A stretch of 64,000 nucleotides of DNA from positions 992,001 to 1,056,000 of the forward strand of contig NZ_CP014691.1 of the NCBI RefSeq assembly GCF_002005465.1. The letters run 5' to 3'. Below, one piece after another: positions 1 to 64,000 of the stretch. The notes under the pieces were generated by a model, which saw nothing but the letters and a program-made list of their open reading frames with translations, did no database searches and had not been told where the DNA came from. The position numbers were made by a program, and so were the translations under genes. The stretch is from Neoasaia chiangmaiensis. GTDB lineage: Bacteria > Pseudomonadota > Alphaproteobacteria > Acetobacterales > Acetobacteraceae. Numbering within the stretch: the first letter of the stretch is position 1; each line of letters begins with the position of its first letter.

Positions 1-1318
1 ATGCCGCATCGCCCGGCAACGGCGCGGGCTCGCCCTCCTTCGTCATGCCCTGCGCATCCAGCGAGCCCTGTGCCGGGACCGCGCCGATATCCGCCGGAAC
101 ATGCTCGAGATCCGCACTGCCTGCCACGGCATCCTGAAAACGCGCCATCCGGGCGGAAAGCACCTGCGGAGCCTGCGCCTTCGCCACTTCCTCGCGGAGA
201 GCGTCCTTCGCCTGCGCAAAGTCGACATTATGCGGTGCCTTGATGTCGATCACGCGGAAAACGACCCAGCCCGTCTCCGTTTTCAGCGGTCCCTGGATCT
301 CACCCTGCGCCGCGCCGAAGGACGCCTTCGCCAGCTCCGGATTCGGCACGTCGGACTGACGCGTATCCGGCAGGGAGACCGCCGCCGCATCGTGATTGTC
401 CTTCTGCACCGCGTCCCAGCTTGCGCCGCTCTTCCAGTCCTGCACCGCCTGCTGCGCCTTGGCCTGATCCTGGAACGTCAACACCTCGAGGCTGCGCGTC
501 TCGGGCACATGGTAACGCTGGGACTGAAAATCGTAGAGCCGCTTGAGATCGGCATCCGGAATATCGATGGAACGCGCAACGGTCTCGGTCGACAACACCA
601 CGACCTTGGCATGGCGATACGCCGCCGTGCGGAATTCCCACGGATGATTGTCATAATAACGATGCAACTGCGCATCCGTCGGGGCCGGCGGCGCCGCCAT
701 CGCTCCTGCATTGACGCGTACCACATCCAGCACATGCTGCGCGGCATCGAAATCCAGCAGACGGTGCAGGATGGTCGACGGCACACGGACGGTGTCGCCC
801 ATACCATCCAGCAGACCGCGCACGGTGATGTCGTCACGCACCATGTCCAGAACACGCCGTTCCGTCAGTCCCGCCTGCGCCATGCGCTGGTCGAAAACCT
901 TCCGGTCGAACTGCCCGTTCGCGCCATGGAAATACGGCATCCCGAACACCTCGTCGCGTACAAGCGCGTCCGGCACATGCATGCCGTTCCGATCGGCTGC
1001 CAGCAGAACTTCCTGCTGCGTCACCAGGCGCTGCAACACCTCGCGCGCCACCTGCGCCCGCTCGGCCTGCGGAATCTGCGACGGATCGCTAACGCCCATC
1101 TGCTGCGCCATCTGCGGCAGTTCCGAGCGGATACCGCGCGACAGGTCGTCCGCCGTGATGCGCCGCTTGCCGATACGGGCCACCGTATCCGCGTTCGTTC
1201 CACCCAGATTGGTGAAGATATCGCCGACGCCCCAGCCAATGAACGCCAGGAAGATCAGAAAGGCCAGGATGCGCCCAAGCCAGGAATCGACAAACACGTG
1301 ACGCAGGGCAGAAATCAT
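1..1318 (-). CDS. ppiD: PpiD/SurA-type peptidyl-prolyl isomerase, 3' end outside window
   Basis: Reading the minus strand from the ATG at 1318 gives an open frame of 439 codons that runs off the left edge without a stop. The protein starts with a short cytoplasmic tail (MISALRHVFVDSWLGR) and one membrane span at about residues 13-33, followed by a SurA_N-like region and the start of a parvulin-like part. This matches the periplasmic, membrane-anchored folding chaperone PpiD, which attends proteins leaving the Sec translocon. It is divergent from tpiA. A GGAGG motif lies about 30 bases before the ATG rather than at the usual distance, so the start is likely but not certain. The C-terminus cannot be judged here. 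Confidence 0.85.
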   Translation of the reverse strand, partial: MISALRHVFVDSWLGRILAFLIFLAFIGWGVGDIFTNLGGTNADTVARIGKRRITADDLSRGIRSELPQMAQQMGVSDPSQIPQAERAQVAREVLQRLVTQQEVLLAADRNGMHVPDALVRDEVFGMPYFHGANGQFDRKVFDQRMAQAGLTERRVLDMVRDDITVRGLLDGMGDTVRVPSTILHRLLDFDAAQHVLDVVRVNAGAMAAPPAPTDAQLHRYYDNHPWEFRTAAYRHAKVVVLSTETVARSIDIPDADLKRLYDFQSQRYHVPETRSLEVLTFQDQAKAQQAVQDWKSGASWDAVQKDNHDAAAVSLPDTRQSDVPNPELAKASFGAAQGEIQGPLKTETGWVVFRVIDIKAPHNVDFAQAKDALREEVAKAQAPQVLSARMARFQDAVAGSADLEHVPADIGAVPAQGSLDAQGMTKEGEPAPLPGDAA

Positions 1319-1578
1319 GCGGGCTCAAATCCGAAATGCGGCAAATTCAACCAGACGCCTCCTTTCCCGAAAGCGCGAATGGCCGCGCACCATAGATAGA
1401 CCGATGCGACTTGGCCAGAAGCCACGGCACGGACGGTCATATATTGCAGAGTTTCTCACGTCTGCGTGTCACATGCGCCTCAAAGCTTGAACGTTCGGAC
1501 CTGCGATGGCACGGACAAACCGATCAGGACCGACGCTGCCTCAGGGCGGCTCGGACAGGCAACAGAGGAATTGGCGCG

Positions 1579-2385
1579 ATGCCCCAGCAGCCGGACGACG
1601 GCACCGTAGAATCTCCGCCCCGCGATCGGACGATTCGTCGATGCCTGATAGCGGGCAACTGGAAAATGAACGGGCTCTGCGCGCAGTCCCGCTCTCTGGC
1701 GGAGGCCCTGGCGGATGGCTCGGAGGATCTGCCGCCGTTCATCGACCTGACCATCTGCCCACCCTTCACGCAGATTGCCGCCGTAGGCGACATCCTGGCC
1801 GGCAGCCGCATCCGGCTCGGCGCGCAGGACTGCCACGTCGCGTCCGCCGGCGCATTCACCGGCGACATCTCCGCCGCCATGCTGGCCGATCTGAATGTCC
1901 GATATGTCATCGTCGGCCATTCCGAACGGCGCCTGCACCATTTCGAAACGGACGAACTCGTCAACGCCAAGGCGCGCGCCGCCATCGAAGCCGATCTCAC
2001 CCCGATCGTCTGCATCGGCGAGACGTCGGAAGAGCGCGACGCGGGCATAGCGCATGAACGTCTGAGCGCCCAGATCGCCACCTCCCTGCCCGCGAACTTC
2101 CGTGGCGTCGTCGCCTATGAGCCCATCTGGGCGATCGGCACGGGCCGCACGGCATCGATCCAGGAAATCGAGGAAACCACCGCGCATATCCGCGCCGCCG
2201 TCGCGGCACATCTGGAAACGGATGACAAATCGGTGCCGATCCTGTATGGCGGGTCCGTCACGGCCCGCGATGCCGCGTCGATCCTGTCCATCAACTCGGT
2301 CGGCGGCGTTCTGGTCGGCGGCGCCAGCCTGGCCGCGGATTCGTTCCTCGGCATTGCCCTCGCGGCTCAGGAAGCGCTCTCCTGA
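1579..2385 (+). CDS. tpiA: triosephosphate isomerase
   Basis: 268 aa. It interconverts dihydroxyacetone phosphate and glyceraldehyde 3-phosphate in the cytoplasm. The catalytic Lys29 (GNWKMN), His114 (GHSERR) and Glu181 (YEPIWAIGTG) and the phosphate-binding GG(S/A) segments near the C-terminus are all present. I chose the ATG at 1579 because AGAGGA lies about 10 bases upstream; the frame stays open to 1411, but the extra residues look unlike TpiA. The enzyme still has about 20 residues before the usual start of the barrel. It is the first gene of a plus-strand run with secG, pyrG and kdsA. Confidence 0.95.
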   Translation: MPQQPDDGTVESPPRDRTIRRCLIAGNWKMNGLCAQSRSLAEALADGSEDLPPFIDLTICPPFTQIAAVGDILAGSRIRLGAQDCHVASAGAFTGDISAAMLADLNVRYVIVGHSERRLHHFETDELVNAKARAAIEADLTPIVCIGETSEERDAGIAHERLSAQIATSLPANFRGVVAYEPIWAIGTGRTASIQEIEETTAHIRAAVAAHLETDDKSVPILYGGSVTARDAASILSINSVGGVLVGGASLAADSFLGIALAAQEALS

Positions 2386-2413
2386 TACCTCGCCTTCTTG
2401 CCGAAAGACCCGC

Positions 2414-2740
2414 ATGACCACCCTGCTGCTCGTCCTCAACCTCTTCGTCACCATCGCCCTGATCGCCTCCGTGCTGATCCAGCGCAGCGAAGGCGGCGGC
2501 CTGGGCATCGGTAGCAGCCAGGGCATGGGCTCGTTCATGACCGGGCGCGGCACGGCCACGCTGCTGACCCGCACCACCTCCGTGCTCGCCGGCATCTTCA
2601 TGATCCTTTGCCTGCTGCTCGCCGTGCTCAATCGCGGCGCGTCCTCCGGCGCCGGCGGCAAGGACATCCTGGCGCAGCCCGCCGCCCAGACGGCACCCGC
2701 GCAACAGGCACCGGCGCAGCAGGCACCTGCCCGGCACTAA
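2414..2740 (+). CDS. secG: preprotein translocase subunit SecG
   Basis: 108 aa. SecG is the small accessory subunit of the SecYEG channel in the inner membrane. Two hydrophobic spans (about residues 3-22 and 51-73) flank a Gly/Ser-rich loop (EGGGLGIGSSQGMGSF) that is typical of SecG. The tail is low complexity, with repeated Ala-Pro-Ala-Gln-Gln units, as often seen in alphaproteobacterial SecG. It follows tpiA by 28 bases, so the two are probably cotranscribed; the tpiA-secG-pyrG order is common in alphaproteobacteria. Confidence 0.92.
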   Translation: MTTLLLVLNLFVTIALIASVLIQRSEGGGLGIGSSQGMGSFMTGRGTATLLTRTTSVLAGIFMILCLLLAVLNRGASSGAGGKDILAQPAAQTAPAQQAPAQQAPARH

Positions 2741-5285
<2,545 letters not shown>

Positions 5286-5286
<1 letters not shown>

Positions 5287-5759
5287 TGCATGACAGGCGC
5301 CACAGCTATCAGGTCACCGTGACATGGACCGGCAATCACGGCCATGGCACGACGTCATACCACACGTACGGGCGCAATCATGACATCGCCGCCGAAGGCA
5401 AGGCGACGATCCACGGTTCAGCCGATCCGAGCTTCCGGGGTGATCCGACCTGCTGGAATCCGGAAGAGCTTCTGCTGGCGTCGCTCAGTGCCTGTCACAA
5501 ACTCTGGTATCTCGGCCTCTGCGCCGGAGCGGGCGTCAATGTTCTCGCCTATGTCGACGATGCCGAAGGCACCATGATCGAGTCGCCCAACGGCGACGGC
5601 AAATTCGCGAACGTGACGCTGCGCCCGCGTATCACGCTGGCCACCGATACGGATCTGGCACGCGCGACGGCATTGCATGAGCAGGCGCATGCCCATTGCT
5701 TCATCGCCCGCTCGGTCAACTTTCCGGTTCTCTGCAAGCCCGTTTTCGAAACGGCCTGA
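5286..5759 (+). CDS. OsmC/Ohr family peroxidase-like protein
   Basis: 157 aa. The OsmC fold is recognisable, and both redox cysteines expected of the family are present: Cys70 in LSACHKLWYL and Cys138 in HCFIARSVNFPV. Members reduce organic hydroperoxides with thiols. The start ATG shares a base with the kdsA stop, so it is the last gene of the tpiA-to-kdsA run. The substrate and the reductant cannot be told from sequence; it belongs to the YhfA/OsmC-like side rather than clearly to Ohr. Confidence 0.82.
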
Positions 5760-5761
5760 TT

Positions 5762-6250
5762 TCAGATCGCGTAGTTCTCAAGCGGCATCAACAACGCCGC
5801 GCCCAGGCAGAGCACCGCCACCGTGGTGAGCACCAGCCGCAGCATCATGTAACCCGGCGGCAGCGCACCGCGACGGTAAGCGGCGCGCTCCACGGCGATC
5901 GTCGCCAGAAATCCGGCGATCTCCAACGCCAACCCGGCCCGCACATGCCAGACCACGCCGGCATAGAGCGCAAGCCAGGCCCAGAGCGACGGCACGACGC
6001 CCCATAACAGCCGCTGCCGATCCAGCTTCTGCGTGCCCGATCCCGACATGATCGCCGGCGGCTCCAGCGCCAGCCCCCAATGCACCGCCCCCAGGAATGA
6101 CAGGATAGCGCCGCCATAGGTCAGCATGGCCATACCCAGCCGCGGCACCGGTCCCAGCGTGCCGGCGAACAGGATCGCCACCGCCAGTCCGACGAAGGGA
6201 ATCAGACCACCCAATCCGAGGACGATGGCAAGCAGCGGCAGTCTTTTCAC
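5762..6250 (-). CDS. DUF3429 family inner-membrane protein
   Basis: 162 aa with four to five hydrophobic spans. The pattern of a short N-terminal span (PLLAIVLGLGGLIPF), the motif YGGAILSFLGAVHWG and the following VVPSLWAW matches the DUF3429 family, whose function is unknown. It is convergent with the OsmC-like gene, with only two bases between stops, and divergent from eno. No partner gene suggests a role. Confidence 0.75.
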   Translation of the reverse strand: MKRLPLLAIVLGLGGLIPFVGLAVAILFAGTLGPVPRLGMAMLTYGGAILSFLGAVHWGLALEPPAIMSGSGTQKLDRQRLLWGVVPSLWAWLALYAGVVWHVRAGLALEIAGFLATIAVERAAYRRGALPPGYMMLRLVLTTVAVLCLGAALLMPLENYAI

Positions 6251-6396
6251 GATATCGATCCTTCAGGCCTTCGGGACCCTGATAGCAGTTGACAGAAACG
6301 CAGTCACAACGCCTTGTGGCGCGGCAATGCGGATCGCCTTCCCGCACAACGGCTTAACAGGCGATCCGTATCATACAAAATGCGTCCAACCGGTAA

Positions 6397-7689
<1,293 letters not shown>

Positions 7690-7711
7690 ACGATAACGCC
7701 GGCAGCAAAAC

Positions 7712-7744
7712 AAAAAGGGGGAGCCGATCGGCTCCTCCTTTTTT
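7712..7744. terminator. bidirectional rho-independent terminator after eno
   Basis: A long near-perfect inverted repeat (about 13 pairs including one G-T) of the form A-run, GGGGGAGC, CGATCG loop, GCTCCTCC, T-run. The T tract on either strand lets it end both eno and the convergent DDAH-like gene. Confidence 0.9.
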
Positions 7745-7746
7745 AT

Positions 7747-8595
7747 TCAACGCGTCACGTTATCGAGCCGCAACGTCATGCAATAAGCACCGCCGCCCGA
7801 CAGCATGAAGGGCTGCAACGGCACGCCCGATACCGTGTATCCAAGCGCCGAGAGCCGCTCGACCAGCGAGGCCGGGGGCGCCGCCATGATGACCTGATCG
7901 TCGAAAGCAACGGCATTGACGCAGAAATGCCGCGCATCCTCCTCGGTGGCCACGATACGCTGCTCCGGCGGCACGATCGCCGCGATCCGCGCCTGCGTCT
8001 CGGCGGAGAATGCGGGCGGATAATAAAGAACCTCACCACGCGGCAGAACGTGGAAACAGGTATCGAGATGGTAGAAACGCTCCGTCACCAGCGGAAGGCG
8101 CTCGACCCGGATACCGAACGTCTCGGCAATGACCGCCACGCTCTCCTCGACCGATCTCTGCCCATAACCGACCCAGGCGAAACCCCGGCTTCGGTCCCAC
8201 AGACAGTCCCCCGCGCCTTCCTGAAGAAGGCCGTCGGGCAGCGGCACAATCTCCGTCAGCGTGCCGTCGGCAACCATGTCCTCGAAAATTTTCTGGAAAT
8301 ATGGCTCCTCGCCACGTCGTTCGGAGAACCGGAAGCGTGCGGGCAGAACCCTGCCATCGAACACAATACCGGCATTGGCCGGGAACACCATGTCCGGCAG
8401 TCCCTCCTGACCGGACACAACCGTCACCTTCGCGCCGGCACGCTCCAGGGCGGCATGCAAGGCGTTGAAACCCCGTCGGGCACCCTGCGCGTTCTCGGCT
8501 GGATTACGGGCCCAAAGCTCAGGGTCCATCCAGGGATTGATGGCATAGGAAACATCGTAATGTCCGGGATCGACCAGCAGAAAATGGGGCCTCAT
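7747..8595 (-). CDS. dimethylargininase/amidinotransferase-fold hydrolase
   Basis: 282 aa of the guanidino-modifying superfamily (pentein fold). Catalytic residues can be placed: His176 and Asp178 in YHLDTCFH, Glu126 in LLQEGAGDCLW, and the nucleophile Cys272 in GGGAYCMTLR close to the C-terminus. Relatives hydrolyse dimethylarginine, citrulline-like or arginine-like guanidino compounds, giving ornithine or citrulline. The exact substrate is not readable. It faces eno across a shared terminator and is divergent from ftsB; no arginine genes lie nearby. Confidence 0.8.
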   Translation of the reverse strand: MRPHFLLVDPGHYDVSYAINPWMDPELWARNPAENAQGARRGFNALHAALERAGAKVTVVSGQEGLPDMVFPANAGIVFDGRVLPARFRFSERRGEEPYFQKIFEDMVADGTLTEIVPLPDGLLQEGAGDCLWDRSRGFAWVGYGQRSVEESVAVIAETFGIRVERLPLVTERFYHLDTCFHVLPRGEVLYYPPAFSAETQARIAAIVPPEQRIVATEEDARHFCVNAVAFDDQVIMAAPPASLVERLSALGYTVSGVPLQPFMLSGGGAYCMTLRLDNVTR

Positions 8596-8736
8596 TGACT
8601 ATCCTTTGAGATGTTTTTGCTCATCATCCGATATCGACGCCCATGCGAGACATTCTTTGCGCCCACGGCATGGTTTGCGTTATGACATGAACAGGCGACC
8701 ATTCGCCAATATCCGCCTGGTAGGAAAAGAGACCTC

Positions 8737-9066
8737 GTGAAAGTCGTCCGCATGTTTCGGCGCGCCGTGCGCGCGATCGTCCCCCCGGCCCTTTTCCTCG
8801 GCCTGACCGCCTATTTCGGCTGGAACGCCATGCAGGGCGACCATGGCATTCATGCCTATCACCAGCAGCTTCAGCTTCGGGAGCAGGCCCTCCAGGCCCA
8901 GCGCGACGCCAACGATGAACAGATCGTCTGGAAACGTCGCGTCGCCAGTCTGGACGAGCGGGCGCTCAACGCCGACATGCTGGACGAACGGGCGCGTGCC
9001 ATGCTCAACCTTGCCCGCACCGGCGATCTCGTGATTCCCTACGGGCCGCACGACAAACTTTACTGA
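8737..9066 (+). CDS. ftsB: FtsB/DivIC-type septum initiator protein
   Basis: 109 aa. It has a short N-terminal tail, one membrane span (about residues 12-30), and then a coiled coil (HQQLQLREQALQAQRDAND and onward) ending in a conserved MLDERARAMLNL segment, the layout of the FtsB/DivIC divisome family. In alphaproteobacteria this gene commonly sits just after eno, as here. The start is taken as GTG at 8737 because AGGAAAAGAGA precedes it; an ATG 15 bases further in is the alternative. Confidence 0.83.
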   Translation: MKVVRMFRRAVRAIVPPALFLGLTAYFGWNAMQGDHGIHAYHQQLQLREQALQAQRDANDEQIVWKRRVASLDERALNADMLDERARAMLNLARTGDLVIPYGPHDKLY

Positions 9067-9076
9067 CCCCGGACAT

Positions 9077-9105
9077 AAAAAAAGCGGCCCCGAAGGACCG
9101 CCCTT
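9077..9105. terminator. terminator between ftsB and rpmG
   Basis: The stem GCGGCCCC/GACCGC (9084-9101) has a UUCG-type loop when read on the minus strand, followed there by seven T residues. On the plus strand it is followed by CCTTTT. It mainly serves rpmG and may also end ftsB. Confidence 0.88.
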
Positions 9106-9127
9106 TTCGGTTCCGCAAGCGCAGGGC

Positions 9128-9295
9128 TTACTTGATCTTCGCTTCGCGGAAAGCCACGTGCTTGCGCACGACCGGATCGTACTTGCGCACTTCCATCTTG
9201 CCCGTCGCCGAGCGGGCGTTCTTCTTCGTCACGTAGAAATAGCCCGTATCCGCCGTCGAAACGAGACGGATCTGAATGACGTTGGTCTTGGCCAT
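9128..9295 (-). CDS. rpmG: 50S ribosomal protein L33
   Basis: 55 aa, basic, starting [20 protein letters not shown] and ending in REAKIK, the pattern of proteobacterial L33 without zinc-binding cysteines. The frame is open further upstream, but the ATG at 9295 gives the exact family length and has GAGG about 7 bases before it. It is transcribed alone, toward a strong terminator. Confidence 0.96.
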
Positions 9296-9444
9296 GGGAA
9301 CCTCGAAGCTGCTGATGTCGCTGCGCGCGACAGGGACGGCAGCGTTGATGAAAGTTGGGCGCAAAATGCTGATACAAGGGGCTCAGGTCAAGTCTTTCCG
9401 CACGCCATTGACCAGGAAAACGTCAAATTCGACCGGAAAATGAC

Positions 9445-9477
9445 TTGCGAGGACCGAAACAGGAACCTATGTAGAAC
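9445..9477 (+). promoter_or_regulatory. lexA promoter with overlapping SOS box
   Basis: The -35 TTGCGA (9445-9450) and -10 TATGTA (9468-9473) are 17 bases apart. The direct repeat GAAC-N7-GAAC (9463-9477) covers the -10. That repeat is the known alphaproteobacterial LexA operator, so LexA should block its own promoter. The box ends 54 bases before the lexA ATG. Confidence 0.85.
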
Positions 9478-9531
9478 AAACCGGTTATTGACTGCCATTC
9501 CGACTCGGACCGGTTTGCCGCAGGAGCATCC

Positions 9532-10215
9532 ATGCTGACCCGCAAACAGCACCAGTTGTTACTCTACATCGACGACCACCTCCGCCGTACCGGCTTTTCG
9601 CCCTCTTTCGACGAAATGAAGGATGCGCTGGAACTGCGCTCCAAATCCGGCATCCATCGTCTCATCTCCGCATTGGAAGAGCGGGGTTTCCTGCGCCGCC
9701 ATCATCATCGTGCCCGCGCGCTGGAAGTCGTACGCCTGCCCAATACCGAGACGGCAGCTTTTACGCCTAACGTCATTCAGGGGGACTTCTCCGCCCGTCT
9801 CAGCGGCGTGGCCAACGACGGCGTCGCCCCCACAGTGTCCCTTCCCCTCTACGGCAAGATCGCAGCCGGCCTGCCGATCGAGGCACTCCGCGACAACGGG
9901 ACACAGATCCAGGTCCCCAGCACACTGGTCGGCCACGGAGAGCATTATGCCCTTGAGGTTTCCGGTGATTCGATGATCGAGGCCGGAATCCTCAATGGCG
10001 ACACCGTCATCATCCGCCGTGACGACACGGCCGAGAACGGCCAGATCGTCGTCGCCCTGATCGATGGTGAGGAAGTGACGTTGAAGCGCCTGCGCCGCCG
10101 CGGTAACGCCATCGCACTGGAACCTGCCAACGCCGCCTACGAGACGCGTATCGTGCCCGCCGATCGCATCCGCATTCAGGGCCGCCTCATTGGCCTGTTC
10201 CGTCATTACGAGTGA
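9532..10215 (+). CDS. lexA: LexA repressor of the SOS response
   Basis: 227 aa. The N-terminal winged helix (residues 1-65) reads [20 protein letters not shown] and contains the DNA-recognition segment [18 protein letters not shown] typical of alphaproteobacterial LexA. The C-terminal S24 domain has the Ala112-Gly113 self-cleavage site (KIAAGLP), the nucleophile Ser147 (GDSM) and Lys185 (VTLKRL). RecA-stimulated cleavage would derepress SOS genes. Its own promoter carries a GAAC-N7-GAAC operator. It is convergent with a lipoprotein gene. Confidence 0.96.
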
Positions 10216-10231
10216 ATGCTGGCGCCGCGGC

Positions 10232-10813
10232 TCAGTGCTGCGGCGCTGCTCCATCCTTGCGAACCGAAACAGTACCGTCCGGCGCGATGAATGTACTCGT
10301 GCCGTCGCCATTGGGGATGACGATCGTATCCTTCCGCGGCGTGGCGCCGTAATGCCGGGCATTGTCCGGCACGGTAGATGGCAACTCCGGCGTTGACGGT
10401 ATGCCCGCGCCGGAAAAGTCATGCACGCCATGGCGCATGTCGTCGGTCTCACCAGCGCTGATCGACTTTCCTTCCGGCATCTGCTGTCCGTCCTGCCCCA
10501 GCGACCCGCCTTCCGTCATGTTGCCGTAATATGTATTGGGATCGCCGAGCGACGCGGCGATGCCGCCATGGCTGTTTTCGACGTCACGCAATGTCGGCAG
10601 CGGCTGCGGTGCCCCAGGCCAGATATTGCCGGGCTGCGCCAGTATCGGCATCGCCTGAACATCATGACCACGTGCCCGTTCGAGATTTTCCGAGTCGCCG
10701 CTCGGCCCATTCGGGTTCTCGCCAGGCAATGTTGCCGTATCGTGAAGGAATTTGCCGAAACCGGAACATCCGCTCAAAACGATAGGCAGTATCAGCAGAG
10801 CGGCTTTCCGCAT
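10232..10813 (-). CDS. hypothetical lipoprotein
   Basis: 193 aa. A lipoprotein signal (MRKAALLILPIVLSGC) ends in the lipobox LSGC with Cys16, so the mature protein is anchored in a membrane. The rest is hydrophilic, rich in Gly, Pro and Asp, with no domain I recognise; the C-terminal stretch DTIVIPNGDGTSTFIAPDGTV could form a small beta repeat. It lies downstream of pgsA on the same strand after 86 bases. Function unknown. Confidence 0.7.
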   Translation of the reverse strand: MRKAALLILPIVLSGCSGFGKFLHDTATLPGENPNGPSGDSENLERARGHDVQAMPILAQPGNIWPGAPQPLPTLRDVENSHGGIAASLGDPNTYYGNMTEGGSLGQDGQQMPEGKSISAGETDDMRHGVHDFSGAGIPSTPELPSTVPDNARHYGATPRKDTIVIPNGDGTSTFIAPDGTVSVRKDGAAPQH

Positions 10814-10899
10814 GTCATGCTCCCACTATTTGCAGTCATTTACTTACCGGCACAATTCGCCGGGCGCCAGAGAGCAGTAACAACAATCATTGCAAACAG

Positions 10900-11505
10900 T
10901 CAGGGTGCAGGCTTTGCGGCTGTTGTCTGCCGGACGCGTCCCGTCATCCGCGCAACACCGGCCGTCAGATAGCCCCAGCCACTCACCAGTGTCGGCCCAA
11001 CGGAAATCCACAACAACACGCCACCGATCGTGCTGACCGGCAGGAACGAAAGGCCAATCAGTCGCCCGGTGGAATCGCCCGCCAGCAGGAAGCCGATCGC
11101 CACCATCTGAATGCCGGTCTTCCATTTCGCCAGACGCGTGGACGGTAACGTCGCCCGTTGCGACGCCATATATTCCCGAAGACCGCTCACCAGTATCTCA
11201 CGCAGCATGATGACGATGGCCGCGAACAGCGAGCCCGCCGCCAGCCTTCCGTAACCGGCAAGCGTGAGCAGAAGCGCACCGACCAGCAACTTGTCGGCAA
11301 TCGGGTCCATCATGCGGCCAAGATCGGAATTCTGGTGCCAGCGCCGGGCCAGCATACCATCGAGATAATCCGTGATGCAGGCCGCGATATAAATCAGGCA
11401 GGCCGCCAGATCCGCAACCGGCTGCCGAATCGCCACAAGCGCCACCAGGATCGGGATGGCGGCAATGCGAAGAAGTGTCAGAACATTCGGCAAGTCCGTC
11501 AGCAT
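10900..11505 (-). CDS. pgsA: CDP-diacylglycerol-glycerol-3-phosphate 3-phosphatidyltransferase
   Basis: 201 aa membrane enzyme that makes phosphatidylglycerol phosphate, the precursor of phosphatidylglycerol and cardiolipin. The CDP-alcohol phosphatidyltransferase signature DG-x2-AR-x8-G-x3-D-x3-D is intact (residues about 49-71, DYLDGMLARR through MMDPIADK). Four or more membrane spans follow. It is downstream of uvrC by 84 bases on the same strand, an order (uvrC-pgsA) common in proteobacteria. Confidence 0.93.
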   Translation of the reverse strand: MLTDLPNVLTLLRIAAIPILVALVAIRQPVADLAACLIYIAACITDYLDGMLARRWHQNSDLGRMMDPIADKLLVGALLLTLAGYGRLAAGSLFAAIVIMLREILVSGLREYMASQRATLPSTRLAKWKTGIQMVAIGFLLAGDSTGRLIGLSFLPVSTIGGVLLWISVGPTLVSGWGYLTAGVARMTGRVRQTTAAKPAP

Positions 11506-11589
11506 GGTTCGATCCTAACGCATAACCCTACCGTCGGATACCACGGATCGCCGGGCCGATACCCTTTCGGCAGGCATCACTTTTTTTCT

Positions 11590-13572
11590 TCATGCTTCAG
11601 CACCGCGCGTCCATTCCGGATGAAAATGGCCATAAATCGTGCGTGCCGTCTCGGAATTGATGCCCGCCACATCAGCCAGTTCCTGCAATCCCGCCTGCTT
11701 CACGCCGCGTGCCGACCCGAAATGGTTCAGGAGCGCCCGTTTGCGCGCCGCGCCGATGCCGGGAATCGTATCCAGCTCCGATTGACGCAAACCTTTTGAA
11801 CGCCCGGCCCGGTGCGTTGTGATCGCAAAGCGATGCGCCTCGTCCCGCAGTCGTTGCAGATAATACAGAACGGGATCGCGCGGCGGCAGCTGGAACGGCT
11901 CCCGCCCCTCCATATGGAACCATTCCCGGCCTGCATCGCGATCCGGCCCCTTGGCAATCGCCACCATCGGCACATCCGTCACACCGAGACCCGTGAGGAT
12001 TTCCCGAACGGCATTGAACTGCCCCAGCCCACCATCGATCAGCAACAGATCGGGCCAGTCCTCCGGGCGGTCGCCATCCTCCGTGCGCGCACTCTTGCCG
12101 AAACGGCGCTCCATCACTTCGCGCATCATGGCGAAATCATCACCAGGGGCCATGTCGCTCCTAATCAGATATTTGCGATAGGCGCGCTTGTTGAACCCTT
12201 CCGGCCCACCGACGACCATCACACCGTAAGCGTTCTGGCCCATGATGTGCGAGTTGTCATACGTCTCGATCCGGCGCGGCGTGTCCGGCAGGTCGAACAG
12301 CGTCGCCACCCCCTCCAGCAACCGCCGCTGCCCCGCACTCTCGGCCAGACGCCGTTCCAGAGCCTCGCGCGCGTTCAGTGCCGCATGGTCCAGCACGTCC
12401 TTTTTCTCGCCGCGCTGGGGTCGTGCGATCTCGACCTTTCGCTCGCGACGGATGCTCAACGCTTCCTCGATCAGGGCCTGCTCCGGCAGGTCCGCATTGA
12501 CCAGCACGAGCGGCGGTGGCGGCTTGTCATCGTAGAACTGCAACAGGAACGCCGACAGGACATCGCCCGCCGCCTCGTCCTCCGCCTGCGCCGGGAAGAA
12601 AGCACGATTGCCGTTGTTGCGACCGCCTCGAATGAAGAAAACCTGAATGCAGGTCTGGCCCGCTTCCTGCCAGACCGCCACCACATCCGCATCCTCGATC
12701 GTCGTCGGATTGACGATGCCGGAATTCTGCATGCTGGCAAAACCACGAATCCGGTCGCGAATGGCCGCCGCACGCTCGAACTGCAGCGATTCTGCGGCCT
12801 GCTCCATCTGCACGACCAGTTCGCGCTGCAACTCCGTGTTCTTGCCCGACAGGAATTGCCTGGCCTGTTCGACCAGCCCGGCATAGTCCTCCTGCGAGAT
12901 ACGGTCCACACAGGGGGCGGAGCACCGGCGGATCTGATACAGCAGGCAGGGCCGCGTGCGGCTGTTGAAGACGGAGTCGCTACACGAACGCAGCAGAAAA
13001 CTCCGCTGAATGAGATTGAGCGTCTGGTTGACCGACCACGCCGACGCGAACGGCCCCCAATAGGTCGCACCCTTCACGGGCTTGCCCCGCTGTTTGGTGA
13101 TCTGCGCGAACGGGTGGTTCTCCGTCAGCATCAGCCAGGGATAGGACTTGTCGTCGCGCAGCAGGATGTTGAAGCGCGGCTTCATCCGCTTGATGTAATT
13201 GGCCTCGAGCAACAGCGCATCCGCTTCCGTATGCGTCGTGACCACTTCCATCGTCACGGTCGAGGCGATCATGAGCCGCAGGCGTTCCGGCAACTGCTGC
13301 GGCCGGGTATAGGATGTCACGCGCTTCTTCAGGCTGCGCGCCTTGCCGACGTAAAGCACTTCTCCCTTGGCGCCCAACATGCGATAGACGCCCGGCGATA
13401 ACGGAATCGTCTTCAACGCTTCCTTGATCGCATCGACCCCGCGCAGGCCATTCGCGGACGCCCCGGCGGGCGTCGCTTCCTGAAAGGCCCTGTCCTGCAC
13501 GTCGGCAGGCTGATGCAGCAAATCACTCATGACATCATCCAACTTGTCGCCAGCATCACCACCGGACTTCAT
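11590..13572 (-). CDS. uvrC: excinuclease ABC subunit C
   Basis: 660 aa from the upstream-most ATG. UvrC makes both incisions in nucleotide excision repair. The N-terminal GIY-YIG nuclease ([19 protein letters not shown]), a UvrB-interacting UVR segment, the RNase H-like C-terminal nuclease ([21 protein letters not shown]) and tandem helix-hairpin-helix motifs ([15 protein letters not shown]) follow in order. An alternative ATG at 13530, with GGATG upstream, would give 646 aa. I saw no LexA box upstream. A perfect DnaA-box 9-mer lies just before the first start. Confidence 0.95.
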
Positions 13573-13582
13573 CCACCAAACT

Positions 13583-13591
13583 TGTGGATAA
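13583..13591 (-). promoter_or_regulatory. single DnaA-box-like 9-mer upstream of uvrC
   Basis: The plus strand reads TGTGGATAA, the exact complement of the strong DnaA box TTATCCACA, 11 bases before the uvrC ATG at 13572. A single box is expected by chance about every 130 kb counting both strands, so it may mean nothing. The rest of the 13573-13846 gap is AT-richer than its surroundings and holds no other feature I can support. Confidence 0.35.
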
Positions 13592-13846
13592 CTCTGTGGG
13601 AGAAGAGATGACAGATTGATGACGGGCGCGGTTTCATCGCACCCGCCTCAATTTGCCTAATTTTTGGGCAGGAAAATTCAACCCGTTGAAAATCCAGCAA
13701 ATTAGTAAAAATCTGACGCGCGGACCGGACCTTCGTCTCGCAAAACCCTGGAAATAAAGAGAGTCAATCCCGGCAGCGTTCCTGGCGTGGACAAATTTTG
13801 TCTGTGACTCCGCTGCACGGTCCCGTTTTGTTCGAGCGGCGCCTGT

Positions 13847-14863
13847 TTACCCACGACGCGCCGATTCTGCCAGTTCCATCAGGCGCAGGAAGTTCCCCCC
13901 CCAGATCGCGACGATTTCTTCCGGGGTGAAGCCTTGCCGCACCAAGGCAGCCGTGACATTGGCGCCCTGAGCGGCATCGGACCATCCCTCGATTCCGCCA
14001 CCACCATCGAAATCCGATGACACGCCCACATGCGCCACGCCGATACGCCGGGCGATATATGCGACATGATGCGCCAGATCGTCGACCGTCGCGCGACCCA
14101 GCGCCGGTGCCTTGAGAAACGACGACATGGCCGTGACCTGCACCAGCCCACCGCTTTCGGCCAGACGATCCAGTTGCCGATCGTCCAGATTACGCGGATG
14201 ATCGCACAGCGCCCGTGCGCAGGAATGTGTCGCCACCACCGGCGTGCGGGAACATTCGACCGCCTGGAGCATCGAATCCCGCGAGACATGCGAGATGTCC
14301 ACCAGCATGCCGCAATCATTCATCGCGCTGATCGCCTCACGCCCCAATGCAGACAGACCGCCATGCAACGCGACCGGATCGTCCAGATCGGCGCGCGGAA
14401 TGGCGGCATCGGCCAATACATTGTGCCCATTATGCGTCAGCGTCATGTAACGGGCCCCAAGCGCATAGAGCTGCCGGACACGCCCCGGATCATCCCCGAT
14501 CGCATATCCGTTCTCGACGGCCGGTACGATGGCAACAGCTCCCGCCGCGACCGCCGACCGAACCGATTCCGCCGTGCCACACAACCGAACCTGATCGTCG
14601 CCGACCGCATCCGGCAACCCGCCAATGACCCGCAACATCTGTTCGACGCGCACCCACGCCTGATCGTGCCCAAGGGCGTTGCGGCGGCCCTGCGGGATGT
14701 AGGCCGCAAGACAGACAGCCTTCAGGCCACCTTTGCGCAGCTTCGGCAGATCGACCTGCCGTGTCACGGTGTCGTCGCCAAAGTCACCCCTGTCCGGCCA
14801 GGGAATGTCGATATGCGTATCGAGAGTCAGCAATGCATCGTGCTGTCGGGTATCGTCGTTCAT
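13847..14863 (-). CDS. M19 membrane-dipeptidase family metallopeptidase
   Basis: 338 aa. The binuclear zinc site of renal-dipeptidase-like enzymes is recognisable: His-x-Asp in LDTHIDIPW, the bridging Glu in VPAVENGY, and the two later His in LVDISHVS and VATHSCARA, plus the Asp in VSSDFDGGG. Bacterial members cleave dipeptides, often with a D-residue. I chose the ATG at 14863 because an earlier ATG (14905) adds residues unlike the family. There is no signal peptide, so it is probably cytoplasmic. It is divergent from xth. Confidence 0.87.
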   Translation of the reverse strand: MNDDTRQHDALLTLDTHIDIPWPDRGDFGDDTVTRQVDLPKLRKGGLKAVCLAAYIPQGRRNALGHDQAWVRVEQMLRVIGGLPDAVGDDQVRLCGTAESVRSAVAAGAVAIVPAVENGYAIGDDPGRVRQLYALGARYMTLTHNGHNVLADAAIPRADLDDPVALHGGLSALGREAISAMNDCGMLVDISHVSRDSMLQAVECSRTPVVATHSCARALCDHPRNLDDRQLDRLAESGGLVQVTAMSSFLKAPALGRATVDDLAHHVAYIARRIGVAHVGVSSDFDGGGGIEGWSDAAQGANVTAALVRQGFTPEEIVAIWGGNFLRLMELAESARRG

Positions 14864-14946
14864 CGCCGTCACAAATGGGGCCGTTCGCGAAATTCGACAA
14901 GACACACCCTTGCCATTCGTGCGCTTCTCATCGATTCCATCAGTCC

Positions 14947-15741
14947 ATGCGCCTGCTCACATGGAACATCAACTCATTGCGGCTTCGGCTGCCCCTGCTC
15001 GAACGCCTGGTGGCCGAACGACAACCGGATGTCGTCTGCCTGCAGGAGACAAAAGTCCCCGATCCTCTCTTTCCCCTCGATGGGGTCAAGGCGCTGGGCT
15101 TTCCACATGTCCATTACGCCGGAATGAAAGGCTACAATGGCGTCGCGATTCTCTCACGCCTGCCCTTCACGCCCCTGACCGAACTGCCGGTCTGGTGCGC
15201 CCGCAACGACTGTCGTCATATCGGCGCACGCTTCGAGACGCCGGACGGCCCCGTCCTTCTGCATGACTTTTACGTGCCGGCAGGCGGCGACATTCCCGAT
15301 CCGGCGGAAAACGATAAATTCGCCCATAAGCTGGATTTCGTGGATGAAGTCACACGGTGGTTCGCCACGACCCCACCCAGGCGCAGCATCGTCGTCGGCG
15401 ATCTCAATATCGCACCGCTCGAACACGATGTCTGGAGCCACAAGCAGCTTCTGAAGATCGTCAGCCACACGCCACCGGAGACGACCCGTCTTCAGGCCTG
15501 GATGGATACCGGCTTCGTGGACGCCATGCGCCATGTCGTGCCACCCAGCGAGAAACTCTATACGTGGTGGTCCTATCGCAACCGGGACTGGCTGGCGTCC
15601 GATCGGGGGCGGCGTCTCGACCACGTCTGGCTCACACCAGACCTGATCGATCGCCTCAACGGCATGACGGTCCTCAAGGACGTGCGGGGGTGGGAGTCCC
15701 CCTCCGATCACGTCCCGGTCGTCATTGAACTGGCCATCTAG
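14947..15741 (+). CDS. xth: exodeoxyribonuclease III
   Basis: 264 aa of the exonuclease-endonuclease-phosphatase fold; it acts at abasic sites and as a 3'-5' exonuclease in base excision repair. Seen are MRLLTWNINSLR at the start, the metal-binding Glu in VVCLQETKV, GYNGVAILSR, the active-site Asp and Asn in VGDLNIAP, the Trp-rich segment TWWSYRN, LDHVWLTP, and the terminal catalytic SDHVPV. I chose the ATG at 14947 as it begins exactly at the family start; the frame is open for 62 codons upstream. Confidence 0.94.
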   Translation: MRLLTWNINSLRLRLPLLERLVAERQPDVVCLQETKVPDPLFPLDGVKALGFPHVHYAGMKGYNGVAILSRLPFTPLTELPVWCARNDCRHIGARFETPDGPVLLHDFYVPAGGDIPDPAENDKFAHKLDFVDEVTRWFATTPPRRSIVVGDLNIAPLEHDVWSHKQLLKIVSHTPPETTRLQAWMDTGFVDAMRHVVPPSEKLYTWWSYRNRDWLASDRGRRLDHVWLTPDLIDRLNGMTVLKDVRGWESPSDHVPVVIELAI

Positions 15742-15753
15742 AAATCGCCGCCA

Positions 15754-16467
15754 TCAGGCGACGGCACCACCCTCGGGATCGAGCCGGTAACCGCCGCCCT
15801 CCGTCAGCAGCAGCGAGGCATTCGTCGGATCGGGCTCGATCTTCTGACGCAGACGATAGATATGCGTCTCCAGCGTATGCGTCGTCACCGCCGCATTATA
15901 ACCCCACACCTCGTTCAGCAGTACCTGCCGTGCGATCGGCCGGTGCCCCGCGCGATAGAGATACTTCAGGATCGCCGCTTCCTTCTCCGTCAGACGGATG
16001 CGCCGATTGCGCGCCGGCTCCTGCAGCAGCTTGGAGGACGGGCGGAAAAGATACGGACCGATCGTGAAAACGGCATCTTCGCTGTTTTCGAAAATGCGAA
16101 GCTGCGCGCGCAGCCGCGCCAGCAGTTCGGCAATGCGGAACGGCTTGGCGACATAGTCGTTCGCGCCCGCATCCAGACCGCGCACCACATCGGCCTCGTC
16201 ATCGGAGCCGGTCAGGATGATGATCGGCATCCTGACACCCTGCCGGCGGAGTTCCGCACAGAAATCGCGGCCATCGCCATCCGGCAATGTCACGTCAAGA
16301 AGAATGGCATCGACACGGCTGCCCGTCGCCGCCAGTTTTGCCTTGGCATCGGCGACGGAAACCGCCTGAATGGGCTCGAATTCACCCTCGATCTGAAGTT
16401 GTTCGACCAAAAGCTGCCGAAGCGTATCGTCGTCATCAATAATCAAGACAGGACGTGGACCAGCCAT
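15754..16467 (-). CDS. OmpR/PhoB family response regulator (orphan)
   Basis: 237 aa. The receiver (about residues 7-125) has the acidic triplet in LIIDDDDTL, the phospho-acceptor Asp in ILLDVTLPDGDG, Thr/Ser in ILTGSD and the Lys in VAKPF, so unlike the CtrA homologue at 47 kb it looks fully phosphorylatable. A winged-helix trans_reg_C domain follows (LTEKEAAILKYLYRAG; THTLETHIYRLRQKI; GGGYRL). The ATG at 16467 starts the receiver properly. No histidine kinase is adjacent. The target genes are unknown; it is divergent from the L,D-transpeptidase gene. Confidence 0.9.
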   Translation of the reverse strand: MAGPRPVLIIDDDDTLRQLLVEQLQIEGEFEPIQAVSVADAKAKLAATGSRVDAILLDVTLPDGDGRDFCAELRRQGVRMPIIILTGSDDEADVVRGLDAGANDYVAKPFRIAELLARLRAQLRIFENSEDAVFTIGPYLFRPSSKLLQEPARNRRIRLTEKEAAILKYLYRAGHRPIARQVLLNEVWGYNAAVTTHTLETHIYRLRQKIEPDPTNASLLLTEGGGYRLDPEGGAVA

Positions 16468-16688
16468 CGGGTACTCTTTTCTTATCAAATTTTCGGAGCA
16501 TGCAGATGCTCCCCTGCGGACAGTCTCCACCGGAAACAGATGCCGCGCTCGCTTCGCGCCTTACACCGATAACAAGCGCGAGCCAACGGAATGCACCCTT
16601 AAGGTTGATCTGGCCATGTCTGGACACTAGGCGAAAACTTCACAAAAAAGCGAGAACCCGGAGCGATTCTTTGCAAACTTCATCAATA

Positions 16689-17183
16689 ATGACCGCCATA
16701 GGCGACGGAAAAGGCATTCTAACCTTCCGTCAGCATCAATTTCCCGTTGCCATCGGCGCCAACGGCACCCGTTCGGACAAGTCGGAAGGCGACAGCGCAA
16801 CACCGCCCGGTCTCCTGCCGCTGCGCCGCGTCTTCTATCGCGCCGACCGCCTCGCCCGCCCGCGCACCAGCCTGCCCTGCGAGCCGCTCGCGCCGCATGA
16901 CGGCTGGTGTGACGACCCCAGGCACCGCGATTACAATCGCTTCGTCACCCTGCCGCATGATGCGCGGTGTGAAAATCTCTGGCGCGACGACCACAGCTAC
17001 GATCTGATCGCGGTGCTCGGCTGGAACGACGATCCACCGGTCCCCGGACGGGGCTCCGCGATCTTCCTTCACCTTCCCACCACCAGCGGCGTCACCGAAG
17101 GCTGCATCGCCCTGCCCGAAGCCCAATGGCGCACGCTGCTCGCCGACGGCATGGCCGCCATCGAGGTGAGCCCCGCGACCTGA
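16689..17183 (+). CDS. L,D-transpeptidase (YkuD) family protein
   Basis: 164 aa. The active-site segment HLPTTSGVTEGCIAL gives His128 and Cys139, with the preceding IFLH, the usual His...Ser-x-Gly-Cys pattern of YkuD enzymes that form 3-3 crosslinks or attach lipoproteins to peptidoglycan. No signal peptide or membrane span is visible, and the start ATG at 16689 has no clear Shine-Dalgarno sequence, so the true start or the mode of export is uncertain. It faces away from the response regulator across a shared 221-base promoter region. Confidence 0.75.
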   Translation: MTAIGDGKGILTFRQHQFPVAIGANGTRSDKSEGDSATPPGLLPLRRVFYRADRLARPRTSLPCEPLAPHDGWCDDPRHRDYNRFVTLPHDARCENLWRDDHSYDLIAVLGWNDDPPVPGRGSAIFLHLPTTSGVTEGCIALPEAQWRTLLADGMAAIEVSPAT

Positions 17184-17189
17184 GCGCCC

Positions 17190-19031
17190 CTACACAGCAT
17201 CCCGCTGCGTCATGCCCTCCGGCTGCGATTCGGCTTCCGGCGGCGGCAGCATCGAGACGAGCAGGTCTCCCGGCGCCGGAACGATATGCTGCTCGTCCTC
17301 AGCCGAGCGAATGGAAATCGAAATACCGCGCCGGATGGAGAGAATGTCGAGCCGGTTCTGCATATTGCCGAACGCCGCGGCACTGGCTTCGTCCGCCGTC
17401 GTCGAGACGAAGCGCCATCCCTTCTCGAACAACGTGTCGATCAGCGTATAATTCCAGGAAGGCTCGCCCAGAACCTTGCCACGCGCATCGCGCGACAGGC
17501 CATGATAGAAATCCAGCCGCGCAACACCGGGACTGATCTGGAACACACGCTGCCGCCCCATATGCGGCGCCATATGCGCACAGACCATGCCGTTATAGAT
17601 ACCATCCGCCGTGGTCGCGATCAGATAATCCGCAGGCCGCTCCTCCAGCGCCTCCTCGCCATACTGGGAAAGCAACTCCGCCCGAAGGATCGGCAGGCTG
17701 CGCCGCGCCGCCGGCATCAGCGCACTGGAACGGTTGTCGACCAACAGGACCGGCACGCCCTGCTGATGCAGGCAACTCGCCAGATCCAGCGTCCAGTGGC
17801 TGGCCCCCACGATGGCCAGTGCCGGTTCATTGGACAGGGTGAGCTTCAGGCGACGCGCCAACGGTCGCAGGGAAAATCCGTGCAGGATCATCGTCACGGC
17901 AATCACCGCGAACACGGCCGGCATAATCAGCGCGGCACTGCGATAACCCGCATCCGCCAGACGGAACCCGGCCGCACCCGCCACGGCCGCCGCCACGATA
18001 CCACGCGGCGCGATCCATCCGACGAACACCCGCTCCTGCCATGTCAGCCCCGTGCCGAGCGTGGAGAAAAAGATCGCCACCGGCCGAACCACGAAAAGCA
18101 CCAGCAGCGTCAGGCTGAAGATCGGCAGGGACAGCCTTTCCAGAACGGTGCGGTGAAGATCCGCCGTCAGAAGGATGAAGAGACACGACACGACCAGAAC
18201 GACCAGCGACTCTTTCATGCGCCGCAGTTCGGAAAGCCCCGGCACATGCAGGTTCGTCAACGCCATGCCGAACACGGTCGCCCCGATCAGCCCCGCGCCC
18301 TCCATGCTCAGGTTGCAGACACTGAAGATCAGCAGGGCGAGCGTCAGCAACAGCGGCGTCTTGAGAGGTTCCGGCATCAAATCCCGCCGGAAGAGATAGT
18401 TCACGAGATAGGCGGGAAGCACGCCCGCCGCCAATGCCTCCGCCGAAGACGCCAGAAGATCCGGCAGCGCACCGGTCAGGAACGCGCCCGCCCCGGATTC
18501 CGCGCGAACGGTCATGACCTGCAAGACGACCGCCGCCAGAATCGCGCCGATCGGATCGTTGATGATCGCTTCCCAACGCAGGAACGCCGCCACGCGCGGC
18601 TGCAACTTGTTATGTCGCAGGAGCGGCAACACCACCGTCGGCCCCGTCACGGTGATAATGGCCCCGAACAGCGCCGCCGTTCCCCATTCCAGATGCGCAA
18701 CATAATGGGCGGCCAGCAGCCCGAGTACCCAGTTGATGGGCAACGCCAGCATCGTCAGGCGGATCACCCCCTCGCCCGCTTCCCGCAACTGGCGGAAATC
18801 GAGGATCAGGCCACCCTCGAAGACGATGATCGCCACCATGAGCGACACGAACGGCCGGAACAGCCACCCCAGCGATGCGGACGGATGCAACACATTCAAA
18901 CCGGGCCCCAGCGCGAGACCCAGTGCGAACAGCAGCACGATCGCCGGCAGGCGGAAGCGCCAGGCCACCCACTGCGCGGCAATGCCTGCCCCCATGGTCG
19001 AAAGAATGCCGATCAGAATATCGGTGGACAT
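17190..19031 (-). CDS. CPA1-type cation:proton antiporter with TrkA domains
   Basis: 613 aa. About 12-13 membrane spans occupy residues 1-400, with the family motifs FEGGLILDF, ITVTGPTVV, the ion-site INDPIGA and WIAPRGIVAAAVAG. A cytoplasmic TrkA-N-like nucleotide-binding region (about 410-530, NEPALAIVGASHWTLDLA) and a TrkA-C-like tail (SIRRGISISIR ... PAPGDLLVSML) follow, which would sense nucleotides. It resembles NhaP/KefB-like sodium or potassium proton exchangers. I chose the ATG at 19031; the frame starts 18 codons earlier. Stop to stop spacing with the transpeptidase gene is six bases. Confidence 0.87.
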   Translation of the reverse strand: MSTDILIGILSTMGAGIAAQWVAWRFRLPAIVLLFALGLALGPGLNVLHPSASLGWLFRPFVSLMVAIIVFEGGLILDFRQLREAGEGVIRLTMLALPINWVLGLLAAHYVAHLEWGTAALFGAIITVTGPTVVLPLLRHNKLQPRVAAFLRWEAIINDPIGAILAAVVLQVMTVRAESGAGAFLTGALPDLLASSAEALAAGVLPAYLVNYLFRRDLMPEPLKTPLLLTLALLIFSVCNLSMEGAGLIGATVFGMALTNLHVPGLSELRRMKESLVVLVVSCLFILLTADLHRTVLERLSLPIFSLTLLVLFVVRPVAIFFSTLGTGLTWQERVFVGWIAPRGIVAAAVAGAAGFRLADAGYRSAALIMPAVFAVIAVTMILHGFSLRPLARRLKLTLSNEPALAIVGASHWTLDLASCLHQQGVPVLLVDNRSSALMPAARRSLPILRAELLSQYGEEALEERPADYLIATTADGIYNGMVCAHMAPHMGRQRVFQISPGVARLDFYHGLSRDARGKVLGEPSWNYTLIDTLFEKGWRFVSTTADEASAAAFGNMQNRLDILSIRRGISISIRSAEDEQHIVPAPGDLLVSMLPPPEAESQPEGMTQRDAV

Positions 19032-19141
19032 CTTGTCAGGCGTCGCCCCTAAAGAAATGATGAACGTCACGTTGCCGCAACGCAAAGTCCGGCACCATAG
19101 CCGGAATGTTCACGACCGCCTAACCGCCGAAGACGTCACAG

Positions 19142-19618
19142 ATGCTTATCCGCCCCGCCACGGACGACGACGATGATGCCATCGCCGGCATCCTCATGCC
19201 GATCATCGCTGCCGGTGAAACCTATGCACTGCCCCGCGACATGACGCGGGCGGAGGCATTGGCTTACTGGCGCTCCCCTTCCCATCACGTCCATGTCGCC
19301 GAAGGGCCGGAGGGCATCGTCGGCACCTGTTATATCCGCGCCAATCAATCCGGCGGCGGCCATCACGTGGCCAATGCCGCCTTCGCCGTACGACAGGGGT
19401 CGAAAGGCGTCGGTCGCCAGCTGTGCGCCCATGCGCTCGACATCGCACGGCAACTCGGCTTTTCCGCCATGCAGTTCAATTTCGTCGTCAGCACCAACAC
19501 GCGGGCGATCGCCCTATGGCAATCCTTCGGTTTTGCCATCGTCGGCACGCTGCCGGGCGCCTTTCGCCATCCGGCGCAAGGCCTCGTCGACGCTTACGTC
19601 ATGTTTCGGGCGTTGTAG
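19142..19618 (+). CDS. GNAT family N-acetyltransferase
   Basis: 158 aa. Acetyl-CoA-binding pattern is visible: the N-terminal RPATDDDDDAIAGI, the central beta strand VAEGPEGIVGTCYIRANQ, the pyrophosphate loop (V-R-Q-G-S-K-G-V-G-R-Q-L) and the C-terminal VSTNTRAIALWQSFGFAIVGTLPGAF. Acceptor substrate unknown; it could act on amino acids, small amines or protein N-termini. Its 3' end overlaps the convergent rsmB by 20 bases. Confidence 0.85.
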   Translation: MLIRPATDDDDDAIAGILMPIIAAGETYALPRDMTRAEALAYWRSPSHHVHVAEGPEGIVGTCYIRANQSGGGHHVANAAFAVRQGSKGVGRQLCAHALDIARQLGFSAMQFNFVVSTNTRAIALWQSFGFAIVGTLPGAFRHPAQGLVDAYVMFRAL

Positions 19619-20909
19619 CCACATTCACACGTCGCAGCACGGCCGCAAAGAAACCGTCCGTCCCGTTCCGCAGCGGCGTCAGCGAGAAGCTGGACTGTTC
19701 GCGCAGAGCCTCCGGCAGAACCTCGCCACCGGCCGGCGCCAGCTCGAAATCCGCGCGACGGGACAGGAAAGCATCGATCTGCGCCATATTCTCCTCCGCC
19801 AGAAGCGAACATGTCGCATAGACCAGCCGCCCACCCGGCTTCACCAGACTCGCCGCGCGGTCCAGTATCTCGGCCTGCTTGACGCGCAACTCACTGATAT
19901 CATTCTCCGTCAGGCGGATGCGCGCATCGGGATTGCGCCGCCACGTTCCCGTCCCGGAACACGGCGCATCCACCAGCACGCGGTCGAAACTCCCGGCGCG
20001 ACGCTTCACCCACTTGTCGCCACTTACCAGCAGATGCCGCTCAACGTTATGCGCGCCGGCACGGCGCAGACGCTTCACAGCACCTTCCAGCCGCTGCGCG
20101 GAGACATCGCACGCCACGATCTGCCCCTTGTTATGCATCGTCATGGCCAGCGCGAGCGTCTTGCCACCCGCACCGGCACAGAAATCCAGCACGCGCTCGC
20201 CCGGCTTCGCATCCACCGCCGCCACGACAAGCTGGCTGCCTTCATCCTGAATCTCGACAAGCCCTTCGCGGAAGGATGCCGCAGCCGTCACAGGCTGCCG
20301 CCCATCCAGCCGCAGACCCCACGGCGACAACGCCGTCGGACGGGCAAGCAATGAGTCCTGCCGCAGGGCGGACAGTGCCTTCTCGCAATCGGTTTTCAGA
20401 AGATTGACGCGCAGATCGAGCGGCGCCGCGCCTTCCATCGCCGCAAGTTCGCGCTCCAGCTCGTCGCCGAACGTCGCGATCAGATACGGCTCCAGCCAGT
20501 CGGGAAACTCAAGGCGTACCGCGCGTGGCATGGCGGGGTCGGACAGGCTGCGACCCTCAAGCGGCATCAGCGCCGCCCGCTCGCGCGACGCCAACGCATT
20601 CTGCGCAAACCGCTCCCCACTGAACAGCCCGTCGACGACATCGAACGATTCGCCCGCCAGCAGCAACGACGCCGCACATAAGGCACGCGGCGACGCGCCG
20701 CCCTCCATGTCGCGCAGATGCCAGTGCAACCTGCGCCAGCCACGCAACACATCCCACACGCGCCCCGAAACGACGCGCCGGTCGCCGCCGCCAATATAGC
20801 GGCGCTCCCGGAAGAACGCATTGGCGGTGGCATCGGCCGGGCGGCGCGGCGCGTTTTCGATCGCGCAGAGAAGGTCGATAGCGGTGGAAAGTCGGGCAGC
20901 GGGTGTCAT
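19599..20909 (-). CDS. rsmB: 16S rRNA (cytosine-5) methyltransferase RsmB-like
   Basis: 436 aa. An N-terminal helical region (NusB-like) is followed by a Rossmann methyltransferase domain with the SAM motif LDFCAGAGGKTLALA, DVSAQRLEGAVKRLRRAG, and the two cysteines of RNA m5C enzymes: VDAPCSGTGTWRR and the catalytic YATCSLLAEEN. It modifies rRNA, by homology at C967 of 16S. It is downstream of guaB on the same strand with a 53-base gap. RsmB versus another NSUN-like paralogue cannot be fully separated by eye. Confidence 0.85.
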   Translation of the reverse strand: MTPAARLSTAIDLLCAIENAPRRPADATANAFFRERRYIGGGDRRVVSGRVWDVLRGWRRLHWHLRDMEGGASPRALCAASLLLAGESFDVVDGLFSGERFAQNALASRERAALMPLEGRSLSDPAMPRAVRLEFPDWLEPYLIATFGDELERELAAMEGAAPLDLRVNLLKTDCEKALSALRQDSLLARPTALSPWGLRLDGRQPVTAAASFREGLVEIQDEGSQLVVAAVDAKPGERVLDFCAGAGGKTLALAMTMHNKGQIVACDVSAQRLEGAVKRLRRAGAHNVERHLLVSGDKWVKRRAGSFDRVLVDAPCSGTGTWRRNPDARIRLTENDISELRVKQAEILDRAASLVKPGGRLVYATCSLLAEENMAQIDAFLSRRADFELAPAGGEVLPEALREQSSFSLTPLRNGTDGFFAAVLRRVNVATTPET

Positions 20910-20962
20910 GCCCGCCCCCTAGCGTTTTTTACCGCAGCTGGCGAGGGCTCCGGAAAAAAAGC

Positions 20963-22525
<1,563 letters not shown>

Positions 22526-22655
22526 TCAGAATGGATCGGAGGCCCACGGGCATTCCGACCGTTGGCGCGTCCTCTTAGACTATTCGTCCCCTCAAAGGAA
22601 ACAGAAGAATCGGTATTTTTGCCTGACTGCCGGTCGTGTTAGGGCTGGAAGCCAT

Positions 22656-23261
22656 ATGACGAACGACAGCCCCTCCGTTTATCTCGCCGGCGATCTGGTC
22701 TTCCGGCCCAACGCACTCGCGCTCTTCGAGCAGCTCAAGGCGATCTGCGCCGAACTCGGGCTGAATGGCGTCGCACCATTCGATGGCCAGGCCGAAGCCC
22801 GCGAACTTCCCCCCGGCCGGGAAACGATCCTGGCCTTCGTTCGCGCCGACCGCGCCCTGATGGACACATGCGCGGCAGGCATCTTCTGCATCGACCCTTT
22901 CCGCCGCAGCGCGGACATGGACCCCGGCACCGCCGTCGAGATCGGCTACATGCTCGGCCTGGGAAAGCCCATGGAAGGCTACACCGTCGACGGACGGCTT
23001 TATGGCGAGAAAGTCCGCGACTACTGGCGCAACGCCTGGGGCGCTCCCCTTGTCCCACGCCCGCTATCCGACGCCCCGACCTCCGGCGCCCTGGCGGATT
23101 CGGACGGCATGCTCGTCCATTCCGACGGCTTGCTGCAAAACGGCATGGTCGAGGGCTTCATCGGTTTGTCAGGCGGTAGCGTCGCGATCGACGCCGATCT
23201 GACAAGCGCCTTTCGTGAAGCGGCACGTCGCCTCGCCCGTCGCCTGGGCCGTCGCCTATAA
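22656..23261 (+). CDS. nucleoside 2-deoxyribosyltransferase-like protein
   Basis: 201 aa. The family pattern is VYLAGDLVFRPNA at the start, PFD in the loop, DRALMDTCAAGIFCIDPF, and the catalytic-Glu motif MDPGTAVEIGYMLGLGKPM with YTVDGRLY. Members exchange bases between deoxynucleosides or hydrolyse nucleotides (RCL-like). It is divergent from guaB, which would fit purine salvage, but that is only an inference from position. The ATG at 22656 starts the domain directly. The last six bases overlap the convergent Hsp70-like gene. Confidence 0.8.
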   Translation: MTNDSPSVYLAGDLVFRPNALALFEQLKAICAELGLNGVAPFDGQAEARELPPGRETILAFVRADRALMDTCAAGIFCIDPFRRSADMDPGTAVEIGYMLGLGKPMEGYTVDGRLYGEKVRDYWRNAWGAPLVPRPLSDAPTSGALADSDGMLVHSDGLLQNGMVEGFIGLSGGSVAIDADLTSAFREAARRLARRLGRRL

Positions 23262-24578
23262 CCCTTGCGACGCCCCGATCAGCGCCAATCCCTCCGCGAC
23301 CGAGACGAACTCCGATCCACCATCGACCCGCGCCGCGCCGAAGCGTTCGGTGAAAAGACGCCGAACCGCGGGCACGAACGACGTGCCGCCGGTCAGGAAC
23401 ACATGGTCGATCCCGCCAACCGTACAGCCCGATTGCTGCAACGCCTCGTCAACCGCAAGCGCCATGCGTTGCAGGTCGGGGGCGATCCATGCCTCGAAAT
23501 CCGTGCGCGTCACTTCCTCGTCGATATGAAGATCGCGATGCGTGAAACGCAGCCGCGCCCGATCATGCCGCGACAAGGCGCTCTTTACCTCGGCCACCGC
23601 CTTATACAGGCCCTGTCCGGCCTGATCCTCGATCAGCCGCAGCAACTGCCTGATCCTGCCGGGATCGGACGCCGTTTTCGCCACATCCGCGATAGCCCGC
23701 AACGTCGCCGGTGTGCGCATCAGCGAAAGCCGATGCCAACGCGCCAGGTTGGCATACCACTCCGCCGGAACCGGCAGCGCCGCGCCACCCATCACACGAT
23801 AGGTCTCATCGCGACCCAACGCAGGCGACACGATACGGTCGATGATGCGATAATCGAACTGATCGCCGGCAATGCCCACACCCGCATGGCCGAGCGTCAC
23901 CGTGCGCCGCGCCGCATGGGGGTCGAACCGCAGCACCGAAAAATCACTGGTGCCGCCGCCGAAATCCCCCACCAGAACCGTAGCCGGTGCGGTCAGTCCC
24001 TGGACGAAACGCCAACCCGCGCCTTCCGGCTCCAGCGCCACACGCACATCGGCAAAACCAGCCTGCTGAAAACTCTCCCGCAGACGTGTCTCGCCCAAGG
24101 CATCGTCCGCATTTTCGCCTGCGAACCGCACCGGCCGACCGATCGTCGCGTGAACGCGCGCCGGATCGATCCCGGCCTTGCGCATCAGGGCAGCAAGAAA
24201 GCGCGCGATGAGTTCCTCCAGGGTCGTGCTGCGCCCAAACAGCCGTGTCTCCCTGAACGATGCCTGCGCCAGATAAGATTTCATCGACATGATCAATCGG
24301 CTTTCCGTCGGATCATCCAGATAGGACTCAACCGCCTCCGCGCCGATGGCCTCATGCAGCGAGGCCCGCCCGCGTTGCTCCTCCATCCCTAGACACAACA
24401 GCGTGCGGCAGGTCTCGCTATCCTCCTGCCCTTCGAACCGGAACGAAACCGGGCGCGTCGCACCGAAGGCATCCGCCACGACGATGACGCTGTTGGTGGT
24501 GCCGAAATCGATGCCAAGAAAAAGCGGCGCCTCGACATGACCCGTCGTCGCCTGCGATCCGTCCCGATTCGTTCCCAT
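23256..24578 (-). CDS. Hsp70-family actin-fold ATPase without substrate-binding domain (YegD-like)
   Basis: 440 aa. The phosphate-1 motif LGIDFGTTNS, phosphate-2 VLVGDFGGGTSDFS and the adenosine motif VFLTGGTSFVPAVR are intact, so the nucleotide-binding domain is complete. The protein ends there: the beta-sandwich and lid of DnaK are absent, as in YegD. Such proteins are not general chaperones and their role is unsettled. I chose the ATG at 24578, preceded by AGGTGGGC; the frame runs 24 codons further up. It lies 181 bases downstream of the MFS gene. Confidence 0.83.
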   Translation of the reverse strand: MGTNRDGSQATTGHVEAPLFLGIDFGTTNSVIVVADAFGATRPVSFRFEGQEDSETCRTLLCLGMEEQRGRASLHEAIGAEAVESYLDDPTESRLIMSMKSYLAQASFRETRLFGRSTTLEELIARFLAALMRKAGIDPARVHATIGRPVRFAGENADDALGETRLRESFQQAGFADVRVALEPEGAGWRFVQGLTAPATVLVGDFGGGTSDFSVLRFDPHAARRTVTLGHAGVGIAGDQFDYRIIDRIVSPALGRDETYRVMGGAALPVPAEWYANLARWHRLSLMRTPATLRAIADVAKTASDPGRIRQLLRLIEDQAGQGLYKAVAEVKSALSRHDRARLRFTHRDLHIDEEVTRTDFEAWIAPDLQRMALAVDEALQQSGCTVGGIDHVFLTGGTSFVPAVRRLFTERFGAARVDGGSEFVSVAEGLALIGASQGL

Positions 24579-24759
24579 CAATGCCCACCTTTTGCGATAA
24601 AGGCGTCGGCGTAGGGATTTTCGGCGCAGGATCAAGTCTTGACGCACCATGCGCGCGACAAAAACCGGTCAGGCACCGCGGCGATCCGTCAGTGCCATAT
24701 CGTGACGAGGATATTCAGCCCCCGTCCCTCCCAACCGGACGGGCAAGGCGATCCGCGCT

Positions 24760-26301
24760 TCAGACCCGGATCGCCGCTACATCCTGCGGTCGCAGGCTTG
24801 AAAGAGGCGGCGCAATCTCTTCAAGCGACTTGTTTTCGGCATCCACGCCCCAGATGAATGCAACACCGGCCGCCACCAGCATCAGCACCGCCGCGAAAAT
24901 ATACCCCACCACCAGCATCGACATACTACCCGTGCCGATCAGATGCCCGAAAATCGCCGGCGCCGCCGCACCACCGAACAATGTCCCCATCGCGTAGAAA
25001 AGGGCGATTGCCAGCGCCCGCATCTCCAGCGGGAAAAGCTCGCTCGCCGTCAGATAGGCGGAAGACGCCGCCGCCGAAGCAAAGAAGAAGATCGCACTCC
25101 ATGCCAGTGTCTGCGTCAGCGCCGTCATGAGATGCGCATTCATGGCAAGAGCGACCACGAACATCAGGACACCCGATACCGCATAGCTCCCACCGATCAT
25201 CCGCCGACGCCCGATTGTGTCGAACCAGCGCGCCAGAAGCAGCGGCCCGCACAGATTGCCCAGCGCCAGCGGCAGGATATACCAGCCGACGCTGCCGCTC
25301 GGCACCGCGAGGTAGTTGGTCAACACCATGCCATAGGTGAAGAACACGGCATTATAGAGAAACGCCTGCGCCACCATCAGAACCAGCACATACAACGTGC
25401 GCATGCGATACGTGACCACCATGAAGCGCAGGATTTCGATCAACCCGAACGATCCCGCCGGATAGATGAGAACGGTCGGCAACGGCGCCTGTCGACCATC
25501 CTCCGGCTTCTCGCACCGTGCTTCCACCTCCGCGACGATACGCTGCGCTTCTTCCACGCGACGATGCGTCATCAGCCACCGGGGGCTTTCCGGCACATAG
25601 GAACGCAGGAACAGGACAGCAACGCCCAGTATCGCACCCAGGCCAAAGGAGAACCGCCATGCCATCGAGACCGGCACAACGCTGTTGTTGAGCAGCACGA
25701 CGGACCCAACCGCCCCCAGCGCCGCCCCGGCCCAGAACGTCCCATTCACCATCAAATCCACACGACCACGCAGACGCGCCGGCACGAGCTCATCGATCGC
25801 GGAGTTGATCGCCGCGTATTCTCCGCCGATCCCCAGCCCGGTTATCAGCCGAAACAGCGCGAAACTGTCCAGACTCCACGCACAGGCCGACGCCCCGACG
25901 CCCACGATGTAGAATGCCAGCGTCAGGAAGAAGATCTGCCGCCGTCCCAACCGGTCCGTCATCCAGCCGAACAGCAACGCCCCGATCACCGCCCCCACGA
26001 CATACGCGGAAGACGCCATGCCAACCCCTTCAGGCGTCAGCGCCAGCGTATCGGCACGCTGCAACGACGGCCCCAAAGAGCCGATGACCGTCACCTCCAG
26101 CCCGTCGAGGATCCATGTGATCCCAAGCGCCACGACCACCAGCACATGGAAACGCGACCATGGCAGACGGTCGAGACGGGCCGGAATATCGGTCTCCAAT
26201 GGCGTCGATCGTGAAAAGCCGTCGAAACGCGGTTTGAACCGATGACCGATCTGCTGAAAACTCATGAATTTTGCCTGTCCGCTTGGTGAACTTGCGTTCA
26301 T
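24760..26301 (-). CDS. MFS transporter, metabolite:proton symporter type
   Basis: 513 aa with 12 predicted membrane spans. The major facilitator motif A appears as FGWMTDRLGRRQ and a second copy as WFDTIGRRR; LGIGGEYAAINSAIDELVP is the segment typical of the sugar-porter and aromatic-acid/metabolite symporter groups. A 45-residue cytoplasmic N-terminal tail precedes the first span. Substrate unknown; sugar, organic acid or aromatic acid uptake are all plausible. Start is either the ATG at 26301 (GGTGA upstream) or the one at 26265 (AGGC upstream). Confidence 0.85.
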   Translation of the reverse strand: MNASSPSGQAKFMSFQQIGHRFKPRFDGFSRSTPLETDIPARLDRLPWSRFHVLVVVALGITWILDGLEVTVIGSLGPSLQRADTLALTPEGVGMASSAYVVGAVIGALLFGWMTDRLGRRQIFFLTLAFYIVGVGASACAWSLDSFALFRLITGLGIGGEYAAINSAIDELVPARLRGRVDLMVNGTFWAGAALGAVGSVVLLNNSVVPVSMAWRFSFGLGAILGVAVLFLRSYVPESPRWLMTHRRVEEAQRIVAEVEARCEKPEDGRQAPLPTVLIYPAGSFGLIEILRFMVVTYRMRTLYVLVLMVAQAFLYNAVFFTYGMVLTNYLAVPSGSVGWYILPLALGNLCGPLLLARWFDTIGRRRMIGGSYAVSGVLMFVVALAMNAHLMTALTQTLAWSAIFFFASAAASSAYLTASELFPLEMRALAIALFYAMGTLFGGAAAPAIFGHLIGTGSMSMLVVGYIFAAVLMLVAAGVAFIWGVDAENKSLEEIAPPLSSLRPQDVAAIRV

Positions 26302-26502
26302 GTTTAAGTTCACCAAGACCAACCCGGTCGCATTCGTCCAGCGGAAACGAAGTCACTTTCGCTTGATGGCATGCCCGGAGGGCTTATCCCCAGATTGCGG
26401 GCATAAGACTGGGGACGCCCCTGTGCATAGTCTGGGCATAACCGGCACGAATCGCCGATTCATCCCCACAAGCCCTGAACAGGACGCCGCGGGATTTTCC
26501 CC

Positions 26503-26964
26503 TCAGCTGCGCTTCTTCAGTCTGACGATGAGCGTATCCAGCGCGGACAGGAAGGCACTGCGATCACGGCGGGAAAACGCGCTGTTGCGGGTCGTGATGG
26601 TGCCCGTTTCCCGCAATGTCGTCATGAGATCGCGCATGGCCTTGATTTCACCGATCGAGCGCTCATCGAAAAGCCGGCCATCCGGTCGCAGAACATGCGC
26701 GCCCTTCGCCACACACCGCGCCGCAAGCGGAATATCGCTGGCAATGACGATATCCCGATCATCCGCCCGTTCGGCTATCCAGTCATCCGCCACATCCGGG
26801 CCCTGCTCGACCACGATCCGCTCAATCATCGGTGACGGTGGAACACGCAGCCATTGATTGGACACGACCACAACATGCAGGCCATGCCGCTCCGCTACTC
26901 GATAGACCTCGTCCTTGACCGGACAGGCATCGCCATCGACAAGAAGACGTACCGGCTTCGTCAC
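26503..26964 (-). CDS. yaiI: YaiI/YqxD family protein (DUF188, UPF0178)
   Basis: 153 aa. The family signature VDGDACPVKDEV at the N-terminus and DIVIASDIPLAARCVAKGAHVL in the middle, with the conserved Asp residues of a PIN-like nuclease fold, place it in UPF0178. Function is not established. Its GTG start overlaps the gntK stop (GTGA), making it the last, translationally coupled gene of the pentose phosphate run. About 200 gene-free bases separate it from the MFS gene. Confidence 0.88.
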   Translation of the reverse strand: MTKPVRLLVDGDACPVKDEVYRVAERHGLHVVVVSNQWLRVPPSPMIERIVVEQGPDVADDWIAERADDRDIVIASDIPLAARCVAKGAHVLRPDGRLFDERSIGEIKAMRDLMTTLRETGTITTRNSAFSRRDRSAFLSALDTLIVRLKKRS

Positions 26965-27485
26965 GCGGGATCGTGACGCAGTTTCTCGACGATCTCGCTC
27001 AATGCCTGATCGGGCGTGTATTCGCTGTCGATTTCAATGGCATGCTCATTGGCACCCGGCGGCTCGAGCGTGGCCAACTGGCTGGGCAGCAGACTTGCCG
27101 GCATGAAATGACCGGGGCGATGCGTCATGCGTGATGCGATCAACGCCTCCGGCGCATGCAGATAAACGAACGTCACGGAAAGATCGCGCCGGAGAACATC
27201 GCGGTACGCCCGCTTCAACGCGGAGCAGGTCAACACACCGCCGCCCTCACGATGCGCCACCAGCCAGTCATGGCATTTTTCCAGCCACGGAGCGCGATCA
27301 TCATCCGTCAGCGGGATGCCGCCATGCATCTTCTCCACATTGGCAGCCGGATGAAGGGAGTCGCCCTCCTCGAACGGCCAGTCGAACATGGTCGCCAGAG
27401 ATTGCGCCAGCGTCGTCTTTCCGCTGCCCGAAACGCCCATGACCACGACAAGACGCGGCGGCAGGGATGCCTGTGATCCGCTCAT
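26961..27485 (-). CDS. gntK: gluconokinase
   Basis: 174 aa. It phosphorylates gluconate to 6-phosphogluconate. The P-loop VMGVSGSGKTTLA, the substrate segment EEGDSLHPAANVEKMHGGIPLTDDDR (cited by its ends) and CSALKRAYRDVLR are those of the thermoresistant gluconokinase family. The ATG at 27485 overlaps the rpiA stop by four bases. Placement next to pgl, rpiA and gnd links gluconate, a major oxidation product of acetic acid bacteria that is taken back up, to the pentose phosphate route. Confidence 0.95.
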   Translation of the reverse strand: MSGSQASLPPRLVVVMGVSGSGKTTLAQSLATMFDWPFEEGDSLHPAANVEKMHGGIPLTDDDRAPWLEKCHDWLVAHREGGGVLTCSALKRAYRDVLRRDLSVTFVYLHAPEALIASRMTHRPGHFMPASLLPSQLATLEPPGANEHAIEIDSEYTPDQALSEIVEKLRHDPA

Positions 27486-28210
27486 GGCACCAACCGTTCG
27501 ATACCATCCAGCCCCGCGACCAGCACTTCGGACGCCATACCGAGGAACAACCCGTGATCCACAACACCTGTGATGGCCAGAATAGCCTGACAAAGTTCGT
27601 CCGGGTTATCGATGCCGGGATAATGGCAATCGAGAATCATGTTGCCATTATCGGTGATGAACAGGCTGCCATCACGCGTCATGCGCGGCTTGCAGGCCCG
27701 CGCCCCGGTCTCGCCCAGCCATTTCGCCGCACGTTCCCAACCCCAGGGCGTAACCTCGACCGGCACCGGCGCATGGGTTCCGAGCTTGTCCACCAGCTTG
27801 CTCTGATCCACGATCACGACGAAGCGTTTCGCTGCCGTCGCCACGATCTTCTCGCGCAACAATGCGCCACCAAGACCCTTCACCAGCCCCAGCGAACCGC
27901 GCAGAACCTCATCGGCGCCGTCGATCGCAATATCCAGTATCGGATGATTGACGAAATCCGTCAGCGGAATGCCCAGACGACGCGCCTGCTCCGCGCTGGC
28001 CTCCGAAGTCGGAATGCCGCAAACGCGCAAACCCTCCGTCCTCACCCGCTCACCCAACGCGTCGATCATGAAACGCGCCGTGCTGCCGGTTCCCAGCCCG
28101 ATCGCCATGCCGTCCTCGACATAGGTCACGGCCTGGCGCGCCGCTTCCTCTTTCAGCTGCGCCACGCGGTCGCGGATACCCTCATCCTGCAACATCTCCG
28201 GTTTCAGCAT
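27482..28210 (-). CDS. rpiA: ribose-5-phosphate isomerase A
   Basis: 242 aa. It interconverts ribose 5-phosphate and ribulose 5-phosphate. Seen are GLGTGSTARFMIDALG (phosphate loop), DGADEV with catalytic acid, GLGGALLREKIVA with the catalytic Lys, and FVVIVDQSKLV. The start overlaps the end of pgl by seven bases, and the stop overlaps gntK. It supplies pentose from the ribulose 5-phosphate made by Gnd. Confidence 0.96.
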   Translation of the reverse strand: MLKPEMLQDEGIRDRVAQLKEEAARQAVTYVEDGMAIGLGTGSTARFMIDALGERVRTEGLRVCGIPTSEASAEQARRLGIPLTDFVNHPILDIAIDGADEVLRGSLGLVKGLGGALLREKIVATAAKRFVVIVDQSKLVDKLGTHAPVPVEVTPWGWERAAKWLGETGARACKPRMTRDGSLFITDNGNMILDCHYPGIDNPDELCQAILAITGVVDHGLFLGMASEVLVAGLDGIERLVP

Positions 28211-28956
28211 GATGGCAGATCCTTCGCCGCTGCTTCATCGACCAGGAAGGTCAGATCGCCTTCCGTCGTGATATGGCTCGATGGGAGGCTTGCATCATCG
28301 CCCCGGCGAACCCGCGCGAGCATCTCCGCCTTCCCGTCCCCGGCCAGCATGAAAACGACATGACGGCTCGAATGGATCGCGGGATAGGTCAGCGTCAGGC
28401 GTGTATGCGGCGCATTGTCCGGCGTGCAGGTTGAAACCCAGAGCTTCTTCTCCTGCAACACCGGCTGACGCGGAAACAGGGACGCCGTATGACCATCCGG
28501 CCCCATCCCCAGCATGACGACGTCGAACAACGGTTTGCCGGGCTGCAACGTGTCCTGGCCGTAAACTTCCTGTAGTTCCTTCTGATACCGCGCGGCATCC
28601 GATGACGGCTCGCCTTCCGTCGGCATGCGATGCACATTGGCCGCCGGTACCGGCACATGCGACAGCAGAGCTTCACGGCTCATCGCATAGTTGTTGGACG
28701 GATCGTCGATGGGCACGTAGCGCTCGTCACCATAGAAGATCTGCGTCCTGTCCCAGGGAAAACGCTCGGCGATCGCCGGCTCGGCCAGAAGCTGGAACAA
28801 ATGCTTGGGGGTCGATCCGCCGGACAGCGCCACGACAAACGGGCCGTCCTTCTTCTCGAGCGCCTGCTCCAGAAGCCAGTGCGCCATATGCTGCGCGATG
28901 GCCTCCCCGTCCTTCAGAACAACGATATTGGCCGTCTTGACGTCATGCCCGCTCAT
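28204..28956 (-). CDS. pgl: 6-phosphogluconolactonase
   Basis: 250 aa of the NagB/DevB fold. It hydrolyses the lactone formed by Zwf to 6-phosphogluconate. Motifs: VALSGGSTPKHLFQLLAE, QIFYGDERYVP, and MLGMGPDGHTASLFP. The start is coupled to the stop of the HAD gene (four-base overlap), and the stop overlaps rpiA. Two enzymes of the oxidative branch, Zwf and Pgl, are thus separated only by the HAD phosphatase gene. Confidence 0.95.
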   Translation of the reverse strand: MSGHDVKTANIVVLKDGEAIAQHMAHWLLEQALEKKDGPFVVALSGGSTPKHLFQLLAEPAIAERFPWDRTQIFYGDERYVPIDDPSNNYAMSREALLSHVPVPAANVHRMPTEGEPSSDAARYQKELQEVYGQDTLQPGKPLFDVVMLGMGPDGHTASLFPRQPVLQEKKLWVSTCTPDNAPHTRLTLTYPAIHSSRHVVFMLAGDGKAEMLARVRRGDDASLPSSHITTEGDLTFLVDEAAAKDLPSC

Positions 28957-29846
28957 ATGCCGGCTCCTTGAACTTCTTTGGTCGCGGCTTCACGCGGCGC
29001 ACGCGGCAGGACATATCGCCGCATGGCCAGCGCCCAGCCATCATGATCGTTCGCGGCGGTCACTTCATGCGCATAGGCCTGCACCCGCTCGGTTGCATTG
29101 CCCATCGCAATGCCCAGTCCCGCCACCTTCAACATCGGGATATCGTTGGTCATATCGCCAATACATGCAACCTCGCGCATGTCGATCCCCAGACGGCCAG
29201 CCAACGCTTTTGCAGCGTAACCCTTGTTCGCGTCGCGATGCGTGATGTCGAGATAGTAGTTGGACGAACGATGCACGCTCGCCTCATCAGCCAACATCGC
29301 ACCGATCTCGATTTCCATACGCTCCAGCAGCGGGTAATCCGAGCTCGAACCCATGATCTTGCCGACGCCTTCATAGAACGGCTTGAAATCGTCCACGATC
29401 GTCGGCTCCACACGAACCGCACGATGCTCCCGCTCGACATAGGGACCAGCCGGATTGCGCACCAGCCACTCATGACCACGAAACAGCCAGGCATCGACAT
29501 GATGCACATCCAGCATATCGCATGCCGCCGCACTGGCCGAAGCACTCAACGTGAGGCTGGACAGGATCGTCCCGTCCGGCGCGACGATCATGCCGCCATT
29601 GAGCGCGCCGCGCGGCGTATCGATTTCCAGCGGACCAAGGTACATGTTCATGCCGTCCGCGGAACGCGAACTGACAAGGCAGAGCGCGATGCCCGCCGCG
29701 CGCAGTTCCCGCGCGGCTGCCAGCGTTTCCGGCGTGAGTTGCTTGTCCGGCCCGATCAACGTTCCATCGATGTCCGAAACGACAAGACGGATCGTATCGG
29801 CGGCTGGCCGCAGACCGGCGCGGATTGCGTTCAGATCGACGCTCAC
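28953..29846 (-). CDS. Cof-type HAD-IIB sugar phosphatase-like hydrolase
   Basis: 297 aa from the GTG at 29846, which overlaps the zwf stop (GTGA). All four HAD motifs are present: VVSDIDGTLIG, LVSSRS, the Lys in YAAKALAGRLG, and IGDMTNDIPML. The cap between motifs II and III is of the C2B type. Cof-like enzymes dephosphorylate sugar phosphates and related metabolites. Wedged between zwf and pgl with overlaps at both ends, it may remove a side product of the pathway or a dead-end phosphate; that role is inference. Confidence 0.85.
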   Translation of the reverse strand: MSVDLNAIRAGLRPAADTIRLVVSDIDGTLIGPDKQLTPETLAAARELRAAGIALCLVSSRSADGMNMYLGPLEIDTPRGALNGGMIVAPDGTILSSLTLSASASAAACDMLDVHHVDAWLFRGHEWLVRNPAGPYVEREHRAVRVEPTIVDDFKPFYEGVGKIMGSSSDYPLLERMEIEIGAMLADEASVHRSSNYYLDITHRDANKGYAAKALAGRLGIDMREVACIGDMTNDIPMLKVAGLGIAMGNATERVQAYAHEVTAANDHDGWALAMRRYVLPRAPREAATKEVQGAGI

Positions 29847-31393
29847 CGAGACAGATCCAGCCAACGGCGACCACTGCGCGCCAGCAGTTCATCGGCTTCG
29901 CGCGGCCCGTCCAGACCTGCGGGATAGAAACATAGTGGCGAATGCTCCGCCGCAGCACGTTCCAACGCGGGCTGCACGATACGCCATCCACCTTCGATCG
30001 TGTCCGCACGCTGGAAGAGCGTCTGGTCACCAATCAGGCAGTCATAGATCAACGTCTCATATCCCGTACTCGGTCCATCGCTGAACCAGTCGGAATAATC
30101 GAACTTCATGCGCACACCGCCGAGACGCACCGCCGGCCCCGGCACTTTCGCCGAGAACTGCATCGTCACGCCTTCCGTCGGCTGGATATGCAGGACCATG
30201 ATATTCGGCGTCAGCTTGTCGACGGGCGTGTCGCGGAACAGCGCATAAGGTGCCTGCTTGAAATGAATGGCGATCTCCGTCTTGCGCTTGCGAAGCCGTT
30301 TTCCTGTCCGGAGGTAGAATGGCACGCCCGCCCAACGCCAGTTATCGATCGACAATTTCATGGCGGCGTAGGTCTCAGTCTGGCTGCCCATGGCAATATC
30401 GGGCTCTTCCCGATAGCCGCGCAGTGCCTCCGCCTCGTCGCCGATCCCGAAAGACCCACTGACATACTGCCCACGGACAACATCTTCGAGCTTCACGGGT
30501 TGAATCGCGCTCAGCACCTTGGCTTTTTCGTCGCGAACCGCATCCGCATCGAACGACGTCGGCGCTTCCATCGCCGTCATCGACAGCAACTGCATCAGAT
30601 GGTTCGGCACCATGTCGCGAATAGCGCCCGTGCCTTCATAGAAACGGCCACGTTTCTCAACGCCGACCGTCTCGGCGGCTGTGATCTGAATGTGGTCGAT
30701 ATTCTGGCGATTCCACAACGGTTCGAAGAAACCGTTGGAAAAACGCAGCGCCATGATGTTCTGCACCGTCTCCTTACCAAGGTAATGGTCGATGCGATAA
30801 ATCTGCGTTTCATCGAGCGACTTGAGCATACGCGCATTGAGCGCCTTGGCCGATACCAGATCGGCGCCGAACGGCTTCTCGATGATGACACGCCGATAGA
30901 CACCGTTATCTTCCGAAGCCAAGCCGCTCTCCCCGAGGAAATCGACGATCGGCCCGAAGAAACGCGCCGCTACGGCCATGTAGAAGACCGCATTGCGGCC
31001 CAACAGACGCTCGTTCAACGCGGCAAACGTCGATTCCTCCTCAAAGGAACCACGCAGGTAACTGATGTTGGCCGTCAGGTGGTCCCAGACATCGTTCTGC
31101 AATACCGCCGCACTGGTGCCGCGCTTGTTGACGAAATCATCGATCGACTCACGAAACTGCGCGACCAGACTTTCATCCGTCATTTCGGCCCAGTCCACGA
31201 CGATGATCGAAAAATCATCATTCAGCAGACCGGCGCAGGCAAGATTGTATATCGCCGGCATCAGCAGGCGTTTCGTGAGGTCGCCGCCGCCGCCGAAAAT
31301 CACGAACGCACCGGGAGGCGCAACCGCCAGCCCCCGTGCTTTTTCCTGCGGACCTGGAACCGACGAGCGCGCGGACGCGAGAACCTCAACCAT
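29843..31393 (-). CDS. zwf: glucose-6-phosphate 1-dehydrogenase
   Basis: 516 aa. It oxidises glucose 6-phosphate to the 6-phosphogluconolactone. The nucleotide-binding N-terminus is VIFGGGGDLTKRLLMP, and the active-site signature RIDHYLGKETVQN contains the catalytic His and Lys; EKPFG and the C-terminal barrel segments (YEGTGAIRDMVPNHL) follow. About 20 residues precede the usual start. A 96-base gap with a hairpin separates it from gnd upstream; downstream the HAD gene overlaps it. Confidence 0.97.
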   Translation of the reverse strand: MVEVLASARSSVPGPQEKARGLAVAPPGAFVIFGGGGDLTKRLLMPAIYNLACAGLLNDDFSIIVVDWAEMTDESLVAQFRESIDDFVNKRGTSAAVLQNDVWDHLTANISYLRGSFEEESTFAALNERLLGRNAVFYMAVAARFFGPIVDFLGESGLASEDNGVYRRVIIEKPFGADLVSAKALNARMLKSLDETQIYRIDHYLGKETVQNIMALRFSNGFFEPLWNRQNIDHIQITAAETVGVEKRGRFYEGTGAIRDMVPNHLMQLLSMTAMEAPTSFDADAVRDEKAKVLSAIQPVKLEDVVRGQYVSGSFGIGDEAEALRGYREEPDIAMGSQTETYAAMKLSIDNWRWAGVPFYLRTGKRLRKRKTEIAIHFKQAPYALFRDTPVDKLTPNIMVLHIQPTEGVTMQFSAKVPGPAVRLGGVRMKFDYSDWFSDGPSTGYETLIYDCLIGDQTLFQRADTIEGGWRIVQPALERAAAEHSPLCFYPAGLDGPREADELLARSGRRWLDLSR

Positions 31394-31451
31394 AATTCAA
31401 AACCTCTGCAGCTGATAATCCCGACTGCACGCGGGAAAAAATCGTGAGAGG

Positions 31452-31479
31452 CGCCCGGTCAACCCATTTCGACCGGGCG
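31452..31479 (-). other. hairpin between gnd and zwf
   Basis: A 9-bp perfect stem CGCCCGGTC/GACCGGGCG with a 10-base loop lies 11 bases after the gnd stop in the transcript. No T run follows directly, so it is more likely a 3'-end stabiliser or a processing point than a full terminator. Confidence 0.7.
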
Positions 31480-31489
31480 TCTTGTTAAC

Positions 31490-32485
31490 TCACTTCTTCT
31501 CGACGTGTCCGCCGAAGCCGAAGCGCATCGCCGAGAGAACCTTCTCGGCATAGTTATTGCCCGTGCGCGACCGGAAACGCGTGAACAGCGATGCCGTCAT
31601 CACAGGAACCGGCACCGATTCCTCGATCGCGGCCTCGATCGTCCAGCGTCCCTCACCGGAATCCGCTACCTGGCCGGAGAACTCGGAGAGCGACTGGTTC
31701 TTCGCCATCGCATCCGCCGTCAGGTCGAGGAGCCAGGAAGCCACGACACTGCCGCGACGCCACACTTCGGCGATATCGGCCATGTTGAGATCGAAACGCT
31801 GATCTTCCGGCAGGGCTTCGGAGTTCTTGCTCTTCATGACATCGAAGCCTTCGGCGAAGGCCTGCATCATGCCGTATTCGATGCCGTTATGGACCATTTT
31901 CACAAAATGGCCCGAACCTGCCGGTCCACAATGCAGATAACCTTCCTCCGCACGCGGATCGAGCCCTTCGGCATCACGCCCCGTCGTGCGCGGCACATCG
32001 CCCTTGCCCGGCGCCAGCGCCTTGAGGATCGGATCGACATGATCGGCCGCATCCTTCGTGCCGCCATACATCATGCAATAGCCGCGATCGAGGCCCCACA
32101 CACCACCGGACGTGCCGACGTCGATGTAATGGATGCCTTTCTCCATCAGTTCGTGGCTGCGACGGACATCGTCCTTGTAGTAGGAATTGCCACCGTCGAT
32201 CACGATGTCGCCGTCACCAAGCAGACCCTTGAGCTGCTGCACACAGGCTTCCGTGATGTCGCCAGCCGGCAGCATCACCCAAACGATCTTGCGATCCGCC
32301 GTGATCTTGCCGACCAGATCCTCGACGCTGCTTGCCGAGATCGCGCGTCCGCTTTCCGCACGGTCGTTCGTCTTGGACACAACCGCCGGATCGCGATCGA
32401 ACAGCACCACGTCATGGCCATGCCGGGTCAGACGAACCGCAATATTTCCACCCATGCGGCCCAAGCCGACGATACCGATCTGCAT
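31490..32485 (-). CDS. gnd: 6-phosphogluconate dehydrogenase, short decarboxylating (NAD-type)
   Basis: 331 aa, the short GntZ/YqeC-like class rather than the 470-residue E. coli type. The dinucleotide fold starts [17 protein letters not shown], and the second strand ends in FDRD with Asp30, an acidic residue that favours NAD over NADP. Substrate motifs include [42 protein letters not shown] (in part). It yields ribulose 5-phosphate, CO2 and reduced cofactor. AGGAG precedes the ATG, and a small hairpin directly abuts it. Confidence 0.94.
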
Positions 32486-32497
32486 AACTCTTCTCCT

Positions 32498-32514
32498 CGC
32501 GTGGGAAACACGCG
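32498..32514 (-). promoter_or_regulatory. small hairpin abutting the gnd ribosome-binding site
   Basis: CGCGTG and CACGCG pair across a five-base loop. In the transcript the stem ends exactly where AGGAG of gnd begins, so it could stack on or influence access to the ribosome-binding site. Confidence 0.4.
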
Positions 32515-32533
32515 CTTCAATTCATTCCATTGA

Positions 32534-32570
32534 GAAACGATCCGCTCCAGAAGCTGGAGCGGATCGTTTC
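32534..32570 (-). repeat. 17-bp perfect palindrome between tal-pgi and gnd
   Basis: Arms of 17 bases (32534-32550 and 32554-32570) pair perfectly around the loop AAG, five bases after the tal-pgi stop. The core GATCCGCTCCAG/CTGGAGCGGATC looks like a REP-type palindromic element. There is no long T run after it, so it is not a classical terminator; an mRNA stabiliser or processing site is more likely. Confidence 0.75.
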
Positions 32571-32575
32571 GTGTC

Positions 32576-35443
32576 TCAGACAGCCTTTTCGATCGCTGCG
32601 GCAAGCGATTTCAAACCAGCTTCGAGCGGACCGCTGATATGCACGCGCAGTGCGCGACGTCCACGCTCGGACAGCACATCGAAGTCACCACGGGCCTGCG
32701 CGGCCTTGACCACGCCGAAGGTGAATTTCTCACCCGGCACCGCGACGTCGGCCGCGTCATCCGCCGTGATCTGCAGGAACACCCCGCTGGCAGGACCGCC
32801 CTTGTAAGCCTGACCCGTCGAATGGAGGAAACGCGGACCGAATTCGGCCGCCGTCGCCACCTTCAGCGCGTCGCGCAGACCAAGGCGCACCTTCTGAATC
32901 CAGTCCCGCGTCTGGGCATCGCGTTCGACATATGCCAGCACGCCCACATAATCGCCCGCTTTCACCCGGTTGAAATGCGCCTTCAGGATCGACGCCACAT
33001 CACCGGAACCCAGCGCCTTGGCATTGGCTTCATCCGCGTAGAACGCGAATACGCCGTCCTTGGCAAAAGGCGTTTCCGCCGGCAGGGAGCCCGTTTCATT
33101 GAAGGCTGTCGTCAGCTTCTTTGTCTCGACCTTGCTGAACTCAACATCCGGCTGGTCGAACGGATCGATGCCGAGGATCGAGCCCGCCACCGCTGTCGCG
33201 AATTCCCAATGGAAGAACGCCTGCGCCACCTGGATCTTGTCGAACAGGTCGATTGTCACGACCGGTTCGCCAGCCGCCTTCAACGCCGCGATCGCCTTTT
33301 CCTGATTCGGGCAGGGCTCGGCCTTCAGGCGCACATAGGCAAAGACCCGATCCTTGCCATAGACGCCCGGCGCACCCAGCGTCTCGTCATCGATCGGCAC
33401 AAGGCCCGTGCCACGCTTGCCGGTCGACTCAGCGATAAGCTGCTCAAGCCAGGCACCCAGATCATAAATCGCAGGCGAGGCGACGATCGTGACCTTGTCG
33501 CGACCGAATTTCGTTGCCGCAGTGCCAAGGATCGCACCAAGCTGAAGCGCGGTGTTCTCCTTGGGCGGAACGCTCGCTGCCGATTCCTTCACCGAGAACA
33601 ATGCGGAATTCAGGAATGCACGCACGTCCAGCCCGCTGGCCGCCGCCGGAACGAGACCGAAATTGGACAGCACGGAGAAACGACCACCGATGGCCTTCTC
33701 ACCATAGAAGATCTTCCAGAAACCGTCCTTCCTGGCGACGTCCTCCATGTGCGAGCCCGGATCGGTCACCGCCACGAAATGCTCGCCCGGCGCCTTGCCC
33801 AGCGCCTTCTCGGCCGCCGCGAAGAAATATGCCTTGAGGATGTTCGGCTCCAGCGTGCCACCCGACTTGGACGACACGATGAACAGCGTGTTCTTCAGAT
33901 CGACCGCTTTCTCATAGGTCGAAACCTGCTGCGGATCGGTGCTGTCCAGAACATGAAGCGTCGGGAAACCGGCGATCTTGCCGAACGTCTCCGCAATCAC
34001 TTCCGGACCGAGGCTCGAGCCACCCATGCCGAGCAGCAGGACATCCGAGAATCCCTTGGCCTTCACCTCTTTGGCGAACGCCTCGAGTTCATCGACATGC
34101 GCCAGACGTTCCTCGACGATGTCGAGCCACTTCAGCCATTTCGCCTCGTCACCACCTGTCCAGACAGACGGATCGCGTTCCCAGAGCTTCCGGAGCTTGC
34201 CAGCCTTGCGCCAGTCTTCGAGGGCCGCTTCAACGGCCCCTTGGAGCTCCCCCGGCAGGTGAGTCTCCTGCTCGATCAGCTTGTTGCCCAGGATCGCCTG
34301 CTGCTTCTTCGCAACCGCGCCAAGCAGTTGATCGAACGCATCGCTGAACGAGGCGCAGCCATCCTTCACCAGCGCGGTGGTCACGCCGTCAAGATCGAGA
34401 CCAAGACGCTTCGTCTCCGCCATCACCTTCCTGGCGCCGTCGACATCCTCTTCAAGGCTGTCACGCAGCTTGCCATGGTCGCGGAACGCATCGAACGTCG
34501 CCGGCGGAATGGTGTTGACCGTTTCCGGCCCGATCAGTTCATCGACATACAGGACATCGGAATAGGCCTTGTCCTTGGTGCCGGTCGAAGCCCAGAGCAG
34601 ACGCTGCGGGTTGGCACCCGCCGCCGCCAGCTTCTGCCAGCGCGCGCTCTTCTTGACCTCGAGATAATGCTGATAGGCGACCTTGGCATTCGCGATGGCA
34701 ACCTTGCCGCGCAGCGCCTTGAGCGCCTCCGCATCCTTGTCACCCGCTGCAATGCGCTTGTCGATCGCACCATCGATCTTGCCGTCGATACGGCTGACAA
34801 AGAACGATGCGACACTGGCGATCTTGGAAATGTCCTCGCCCTTGGCATGGCGCGCTTCCAGGCCGGAAATATAGGCCTCCAGCACATCCTTGTAGGCATC
34901 AAGCGAGAACAGCAGCGTAACGTTGACGCTGATGCCTTCCGACGTCACCTGCTGGAAAGCGGGAACGCCTTCCTTGGTGCCCGGAATCTTGATCATGAGG
35001 TTTTCACGATCGACGGCCTTCCACAGACGGCGCGCCTCCTCGGCGGTTCCTTCCGTATCGAACGCCAGATAAGGCGAGACTTCCAGGCTCACATAACCGT
35101 CCAGGCCCTTCGTCTCGACGAAGACCGGATGCATGATCTTGGCGGTTTCCTGGATGTCCGTGATGGCCAGCTTCTCGTAAAGCTCACCGGCGGACAACGT
35201 CTCCTTCGACAGCAGCTCCTTGATCTGCGCGTCGTAGTCCGTGCCGTAACCCATGGCCTTTTCGAAAATGGCCGGGTTCGACGTCACACCCTTCAGACCA
35301 TCCTCATCGACCAGCTTCTTCAGGCTGCCATCGGCCGTGAATGAACGCTGGATGAAATCCAGCCACGGCGACTGGCCATGTTTTCCCAAATCGCGCAGGA
35401 CATTGGCGACTTTGCCGACATTCGGCTTCTGCTCGACGTCCAT
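32576..35443 (-). CDS. tal-pgi: bifunctional transaldolase / glucose-6-phosphate isomerase fusion
   Basis: 955 aa. Residues 1 to about 375 are transaldolase: GVTSNPAIFEKA, and Schiff-base Lys152 in LMIKIPGTKEG. Residues about 400-955 are phosphoglucose isomerase: GMGGSSLGPEV (471-481), the sugar-phosphate site SKSGGT (525-530), and the later VYGKDRVFAYVRL and FHWEFATAVAG. The fusion is known from acetic acid bacteria and joins regeneration of fructose 6-phosphate with its return to glucose 6-phosphate, favouring a cyclic pathway. GGGGAG lies 8-10 bases before the ATG at 35443. It is in the same run as tkt and gnd. Confidence 0.96.
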   Translation of the reverse strand: MDVEQKPNVGKVANVLRDLGKHGQSPWLDFIQRSFTADGSLKKLVDEDGLKGVTSNPAIFEKAMGYGTDYDAQIKELLSKETLSAGELYEKLAITDIQETAKIMHPVFVETKGLDGYVSLEVSPYLAFDTEGTAEEARRLWKAVDRENLMIKIPGTKEGVPAFQQVTSEGISVNVTLLFSLDAYKDVLEAYISGLEARHAKGEDISKIASVASFFVSRIDGKIDGAIDKRIAAGDKDAEALKALRGKVAIANAKVAYQHYLEVKKSARWQKLAAAGANPQRLLWASTGTKDKAYSDVLYVDELIGPETVNTIPPATFDAFRDHGKLRDSLEEDVDGARKVMAETKRLGLDLDGVTTALVKDGCASFSDAFDQLLGAVAKKQQAILGNKLIEQETHLPGELQGAVEAALEDWRKAGKLRKLWERDPSVWTGGDEAKWLKWLDIVEERLAHVDELEAFAKEVKAKGFSDVLLLGMGGSSLGPEVIAETFGKIAGFPTLHVLDSTDPQQVSTYEKAVDLKNTLFIVSSKSGGTLEPNILKAYFFAAAEKALGKAPGEHFVAVTDPGSHMEDVARKDGFWKIFYGEKAIGGRFSVLSNFGLVPAAASGLDVRAFLNSALFSVKESAASVPPKENTALQLGAILGTAATKFGRDKVTIVASPAIYDLGAWLEQLIAESTGKRGTGLVPIDDETLGAPGVYGKDRVFAYVRLKAEPCPNQEKAIAALKAAGEPVVTIDLFDKIQVAQAFFHWEFATAVAGSILGIDPFDQPDVEFSKVETKKLTTAFNETGSLPAETPFAKDGVFAFYADEANAKALGSGDVASILKAHFNRVKAGDYVGVLAYVERDAQTRDWIQKVRLGLRDALKVATAAEFGPRFLHSTGQAYKGGPASGVFLQITADDAADVAVPGEKFTFGVVKAAQARGDFDVLSERGRRALRVHISGPLEAGLKSLAAAIEKAV

Positions 35444-35468
35444 TGAAAATCTCCCCGTTTTGCATGGC

Positions 35469-35581
35469 GTCCGCCCGTGCGGACAGACCCAGCGGCGTGC
35501 AACGCACTTCCCGCGTTGCCAAAAATTCCAGGCTTCGGACCCTCTCCGAAGCAAACCGGGCATCGCCAGTGGCGATGCCCG
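35469..35581 (-). repeat. three tandem hairpins between tkt and tal-pgi
   Basis: Stems at 35557-35581 (11 bp, CGGGCATCGCC with loop AGT), 35532-35552 (8 bp, GCTTCGGA with loop CCCTC) and 35469-35484 (6 bp, GTCCGC with loop CCGT) occupy most of the 144-base gap. None has a clean T run in the direction of transcription. They could end, slow or protect the tkt mRNA. Confidence 0.7.
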
Positions 35582-35587
35582 TTTCTT

Positions 35588-37708
35588 TCACTTGCGCGCG
35601 GCCTGTGCCTTCGCAGCCTCGTAGACCTTCTCCGGCGTGAAACCGAATTTCGTCAGAAGATCCTTGAGCGGCGCTGACGCGCCGAACGTGTTCATCGCGA
35701 TGATCGAACCGCCAAGACCGGTGTAACGGTCCCAACCGAACGCCGCGGCCTGCTCGACCGCCACGCGGCCCTTCACTTCCGGCGGCAGGACGCTGTCCTT
35801 GTAAGCCTGATCCTGTTCCTCGAAGAGATCGAAGGACGGGAACGACACCACGCGCGCCTTGACGCCTTCCGCCGTCAACTTCTCGTAGGCATCGACCACG
35901 AGGCTGACTTCAGAGCCCGACGCCATGAGAATGACGTCCGGCGTTCCCTCGCAGCTTGCCAGCACATACGCGCCCTTCGCCAGGCCGGAAGCGGGCGCAT
36001 ACTTCGTGCGATCCAGCGTCGGCAGGTTCTGGCGGCTCAGGATCAGCACGGCCGGCTTCTCGGTCAGCGGAATGATCGTACGCCACGCTTCCGAAACCTC
36101 GTTCGCATCGCCCGGGCGGATCGTCATGATGCCCGGCGTCGCACGAAGCTGAGCCAGCTGCTCGATCGGCTGATGCGTCGGTCCGTCTTCACCCACGCCA
36201 ATGGAGTCATGCGTGAAGATATAGATGACCGGCACTTCCATGATGGCCGACAGACGGATCGGCGCCTTCATGTAGTCGGAGAAGATCAGGAAGCCGGAAC
36301 CGTAGGCACGAACACCCGAAAGCGCGATACCGTTACAGATCGACCCCATGGCATGCTCGCGCACACCGAAATGCAGGTTACGACCGGCATAGGAACCGTT
36401 CCACTGCGGCGGCTGGAACGAACCCGCACCCTCGAAGGTCAGGTTGGTCTTCGTCGACGGCGAAAGATCGGCCGAGCCACCGATCATCCACGGCAGGTTC
36501 TTCGCAACCGCATTGATGACCCTGCCCGAGCTGGCGCGCGACGCCACACCCTTGGGGTCGGCATCCCATGTCGGAATATCCTTGTCCCATCCGGCCGGCA
36601 GACGATGCTCGAAGATATCCGTCAGCTGCGATGCTTCCGCCGGATATTCCTTGGCGTAAGCCTCAAACTTCTTCTTCCATGCAGCGCTCGCCGCAGCACC
36701 GCGCTTGCCAAGACCTTCCTGGAAATGTTCCTTCACGCCTTCCGGCACATAGAACGGCTCGGCGGACGGCCAATGATAGGCCTTCTTCGCACCCTCGATC
36801 TCGGCTTCGCCCAGCGGCTCACCATGGGCGGAAGCGGTGCCGGCCTTCTTCGGCGCGCCATACCCGATCACCGTATGCATGACGATCATGCTCGGCTTGT
36901 CCTTGACGGCCCGGGCCGCGTCCAGCGCCTTGCGAACCGCCGCGACGTCATTGACGTCATTGATCGTCTGGACGTGCCAGTTATAGCCTTCGAAACGCTT
37001 GGCCACGTTTTCCGTGAAAGCCAGATCCGTCGAGCCCTCGATCGAAATCTGGTTGCTGTCATACAGCCAGATCAGATTACCCAGGCCCAGATGCCCCGCC
37101 GTGGAAGCAGCTTCCGAGGCCACGCCTTCCATCATGTCGCCGTCGCCACAGAACACATAAGTGTAGTAGTCGAACAGGTCATAACCCGGCTTGTTATAGC
37201 GCGCGGCCAGCCACTTCTCGGCGATCGCCATGCCGACGGAGTTGCCGCAGCCCTGGCCCAGCGGCCCGGTCGTCGTCTCGACGCCAGCCGTGAAACGGTA
37301 TTCCGGATGACCGGGCGTCTTGGAATTTAGCTGGCGGAACTGCTTCAGATCATCGATCGTCAGCGAAGGGCGATCAACGACCTTGTCGTGCTCGATATCC
37401 TTCACGCCGGTAAGGTACAGCGTCGAATACAGCAGCATCGAGGCATGCCCGACCGAGAGCACGAACCGGTCGCGGCCCGGCCAGAGCGGGTTTGCCGGAT
37501 CGTAGTTCAGCTCGTGCTGCCACAGCGCATACATTGCCGGCGCCAACGCCATGGCAGTGCCGGGATGGCCCGAATTGGCCTTCTCCACGCCGTCCATCGA
37601 CAACGTGCGAATGGTATTGATGCTAAGCTGACTGATGTCCGACACACCCGCGCCAATCGCGCCGCCGGCGTCCGCCCCGTAGGCGGCATTGTTGCTGTTG
37701 GAACGCAT
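35588..37708 (-). CDS. tkt: transketolase
   Basis: 706 aa. It transfers two-carbon ketol units between sugar phosphates using thiamine diphosphate. N-terminal: ANSGHPGTAMALAP and the ThDP-binding GDGDMMEG with the downstream Asn. Middle: FGVREHAMGSICNGIAL and THDSIGVGEDGPTHQPIEQL (in part). I chose the ATG at 37708 because GGAGGG lies 10 bases upstream; the frame is open 42 codons further. It is about 30 residues longer at the N-terminus than usual, with a Ser/Asn/Gly-rich lead. First gene of the pentose phosphate run. Confidence 0.96.
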   Translation of the reverse strand: MRSNSNNAAYGADAGGAIGAGVSDISQLSINTIRTLSMDGVEKANSGHPGTAMALAPAMYALWQHELNYDPANPLWPGRDRFVLSVGHASMLLYSTLYLTGVKDIEHDKVVDRPSLTIDDLKQFRQLNSKTPGHPEYRFTAGVETTTGPLGQGCGNSVGMAIAEKWLAARYNKPGYDLFDYYTYVFCGDGDMMEGVASEAASTAGHLGLGNLIWLYDSNQISIEGSTDLAFTENVAKRFEGYNWHVQTINDVNDVAAVRKALDAARAVKDKPSMIVMHTVIGYGAPKKAGTASAHGEPLGEAEIEGAKKAYHWPSAEPFYVPEGVKEHFQEGLGKRGAAASAAWKKKFEAYAKEYPAEASQLTDIFEHRLPAGWDKDIPTWDADPKGVASRASSGRVINAVAKNLPWMIGGSADLSPSTKTNLTFEGAGSFQPPQWNGSYAGRNLHFGVREHAMGSICNGIALSGVRAYGSGFLIFSDYMKAPIRLSAIMEVPVIYIFTHDSIGVGEDGPTHQPIEQLAQLRATPGIMTIRPGDANEVSEAWRTIIPLTEKPAVLILSRQNLPTLDRTKYAPASGLAKGAYVLASCEGTPDVILMASGSEVSLVVDAYEKLTAEGVKARVVSFPSFDLFEEQDQAYKDSVLPPEVKGRVAVEQAAAFGWDRYTGLGGSIIAMNTFGASAPLKDLLTKFGFTPEKVYEAAKAQAARK

Positions 37709-38057
37709 CAAGATTCGACCCTCCGAATTAACTGCCATGTCTTGCAAGACGTTTGCGAATTCCCGGCTCGCTACCGTTGCGGCAGGGGTCACGCTGCACG
37801 GCACCGACAGGCACCTGGCGCGGTACTTTCTCATCGAAAGTCCGGTCGCGCTCGCGGCACCCGTTTGGGATCGCGCACACTCTCACGTGCACCCGACCCC
37901 GACAAGAGCCCGCCACATGGCAGTTTTGCTACACATTGCGGCCTTATAAAGCGCCCATTGCTCACATTGTGCCAGAGTGCATCTATTCACGACTGCTCGA
38001 CTGGAACGATCCCCAATCAGTCGGGTTCCACCGCGCTTTTCGGAGAAACCACGACAC
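37709..38057. other. 349-base intergenic region between tkt and a divergent hydrolase gene
   Basis: No gene is supported here, though a GTG-started frame from 37977 could add 27 residues to the hydrolase. It must hold the tkt operon promoter, but I cannot place -35/-10 boxes convincingly. A 12-base perfect palindrome GTCTTGCAAGAC (37739-37750) lies 31 bases before the tkt ATG and might be an operator; palindromes this short also occur by chance. TATAAA at 37945-37950 is a possible -10 for the hydrolase. Confidence 0.5.
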
Positions 38058-39095
38058 GTGTCCCATCCACTTTCAGATCATTTCGACGGCCACCGTTTCC
38101 ATAATCCGACGAACCTCCCGTTTCCTGACGCGCCACCCCCGACATCGACGCCCAACCGTCGCGGCAGCATTCTCCGATGGCAGTTCGGCCTTCGTCCGAA
38201 GTGGCCGGTCGATCGCCCCACATCCACCTATCCCGACGCTCCCCCGCCGGAACCCGGCGAACTCGTGGCCACGTTCGTCAACCACAGCACCTTCCTGCTG
38301 AGCTTCGGACGCCATGGGAAAGCGCCGTTGACGGTTCTGACGGATCCCATCTTCTCCGAACGCTGCTCGCCCTTCCGCCACCTCGGCCCCAGACGGGTCC
38401 AGCCCCCCGGCCTGTCTCTCGACGCGCTGCCACGAATCGATGTCGTGGCCGTTTCGCATTGCCATTACGACCACATGGACCTGCCGACGCTGCGCTTCCT
38501 CGCCGAACGCGATGACCCGGCCTGCATCACGCCACTCGGCAACCGGCGTCACCTTCGAAAGGCGGGGCTGACCCAGATCGTCGAGCAGGATTGGTGGGAA
38601 CACGCGCAACTCGGCGACCTAGGGATCACCCTCACCCCCGCACGGCACGCTACTGCCCGCACACCGTTCGACGCCAACGAGGCATTATGGGCGGGTTTCC
38701 TGTTCACCCTCGCCGGGAACGAGGTGCCCAGCGTGTTCTTTGTGGGCGACAGCGGCCACGGGCGGCACTGGGCCATGATTCGTGAACGCCTCGGCGCACC
38801 AGATCTCGCATTGCTCCCGATCGGTGCCTATGAACCGCGCGACCTCATGCGACGCGTCCATGTCAATCCGGAAGAAGCCTTCGAAGCCTTCCGGAATCTC
38901 GGCGCAAAGCGCGGCCTCGGCATGCATTTCGGCACATTCCAGCTTACCGACGAAGGCATCGACGAACCGCCCGCCCGCTTGCGCCTCGCAACACGCGCCG
39001 CGGGACTGCCGGACGATACCTTCGACACACTCGGCAACGGCGAATCGCGCCTCTTCTCGCGCAACGCCGTATCGCAACCCGACACACCAAGCTAA
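38058..39095 (+). CDS. metallo-beta-lactamase-fold hydrolase (UlaG/NAPE-PLD-like)
   Basis: 345 aa. The metal site reads VAVSHCHYDHMDLPTL, followed by the conserved ARHATART, FFVGDSGHG with the bridging Asp, and LPIGAYEPR plus MHFGTFQLTDE. This layout matches bacterial relatives of N-acylphosphatidylethanolamine phospholipase D and UlaG lactonase. No signal peptide is evident. Start chosen as the GTG at 38058 close to the family start (DHFDGHRFHNP); GTG at 37977 is the alternative. Substrate unknown. Confidence 0.8.
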   Translation: MSHPLSDHFDGHRFHNPTNLPFPDAPPPTSTPNRRGSILRWQFGLRPKWPVDRPTSTYPDAPPPEPGELVATFVNHSTFLLSFGRHGKAPLTVLTDPIFSERCSPFRHLGPRRVQPPGLSLDALPRIDVVAVSHCHYDHMDLPTLRFLAERDDPACITPLGNRRHLRKAGLTQIVEQDWWEHAQLGDLGITLTPARHATARTPFDANEALWAGFLFTLAGNEVPSVFFVGDSGHGRHWAMIRERLGAPDLALLPIGAYEPRDLMRRVHVNPEEAFEAFRNLGAKRGLGMHFGTFQLTDEGIDEPPARLRLATRAAGLPDDTFDTLGNGESRLFSRNAVSQPDTPS

Positions 39096-39136
39096 AATCA
39101 TCACCTGAACCACTATCGTCAGCCGAAAGACGCGCC

Positions 39137-39649
39137 ATGAACGACCATCCGCCCGCCGGCAGATTTACGCCCGAACAGATCACGGCACTCTTCATCGACG
39201 CCGCGCGCCAAGGCGATATCGACCTCCTGACCCAGTTCCTCGACGCCGGCATGACGATCGATACGCAGGACAGCCGCGGCTACACGCCGCTGATCGTCGC
39301 CGCGTATAACGGCCAGCTCGAGGCGACCCGCCTCCTGCTCGAGCGCGGTGCCGATCCCAACATCGGCGATCTCAAGGGCGCGACCGCGCTTTCCGGCGTT
39401 GCCTTCAAGGGCAACGAGGATCTCGCGCGCCTGCTGATCGGCCATGGCGCCGATGTCGACCGCCACAATCTCGTCGGTCGCACCCCGCTGATGTTCGCCG
39501 TCATGTTCGGTCGTGACAACATGGCGAAACTGCTTGCCGCAGCCGGCGCCGATCCGGATGCCGTTGATTCGGAAGGCGTGTCCGCACGCGACGTGGCAGA
39601 AGGACAGGGACGCGGCGATCTCTTCACGACACAGCAGGCCGCCTCGTGA
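39137..39649 (+). CDS. ankyrin-repeat protein
   Basis: 170 aa. About four ankyrin repeats can be counted from residue 16 on: DLLTQFLDAGMTIDTQDSRG, YTPLIVAAYNGQLEATRLLL, GATALSGVAFKGNEDLARLL, and RTPLMFAVMFGRDNMAKLL. No signal peptide or enzyme domain is present, so it is likely a cytoplasmic protein-binding scaffold. Its stop overlaps the GTG start of hisC, so the two should be cotranslated. A partner is not evident. Confidence 0.9.
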   Translation: MNDHPPAGRFTPEQITALFIDAARQGDIDLLTQFLDAGMTIDTQDSRGYTPLIVAAYNGQLEATRLLLERGADPNIGDLKGATALSGVAFKGNEDLARLLIGHGADVDRHNLVGRTPLMFAVMFGRDNMAKLLAAAGADPDAVDSEGVSARDVAEGQGRGDLFTTQQAAS

Positions 39650-40707
39650 GCCGTCTCTGGAACCGGCGGGTCGCATCGCTCGATCCTTACGTGCCGGGCG
39701 AACAGCCCGCCGCCCTCGATCTTCTCAAGCTCAACACCAACGAGTTGCCCTACGGTCCCAGCCCGAAGGCCCTGGCAGCCATTCGGGCCGCCTGCGACGA
39801 CACGCTCCGCCTTTATCCAGACCCCACATCCATGGCGCTGCGACAGGCGATTGCGGCCCGTTTCGACACGACAGCCGATCGTGTTTTCGTCGGCAACGGG
39901 TCCGATGAAGTGCTGGCCCACGCCTTCCGCGGACTGGTTCGTGACGATGCGCCCCTGCTCTTCGCGGATGTCAGCTACGGCTTTTATCCCGTCTATTGCG
40001 GCCTGTTCGATCAACCCTATCGGGAAATCCCCCTACGGTCGGATTTCTCGATCGATGTGGATGATTATACGGGCACCTGCGGCGGCATCGCCATCGCCAA
40101 TCCCAACGCCAATACGGGCATCGCCCTGCCGGCCGAGGACATCGAGCGACTCGCGGTTGCCCAGCCGGACAGCACGATCATCGTCGATGAGGCCTATGTC
40201 GATTTCGGCGCGCAATCCGCCGTCTCGCTCACGCACCGTCACGACAATATCCTCGTCGTTCAGACGGTATCGAAATCCCGCGCCCTGGCCGGGCTGCGCG
40301 TCGGCTATGCCATCGGCCATCCCGACCTGATCGAAGGCCTGACGCGCGTCAAGGACAGCTTCAATTCCTATCCTCTCGATCGCCTCGCCCAGATTGGCGC
40401 CGCCGCGGCCCTTGAAGACACGACATGGCTGAACGAGGCCACGGGACGCGTCATCGAAACGCGCGCCCAGCTTGCGGCGTCGCTGAACGATCGCGGGTTT
40501 CATGTTCTGCCATCATGTGCGAACTTCATTCTCGTGCAACATCCGACGCATCGCGCGACGGATATCCAGCAACACCTCCGCGACCGGCATATCATCGTCC
40601 GGCGGCTGAGCCACCCGCGCATCCAGAACTGGCTGCGCATCTCCATCGGTACGAATCAGGACAGCGGCCGCCTTCTGTCGGCACTGGATGATTTCCGCAC
40701 CTTCTGA
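39646..40707 (+). CDS. hisC: histidinol-phosphate aminotransferase
   Basis: 353 aa, PLP fold type I. It converts imidazole acetol phosphate to histidinol phosphate in histidine synthesis. Seen are LKLNTNELPYGPSPKAL, GNGSDEVLAHAFRGL, IANPNANTG, VDEAYVDFG, and the PLP Lys in TVSKSRALAGLRVGY. The GTG start overlaps the ankyrin gene stop. Related phenylalanine/aspartate aminotransferases look similar, but the length and motifs favour HisC. No other histidine gene is nearby. Confidence 0.88.
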   Translation: MSRLWNRRVASLDPYVPGEQPAALDLLKLNTNELPYGPSPKALAAIRAACDDTLRLYPDPTSMALRQAIAARFDTTADRVFVGNGSDEVLAHAFRGLVRDDAPLLFADVSYGFYPVYCGLFDQPYREIPLRSDFSIDVDDYTGTCGGIAIANPNANTGIALPAEDIERLAVAQPDSTIIVDEAYVDFGAQSAVSLTHRHDNILVVQTVSKSRALAGLRVGYAIGHPDLIEGLTRVKDSFNSYPLDRLAQIGAAAALEDTTWLNEATGRVIETRAQLAASLNDRGFHVLPSCANFILVQHPTHRATDIQQHLRDRHIIVRRLSHPRIQNWLRISIGTNQDSGRLLSALDDFRTF

Positions 40708-40830
40708 ACCGATCGGCGTTAACCGATTGGCAATTAACGACAGGGTAGGAAACTACACTTCGAACCCCATCTTCTCATGGGTGGCGAAGACACGTGTTCC
40801 CGCCTCTTTTTATTTCGACGGACCAAGACC

Positions 40831-41112
40831 ATGCGTGCATACAACGGACAGCTTTCGGACAATCAGCCCATCCGGCGCAATACAACGGAAAAGCAGAAAC
40901 AACTCCGCGAACTCAAGGAAACTCTGGCGTCCATGAAGCCGCAGACCTCGCCGGCCCTTCGCCAGAGCGTCCAGCGTCGCATCCGTGAACTCGAGACCGA
41001 ACTGCGCACCGCCGAACGGCAAAGTGCGGCACGCGCCGCTGAACGTCAGAACATGCCCTCCCGCGCCGGCGATTCGAGCGCGCCGCGTCGCCCGCGCCGT
41101 CCACAGTCATGA
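40831..41112 (+). CDS. small coiled-coil hypothetical protein
   Basis: 93 aa, highly charged. Residues 17-70 (KQKQLRELKETLASMK ... RRIRELETELRTAERQSAAR) have heptad-like Leu spacing and form one or two coiled coils; the tail is Arg/Pro-rich. No domain is recognised and there is no signal peptide. The ATG at 40831 has a weak GGACC upstream. Its stop overlaps the start of the next gene (ATGA), so both are probably one operon. Confidence 0.6.
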   Translation: MRAYNGQLSDNQPIRRNTTEKQKQLRELKETLASMKPQTSPALRQSVQRRIRELETELRTAERQSAARAAERQNMPSRAGDSSAPRRPRRPQS

Positions 41113-41588
41113 CGGGACCAGCAGGAATACGTCGGATGCTGGCTTCCTGCCCGCGTGCGATCATCCGAATGAGCGTGATCGCACTGATCGGCGGTCACGC
41201 ACTCGCCGCGGATAACGAAGCGCGCAAAAGCGCCAGCGCGTTCGGCCATTCAGTGGACATCACCCACCCTGCGGACGGCGGCCACACGGTCGTCGTCAAC
41301 GGAACACCGCTTTTTTCCGATCGGAGTGACGCGGAACTGTCCGTGCTTGGCATCTACACCGCCAACAGCCATCCCTACGCCGTTATCAAACAACGCTATG
41401 CGGGCAATGCCTGTCCCGTGAAATACCGCGTGATCTCCCTGGTGCCGACACCGAAGCAAACGCGGACATTCGGCACCTGCCGGGACCATGCCCATATCAG
41501 CACGCTCGGCGAGACCCTGAAGGTCACGCTGCCCGCCAGCAGCGGACAGAAAACCTACAGCATCCACAACACGCAGATAACGCCATAA
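41109..41588 (+). CDS. predicted exported protein of unknown function
   Basis: 159 aa. An N-terminal signal peptide (hydrophobic core MSVIALIGGHALA, cleavage after AxA near residue 34) precedes about 125 residues with strand-rich pattern and exactly two cysteines (NACPVKYR and FGTCRDH) that could form a disulfide in the periplasm. No family recognised. It is coupled to the preceding coiled-coil gene by a four-base overlap and convergent with the glycosyltransferase gene. Confidence 0.6.
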   Translation: MTGPAGIRRMLASCPRAIIRMSVIALIGGHALAADNEARKSASAFGHSVDITHPADGGHTVVVNGTPLFSDRSDAELSVLGIYTANSHPYAVIKQRYAGNACPVKYRVISLVPTPKQTRTFGTCRDHAHISTLGETLKVTLPASSGQKTYSIHNTQITP

Positions 41589-41616
41589 AAGCCATTCCTT
41601 GCGGCAAACGGGTGCG

Positions 41617-42414
41617 CTAACCGCGCCAGCCGTCGGCCACCGCCCACAATGCGCCCATCATTCTCTGACGAAACGGATGCATGGAGTCACTCTCCCGCAC
41701 GACATAATAGGCACTGTCCAGGGCACTACAGCGGCCCGGACGCGTCCTCAACGCCTGAAACACGTGCCGATCCGCCGTCATGCCCGTAAGATCCCCGGAC
41801 AGCGGCGTATTCCAGCACGTCAGCACATCCACCGCGCGCTGCCGGTCGATCATCAGACAATTCGGGTCGACGAAACCGCCTTGCCGCTCAGCGAATATGC
41901 CGGCATCAGGCCCCACGGACTCCCATTGATCGACGCAGACCGGGCGCAAACTGCGCGGATGCACGAACCAGCGCCGCGACCATGCCCAGTCATGCCCCTC
42001 AATGGCGGAAAGCAGACCGGACAGATGATCCGCCCGCCACCAGTTGTCGTCGTCAAGATACGCAATGCGCGGCGCATTCGCCATCAGGCTCAGGATGTTG
42101 CGCAACGCCCCACCGTCACGCGCCGCCGTCACACCCCCATGCCTTACGGATGTCGAATAACCCGGCCACAGCAACTGGACCGACCACCCGGCAGGACAGT
42201 GCCGGCAAGCCGCCTCAATCATTCGCAACCCAGAGTTATCGTCAGGGAACTGGTCCACACCGATCAGAACCTGCACGCGCCCCGCAACATCCTGCCGGAA
42301 CACCGAGGATAGCGCCTGAAAAAGGCTGGGACGCAGCAGACTGGGCATGACAACACCCACATCGTATGGCGCCTGCCCGACGGGCGAACCGAAGCTGAAG
42401 AGACCGGGCTGCAT
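41617..42414 (-). CDS. family 2-like glycosyltransferase
   Basis: 265 aa. The GT-A fold is suggested by VGVVMPSLLRPSLFQALSSV at the start, QVLIGVDQFPDD, an N-terminal acidic residue region, and the DXD-like metal/nucleotide motif AYLDDDNWW with the preceding ARDGGALRNILSLMA. The acceptor-side segment around GPDAGIFAERQGGFVDPNCLMIDR follows. Donor and acceptor unknown. It lies 27 bases downstream of an HNH gene on the same strand and is not in a polysaccharide cluster. Confidence 0.75.
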   Translation of the reverse strand: MQPGLFSFGSPVGQAPYDVGVVMPSLLRPSLFQALSSVFRQDVAGRVQVLIGVDQFPDDNSGLRMIEAACRHCPAGWSVQLLWPGYSTSVRHGGVTAARDGGALRNILSLMANAPRIAYLDDDNWWRADHLSGLLSAIEGHDWAWSRRWFVHPRSLRPVCVDQWESVGPDAGIFAERQGGFVDPNCLMIDRQRAVDVLTCWNTPLSGDLTGMTADRHVFQALRTRPGRCSALDSAYYVVRESDSMHPFRQRMMGALWAVADGWRG

Positions 42415-42441
42415 CCCTCGTCACTACACGATTTTCGCCGG

Positions 42442-42807
42442 TTATGCGCCCCGCCCCCGATGCGGCCCTTTCTTGTGGCGCGATCGCCGGGTCGGCGCAT
42501 GGAAATCATCGGGTTTACGACTGACCCAGGCGATGAACCGCCGCAAGTCGGGATCGTCCCTTAACGCGACAGGGTCTGAGAAATATCGCGCCAGCTCCGC
42601 CTCACTGAAACGTGCATGAATGGCCGCATGGCAGACCTGATGCAGCATCGGCGCGTCGCCCCGCGCCCCTCCCCGCAGCTTCGGCACGAGATGATGGCGC
42701 GACGCGCGCGCATGCTGCGGGATGATCCGTCCGCAAAGCACGCAAACGGTGGACGCTGGAAGCGCCGATCCTGTGCGATCATCGATAACGCGCTTCACCC
42801 GTCTCAT
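42442..42807 (-). CDS. HNH-domain protein
   Basis: 121 aa. A compact zinc-finger HNH core is seen: CVLCGR, the catalytic His pair in SRHHLVPKLRGG, and LHQVCHAAIHARFSE. The N-terminus is short and basic and the C-terminus is Arg/His/Lys-rich. HNH proteins of this size are often stand-alone nicking enzymes or modification-linked nucleases; role unknown here. No methylase, phage or toxin gene accompanies it. It reads toward the glycosyltransferase gene. Confidence 0.78.
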   Translation of the reverse strand: MRRVKRVIDDRTGSALPASTVCVLCGRIIPQHARASRHHLVPKLRGGARGDAPMLHQVCHAAIHARFSEAELARYFSDPVALRDDPDLRRFIAWVSRKPDDFHAPTRRSRHKKGPHRGRGA

Positions 42808-42918
42808 CTCTCATGATGTCGGTTCGTACCTTCCTTGCCGCAAGACGGACGGCTTCCCATAAACGCCGAGGCGGCTCATAACAGGCGCAATATCGTTCTA
42901 CTGGCAGAAGGCACGACC

Positions 42919-44181
42919 ATGTCCGTTCAGGCTTCTCCTCGTCCTTTCGCGCCGGACCCCACATTGCTCGACAAGCTGGGCGACGTGGCCGTGCGCATCG
43001 GTCTCAACATCCAGAAAGGGCAGCAGCTCGTCATTACGGCGCCGCTCGATGCCGTGCCGCTCGTGCGCCGCATCACCGAACACGCCTACCGCCAGGGCGC
43101 CAGCCTCGTGACGACACTCTACGCCGACGATGCCGCCACACTTGCGCGCTTCCAGCACGGCGCGGAAGAAACATTCGACACGGCTTCCGCCTGGCTTGCC
43201 AACGGGATGGCCGACGCTTTCCGCCAGGGCGCGGCGCGCATGGCGATCACAGGTAGCGACCCGACGCTGCTCAGCGCGCAGAACCCCGCACATGTCTCAC
43301 GCGCCAACCGCGCCGCCTCCGCGGTCAACCGTCCGGCGATGGAGGTGATTACCAGCTTCGCGACGAACTGGAACATCATCGCCTACGCCACGCCCGCCTG
43401 GGCACAGCAGGTCTTTCCGGACATGGCCGAGGATCAGGCACAGGCCGCACTCTGGAACGCCATCTTCAAGGCCTCCCGCGTCGATGTCCCCGATCCGGTC
43501 AAAGTCTGGCGCGCCCATAACGCCCTTCTTCACGCCAAGGCCAGATACCTGAACGAAGCGCGCTTCGATTCCCTGCGTTTCACAGGTCCCGGCACGGACC
43601 TCAAGGTCGGACTCGCCGAGGGACACGCATGGGCCGGCGGCTCGGAAAACACGACCACGGGGATCGAATGCAACCCCAATATCCCGACGGAGGAGGTGTT
43701 CACCACGCCGCATTGCCGTCGGGTCGAGGGGCACGTCCGCAGCACCAAGCCATTATTCCATCAGGGAACGCTGATCGACGATATCCAGGTCCGCTTCGCG
43801 GAGGGACGCATCATCGAAGCCCATGCGTCGCGCGGGGAAAATGTTCTGCAACGCATTCTGGAAACCGACGACGGCGCAGCCAGACTGGGCGAAGTCGCGC
43901 TGGTCCCGCACTCATCCCCTATTTCCCAGACCGGTATCCTCTTTCGTAATACGCTGTTCGACGAAAACGCCGCCAGCCACATCGCGCTCGGCCAGGCCTA
44001 TACGAAATGCCTCTTCGACACCGAAGGTCAGGACGCCGCCGCACTGAACGCACGCGGCGCGAACGAAAGCCTGATCCATATCGACTGGATGATCGGTTCG
44101 GACCAGATCAATCTCGATGGCCTGGACGCCAACGGCCATGCAACGCCGCTGATGCGTGCCGGTGAATGGGTGCAATCGTGA
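42919..44181 (+). CDS. M29-family aminopeptidase
   Basis: 420 aa. It resembles the thermophilic aminopeptidase T/AmpS group: MSVQ..., LDKLGDVAVRIGLNIQKGQQLVI, IMVEV-like ITSFATNWNI, ECNPNIPTEEVFTTP with the metal-binding Glu pair, RRVEGHVRSTKPL, and HIDWMIGSDQINLDGLD near the end. M29 enzymes are dimeric cobalt/zinc exopeptidases removing N-terminal residues. AGAAGG precedes the ATG at 42919. Its stop overlaps the next gene's GTG (GTGA), so the downstream exported protein is translationally coupled. Confidence 0.9.
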   Translation: MSVQASPRPFAPDPTLLDKLGDVAVRIGLNIQKGQQLVITAPLDAVPLVRRITEHAYRQGASLVTTLYADDAATLARFQHGAEETFDTASAWLANGMADAFRQGAARMAITGSDPTLLSAQNPAHVSRANRAASAVNRPAMEVITSFATNWNIIAYATPAWAQQVFPDMAEDQAQAALWNAIFKASRVDVPDPVKVWRAHNALLHAKARYLNEARFDSLRFTGPGTDLKVGLAEGHAWAGGSENTTTGIECNPNIPTEEVFTTPHCRRVEGHVRSTKPLFHQGTLIDDIQVRFAEGRIIEAHASRGENVLQRILETDDGAARLGEVALVPHSSPISQTGILFRNTLFDENAASHIALGQAYTKCLFDTEGQDAAALNARGANESLIHIDWMIGSDQINLDGLDANGHATPLMRAGEWVQS

Positions 44182-44693
44182 AGCATATCGCCCTCGCAAC
44201 CTGCATTATGGCGTTGAGCGCAACGCCCGTCGCTCTCGCGCAGGAGACCGATCCGTCCACCATGCCCCCCGGCGCCGAACAGCAGGCACTGCCGCAGCAG
44301 TTGACCCCCGCCATGCGCGCCGACATTGCGCGCGGCATGGCCTACCCGCTTCCGCAGGATTTCCTGACCCGCGCACGCGACACCTTGATGGCGCTGCAAG
44401 GCGCGGGCATCCAGCCGCCCAGTTCAGCCGGCATGGACCTGCATCAGACGATCGAGACCATGCGTGGCATTCCCGGATTGCCCAACATACTCGCTGCACA
44501 CGGATTTTCCGTGGACAGCTTCGTCATGGGAATGACGGCATTCGGCATGACACTGGCCGCCACGAACGGGCAGCAGTTGCCGCCCGACCTTCCACACCCC
44601 AATCCTGCGAATATCGCTCTTTTCCACGCTCATCCGCAGGATGTCACGGCCCTGATGCAGGCAATGGGTCAACCTCCCGGCGCCACGCAATGA
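44178..44693 (+). CDS. predicted exported hypothetical protein coupled to aminopeptidase
   Basis: 171 aa from the GTG at 44178 that overlaps the aminopeptidase stop; an ATG at 44166 would add four residues. A signal peptide (KHIALATCIMALSATPVALAQ) indicates export. The mature part has helical segments with repeating Met/Ala/Leu (DIARGMAYPLPQDFLTRARD; HGFSVDSFVMGMTAFGMTLA) and ends in a Pro/Gln tail. No family recognised. Its stop overlaps the start of the next gene (ATGA). Confidence 0.65.
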   Translation: MKHIALATCIMALSATPVALAQETDPSTMPPGAEQQALPQQLTPAMRADIARGMAYPLPQDFLTRARDTLMALQGAGIQPPSSAGMDLHQTIETMRGIPGLPNILAAHGFSVDSFVMGMTAFGMTLAATNGQQLPPDLPHPNPANIALFHAHPQDVTALMQAMGQPPGATQ

Positions 44694-45103
44694 GCAACAG
44701 CATCCAGTTGGACCCCAATACGCTTCCGGTACTCGATATCGTCGAACTGGCGAATACCGGCGCGATCCGACGCGCCGAACAGCAGACACCCCCTGATGGC
44801 ATTCCCGTTTTCGTCACCGCCCTCGGCTGGCTCGAACTGGAAGACCGTTATGGAATTGACGACCCTCGCAAGATCCTTCGTTCGCTCGAGGGCGCTGCCC
44901 ATCGCCTTCTTTCCCACGCGGCCACCACACTGGCCACGCAATCTGCTGGAGAAGTCTCGGCAACAATCACCTGCCCCAGCGATCTTTTTACGGAGAACGG
45001 CAGCGTCAATCTTTCCTTCGTGCGCGACAGGGAGCATCCGGTCGTCTGCGTCCTGATCGGCACGACAGACCATCTGATGGCGCTGCTTTCACCACGCGAC
45101 TGA
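44690..45103 (+). CDS. hypothetical protein, third gene of the aminopeptidase run
   Basis: 137 aa. Likely cytoplasmic, acidic to neutral, with a central alpha helix (DDPRKILRSLEGAAHRLLSHAATTL) and two beta-rich ends (VPVFVTALGWLELEDR region; SVNLSFVRDREHPVVCVLIG). I do not recognise a domain. It is coupled to the preceding exported protein by a four-base overlap and is convergent with fliJ with 28 bases between. A longer frame reading through from 44156 exists but only this part looks like a gene. Confidence 0.55.
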   Translation: MSNSIQLDPNTLPVLDIVELANTGAIRRAEQQTPPDGIPVFVTALGWLELEDRYGIDDPRKILRSLEGAAHRLLSHAATTLATQSAGEVSATITCPSDLFTENGSVNLSFVRDREHPVVCVLIGTTDHLMALLSPRD

Positions 45104-45131
45104 GACGCCATCCGCCCGGCCCGTCGTCGCA

Positions 45132-45548
45132 TCACGCCGACGGGCGCCAGAGTTCGTCGATCTGCTGTTGTTCCTTGCGTAATTCGGCACGACGAACCTC
45201 GGCGCGGCGTTCGTCATAAACGATCTCGACTGCCCGATGGGCAGCCCGCGCCATGCTCATAGCCGTCTGAGCCAGTGCACGATCGGCAGCAGCCCGTTGT
45301 TCGTTCTGTCGCGCGGCGCGAATAGTGGCCCGCCCCTGCGGCATCCACTGCGCGAAGGCACTGACGACGAAATCGTCACATTCAGGACGGGACGCAAATT
45401 CCCGTTCTTCAAGATAGCGCTGCTCGGCATCCTTCACCGCGTCACTCGCCATCTTCTCCACGGCAACAGCCATCGCCAGATCCCGCTCAGTCTTTTCCAG
45501 TTCCCGTTTGCGCAAGCTCATCAATGTTTCGAGGGGACCAAGATTCAT
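45132..45548 (-). CDS. fliJ: FliJ-like flagellar export protein
   Basis: 138 aa, almost entirely coiled coil: LETLMSLRKRELEKTERDLAMAV, then KDAEQRYLEERE and the C-terminal helix VYDERRAEVRRAELRKEQQQIDELW. FliJ is the central stalk/chaperone of the FliI ATPase ring. The start overlaps the fliI stop by four bases, which supports the assignment more than sequence does, because coiled coils are poorly conserved. Confidence 0.75.
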   Translation of the reverse strand: MNLGPLETLMSLRKRELEKTERDLAMAVAVEKMASDAVKDAEQRYLEEREFASRPECDDFVVSAFAQWMPQGRATIRAARQNEQRAAADRALAQTAMSMARAAHRAVEIVYDERRAEVRRAELRKEQQQIDELWRPSA

Positions 45549-46927
45549 GCGACCTCTCCCAGAATGTTGCGCAGCGCGTTGAAACTGCCCTCAATGGTCG
45601 CCGTCTCATTCCAGTCCTGGGTCAGGAACGCCGTTAACGCCGGCATCAGAACGATCGCCTCGTCGATAGCGGGGTCCGTACCCTGTTTGTAGGCACCAAG
45701 CCGGATCATATCGGCCATCCTTTCATAATTTGCCATGATGGCCCTTGCCCGACGCATCATGCTGTTTTCCGCCGCCGAGTTGCATCCCGGCACGGAGCGT
45801 GAGAGCGATTTCAGAACATCGATTGCCGGATAGCGGCCGGCCTCACCGATCTTGCGATCCAGAACGATATGGCCATCGAGGATGCCACGCACCGCATCGG
45901 CCACCGGCTCATTGTGATCGTCCCCTTCGACCAGAACCGTGAACAACGCCGTGATGAATCCTGCTTTCCCGTCCTGTCCGACGGCGCCGGGTCCAGCTCG
46001 TTCCAGCAACGCCGGGAGCGTTGCGAAGACGGATGGCGGATAACCTCTCGTTGCTGGCGGTTCGCCGGCAGACAGGCCGATCTCACGCAATGCGAGGCAG
46101 AAACGCGTCACGCTATCCATGAGCAGCAACACAGACTTCCCCTGATCGCGAAAATATTCGGCGATGGCCATGGCGGCATAGGCTGCCTCCCGACGCATCA
46201 AGGGCGGCGAATCGGATGTCGCAATAACCACGACGCTGCGCTTGAGGCCCTCCGCCCCAAGGTCGTCTTCAATGAATTCACGGACTTCCCTCCCGCGCTC
46301 GCCGACCAATGCGATTACTGCAACATCGCAATCGGCCTGCCGCGCCAACATGGACAGAAGCGTCGATTTTCCAACGCCCGACCCCGCGAACAAACCAAGC
46401 CGCTGCCCGATCCGACATGTGGTGAACGCATCCAGAGCACGAACGCCAAGATTCATTCTCGGCCCCAGGCGCGCCCGCGTTGTCGCCAATGGCGGGGACG
46501 TAACGGTTGATCGCCACCGCGAATTGAGACGGAGAGGTCCTTTCCCGTCGATCGCGTTGCCAAGCGGATCGATCACCCGCCCGAGCCAGGCATCATCGAT
46601 ATACAAACCGCGCTTCGGCGCACCGGGATCGATACATAGCCGCGCTTCGGAACCAGGCCCCACGCCATCAAGCGCCGCAAATGCCATTAGCGATGCACTG
46701 TTATCCCGAAAACCCACAACCTCTGCGGGTATTCTGGTACCATCCCGCGCGTAGAGCGACACACGATCGCCGATGGAAAGAGAATCGTTCAAGCCATCGA
46801 CGGTCGCGCAAAGACCCAGGATTTCCCGGACCTCCCCGATGACGCTTACGACTTCGGCAAGCGTCACGGCCGCGTTCAACTCGTCAAAAATCTTCTGCAG
46901 ACTGGCGAATAAAGGGTCGTCGCTCAT
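45545..46927 (-). CDS. fliI: flagellum-specific ATP synthase FliI
   Basis: 460 aa. A RecA-like hexameric ATPase that energises flagellar type III export. Walker A GLFAGSGVGKSTLLSMLAR, the catalytic Glu in VGERGREVREF, Walker B VLLLMDSVTRF, the conserved GEPPATRGYPPSVFA and a C-terminal GAYKQGTDPAIDEAI match FliI rather than F1-beta. Only fliI and fliJ are here; the rest of the flagellar genes are elsewhere. The promoter side carries a perfect CtrA site 25 bases before the ATG. Confidence 0.94.
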   Translation of the reverse strand: MSDDPLFASLQKIFDELNAAVTLAEVVSVIGEVREILGLCATVDGLNDSLSIGDRVSLYARDGTRIPAEVVGFRDNSASLMAFAALDGVGPGSEARLCIDPGAPKRGLYIDDAWLGRVIDPLGNAIDGKGPLRLNSRWRSTVTSPPLATTRARLGPRMNLGVRALDAFTTCRIGQRLGLFAGSGVGKSTLLSMLARQADCDVAVIALVGERGREVREFIEDDLGAEGLKRSVVVIATSDSPPLMRREAAYAAMAIAEYFRDQGKSVLLLMDSVTRFCLALREIGLSAGEPPATRGYPPSVFATLPALLERAGPGAVGQDGKAGFITALFTVLVEGDDHNEPVADAVRGILDGHIVLDRKIGEAGRYPAIDVLKSLSRSVPGCNSAAENSMMRRARAIMANYERMADMIRLGAYKQGTDPAIDEAIVLMPALTAFLTQDWNETATIEGSFNALRNILGEVA

Positions 46928-46951
46928 TCCCGGTTTTTTGCCGCAGCTTTT

Positions 46952-46966
46952 TTAATATCCGGTTAA
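46952..46966. promoter_or_regulatory. CtrA binding site TTAA-N7-TTAA
   Basis: Two exact TTAA half-sites with a 7-base spacer match the full CtrA consensus. The site lies 25 bases upstream of the fliI ATG and 102 bases upstream of the ctrA ATG, in the 141-base divergent region, so it could control either gene and give ctrA autoregulation. No other perfect copy was found in the gaps I read. Confidence 0.8.
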
Positions 46967-47068
46967 AAAAAGCGTGCTGAAAATAATTTTCTTCCTGCGC
47001 AACAATTCTCGTTGCGATATGCAACCTTGGGTGGTAACCGTTTATCAACAAACTTCGGAGTTGCCACT

Positions 47069-47797
47069 ATGCGCGCCCTTCTCGTCGACAGCGATCTCAA
47101 CATCGCCATGAGCCTTATTCAGATCATGCGCGGCAGTGGTTTCACCGTGGATCACACGGCGTCAGGACGGGAAGCTCTGGAGATGCTCCGGCACTACGAT
47201 TATGACATTACGGTGCTGGAGCTCATGCTGAACGATATCGAAGGTTACGATGTCATTCGTCAGGCACGACAGGCGCGCATCACGACGCCAATCCTCATTC
47301 TCAGCAGCCTCACCCGTCCCCAGGCGAAGATCAAGGCGTTCGGTGTCGGCGTCGACGATTACATGACTAAACCCTTCGATACCGGCGAACTTATTGCCCG
47401 ACTGCAGGCTGTGCTGCGTCGTTCACGCGGACTGAGCGCCGCACGCGTGGCCATCGGGCCGCTTGAAATCGACCTGAACGCCAAGGAAGCCCTGGTCAAT
47501 GGCGCGCCAGTTCACCTTACCGGCAAGGAATATGCCATTCTTGAACTGCTCGTTCTGAGACGCGGCGCTGTACTGACGAAAGATGCATTTCTCAATCACC
47601 TCTACGGCGGCATCGATGAGCCGGAGATGAAAATCATCGATGTGTTCATCTGCAAGCTACGTCGCAAGCTACAGGTCAAAGGCGCCGGCAACCTTATTAC
47701 CACGGTCTGGGGACGCGGCTACGTTCTCCGGGAGGAACGTACGGTTGAAGCTGAGATGATGCCGGCCGCCCCCATGCTGGCATCCATGTCAGCATGA
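47069..47797 (+). CDS. ctrA: CtrA-family cell-cycle/motility response regulator with Glu at the phospho-acceptor position
   Basis: 242 aa. The C-terminal DNA-binding domain is very close to Caulobacter CtrA: LTGKEYAILELLVLRRGAVLTKDAFLNHLYGG, then KIIDVFICKLRRKL and TVWGRGYVL (each segment typical). The receiver has the CtrA shape, but the acceptor Asp51 is Glu51 (VLELML; GAG codon at 47219-47221), and the second metal-binding Asp is Ser8 (LLVDSD). The Lys of MTKPF remains. A D51E exchange in Caulobacter mimics phosphorylation, so this protein may be constitutively active. The ATG at 47069 has GGAG upstream. The tail after YVLREE is about 20 residues and ends MLASMSA. Confidence 0.92.
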   Translation: MRALLVDSDLNIAMSLIQIMRGSGFTVDHTASGREALEMLRHYDYDITVLELMLNDIEGYDVIRQARQARITTPILILSSLTRPQAKIKAFGVGVDDYMTKPFDTGELIARLQAVLRRSRGLSAARVAIGPLEIDLNAKEALVNGAPVHLTGKEYAILELLVLRRGAVLTKDAFLNHLYGGIDEPEMKIIDVFICKLRRKLQVKGAGNLITTVWGRGYVLREERTVEAEMMPAAPMLASMSA

Positions 47798-47814
47798 GGA
47801 CAGAATCCCGGAAT

Positions 47815-48606
47815 TCAGGACAGACTGACGCCATGGTTCATGGGTCCGACGACGCCGTTACCCATGGGAGATGCCGTCTGGATCGCCGCCCGTACATAGC
47901 GACGAGCCCGTTCGATCGCATCACGCATCGCCATACCTTGCGCCAGACCCGTCGCAATCGCACTCGCTAGTGAGCATCCGGTTCCATGTGTCGCTCGGGA
48001 TTGAATCCGCTGGCCTTCAAAAAACTCGACCGTTTCATCTTCGACGAGCACATCCACCAGAACGTCGCCGGACATGTGGCCGCCCTTCACTAGGACGGCA
48101 GGACCATCTGCGCCGCTTAGAGCACGCCCCACCTCCACCATATCGTCAATCGTCCGTATATCCCGACCACTCAAAAGCGCGGCCTCCGGAATATTCGGCG
48201 TCAGCAACGCCACACTGGGCATCAGACGCGACTTCAATGTCTCTCGCGCCTCCGGCATCATCAACGCCGCACCGCTTGACGCCACCATGACGGGGTCCAG
48301 AACGACTGGAATGGATGGAAAAGCAGCGAGAACGTCCCCAACCGCCGAGATAACATCGGAATTCGGCAGCATGCCCAACTTGATGACGTCTGCTCCGATA
48401 TCGTCGAGCACGGATCGCATCTGACGCGCAACAAATGCAGGGGGCACGCGCATGATCTCCTGCACCCCCAGCGTATTTTGGGCCGTGAGAGCCGAAACGG
48501 CCGTCGCCGCATAACCGCCCAGTGCCGTGACCGTCTTGATGTCCGCCTGAATTCCAGCACCACCGCCGGAATCGCTGCCGGCGACGATCAGAACGCGACC
48601 GCGCAT
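47815..48606 (-). CDS. thiD: hydroxymethylpyrimidine kinase / phosphomethylpyrimidine kinase
   Basis: 263 aa ribokinase-fold enzyme making HMP-PP for thiamine synthesis. Motifs: VLIVAGSDSGGGAGIQADIKT at the start, VVLDPVMVASSGA, LTPNIPEAALLSG, LVKGGHM, and the ATP/anion-hole ATHGTGCSLASAIATGLAQG. The ATG at 48606 lies two bases after the glmM stop, so they are cotranscribed; no TPP riboswitch is visible. ThiD could also serve salvage alone. Confidence 0.94.
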   Translation of the reverse strand: MRGRVLIVAGSDSGGGAGIQADIKTVTALGGYAATAVSALTAQNTLGVQEIMRVPPAFVARQMRSVLDDIGADVIKLGMLPNSDVISAVGDVLAAFPSIPVVLDPVMVASSGAALMMPEARETLKSRLMPSVALLTPNIPEAALLSGRDIRTIDDMVEVGRALSGADGPAVLVKGGHMSGDVLVDVLVEDETVEFFEGQRIQSRATHGTGCSLASAIATGLAQGMAMRDAIERARRYVRAAIQTASPMGNGVVGPMNHGVSLS

Positions 48607-48608
48607 TT

Positions 48609-49970
48609 CTAGGCCAGCGTCAGGCTGAGAATGGCGTCGCACATTCTGGTGACGCATTCCTCCACCAATGCCGGATCGTCAGCCTCGACCATTACACGTA
48701 ACAAGGGTTCTGTTCCGCTGGCTCTCAGAACAAGTCGACCGCGCCCCTTCAGGCGTTCGTCCACCTTGGCCTTTGCCTCATCAAGCACAGCCGATCCCAA
48801 GGGGCTCGGTCCACTGAACCGGACATTACGCAACATTTGCGGATAGGGCTGGAACACACGGCATATCTCGCTTGCCGGTCGCCCTGTCTCCACGAGCACG
48901 GCCAGAACCTGCAAAGCAGCGATCAGACCATCGCCTGTCGTTGCATAGTCCGACAACACCATATGTCCTGACTGTTCGCCACCGAGATTGGCGCCGATTT
49001 CGCGCATCCTCTCGACGACATACCGATCGCCGACCGCCGTGCGCAACAAGGTCAACCCCTGACTTTCCAGATAGCGCTCCAGCCCCAGATTGGACATGAC
49101 AGTCGCCACCACATTTCCTGTGCGGAGGCTACCGCGCTCATGCCAGGAACGCGCAATCAGGGCCAGAATCTGGTCTCCGTCAACGATCTCGCCACGCTCG
49201 TCACTGATGATGACGCGATCGGCGTCCCCATCCAGCGCGATACCAAGCTGCGCGCCATGTTCGACGACCGCCTGACAGAGCTTCTCCGGCCGCGTTGAGC
49301 CACAACCATCGTTGATATTGATGCCGTCCGGCTCGCACCCGATGCGAACGACCTCCGCACCCAGTTCCCACAACGCCGTCGGCGCCACGCGATAGGCGGA
49401 ACCGTTCGCACAGTCGATGACGATCTTCAGTCCGTCCAGACGCAACCCACGCGGAAAGGACGCCTTGGCATTCTCGATATAACGACCAGCCGCGTCGTTA
49501 AGTCGTGACGCTCGGCCAACCAGTGCCGGCTGCGCAAGACGACCCGTCAGATCCTCACGCATCAGGGCCTCGATCTCTTCCTCCGCCGCGTCCGACAGCT
49601 TGAAGCCATTCGGCCCGAACAACTTGATTCCATTGTCCTCGAATGGATTATGCGATGCGGAAATCATGACACCTAGATCGGCGCGCAACGAACGCGTCAG
49701 CATGGCGATGGCCGGGGTGGGAAGCGGCCCGACCAGCGTCACATCCATACCGGCCGACAGAAATCCGGAAACCAGCGCGCACTCGATCATATAGCCGGAA
49801 AGTCGCGTGTCCTTGCCCAGCACGACGCGATGCCGATGCGCGCCTTGCTGGAAATACAATCCCACCGCCTGCCCAAGACGTTGCGCGATATCGACGGTCA
49901 TCGGGGCCAGATTGGCCGTGCCTCTGATCCCATCCGTTCCGAACAGCTTGCGGGACTTGGGCAGGCTCAT
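48609..49970 (-). CDS. glmM: phosphoglucosamine mutase
   Basis: 453 aa. It converts glucosamine 6-phosphate to glucosamine 1-phosphate for UDP-GlcNAc. N-terminal [13 protein letters not shown]; the phosphoserine loop [20 protein letters not shown]; the metal loop [14 protein letters not shown]; the substrate segment [19 protein letters not shown]; and the C-terminal phosphate loop [16 protein letters not shown]. Two adjacent ATGs (49973 and 49970) follow GGAGAGCG; I take the second. It is downstream of the ftsH terminator. Confidence 0.96.
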
Positions 49971-50084
49971 CATTCGCTCTCCGACAAAAGCACAGGAGCG
50001 CCGGGACGAACCCGACGACTTGGGGGCGGAAATTTGCCGAAACATGCACGAAAAGCAATCCGCCTCACGCATACGGCCGTAGAA

Positions 50085-50109
50085 AAGAAAAAAGGGACCC
50101 GAAAGTCCC
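50085..50109 (-). terminator. rho-independent terminator after ftsH
   Basis: In the transcript, GGGAC-TTTCGG-GTCCC is followed by TTTTTTCTTTTCT. It ends ftsH and separates it from glmM. Confidence 0.85.
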
Positions 50110-50123
50110 TTTGTTCCCAAAAG

Positions 50124-52043
<1,920 letters not shown>

Positions 52044-52161
52044 CGTGGTCTCTATCGTTTCAAGCGCGTATGGCGCGGCACCAGGCCATGCCACTGTCAG
52101 AATATGTTTAACATAAGCATAAACCCGGACGTTCCCACCCTGTCATGCACGTTTTCCGTGA

Positions 52162-53361
52162 CTATTGCGCCGCGAGGGACCAGAACGAGCCCGAAAACAC
52201 CGCCATTGGGCGAATAAAGTCGAACCGGGCGTCATGCGGCGCGGCGCCGGATACGGCGCGCAATGCCGGCAATGTCCGCCGAACCGCAAACGGCAAGCCC
52301 GTATTGCCGCCATCATGCCCGACTGCCGAGACGACCATGCCTGTCGCTGTTCCCGCCGATCGCAACTGCCAGCGCCCATCCCAGATTGCGCCATCCACCG
52401 CCTGAACAGCACTTTCCATGGCCTGCGCCTCCCGACATAACACCCAGCCCGGCCCCAGCCGCCCGGCCTTCCGCAACGTCACGCCATGCAGGGTGCAAGC
52501 TTTCGGCATCTTCAGTAGCGCCGACATGATTCGCCGCGCAGGCGGATAGGCGCGTCCGGACAACACCTGCCACAGCAGACCCAGCAATACCGGACCGCAA
52601 AGGTCAGCTGGCAGAAGGAAAAAGCCCCCCGGGTGAAAGACGATCCGCTCCGCTGCCTCCTCAAGGCGGCAGGCCTCGTCCTCCTGACGCTCACGCGCGT
52701 GAGCGCCCGCCATATGGCACAACGCCGAGACATCCTGCGTGCCGAGAGACTGGCGCACCCGCACGCGCTCGAACTGCCGGTTCTGGTTCGACGGGTCCTC
52801 TGCCCACGCGATGCCTGCTTCCCGCAGCGTCACGCGCAACCGCGCGGAAGACACCCGCAGCAAGGGGCGCAAAAGACGCAAATCCGCCAGTTCCCGACAT
52901 GTCGCCATCCCGGCCAACCCGTAGGCTGAGCTGCCTGCGCGCTGCCGCATCGCCACCGTTTCGGCCTGGTCTCCCGCATGGTGGCCGATCAGCAGGTCCA
53001 GACAGCCCGCTTCCCGGCAAGCCCGGGTCAGAGCCCGATAGCGGGCCGCACGCGCACCTTCCTGAAGGCCCCCATCACGCCTTAATCCCGTCAATGGCAA
53101 CACCCGGCTGGCCATCCCAAAGCCATCGAGAACAGCCGCCGTTCGATGTGCTTCATCCGACGACTCGGCACGCAATCCATGATCGACAATCAACCCGACC
53201 ACATGGCGACGCCATCGCCGTGCCAGCCATGCCAGACACAAACTGTCGGCACCGCCGGAGACGGCAACTGCGATCGGATAATCGGCATCATCAGCCGGGA
53301 AAGGCTCGAACTCCTGCATCCAGACAGCAAACTCCGCCGCCTGGATCGCACCCTCGCTCAA
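52162..53361 (-). CDS. tilS: tRNA(Ile)-lysidine synthase
   Basis: 399 aa from a TTG at 53361 that overlaps the cpoB stop (TTGA). TilS adds lysine to C34 of tRNA-Ile so it reads AUA. The PP-loop AVAVSGGADSLCLAWLAR, GLIVDHGLRAESSDEA, and LIGHHAGDQAETVAMR with RAGSSAYGLAGM follow in order. The C-terminal region after about residue 200 is diverged. The frame is open to 53457, so ATG there would overlap cpoB by about 100 bases; I prefer the coupled TTG. Confidence 0.85.
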   Translation of the reverse strand: MSEGAIQAAEFAVWMQEFEPFPADDADYPIAVAVSGGADSLCLAWLARRWRRHVVGLIVDHGLRAESSDEAHRTAAVLDGFGMASRVLPLTGLRRDGGLQEGARAARYRALTRACREAGCLDLLIGHHAGDQAETVAMRQRAGSSAYGLAGMATCRELADLRLLRPLLRVSSARLRVTLREAGIAWAEDPSNQNRQFERVRVRQSLGTQDVSALCHMAGAHARERQEDEACRLEEAAERIVFHPGGFFLLPADLCGPVLLGLLWQVLSGRAYPPARRIMSALLKMPKACTLHGVTLRKAGRLGPGWVLCREAQAMESAVQAVDGAIWDGRWQLRSAGTATGMVVSAVGHDGGNTGLPFAVRRTLPALRAVSGAAPHDARFDFIRPMAVFSGSFWSLAAQ

Positions 53362-54212
53362 TGGCAGGCTGCGCGCGTCTTGAACGATGCCGCGGCGGTT
53401 TTTACGCGGGGCGAAGGCTGTGGAAACTCCATATGAAGTTTTGCAAGCGCCTCGCACGCCGAGTGTTTATCACCCAACGCCAGCATGGAAGCCGAAACGC
53501 CCAGCAGTGCCTCCTGCGCCCGTGGCGAATGAGGCGCACGGTTATAGGCATCGTAATAAGCCACGGCCGAATCGCGATATTGCTTCTGCCCGGCCATCGA
53601 TTGGGCAAGCAGGAACTGCGCATCCATCTTGCCCTGTGCAGACTTCGCGGACTTCAACGCCTGCTGCGCGTCGCTCTGCGCGGTCGCATAGTCGCCACCA
53701 CGCAATGCCGACTGACCGGCCTGCAGGAGATCGGCGGCCGTTCGCGGCTTGGCCGGCGTGGGCGCCGCAGGGGCCGCCGGCGTGTCGCCGCCCGCTGCCG
53801 CGGCTGGGGCAGCAGCAGCACCACCACCACCGTTCTGGGCAGCGAACTGCATGTCGGAAATCTGCTTCGACATGGTGGCGTTCTGCTGCTGCACCTGATT
53901 GGTCAACTGATCGAGCTGACCGCGCATTTCACGATTCTGCGCCTCCAGCGCCGAGACTCTATCAAGCAACTGCGCCACGAGATCGCCGCTCTGTCCCCCA
54001 CCGCTCGTCGGGGCAGGCGTCGCGGTGATATTGCCACCTGCGGCTTGCAGCTGACCGATCTGCTGATTCAATTGCTGAATCTGGTTCTGAAGTGCGATGC
54101 CTTCACGACTGGTGATCTGCTGCGCCCGTGCATCGGACATGCCCCCGGCAACCAGCATGACGGCCGCCGCCGTTGCAAGGAAATGGAATCGATAGGAAAC
54201 GGCTCGTCGCAT
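53358..54212 (-). CDS. cpoB: CpoB/YbgF, Tol-Pal associated periplasmic protein
   Basis: 284 aa. A signal peptide (residues 1-31, cleavage ARAQQ), an N-terminal coiled coil (about 38-120: LQNQIQQLNQQIGQLQAAGG ... LDRVSALEAQNREMRGQLDQL, cited by pieces), an Ala/Pro linker, then TPR repeats (AADLLQAGQSALRGGDYATA; GKMDAQFLLAQSMAGQKQYR; SPRAQEALLGVSASMLALGDK). In E. coli it coordinates peptidoglycan synthesis with outer-membrane constriction. AAGGG precedes the ATG at 54212. It is downstream of pal but behind pal's terminator. Confidence 0.88.
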   Translation of the reverse strand: MRRAVSYRFHFLATAAAVMLVAGGMSDARAQQITSREGIALQNQIQQLNQQIGQLQAAGGNITATPAPTSGGGQSGDLVAQLLDRVSALEAQNREMRGQLDQLTNQVQQQNATMSKQISDMQFAAQNGGGGAAAAPAAAAGGDTPAAPAAPTPAKPRTAADLLQAGQSALRGGDYATAQSDAQQALKSAKSAQGKMDAQFLLAQSMAGQKQYRDSAVAYYDAYNRAPHSPRAQEALLGVSASMLALGDKHSACEALAKLHMEFPQPSPRVKTAAASFKTRAACH

Positions 54213-54324
54213 AGCGCACCCTTCACGCAAGGCCCTGTCATCTCAAGCACCGAAAATACCGGCGCTCGGCCCGCCCGGAATCCGCCGACAACATGCGAAT
54301 ATTCCGGCAGGCGAGTCTCCAGAT

Positions 54325-54360
54325 AAAGCAAAACCGGCCAGCGCATAAGCACTGGCCGGT
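54325..54360 (-). terminator. terminator between pal and cpoB
   Basis: In the transcript ACCGGCCAG pairs with CTGGCCGGT (9 bp, 10-base loop), followed by TTTTGCTTT. It lies about 40 bases after the pal stop and would end the pal transcript. Confidence 0.8.
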
Positions 54361-54399
54361 CCGCCAAACATCATCAACGCAATAAGCGCGTGATCGGTC

Positions 54400-54876
54400 T
54401 TACTTGACCGACGTGATCGCGTTGCGGTTCTGCGACCAGGACTGCTCGTCATCGCCATCGGCGGTCGGACGGTCCTTGCCGTAGGAGATGGTGCTGAGAC
54501 GCGACGGGGAAACGCCTTTGGCGACCAGATAGTCGCGCGCAGCATTCGCACGGCGCTGACCCAGCGCGATGTTGTATTCTTCCGTTCCGCGATCGTCGCA
54601 GTTACCGGCGATCTGCACGCTAACCTGCGGATAACGGGCAAGCCAGGCTGCCTGCTTGTCCAGCGTCGCCTTCGCGTCGTCGGAGAGCGAGTTCTGGTTC
54701 AGTTCGAAGAAGACGCGATCGCCGACATTGGCGACCAGATCCGCCTCACTGCCCGGCGCAGCGCCGGTTTCCTGAGCGGATGCGCCAGCACCAGTGGTGG
54801 CACCCGTGTTCTTGTCGCTTGAGCATGCCGCAAGAACGACCGCAAGACCGAGCGCGCCGATAAGCTTGAAATTCAT
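54400..54876 (-). CDS. pal: peptidoglycan-associated lipoprotein Pal
   Basis: 158 aa. A lipoprotein signal ends in lipobox VLAACSS; a low-complexity Thr/Gly/Ala linker follows; the OmpA-like peptidoglycan-binding domain covers the rest: FFELNQNSLSDDAKATLDKQAAWL, VQIAGNCDDRGTEEYNIALGQRRANAARDYL (cited in two parts), LSTISYGKDRP, and QNRNAI. Pal ties the outer membrane to peptidoglycan via TolB. It is 267 bases downstream of tolB, behind a hairpin, so likely has its own promoter, which I could not place. Confidence 0.95.
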   Translation of the reverse strand: MNFKLIGALGLAVVLAACSSDKNTGATTGAGASAQETGAAPGSEADLVANVGDRVFFELNQNSLSDDAKATLDKQAAWLARYPQVSVQIAGNCDDRGTEEYNIALGQRRANAARDYLVAKGVSPSRLSTISYGKDRPTADGDDEQSWSQNRNAITSVK

Positions 54877-55094
54877 TTCTGCCAACCCTGAATACAGTCC
54901 CATCCCAGGACCAGGAAGCGTGAACCAAATTGTGAAGACTGGTCGCGGCCGTCGTTTTGCTTGCGCGTTCTAGAAAAACGCGGGCCGCTTGCGAATGTCG
55001 GAGACCACGACCCGCCTTACTCATTGGAACGATAGCTGGTCAAGCACCACGAACACCACGTTGTCCATGATGACGCCGATTTCATTACAATTTC

Positions 55095-55133
55095 AAAAAT
55101 AGTGCCCTGACGGCCACAGTTTGTGGCCGTCAG
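55095..55133 (-). terminator. hairpin after tolB, possible terminator
   Basis: A 12-bp perfect stem (CTGACGGCCACA with its complement, loop AAC in the transcript) is followed 8 bases later by ATTTTTG. The T run is a little distant, so termination may be partial. Confidence 0.65.
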
Positions 55134-55143
55134 ATGACAGAAA

Positions 55144-56517
55144 TCAGCCGTTCAGCGGCGACCACGCCGGATCCGAAGCGCCGGTTCCGGTATGGATCGG
55201 CCGCTCATTGAAGCCGGTAATGTCGATCATGCCGATTCCCGACGCGAACCCTGCGCCACCCGCACCCGACGCCGACTGGCGGCAGAACGCGATCACACGG
55301 CCATTCGGACAGAAGGTGGGACTCTCCACGGTAAAACCTTCCGTCAGGATACGCTCGCCCGTTCCATCGGGCGCCATCACGCCAAGAGAGAATCGCCCTC
55401 CTGCAATGCGGGTAAACGCAATCAGGTCGCCGCGCGGCGACCATACCGGCGAACCGTATTGCCCGTTGCCATAGGAGATGCGCCGCGCACCACCACCCGA
55501 CGCGCTCATGATATAGAGCTGCGGGCTGCCGCCACGATCGGAATTGAAGACGATCTGGCTACCATCGGGACTGTAGGACGGACTTGTATCGATCGCACCG
55601 GAATTGGTAATCTGCCGCTTGCTGCCGGAGCCAAGATCGACCACGAAGATGTCCGACCCGCCGCCACGCGTGGCGGACAGCACCACCTGCCCACCCGAGG
55701 GCGAGAAACGCGGCGCGAACGAAATACCCGCGAACTCTCCCAGCAGACGCTGGCTGCCGGAGCCAAGATCGAACAGGTAAACGCGAGGCCGGTCATTGGC
55801 ATAGGACATGAATGCGATCTGATCGCGCACGGGATTGAAACGCGGCGTCAGCGTCAGCCACTGTCCCGAGGACAGCATCCGCTCGTTCGCGCCGTCCTGA
55901 TCCATGACAGCCAGACGCGTCGTCTGCCGATGGCGCGGTCCCGTACGGGCGATATATGCGATACGCGTATCGAAATACCCCTTCTCGCCCAACATACGCT
56001 CGTAAATGACGTCCGCGATAATATGCGCGATCCGCCGCCAGTTGGCGCCCGATGCCGTGTAGGCCGTGCCCTGCAACTGCTGACCGTTCAGGACATCCCA
56101 CAGGCGCATTTCGACACGCACGCTGCCCGATCCATTGGCCGAGCCGGAAACCGCTGCCCGCGCACCCTGCGCCTTCAGCCCCGCGAAGTCGGGCGTCCCC
56201 TGACCGACATCGCCCGAAATGACCTTGAACAACCCGGTGCTATCCAGATCGGCGGAGATCACGCCGGAAATCTGCCCGCCGATCCCTGCGCCGAAGTTCG
56301 GGATCACGATGGGAATCGGGGCCGTGCGCGCCTGATCGACGGTGATTTCGGCTTCACCCTGCTGGGCCGGGGCCGGGGCCGTCTGCGCCCGCGCCATCAG
56401 CGGCGTCGCCAGCAGTCCGCCAGCGGCCGCGCCGCCGAGAATATGGCGGCGGGATAAGAGATTGCGCAGACCCTGCGCCTGATCGTCACTGAAAAACGGC
56501 AAGTCGTCGGAACGCAT
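55144..56517 (-). CDS. tolB: TolB, Tol-Pal periplasmic beta-propeller protein
   Basis: 457 aa. An N-terminal TolB_N domain (IPIVIPNFGAG ... ) is followed by a six-bladed propeller built from WD40-like PD40 repeats; typical blade ends are NPVRDQIAFMSYAND, FSPSGGQVVLSATRGG, YSPDGSQIVFNSDRGG, and WSPRGDLIAFTRIAGG. The signal peptide has a twin-arginine pattern, LSRRHILGGAAAGGLLATPL at residues 21-40, with cleavage at ARAQ, suggesting Tat rather than Sec export. It follows tolA after 45 bases. The ATG at 56517 has GAGAG upstream. Confidence 0.94.
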   Translation of the reverse strand: MRSDDLPFFSDDQAQGLRNLLSRRHILGGAAAGGLLATPLMARAQTAPAPAQQGEAEITVDQARTAPIPIVIPNFGAGIGGQISGVISADLDSTGLFKVISGDVGQGTPDFAGLKAQGARAAVSGSANGSGSVRVEMRLWDVLNGQQLQGTAYTASGANWRRIAHIIADVIYERMLGEKGYFDTRIAYIARTGPRHRQTTRLAVMDQDGANERMLSSGQWLTLTPRFNPVRDQIAFMSYANDRPRVYLFDLGSGSQRLLGEFAGISFAPRFSPSGGQVVLSATRGGGSDIFVVDLGSGSKRQITNSGAIDTSPSYSPDGSQIVFNSDRGGSPQLYIMSASGGGARRISYGNGQYGSPVWSPRGDLIAFTRIAGGRFSLGVMAPDGTGERILTEGFTVESPTFCPNGRVIAFCRQSASGAGGAGFASGIGMIDITGFNERPIHTGTGASDPAWSPLNG

Positions 56518-56562
56518 GAACAAGGCTCTCTATGTCAAAATCTTGTCAGCCATATCGATCGA

Positions 56563-57558
56563 TTATGGCCGGAATACGAAACGCAATTCGTGGGTCTGAC
56601 CCAAAAGGTTCGACGGTATCGGAAGTTTGGAGCAGGTCGGGCTCAACACCGCGTCCCGCGCCCGCTCCGCAAGCGCACGATAGGCCGGATCGTTGTTGAC
56701 CCGTGCCTGCGTGTCCGGCGCGAAACGTGCCATGCGCGCCTCGCCCGTGGCATCCACCGTCACAATCAGATGCGCGCTGAAGCTGGCATAGTTCCGTGCC
56801 TCCGTGTCCTCCACATAACAACGCCGCACGGAACCACCGATCGCCTTCTGGTCGGCATTGCTCAGCGCACGCGTGATGTCGCCATTCGGCGCGCCACCGC
56901 CATCCGGCGCACCACCCTGCTTCGGATTGGCGCGCGCGGTCGGTGCATGCGTCTGCTTCTGGTCGGCACGGAAACTGTCCAGCGTCGCCAGAAGAGAATG
57001 CGAATCCGCTACCGTCTTCTTCGCCTTGTTCGGCTGGGTGATGTGCGAGAACGTCGGCGTCTCCGGCAGCTTGTCGACCGGCTGCGTCTGCGGCGTCGGC
57101 GGCGCGACCTGATGCGACGGCGAAGGCGGCGTCGGCTTGGGCGGCGCGGCCTTCAGCGGCTCGGCGGATTCATCCGTCATCTTCGGCGGCACCTTCACAT
57201 CCGGCAGCGGTACCGGCTTGCTCTCGGCAGGCGGCGGCACGGGCTGCGGCGGCGGTGGAGGCGGCGGCGGCTCTTCCGTCGGCTGCGGCAAAGGCGGCGT
57301 CGGCGAAGGTGGCGCATCGGTCGGCGTCGGCGCGGGCGCGGGTGCCGGTTTCGGCGCGGGTTTGTCGGCCTTGTGCGGCGTCGCCGGCGGCCCGGACTGC
57401 GTGAATTCCATCTCCACTGCCGGCGGCTCGGGCGGCTCGGGCGGCTTGCTCAGCGGCATCCGGACCAGCAGCCACACGACAAGAAGGGCATGGGCACCGA
57501 TCGAGGCACCCAAGGCCCGGCGGAAACGCCGCGTATCGGCTCGGCGTGGACGCAACAC
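56563..57558 (-). CDS. tolA: TolA, energy-transducing protein of the Tol-Pal system
   Basis: 331 aa. One membrane span near the N-terminus (about 19-33, GAHALLVVWLLVRM), a long Pro/Lys/Ala-rich periplasmic linker including a run of eight prolines (about 98-105), and a C-terminal domain III-like region with ISHITQPNKAKKTV and SVRRCYVEDTEARNYASF. It spans the periplasm to TolB/Pal, driven by TolQ/TolR. The C-terminus ends LRFVFRP, typical of TolA/TonB-like domains. Confidence 0.88.
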   Translation of the reverse strand: MLRPRRADTRRFRRALGASIGAHALLVVWLLVRMPLSKPPEPPEPPAVEMEFTQSGPPATPHKADKPAPKPAPAPAPTPTDAPPSPTPPLPQPTEEPPPPPPPPQPVPPPAESKPVPLPDVKVPPKMTDESAEPLKAAPPKPTPPSPSHQVAPPTPQTQPVDKLPETPTFSHITQPNKAKKTVADSHSLLATLDSFRADQKQTHAPTARANPKQGGAPDGGGAPNGDITRALSNADQKAIGGSVRRCYVEDTEARNYASFSAHLIVTVDATGEARMARFAPDTQARVNNDPAYRALAERARDAVLSPTCSKLPIPSNLLGQTHELRFVFRP

Positions 57559-57578
57559 GGCGCCGTTCTCCCTCGAAA

Positions 57579-58016
57579 CTACTGCGCGGCCGAGGTCGGC
57601 TGCTGGGCCAGCAGCGCCACATGCGTAAACCCGCCCGACGTGATCCGGCCCATGACCTCCATCACCTGCCCATAATTGATGTGCGCGTCAGCCTTCACGA
57701 AAATCCGATGCGTCGGATCATTCTGCGAAGCCTCCTTCAGGCGATCGACCAACTGATCGGCCGACACCGGATCGTCACCCATATAGAGGGAACCGTCGCT
57801 CTTCATGGAGACCGTGATCGGCTTCGTATCCGCGTTCAATGGGCTGGCATCCGTCTTCGGCAGATCCACGTTCACGCCGCTGGTCATCATCGGCGCCGTC
57901 ACCATGAAGATGATGAGCAGCACCAGCATCACATCCACGAGCGGCGTGACATTGATCTCCGACGCCGGACGGCGTCTGCGTCCCCGAGCGGGCCCGCCTC
58001 CTCCCGACATCGCCAT
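57579..58016 (-). CDS. tolR: TolR, ExbD-family proton-channel subunit
   Basis: 145 aa. A cytoplasmic start (SGGGGPARGRRRRPASEINVTPLVDVML) and one span with the conserved Asp of the proton path (VDVMLVLLIIFMVTAPM), followed by a periplasmic domain (VSMKSDGSLYMGDDPVSADQL; VKADAHINYGQVMEVMGRI). It works with TolQ in the inner membrane. It follows tolQ by five bases and precedes tolA by 20. Confidence 0.93.
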   Translation of the reverse strand: MAMSGGGGPARGRRRRPASEINVTPLVDVMLVLLIIFMVTAPMMTSGVNVDLPKTDASPLNADTKPITVSMKSDGSLYMGDDPVSADQLVDRLKEASQNDPTHRIFVKADAHINYGQVMEVMGRITSGGFTHVALLAQQPTSAAQ

Positions 58017-58021
58017 GACGC

Positions 58022-58741
58022 TTAGCTCCGCTCTTCGGATTGGCGCGACAGGATCGCCGCGAATTCAGTGCCGAATGCCTCCATCCGCTCCGCGAAGCGG
58101 TCGATGGACGCGGTCGTCACGTTATAGGCGATGTAAGCCGGAATGGCCGTCACGAGACCGATGGCCGTCGCGAACAGCGCTTCCGAGATGCCGGGCGCCA
58201 CGACCGAAAGATTCGTGTTGTGCATCGCCGCGATCGAGCCGAACGCATGCATGATGCCCCAGACCGTGCCGAAAAGGCCGATGAAAGGCGCAACCGGGCC
58301 GATCGTCGCCAGAAAGATGACCCGGCGGCTCAACCGCTCGATCTCGCGCGAGACCGTGATGTTGATCGCGCGGTCCACGCGGTCGCGCACGCCGCCGCGC
58401 GCCAGATCCACCCCGGAGATACGGGCCGAGCGACGCCATTCGCCCATCGCCGCGCCGAAAACGGCCGCCATGGGATGCACCGGCTTCGCACCATCGGAAT
58501 CGTATAGATCGTCCAGGCTGCCACCGGACCAGAAACGGTCCTCGAACTCCGTCGCTTCGCGATTGACGCGCCGCATCAGAATGATTTTCTCGACAATAAC
58601 CGCCCAGACGAAAGCACTGCACCCGATCAGACCGAGCATAACCAGCTTAACGACGATGGAGGCGTGGAGAAACAGGTCCAGAGGCGATAGGCCCGATGCG
58701 GCCACCGCGCCCAGCGCACTCGAATTCACCGCGTGATCCAC
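58022..58741 (-). CDS. tolQ: TolQ, MotA/ExbB-family proton-channel subunit
   Basis: 239 aa with three membrane spans (about 22-42, 135-155, 165-190). Conserved: ASIVVKLVMLGLIGCSAFVW, the Pro-rich GPVAPFIGLFGTVWGIMHAF, and GISEALFATAIGLVTAIPAYIAYN (cited in part). The start is taken as the GTG at 58741 because AGGAG lies six bases upstream; the frame is open 17 codons further. It begins the tolQRAB run after ybgC (80-base gap). Confidence 0.93.
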   Translation of the reverse strand: MDHAVNSSALGAVAASGLSPLDLFLHASIVVKLVMLGLIGCSAFVWAVIVEKIILMRRVNREATEFEDRFWSGGSLDDLYDSDGAKPVHPMAAVFGAAMGEWRRSARISGVDLARGGVRDRVDRAINITVSREIERLSRRVIFLATIGPVAPFIGLFGTVWGIMHAFGSIAAMHNTNLSVVAPGISEALFATAIGLVTAIPAYIAYNVTTASIDRFAERMEAFGTEFAAILSRQSEERS

Positions 58742-58821
58742 TCTTTTCTCCTGTTTCGATCCGCTATCCGGCCACCGGCCGGCACACTCCATCGCATTTC
58801 ATCGCATGGCCGAAAAGGTGG

Positions 58822-59247
58822 CTAGACCTCTCCAGCCTCTAATTTTCGAATACGCTCGCACCATGACGTCGGGATTCGCTCGGGTTTCATGGTCGAAATC
58901 CCAAGACAAGCCAGTTCGACGTTCACGATTGCTGACGATTCGTTGTTTCGCGAAACATTGCGGAAAGATTGAGACAACTTGATGCGTGTCGGGGTCAAAT
59001 CGACCAGTGCCGTCTCGATTTCCATCAGATCGTCGAGGCGCAACGGGCTCATGTAGCGGATATCGGCCTTGCGAACCACGAAATGCTGCTCGTATTCCCG
59101 CGCCAGATCGGTCACGGCCGCATCGACGGAGCGAATCGCCTCGGTCCGCGCGCGTTCCGCAAAAGCGAGATAGCGCGCATGATAGACGATGCCGCCTGCA
59201 TCGGTGTCCTCGTAATAGACCCGAAAAGTAATCCTGTGCGTTGCCAA
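58822..59247 (-). CDS. ybgC: YbgC-type acyl-CoA thioesterase
   Basis: 141 aa hotdog-fold protein. The catalytic motif FRVYYEDTDAGGIVYHARYLAFAERAR (cited as Y-Y-E-D-T-D-A-G at residues about 11-18) contains the nucleophilic Asp, with the conserved MSPLRLDDLMEI after it. YbgC proteins hydrolyse short-chain acyl-CoA and sit next to tolQ in most proteobacteria. The start is a TTG six bases after the ruvB stop, so it continues the ruv run. Confidence 0.9.
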   Translation of the reverse strand: MATHRITFRVYYEDTDAGGIVYHARYLAFAERARTEAIRSVDAAVTDLAREYEQHFVVRKADIRYMSPLRLDDLMEIETALVDLTPTRIKLSQSFRNVSRNNESSAIVNVELACLGISTMKPERIPTSWCERIRKLEAGEV

Positions 59248-59252
59248 GCGGC

Positions 59253-60323
59253 CTAATCCTCCAGCACTTGTCCAGCCGCTTCGTCATTGAGCGAAGACAG
59301 CAGATCGACCTGGCTGGTCGGCGGGGCGAGCCCCAGATGCCGCCAGCCGCGTTCGCCCAGCATCCGCCCACGCGACGTGCGCAATACGAGACCTTCCTGA
59401 ATCAGATAAGGCTCAATGACATCTTCGAGCGTGTCGCGCGCCTCGGCCAGGGCCGCCGCCAGAGTCTCCACACCGACCGGTCCGCCATGATGATGCTCGG
59501 CAATCCGCAACAGGTAACGCCGGTCCATGGCATCCAGCCCGATCGAATCAACTTCCAGGCGCGATAGCGCCGCATCCGCCATCGCCCGGCTGATCGCCCG
59601 GTCCCGCGGCGCCCCCACGGCCGCGAAATCACGCACCCGACGCAGCAGGCGCCCGGCAATGCGCGGCGTCCCGCGGGACCGCCGGGCGATTTCCTCCGCG
59701 CCTTCCGCCGTCAGGTTCATGCCGAGTTTCACCGCCCCGCGTTCGACGATCTGCCGCAATTCGTCCGGCGTATAGAAGATCAGCCGCAGCGGAATCCCGA
59801 AGCGATCGCGCAGCGGCGTCGCCAGCAGCCCGGCCCGCGTCGTCGCCGCCACCAGCGTGAACGGCGAGAGATCAATCCGCACGGAACGCGCCGCCGGGCC
59901 TTCGCCAATGATGAGATCGAGCTGGAAGTCCTCCATCGCCGGATAGAGCACTTCCTCGATCGCCGGCTGGAGACGATGGATTTCATCGATGAACAACACA
60001 TCGCGCGGCTGGAGATTGGTCAGGATCGCCGCCAGATCGCCCGCGCGCTGGATGACCGGCCCCGACGTCGCGCGAAAGCCCACGCCCAGTTCACGCGCCA
60101 CGATCTGCGCAAGCGTGGTCTTGCCCAAACCCGGCGGACCATGCAGCAGGACGTGATCCAGCGCCTCGCCGCGCGACTTGGCGGCACTGATGAAAACCGC
60201 GAGATTTTCCCGGCTGGTTTTCTGCCCCGTGAAATCGTCAAGCGTGTGTGGCCGCAATCCGGCTTCCGCCGCGTCCTCCGGCGTCCGCGCGCTTTCCAGC
60301 GGGCCGCGAAAATCCTCGCTCAT
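59253..60323 (-). CDS. ruvB: Holliday junction helicase RuvB
   Basis: 356 aa. A AAA+ hexamer that drives branch migration on RuvA. Walker [21 protein letters not shown], Walker [24 protein letters not shown] (in part), sensor [20 protein letters not shown], arginine finger [20 protein letters not shown], and a C-terminal winged helix ([21 protein letters not shown]). Overlaps ruvA by four bases, so it is coupled. Confidence 0.98.
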
Positions 60324-60922
60324 CGCGCCAGTTCCTTCAAGGACAGCCGGATCGCCGCATCCAGCGTCACGCCCTCATGCTCGGTCATCACACGACTCAG
60401 CACCGGCCACGCCTCCGCGCGACGGAATCCAAGCCCTGCCAGCGCCAGAAGGGCATCGGCCTCCACGCTTGCGCCAACCGGTCCGGCGGATGCCATGGCC
60501 ATGCCACCACCGCCCGGCATCTTCGCCACCTTGCTCTTGAGTTCGGTCAGGATACGCTCGGCCAGTCGCCCGCCTACCCCGGCCGCCCTGGTAAGGCTAG
60601 CCTTGTCGGCACTGCTGATGATGGTCACCAGTTCACCCGGCCCCGCGACCGACAGAATGCCCAGCGCGACTTTCGCGCCAACGCCCTGCACCGTCGTCAA
60701 CAGCCGGAACCACTCGCGCTCTTCCGACGTCGCGAACCCGAAAAGCTGGATCGCATCCTCACGCACCACCGTCTCGACCAGAACCCGCGCCCGTTCCGGC
60801 GGCATGGGCAGAACCGACAGTGTCCGCGTGGACGCGGATATGAGATAGCCGACGCCATTCACGTCCACGATACAACGATCGGCCTCGACCTGGCCGATCA
60901 GACCGGTCAACTGCCCGATCAT
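60320..60922 (-). CDS. ruvA: Holliday junction DNA-binding subunit RuvA
   Basis: 200 aa. N-terminal OB fold ([30 protein letters not shown]), tandem helix-hairpin-helix region ([39 protein letters not shown]) and a C-terminal UBA-like domain ([19 protein letters not shown]) that contacts RuvB. Coupled to ruvC and ruvB by ATGA overlaps. Confidence 0.97.
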
Positions 60923-61425
60923 GCCATCCGCTGTCCCTGAGCAACGCGACTGGCGCTGGCACGATGATGCGCATGGCAGATCGCCACGGCCAACGCGTCC
61001 GACGCATCGGCGCGTCGGATCGTCGCACCGGGCAACAGACGCCGCACCATCATCTCGACCTGCTCCTTCGTCGCCGCCCCCGTGCCGACCACCGCGCGCT
61101 TGACCGCCATCGCCCCGTATTCGGCCACCGGCAACCCGGCTTGCGCCGGCGTCAGGAGCGCCACACCGCGAGCATAGCCGAGCTTCAGCGTGGACGCGCC
61201 ATTGCGGTTCACATAGGTCTCCTCGACCGCCGCCTCGCGCGGTTGATGCTTCTCCAGCAACGCCATCAGCCCGTCATGCAGCGTTTTCAGCCGCAACGGC
61301 ACCGACTGGTCGCCATCCGTCGCCAGAACACCATCGGCGATATGCCGCAACCGATTGCCGTCAACCTCGATCACGCCCCAGCCCATGAAGCGCAATCCCG
61401 GATCGATGCCGATCAGGCGGATCAA
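60919..61425 (-). CDS. ruvC: crossover junction endodeoxyribonuclease RuvC
   Basis: 168 aa. Resolves Holliday junctions. The RNase H-like acidic residues are in [17 protein letters not shown] (Asp7), [11 protein letters not shown] (Glu), and the C-terminal [15 protein letters not shown] (Asp pair). Four-base overlap with yebC upstream and ruvA downstream; I saw no LexA box for the group within the window. Confidence 0.97.
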
Positions 61426-62171
61426 GCGGCCAGCGCCTGCGCCACGTCTTCCGGCAGATCGAAATTCGCATAGACATTCTGCACGTCGTCGCTTTCGTCC
61501 AGCACGTCGATCAACTTCAGCACCGCCCGTGCCTTTTCCTCATCCAGCGGCGTCGTCGTTTCCGGGCGCCACTCGATGCGTGCCGATTGCGGCTCGCCGA
61601 AACGCGCTTCCAGCGCATCGCGCACCGCGAAGAACGCCTCCATCGGGCACGTTACCTCATGCCGTTCCTCATCGGAGACGACATTGTCCGCTCCCGCCTC
61701 GATCGCAGCTTCCAGCATGTCGTCCTCGCTCGCGACATCGGCGGGATAGGACACGACGCCCAGACGCTGGAACATGAAGGATACCGAGTTCGTCTCGCCC
61801 ATCGACCCGCCATGCTTCGAGAAGGCGGCGCGCACGTCCGATGCCGTGCGATTGCGGTTGTCCGTCAGCGCCTCGACGATGATCGCAACGCCAGCCGGCC
61901 CGTAACCTTCGTAACGGACCTCCACGTAATCGTCGCCACCCGCGGCCCCGCTGGCCTTCTTGATCGCGCGATCGACCGTGTCCTTCGGCATGTTCACCTC
62001 GCGCGCCGCCGAGATGGCCGCACGCAGACGCGGGTTGGATGCGGGGTCAGGCGGGCCCGACCGCACGGAAACGGTGATCTCGCGGATCACCTTCGCGAAC
62101 TGCTTCGCCCGCTTGGCATCCTGCGCACCCTTGCGGTGCATGATGTTCTTGAATTGCGAATGACCGGCCAT
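61422..62171 (-). CDS. yebC: YebC/PmpR family transcriptional regulator / translation factor
   Basis: 249 aa, the usual length. Starts [20 protein letters not shown]; contains [29 protein letters not shown]-like core (in part), [19 protein letters not shown], and [13 protein letters not shown]. The family acts in ribosome rescue at difficult peptides and as a DNA-binding regulator. It lies 27 bases after secA and overlaps ruvC, the common yebC-ruvC arrangement. Confidence 0.95.
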
Positions 62172-62198
62172 GGCTACGCTCCCCTCCGCGTCAGATGC

Positions 62199-64000
62199 TC
62201 AGGCCAGACGGCCGTGACAATGCTTGAACTTCTTTCCCGACCCGCAGGGACACGGCGCATTCCGTGGCGTCTCGGCCGCCCAGGCCTGCAACTGCGCATC
62301 CGACACATGCACCTCGCCGGCCTGGGCCATCGGTGCCACCTGGCCAGCATGCGCCGGTGGCGGCCCGGAAATCTCGCCGTTCGGCGCAATCGCCTGCCCT
62401 TCGAATTGCGGGAACGGCTCGGGCTGCATCACCTCGATGCGCGACATGGTCATCGTGACGCGATTGCGCATGTCGTCCAGCATCGCCGTGAACAGCATGA
62501 ATGCTTCATGCTTGTATTCGTTCAGCGGATCGCGCTGACCGTAAGCCCGCAGCCCGATGCCCTGACGCAGCTGGTCGAGCGCGTGCAGATGTTCCTTCCA
62601 CACACCGTCGAAAGACGTGAGCAGAACCTGCTTTTCGATATGGCGCATGATGTCCGGGCCGATATTGGCCGCACGCGCGGCCTGCGCCTGCGTCGCCGCC
62701 TCGTCGATGCGCTGGATCACCATCTCGGCGTCCATGCCATCTTCCTTGGCCCATTCGCGGATCGGCAGGTTGAGATTGAGCAGCTTGAGCACGTCCTGCT
62801 CCAGTTCCTCGCTCTCCCAGGCCTCGGCATAAGCCTTTTCCGGAATGCGCGCATGCACGCATTCGTCGATGGACTGTTCCCGCAGTTCCTGAATGATGCC
62901 CGAAACATCCGCCATCGCCATGTATTCCCGGCGCTGGGCATACACTTCCTTGCGCTGGTCGTTCATCACGTCGTCATATTTGAGGACGTTCTTGCGCATA
63001 TCGAAATTGCGCGCCTCGACCTTCTTCTGCGCACGCGCCAACGCGCCGTTGAGCCACGGATGGACGATCGCCTCGCCCTCCTTGATACCCATTTTCGTCC
63101 ACATGCCGCTCATGCGGTCGGACCCGAAGATACGCATCAAATCGTCCTCGAGCGACAGGAAGAAGCGTGACGCACCCGGATCGCCCTGGCGGCCCGAACG
63201 GCCACGCAACTGGTTGTCGATCCGGCGGCTCTCATGCCGCTCTGTGCCGATCACATACAGACCACCCGCCTCGCGCACCTGGCCGTGGTTCTTCGCGATC
63301 TCCTCGCGCAGACGCAGGGCCGCGCTTTCATGCGCGCTCTCGTCCTCGATCGTCTCAAGCTGCTGGCGGATCAGCATGTCGACGTTGCCGCCCAGCTTGA
63401 TGTCCGTGCCACGCCCCGCCATGTTCGTCGCGATCGTGATCGCGCCCGGCGCACCGGCCTGCGCGATGATCTGGGACTCCATCTCGTGGAAACGCGCATT
63501 CAGAACGTTGTGCCTGATCTTGGCCTGCTTCAGCAGGCTGGACAGATGCTCGCTCTTCTCGATCGACGTCGTGCCGACCAGCACCGGCTGGCCCGTCGCC
63601 GAGACCTCCTGGATCAGCTTCGCGACCGCCTCGTATTTCTCGCGGGCGGTTATATAAACCTCGTCATCCGTATCGACACGCGCGACCGGCAGGTTCGTCG
63701 GAATTTCCACAACCTCGAGATTGTAGATCTCCGCGAACTCGTCCGCCTCGGTCATCGCCGTGCCGGTCATGCCGGACAGTTTCGGATACAGCCGGAAGTA
63801 GTTCTGGAAAGTGATGGAGGCGAGCGTCTGGTTCTCCGGCTGGACCTCCACATGCTCCTTGGCCTCCAGTGCCTGATGCAGGCCGTCGGAATAACGACGC
63901 CCATCCATCATGCGACCGGTGAACTCGTCGATGATGACCACCTTGCCGCCACGCACGATATAATCGACATCCCGCGCGAACAACGTATGCGCCCGCAGCG
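62199..64000 (-). CDS. secA: preprotein translocase ATPase SecA, 5' end outside window
   Basis: About 600 residues of the C-terminal two-thirds of SecA. Visible are [43 protein letters not shown] (in part), [31 protein letters not shown], the helical scaffold and wing domains, and the C-terminal zinc finger [15 protein letters not shown] that binds SecB. The frame reads open through 64000, so the start lies beyond the window. It feeds the same translocon as the SecG encoded at 2.4 kb. Confidence 0.97.

Follow-up and report, generated by a model that had tools for sequence, protein, structure and literature searches.

The stretch of DNA analyzed here, referred to as the window, comprises 64,000 nucleotides of the Neoasaia chiangmaiensis genome and carries a pair of divergently transcribed genes, ctrA and fliI. 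The ctrA gene (47069–47797, + strand) encodes a 242-residue protein with a receiver and a winged-helix DNA-binding domain and was named from its Pfam domains and its homology to CtrA. The fliI gene (45545–46927, − strand), assigned from Pfam, encodes the flagellar export ATPase and is followed by a fliJ-like gene (45132–45548, − strand) that was named by eye. At the domain level, the Pfam results are consistent with both the ctrA and fliI identities. Between the two genes lies a candidate CtrA site, TTAATATCCGGTTAA (46952–46966, no strand assigned), that matches the consensus TTAA-N7-TTAA, in which the spacer of 7 is the known CtrA spacing (accessible text of PMC11264516). The assignment is based on the exact consensus, a spacer-specific excess of the motif in the genome, and recurrence of the site before ctrA in relatives whose CtrA carries glutamate at position 51 (E51). 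As the preliminary description had reported, the match is exact and lies in the fliI–ctrA interval. It is separated from the fliI ATG by 24 bases and from the ctrA ATG (47069) by 102 bases. It is the sole exact match in the window, where 0.02 are expected, and only 2 of 100 shuffles of the window contained one. Fourteen exact matches occur genome-wide, on a single contig of 3.41 Mb.

The window CtrA is 57–58% identical over 222 residues to proteins annotated as CtrA in Azospirillum, and the next best paralogue in the genome is at most 38% identical. It possesses the features of a CtrA orthologue, i.e., a receiver joined to an OmpR-type DNA-binding domain, closest similarity to CtrA, and conservation of the DNA-binding domain. 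Codon 51 is GAG (47219–47221, + strand), specifying glutamate where aspartate (D51) is usual, and the acidic pocket reads D-S-D. This substitution is shared by all 20 of the nearest CtrA proteins (the window protein plus its 19 best matches among 299 sampled family genomes). Eighteen of these 20 proteins have S or N as pocket residue 8, and K101 is likewise kept in 18 of 20. Position 51 varies in 21 further sequences with decayed receivers (E 10, D 4, A 3, H 2, R 1, N 1), is almost always aspartate in the 74 other sequences compared (D 71, E 3), and is aspartate in 79 of 80 named alphaproteobacterial loci, as determined by reading. The lone E51 among the named loci is L096, the CtrA of a Geminicoccaceae MAG, which lies outside the E51 clade.

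Divergence of these proteins is unevenly distributed, as the DNA-binding domain stays near that of Caulobacter and the receiver drifts. Relative to a Caulobacter CtrA, mean identity in the receiver is 0.51 for D51 proteins, 0.44 for E51 proteins, and 0.38 for decayed ones, while the corresponding means for the DNA-binding domain are 0.66, 0.62, and 0.60; individual E51 proteins range from 0.57 to 0.66 in the latter domain. In a quick tree, all 20 E51 sequences and nearly all of the decayed ones fall into one group of 45 (SH-aLRT 94). The tree as a whole requires a minimum of 10 switches between D and not-D, with several long branches whose placement is unsure. Two CtrA matches without a receiver, L159 (genome G061) and L161 (genome G031), were dropped from the tree, the residue counts, and the pairing with ChpT described below. 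The C-terminal residue was also compared. It is alanine in 73 of 80 named loci, 10 of 14 D51 family members, 7 of 20 E51 proteins, and 6 of 21 decayed ones, counts that omit 60 by-place loci ending at the match. Loss of this alanine as loss of a degron was considered suggestive only; the residue is retained in the window protein.

The site recurs at a characteristic position before ctrA. With up to one mismatch allowed, it is found at −145 to −90 of ctrA in 15 of the 20 E51 genomes, as compared to a mean of 1.8 and a maximum of 6 in 300 shuffles, although one genus (g85) is repeated six-fold and weighs on this figure; with one genome taken per other genus, the site occurs in 5 of 9 versus 0.4 in shuffles. 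No such site lies in this interval in the remaining five E51 loci (L108, L111, L115, L116, and L121). Conservation in relatives, a check proposed in the preliminary description, is seen at the level of this recurrence and not of the exact sequence, which is present in the interval in just 2 of the 20 E51 genomes (the window and one other), a number reached by 5 of 300 shuffles. Outside of the E51 genomes, frequencies do not differ significantly from shuffles, being 6 of 22 (3.3 shuffled) for decayed sequences and 4 of 71 (2.6 shuffled) for D51 relatives, the latter excluding L139, L140, L142, and L147, which have D51 in a broken pocket. When the region before ctrA was scanned with spacers of 3 to 12 in 43 sequences that are degenerate or without ChpT, spacer 7 gave 21 matches and the others 1–15.

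In seven E51 loci (L118–L120 and L122–L125), fliI is absent from the 1.5 kb examined, and all of them retain the site at −112. In two of these genomes (G148 and G008), the locus is otherwise in the gene order of the window, with fliI missing and a fliJ-like frame left, as judged by eye. Four of the seven loci (L118, L119, L120, and L124) also have GACTC, an instance of the GANTC methylation motif, at −107 inside the CtrA-like site.

Sites of this kind are concentrated before flagellar genes. In a test area of ~464 kb (the window plus 20 stretches of 20 kb), 5 of 7 flagellar transcription units have a site with no more than one mismatch in the 200 bp before them, as opposed to 11 of 256 others (Fisher p = 8e-6). 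Three of the seven, the fliI, motB, and DUF1217 units, had been chosen through their exact site, and the proportion among the rest is 2 of 4. The site-independent units, which came from a PF00460 search plus the neighboring fliP, comprise flgE and flgB with a site and flgF and fliP without. The enrichment before motility genes that the preliminary description proposed to test is found, subject to the selection of these three units. As a control, the same units were scanned with other spacers: spacer 8 gave 2 of 7 (p 0.025), while spacers 4, 5, 6, 9, and 10 each gave 0 of 7. The product families encoded by the flagellar-unit genes are MotB, FlgE-type, FlgB-type, FliP, and DUF1217, the last of which we presume to be flagellar. 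Genome-wide, 3 of the 14 exact sites adjoin flagellar genes as we read them, namely those at fliI/ctrA, before motB (39 bases to the start), and before the DUF1217 gene (49 bases). Others precede a ComM-like gene and a GGDEF gene, and no motility gene was recognized among the neighbors of the remaining exact sites. One-mismatch sites include TTAACATAAGCATAA in the window (52108–52122), 72 bp upstream of the predicted ftsH start, and an overlapping pair upstream of a DUF4174 gene in L277 (17715–17740).

A candidate proximal promoter of ctrA, TTGCGA-17-TAACCG, lies at 47012–47040 (+ strand). Across the 20 E51 genomes, the best promoter-like spacing upstream of ctrA places the −10 at −34, with a mean of 5.65 of 12 matches (offset median 3.58); a general scan for consensus promoters found none upstream of ctrA. 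Relative to the proximal start predicted in this way, the CtrA site is centered at about −88, a distance that varies among relatives. A second, CtrA-type ctrA promoter may exist in which the site covers the −35 and AATAAT (46982–46987, + strand) serves as the −10; this element was noted by eye, and the overlap fits in the window only, the spacing not being kept in relatives. The spacer of the proximal promoter also contains a second, sharper conserved element, located near −47 of ctrA, which reads CAACCTTGGGTGG in the window (47022–47034) and resembles CACGCATAGGTGGTA in many D51 relatives. Allowing one mismatch, CAACCNWNGGTTG has one other match only in 464 kb. The element was considered as the target of an Xre-type repressor, by analogy to the ctrA repressor of Cereibacter, and set aside, as the accessible part of that paper gave no binding sequence (PMC11999139).

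Taken as an operator, the site could serve either of the two genes that flank it. On the basis of sequence, it is probably an operator through which CtrA regulates the expression of ctrA itself at the level of transcription, with fliI perhaps a secondary target. The preliminary description had linked it to fliI as well, and this link appears weak. A site devoted chiefly to fliI, and hence to flagellar export, with ctrA as a bystander, would suit its distance of 24 bases from the fliI start and the sites at other flagellar units, but seven relatives without fliI there retain it. In addition, coordinates indicate that CtrA bound over the −35 of a fliI promoter would put the start of the fliI transcript at approximately the start codon. 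Because of this geometry and retention of the site without fliI, a fliI promoter element was rejected as its main role, which was assigned to ctrA instead; control of fliI as the chief function is unlikely.

How an E51 protein might act at such an operator depends on what remains of the CckA–ChpT–CtrA phosphorelay. Loss of phosphorelay members from Rhodospirillales is already published: Brilli et al. 2010 (PMC2877005) reported members missing there, and chpT, cckA, and divL are given for only 27–36% of genomes of the order in the available text of PMC8116508. In the window genome, glutamate replaces the acceptor D51, and a PF10090 search detected no ChpT. At E 1e-3, the same search recovered ChpT from 185 of the 299 family genomes (174 above the cut-off), as well as from the control, Caulobacter vibrioides. 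Among 115 CtrA sequences, the 67 with an intact phosphorylation site come from genomes with ChpT in 58 cases (E ≤1e-5), a weak match in 3, and none in 6, as opposed to 1, 3, and 44, respectively, for the 48 with a broken site. The contrast of 58/67 versus 1/48 is mostly one evolutionary event, since most broken receivers fall in one clade and a lineage-pair comparison yielded too few pairs (5 on starred branches, 3 for the intact site). Contrary to the pattern, G061, whose CtrA match has no receiver, has both ChpT and a CckA-like match. One genome, G132, combines E51 with ChpT. In two D51 relatives, chpT (L169, 8436–9071; L170, 732–1343) heads an operon read as chemotaxis-type and convergent with ctrA; other genes occupy this place in the window.

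CckA is less easily scored. Matches below E 1e-100 were obtained in 7 of 15 D51 genomes and in none of the 20 E51 genomes, a level that 8 of the 15 D51 genomes also fail to reach. The best CckA-like match in the window genome (4e-81) covers a kinase core and receiver only. The genome encodes a 757-residue hybrid kinase with a CckA-like core (match to 5idm, annotated Cell cycle histidine kinase CckA, E 1e-29). This kinase belongs to a group of which one relative carries several paralogues that match equally well.

At the level of sequence, these results uphold the premise of the preliminary description, namely, a CtrA that would be constitutively active, in that the protein carries E51 and the genome has no detected ChpT. 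Since the receiver has no phosphate acceptor and ChpT was not found, E51 CtrA would be expected to bind the site without phosphorylation. Its output would then be set mainly by the amount of CtrA, and the level of CtrA could be fed back, through activation or repression, onto the proximal ctrA promoter or a distal one. A functional site at which CtrA is still switched, via another kinase or a receiver partner, such that the loop is not amount-only, would be compatible with the 757-residue hybrid kinase, the retention of K101 in most E51 proteins, and the coexistence of E51 and ChpT in G132. Nonetheless, it is quite unlikely given the absence of D51, the altered pocket residue 8 (S or N) of most E51 proteins, the lack of detected ChpT, and the equally good paralogues found in one relative for the group of this kinase.

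The motif itself was examined through its spacing. Genome-wide, pairs of TTAA separated by 4 to 10 bases number 5, 2, 5, 14, 5, 4, and 2, respectively (binomial p 0.0003), as tallied from a listing of 37 sites with strands merged; a spacer of 11 occurs 6 times, a value obtained by subtraction. With the half-sites held constant, the N7 count tops the other spacers, and the known CtrA spacing therefore stands out. A reversed pattern, AATT-N7-AATT, is found 15 times as compared to 14 for the motif. However, AATT pairs are commoner than TTAA pairs (99 versus 37 for spacers 4–10), and owing to this unequal frequency the reversed pattern was set aside as uninformative and replaced by the spacer controls.

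The comparison was extended to 60 genomes, with excess expressed as the N7 count relative to a quarter of the control count (N8–N11). The 20 E51 genomes contain 326 N7 pairs versus 1154 controls, a 1.13-fold excess (p 0.03), and in 16 of them N7 is above the control mean. In the 16 AT-poorer E51 genomes, the counts are 173 and 359 (1.93-fold, p 8e-12), although this cut was chosen post hoc with the counts already known. D51 genomes with ChpT show a 2.11-fold excess (14 genomes). G054 was left out of this group because its 8 sites share one contig (C24), within ~31 kb, and look alike as similar exact TTAA-N7-TTAA repeats. Decayed-receiver genomes give 0.86-fold (n = 21), or 1.41-fold in the 10 AT-poorer ones, and four genomes without detected CtrA give 0.82-fold. 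Enrichment is accordingly not peculiar to E51 genomes, being also present in D51 genomes with ChpT. Because D51 genomes share the excess and it is lower where CtrA is decayed or not found, it is a general mark of CtrA that fades with decayed or undetected CtrA, with AT content as a confounder. That the site before ctrA is a functionless, chance or purely AT-driven match, as the exact sequence kept in only 2 of 20 E51 genomes and the equally frequent reversed pattern might suggest, is quite unlikely in view of the spacer-specific excess, a positional recurrence above that in shuffles of the same AT-rich sequences, and retention of the site after fliI loss.

The predicted autoregulatory arrangement has a known counterpart. 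The ctrA promoter region of Caulobacter crescentus, with promoters P1 and P2, likewise contains CtrA sites (available text of PMC11264516). These are a TTAA-N6-TTAA over the −35 of P2 and a single half-site at the −10 of P1, and the CtrA that acts on them is regulated by phosphorylation. The window differs in having one N7 site, centered at about −88 of the proximal start predicted for ctrA, as well as E51 and no ChpT found. It resembles the CckA–ChpT–CtrA system in its CtrA orthologue, the conserved DNA-binding domain, and flagellar units predicted to be controlled by the motif, and departs from it in the missing acceptor D51 and the undetected ChpT. The residue change is the same as that of the laboratory D51E mutant, which, as far as the accessible text of PMC2714070 goes, cannot be phosphorylated and still activates downstream genes. 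In Rhodobacter capsulatus, purified CtrA did not detectably bind the promoter of its own gene, and D51E did so with low affinity (part of PMC6363796). Unlike the laboratory D51E, the change here occurs naturally in all 20 of the nearest genomes examined, and 18 of these also have an altered pocket residue 8. The literature searched, which leaves out most subscription journals, yielded no description of D51E as a natural state of CtrA.

One tentative scenario is that the natural D51E arose across the clade when the phosphorelay was lost, with control moving to the amount of CtrA and the autoregulatory site left as a main remaining input. The receiver may then have decayed further (to A, H, R, or N, or to D with a broken pocket) as the DNA-binding domain was kept. 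We take the E51 clade to be the acetic acid bacteria. The proteins of these relatives form a series, from E51 with an intact pocket (L111 and L115), through E51 with a changed pocket, to the further decayed receivers. CtrA is a standard example of a regulator controlled by phosphorylation, and this lineage seems to have swapped the switch for a fixed mimic of the phosphorylated state that may run on level alone. If true, it would be a natural counterpart of the laboratory D51E experiment and would make it possible to explore what such a regulator needs to stay useful.
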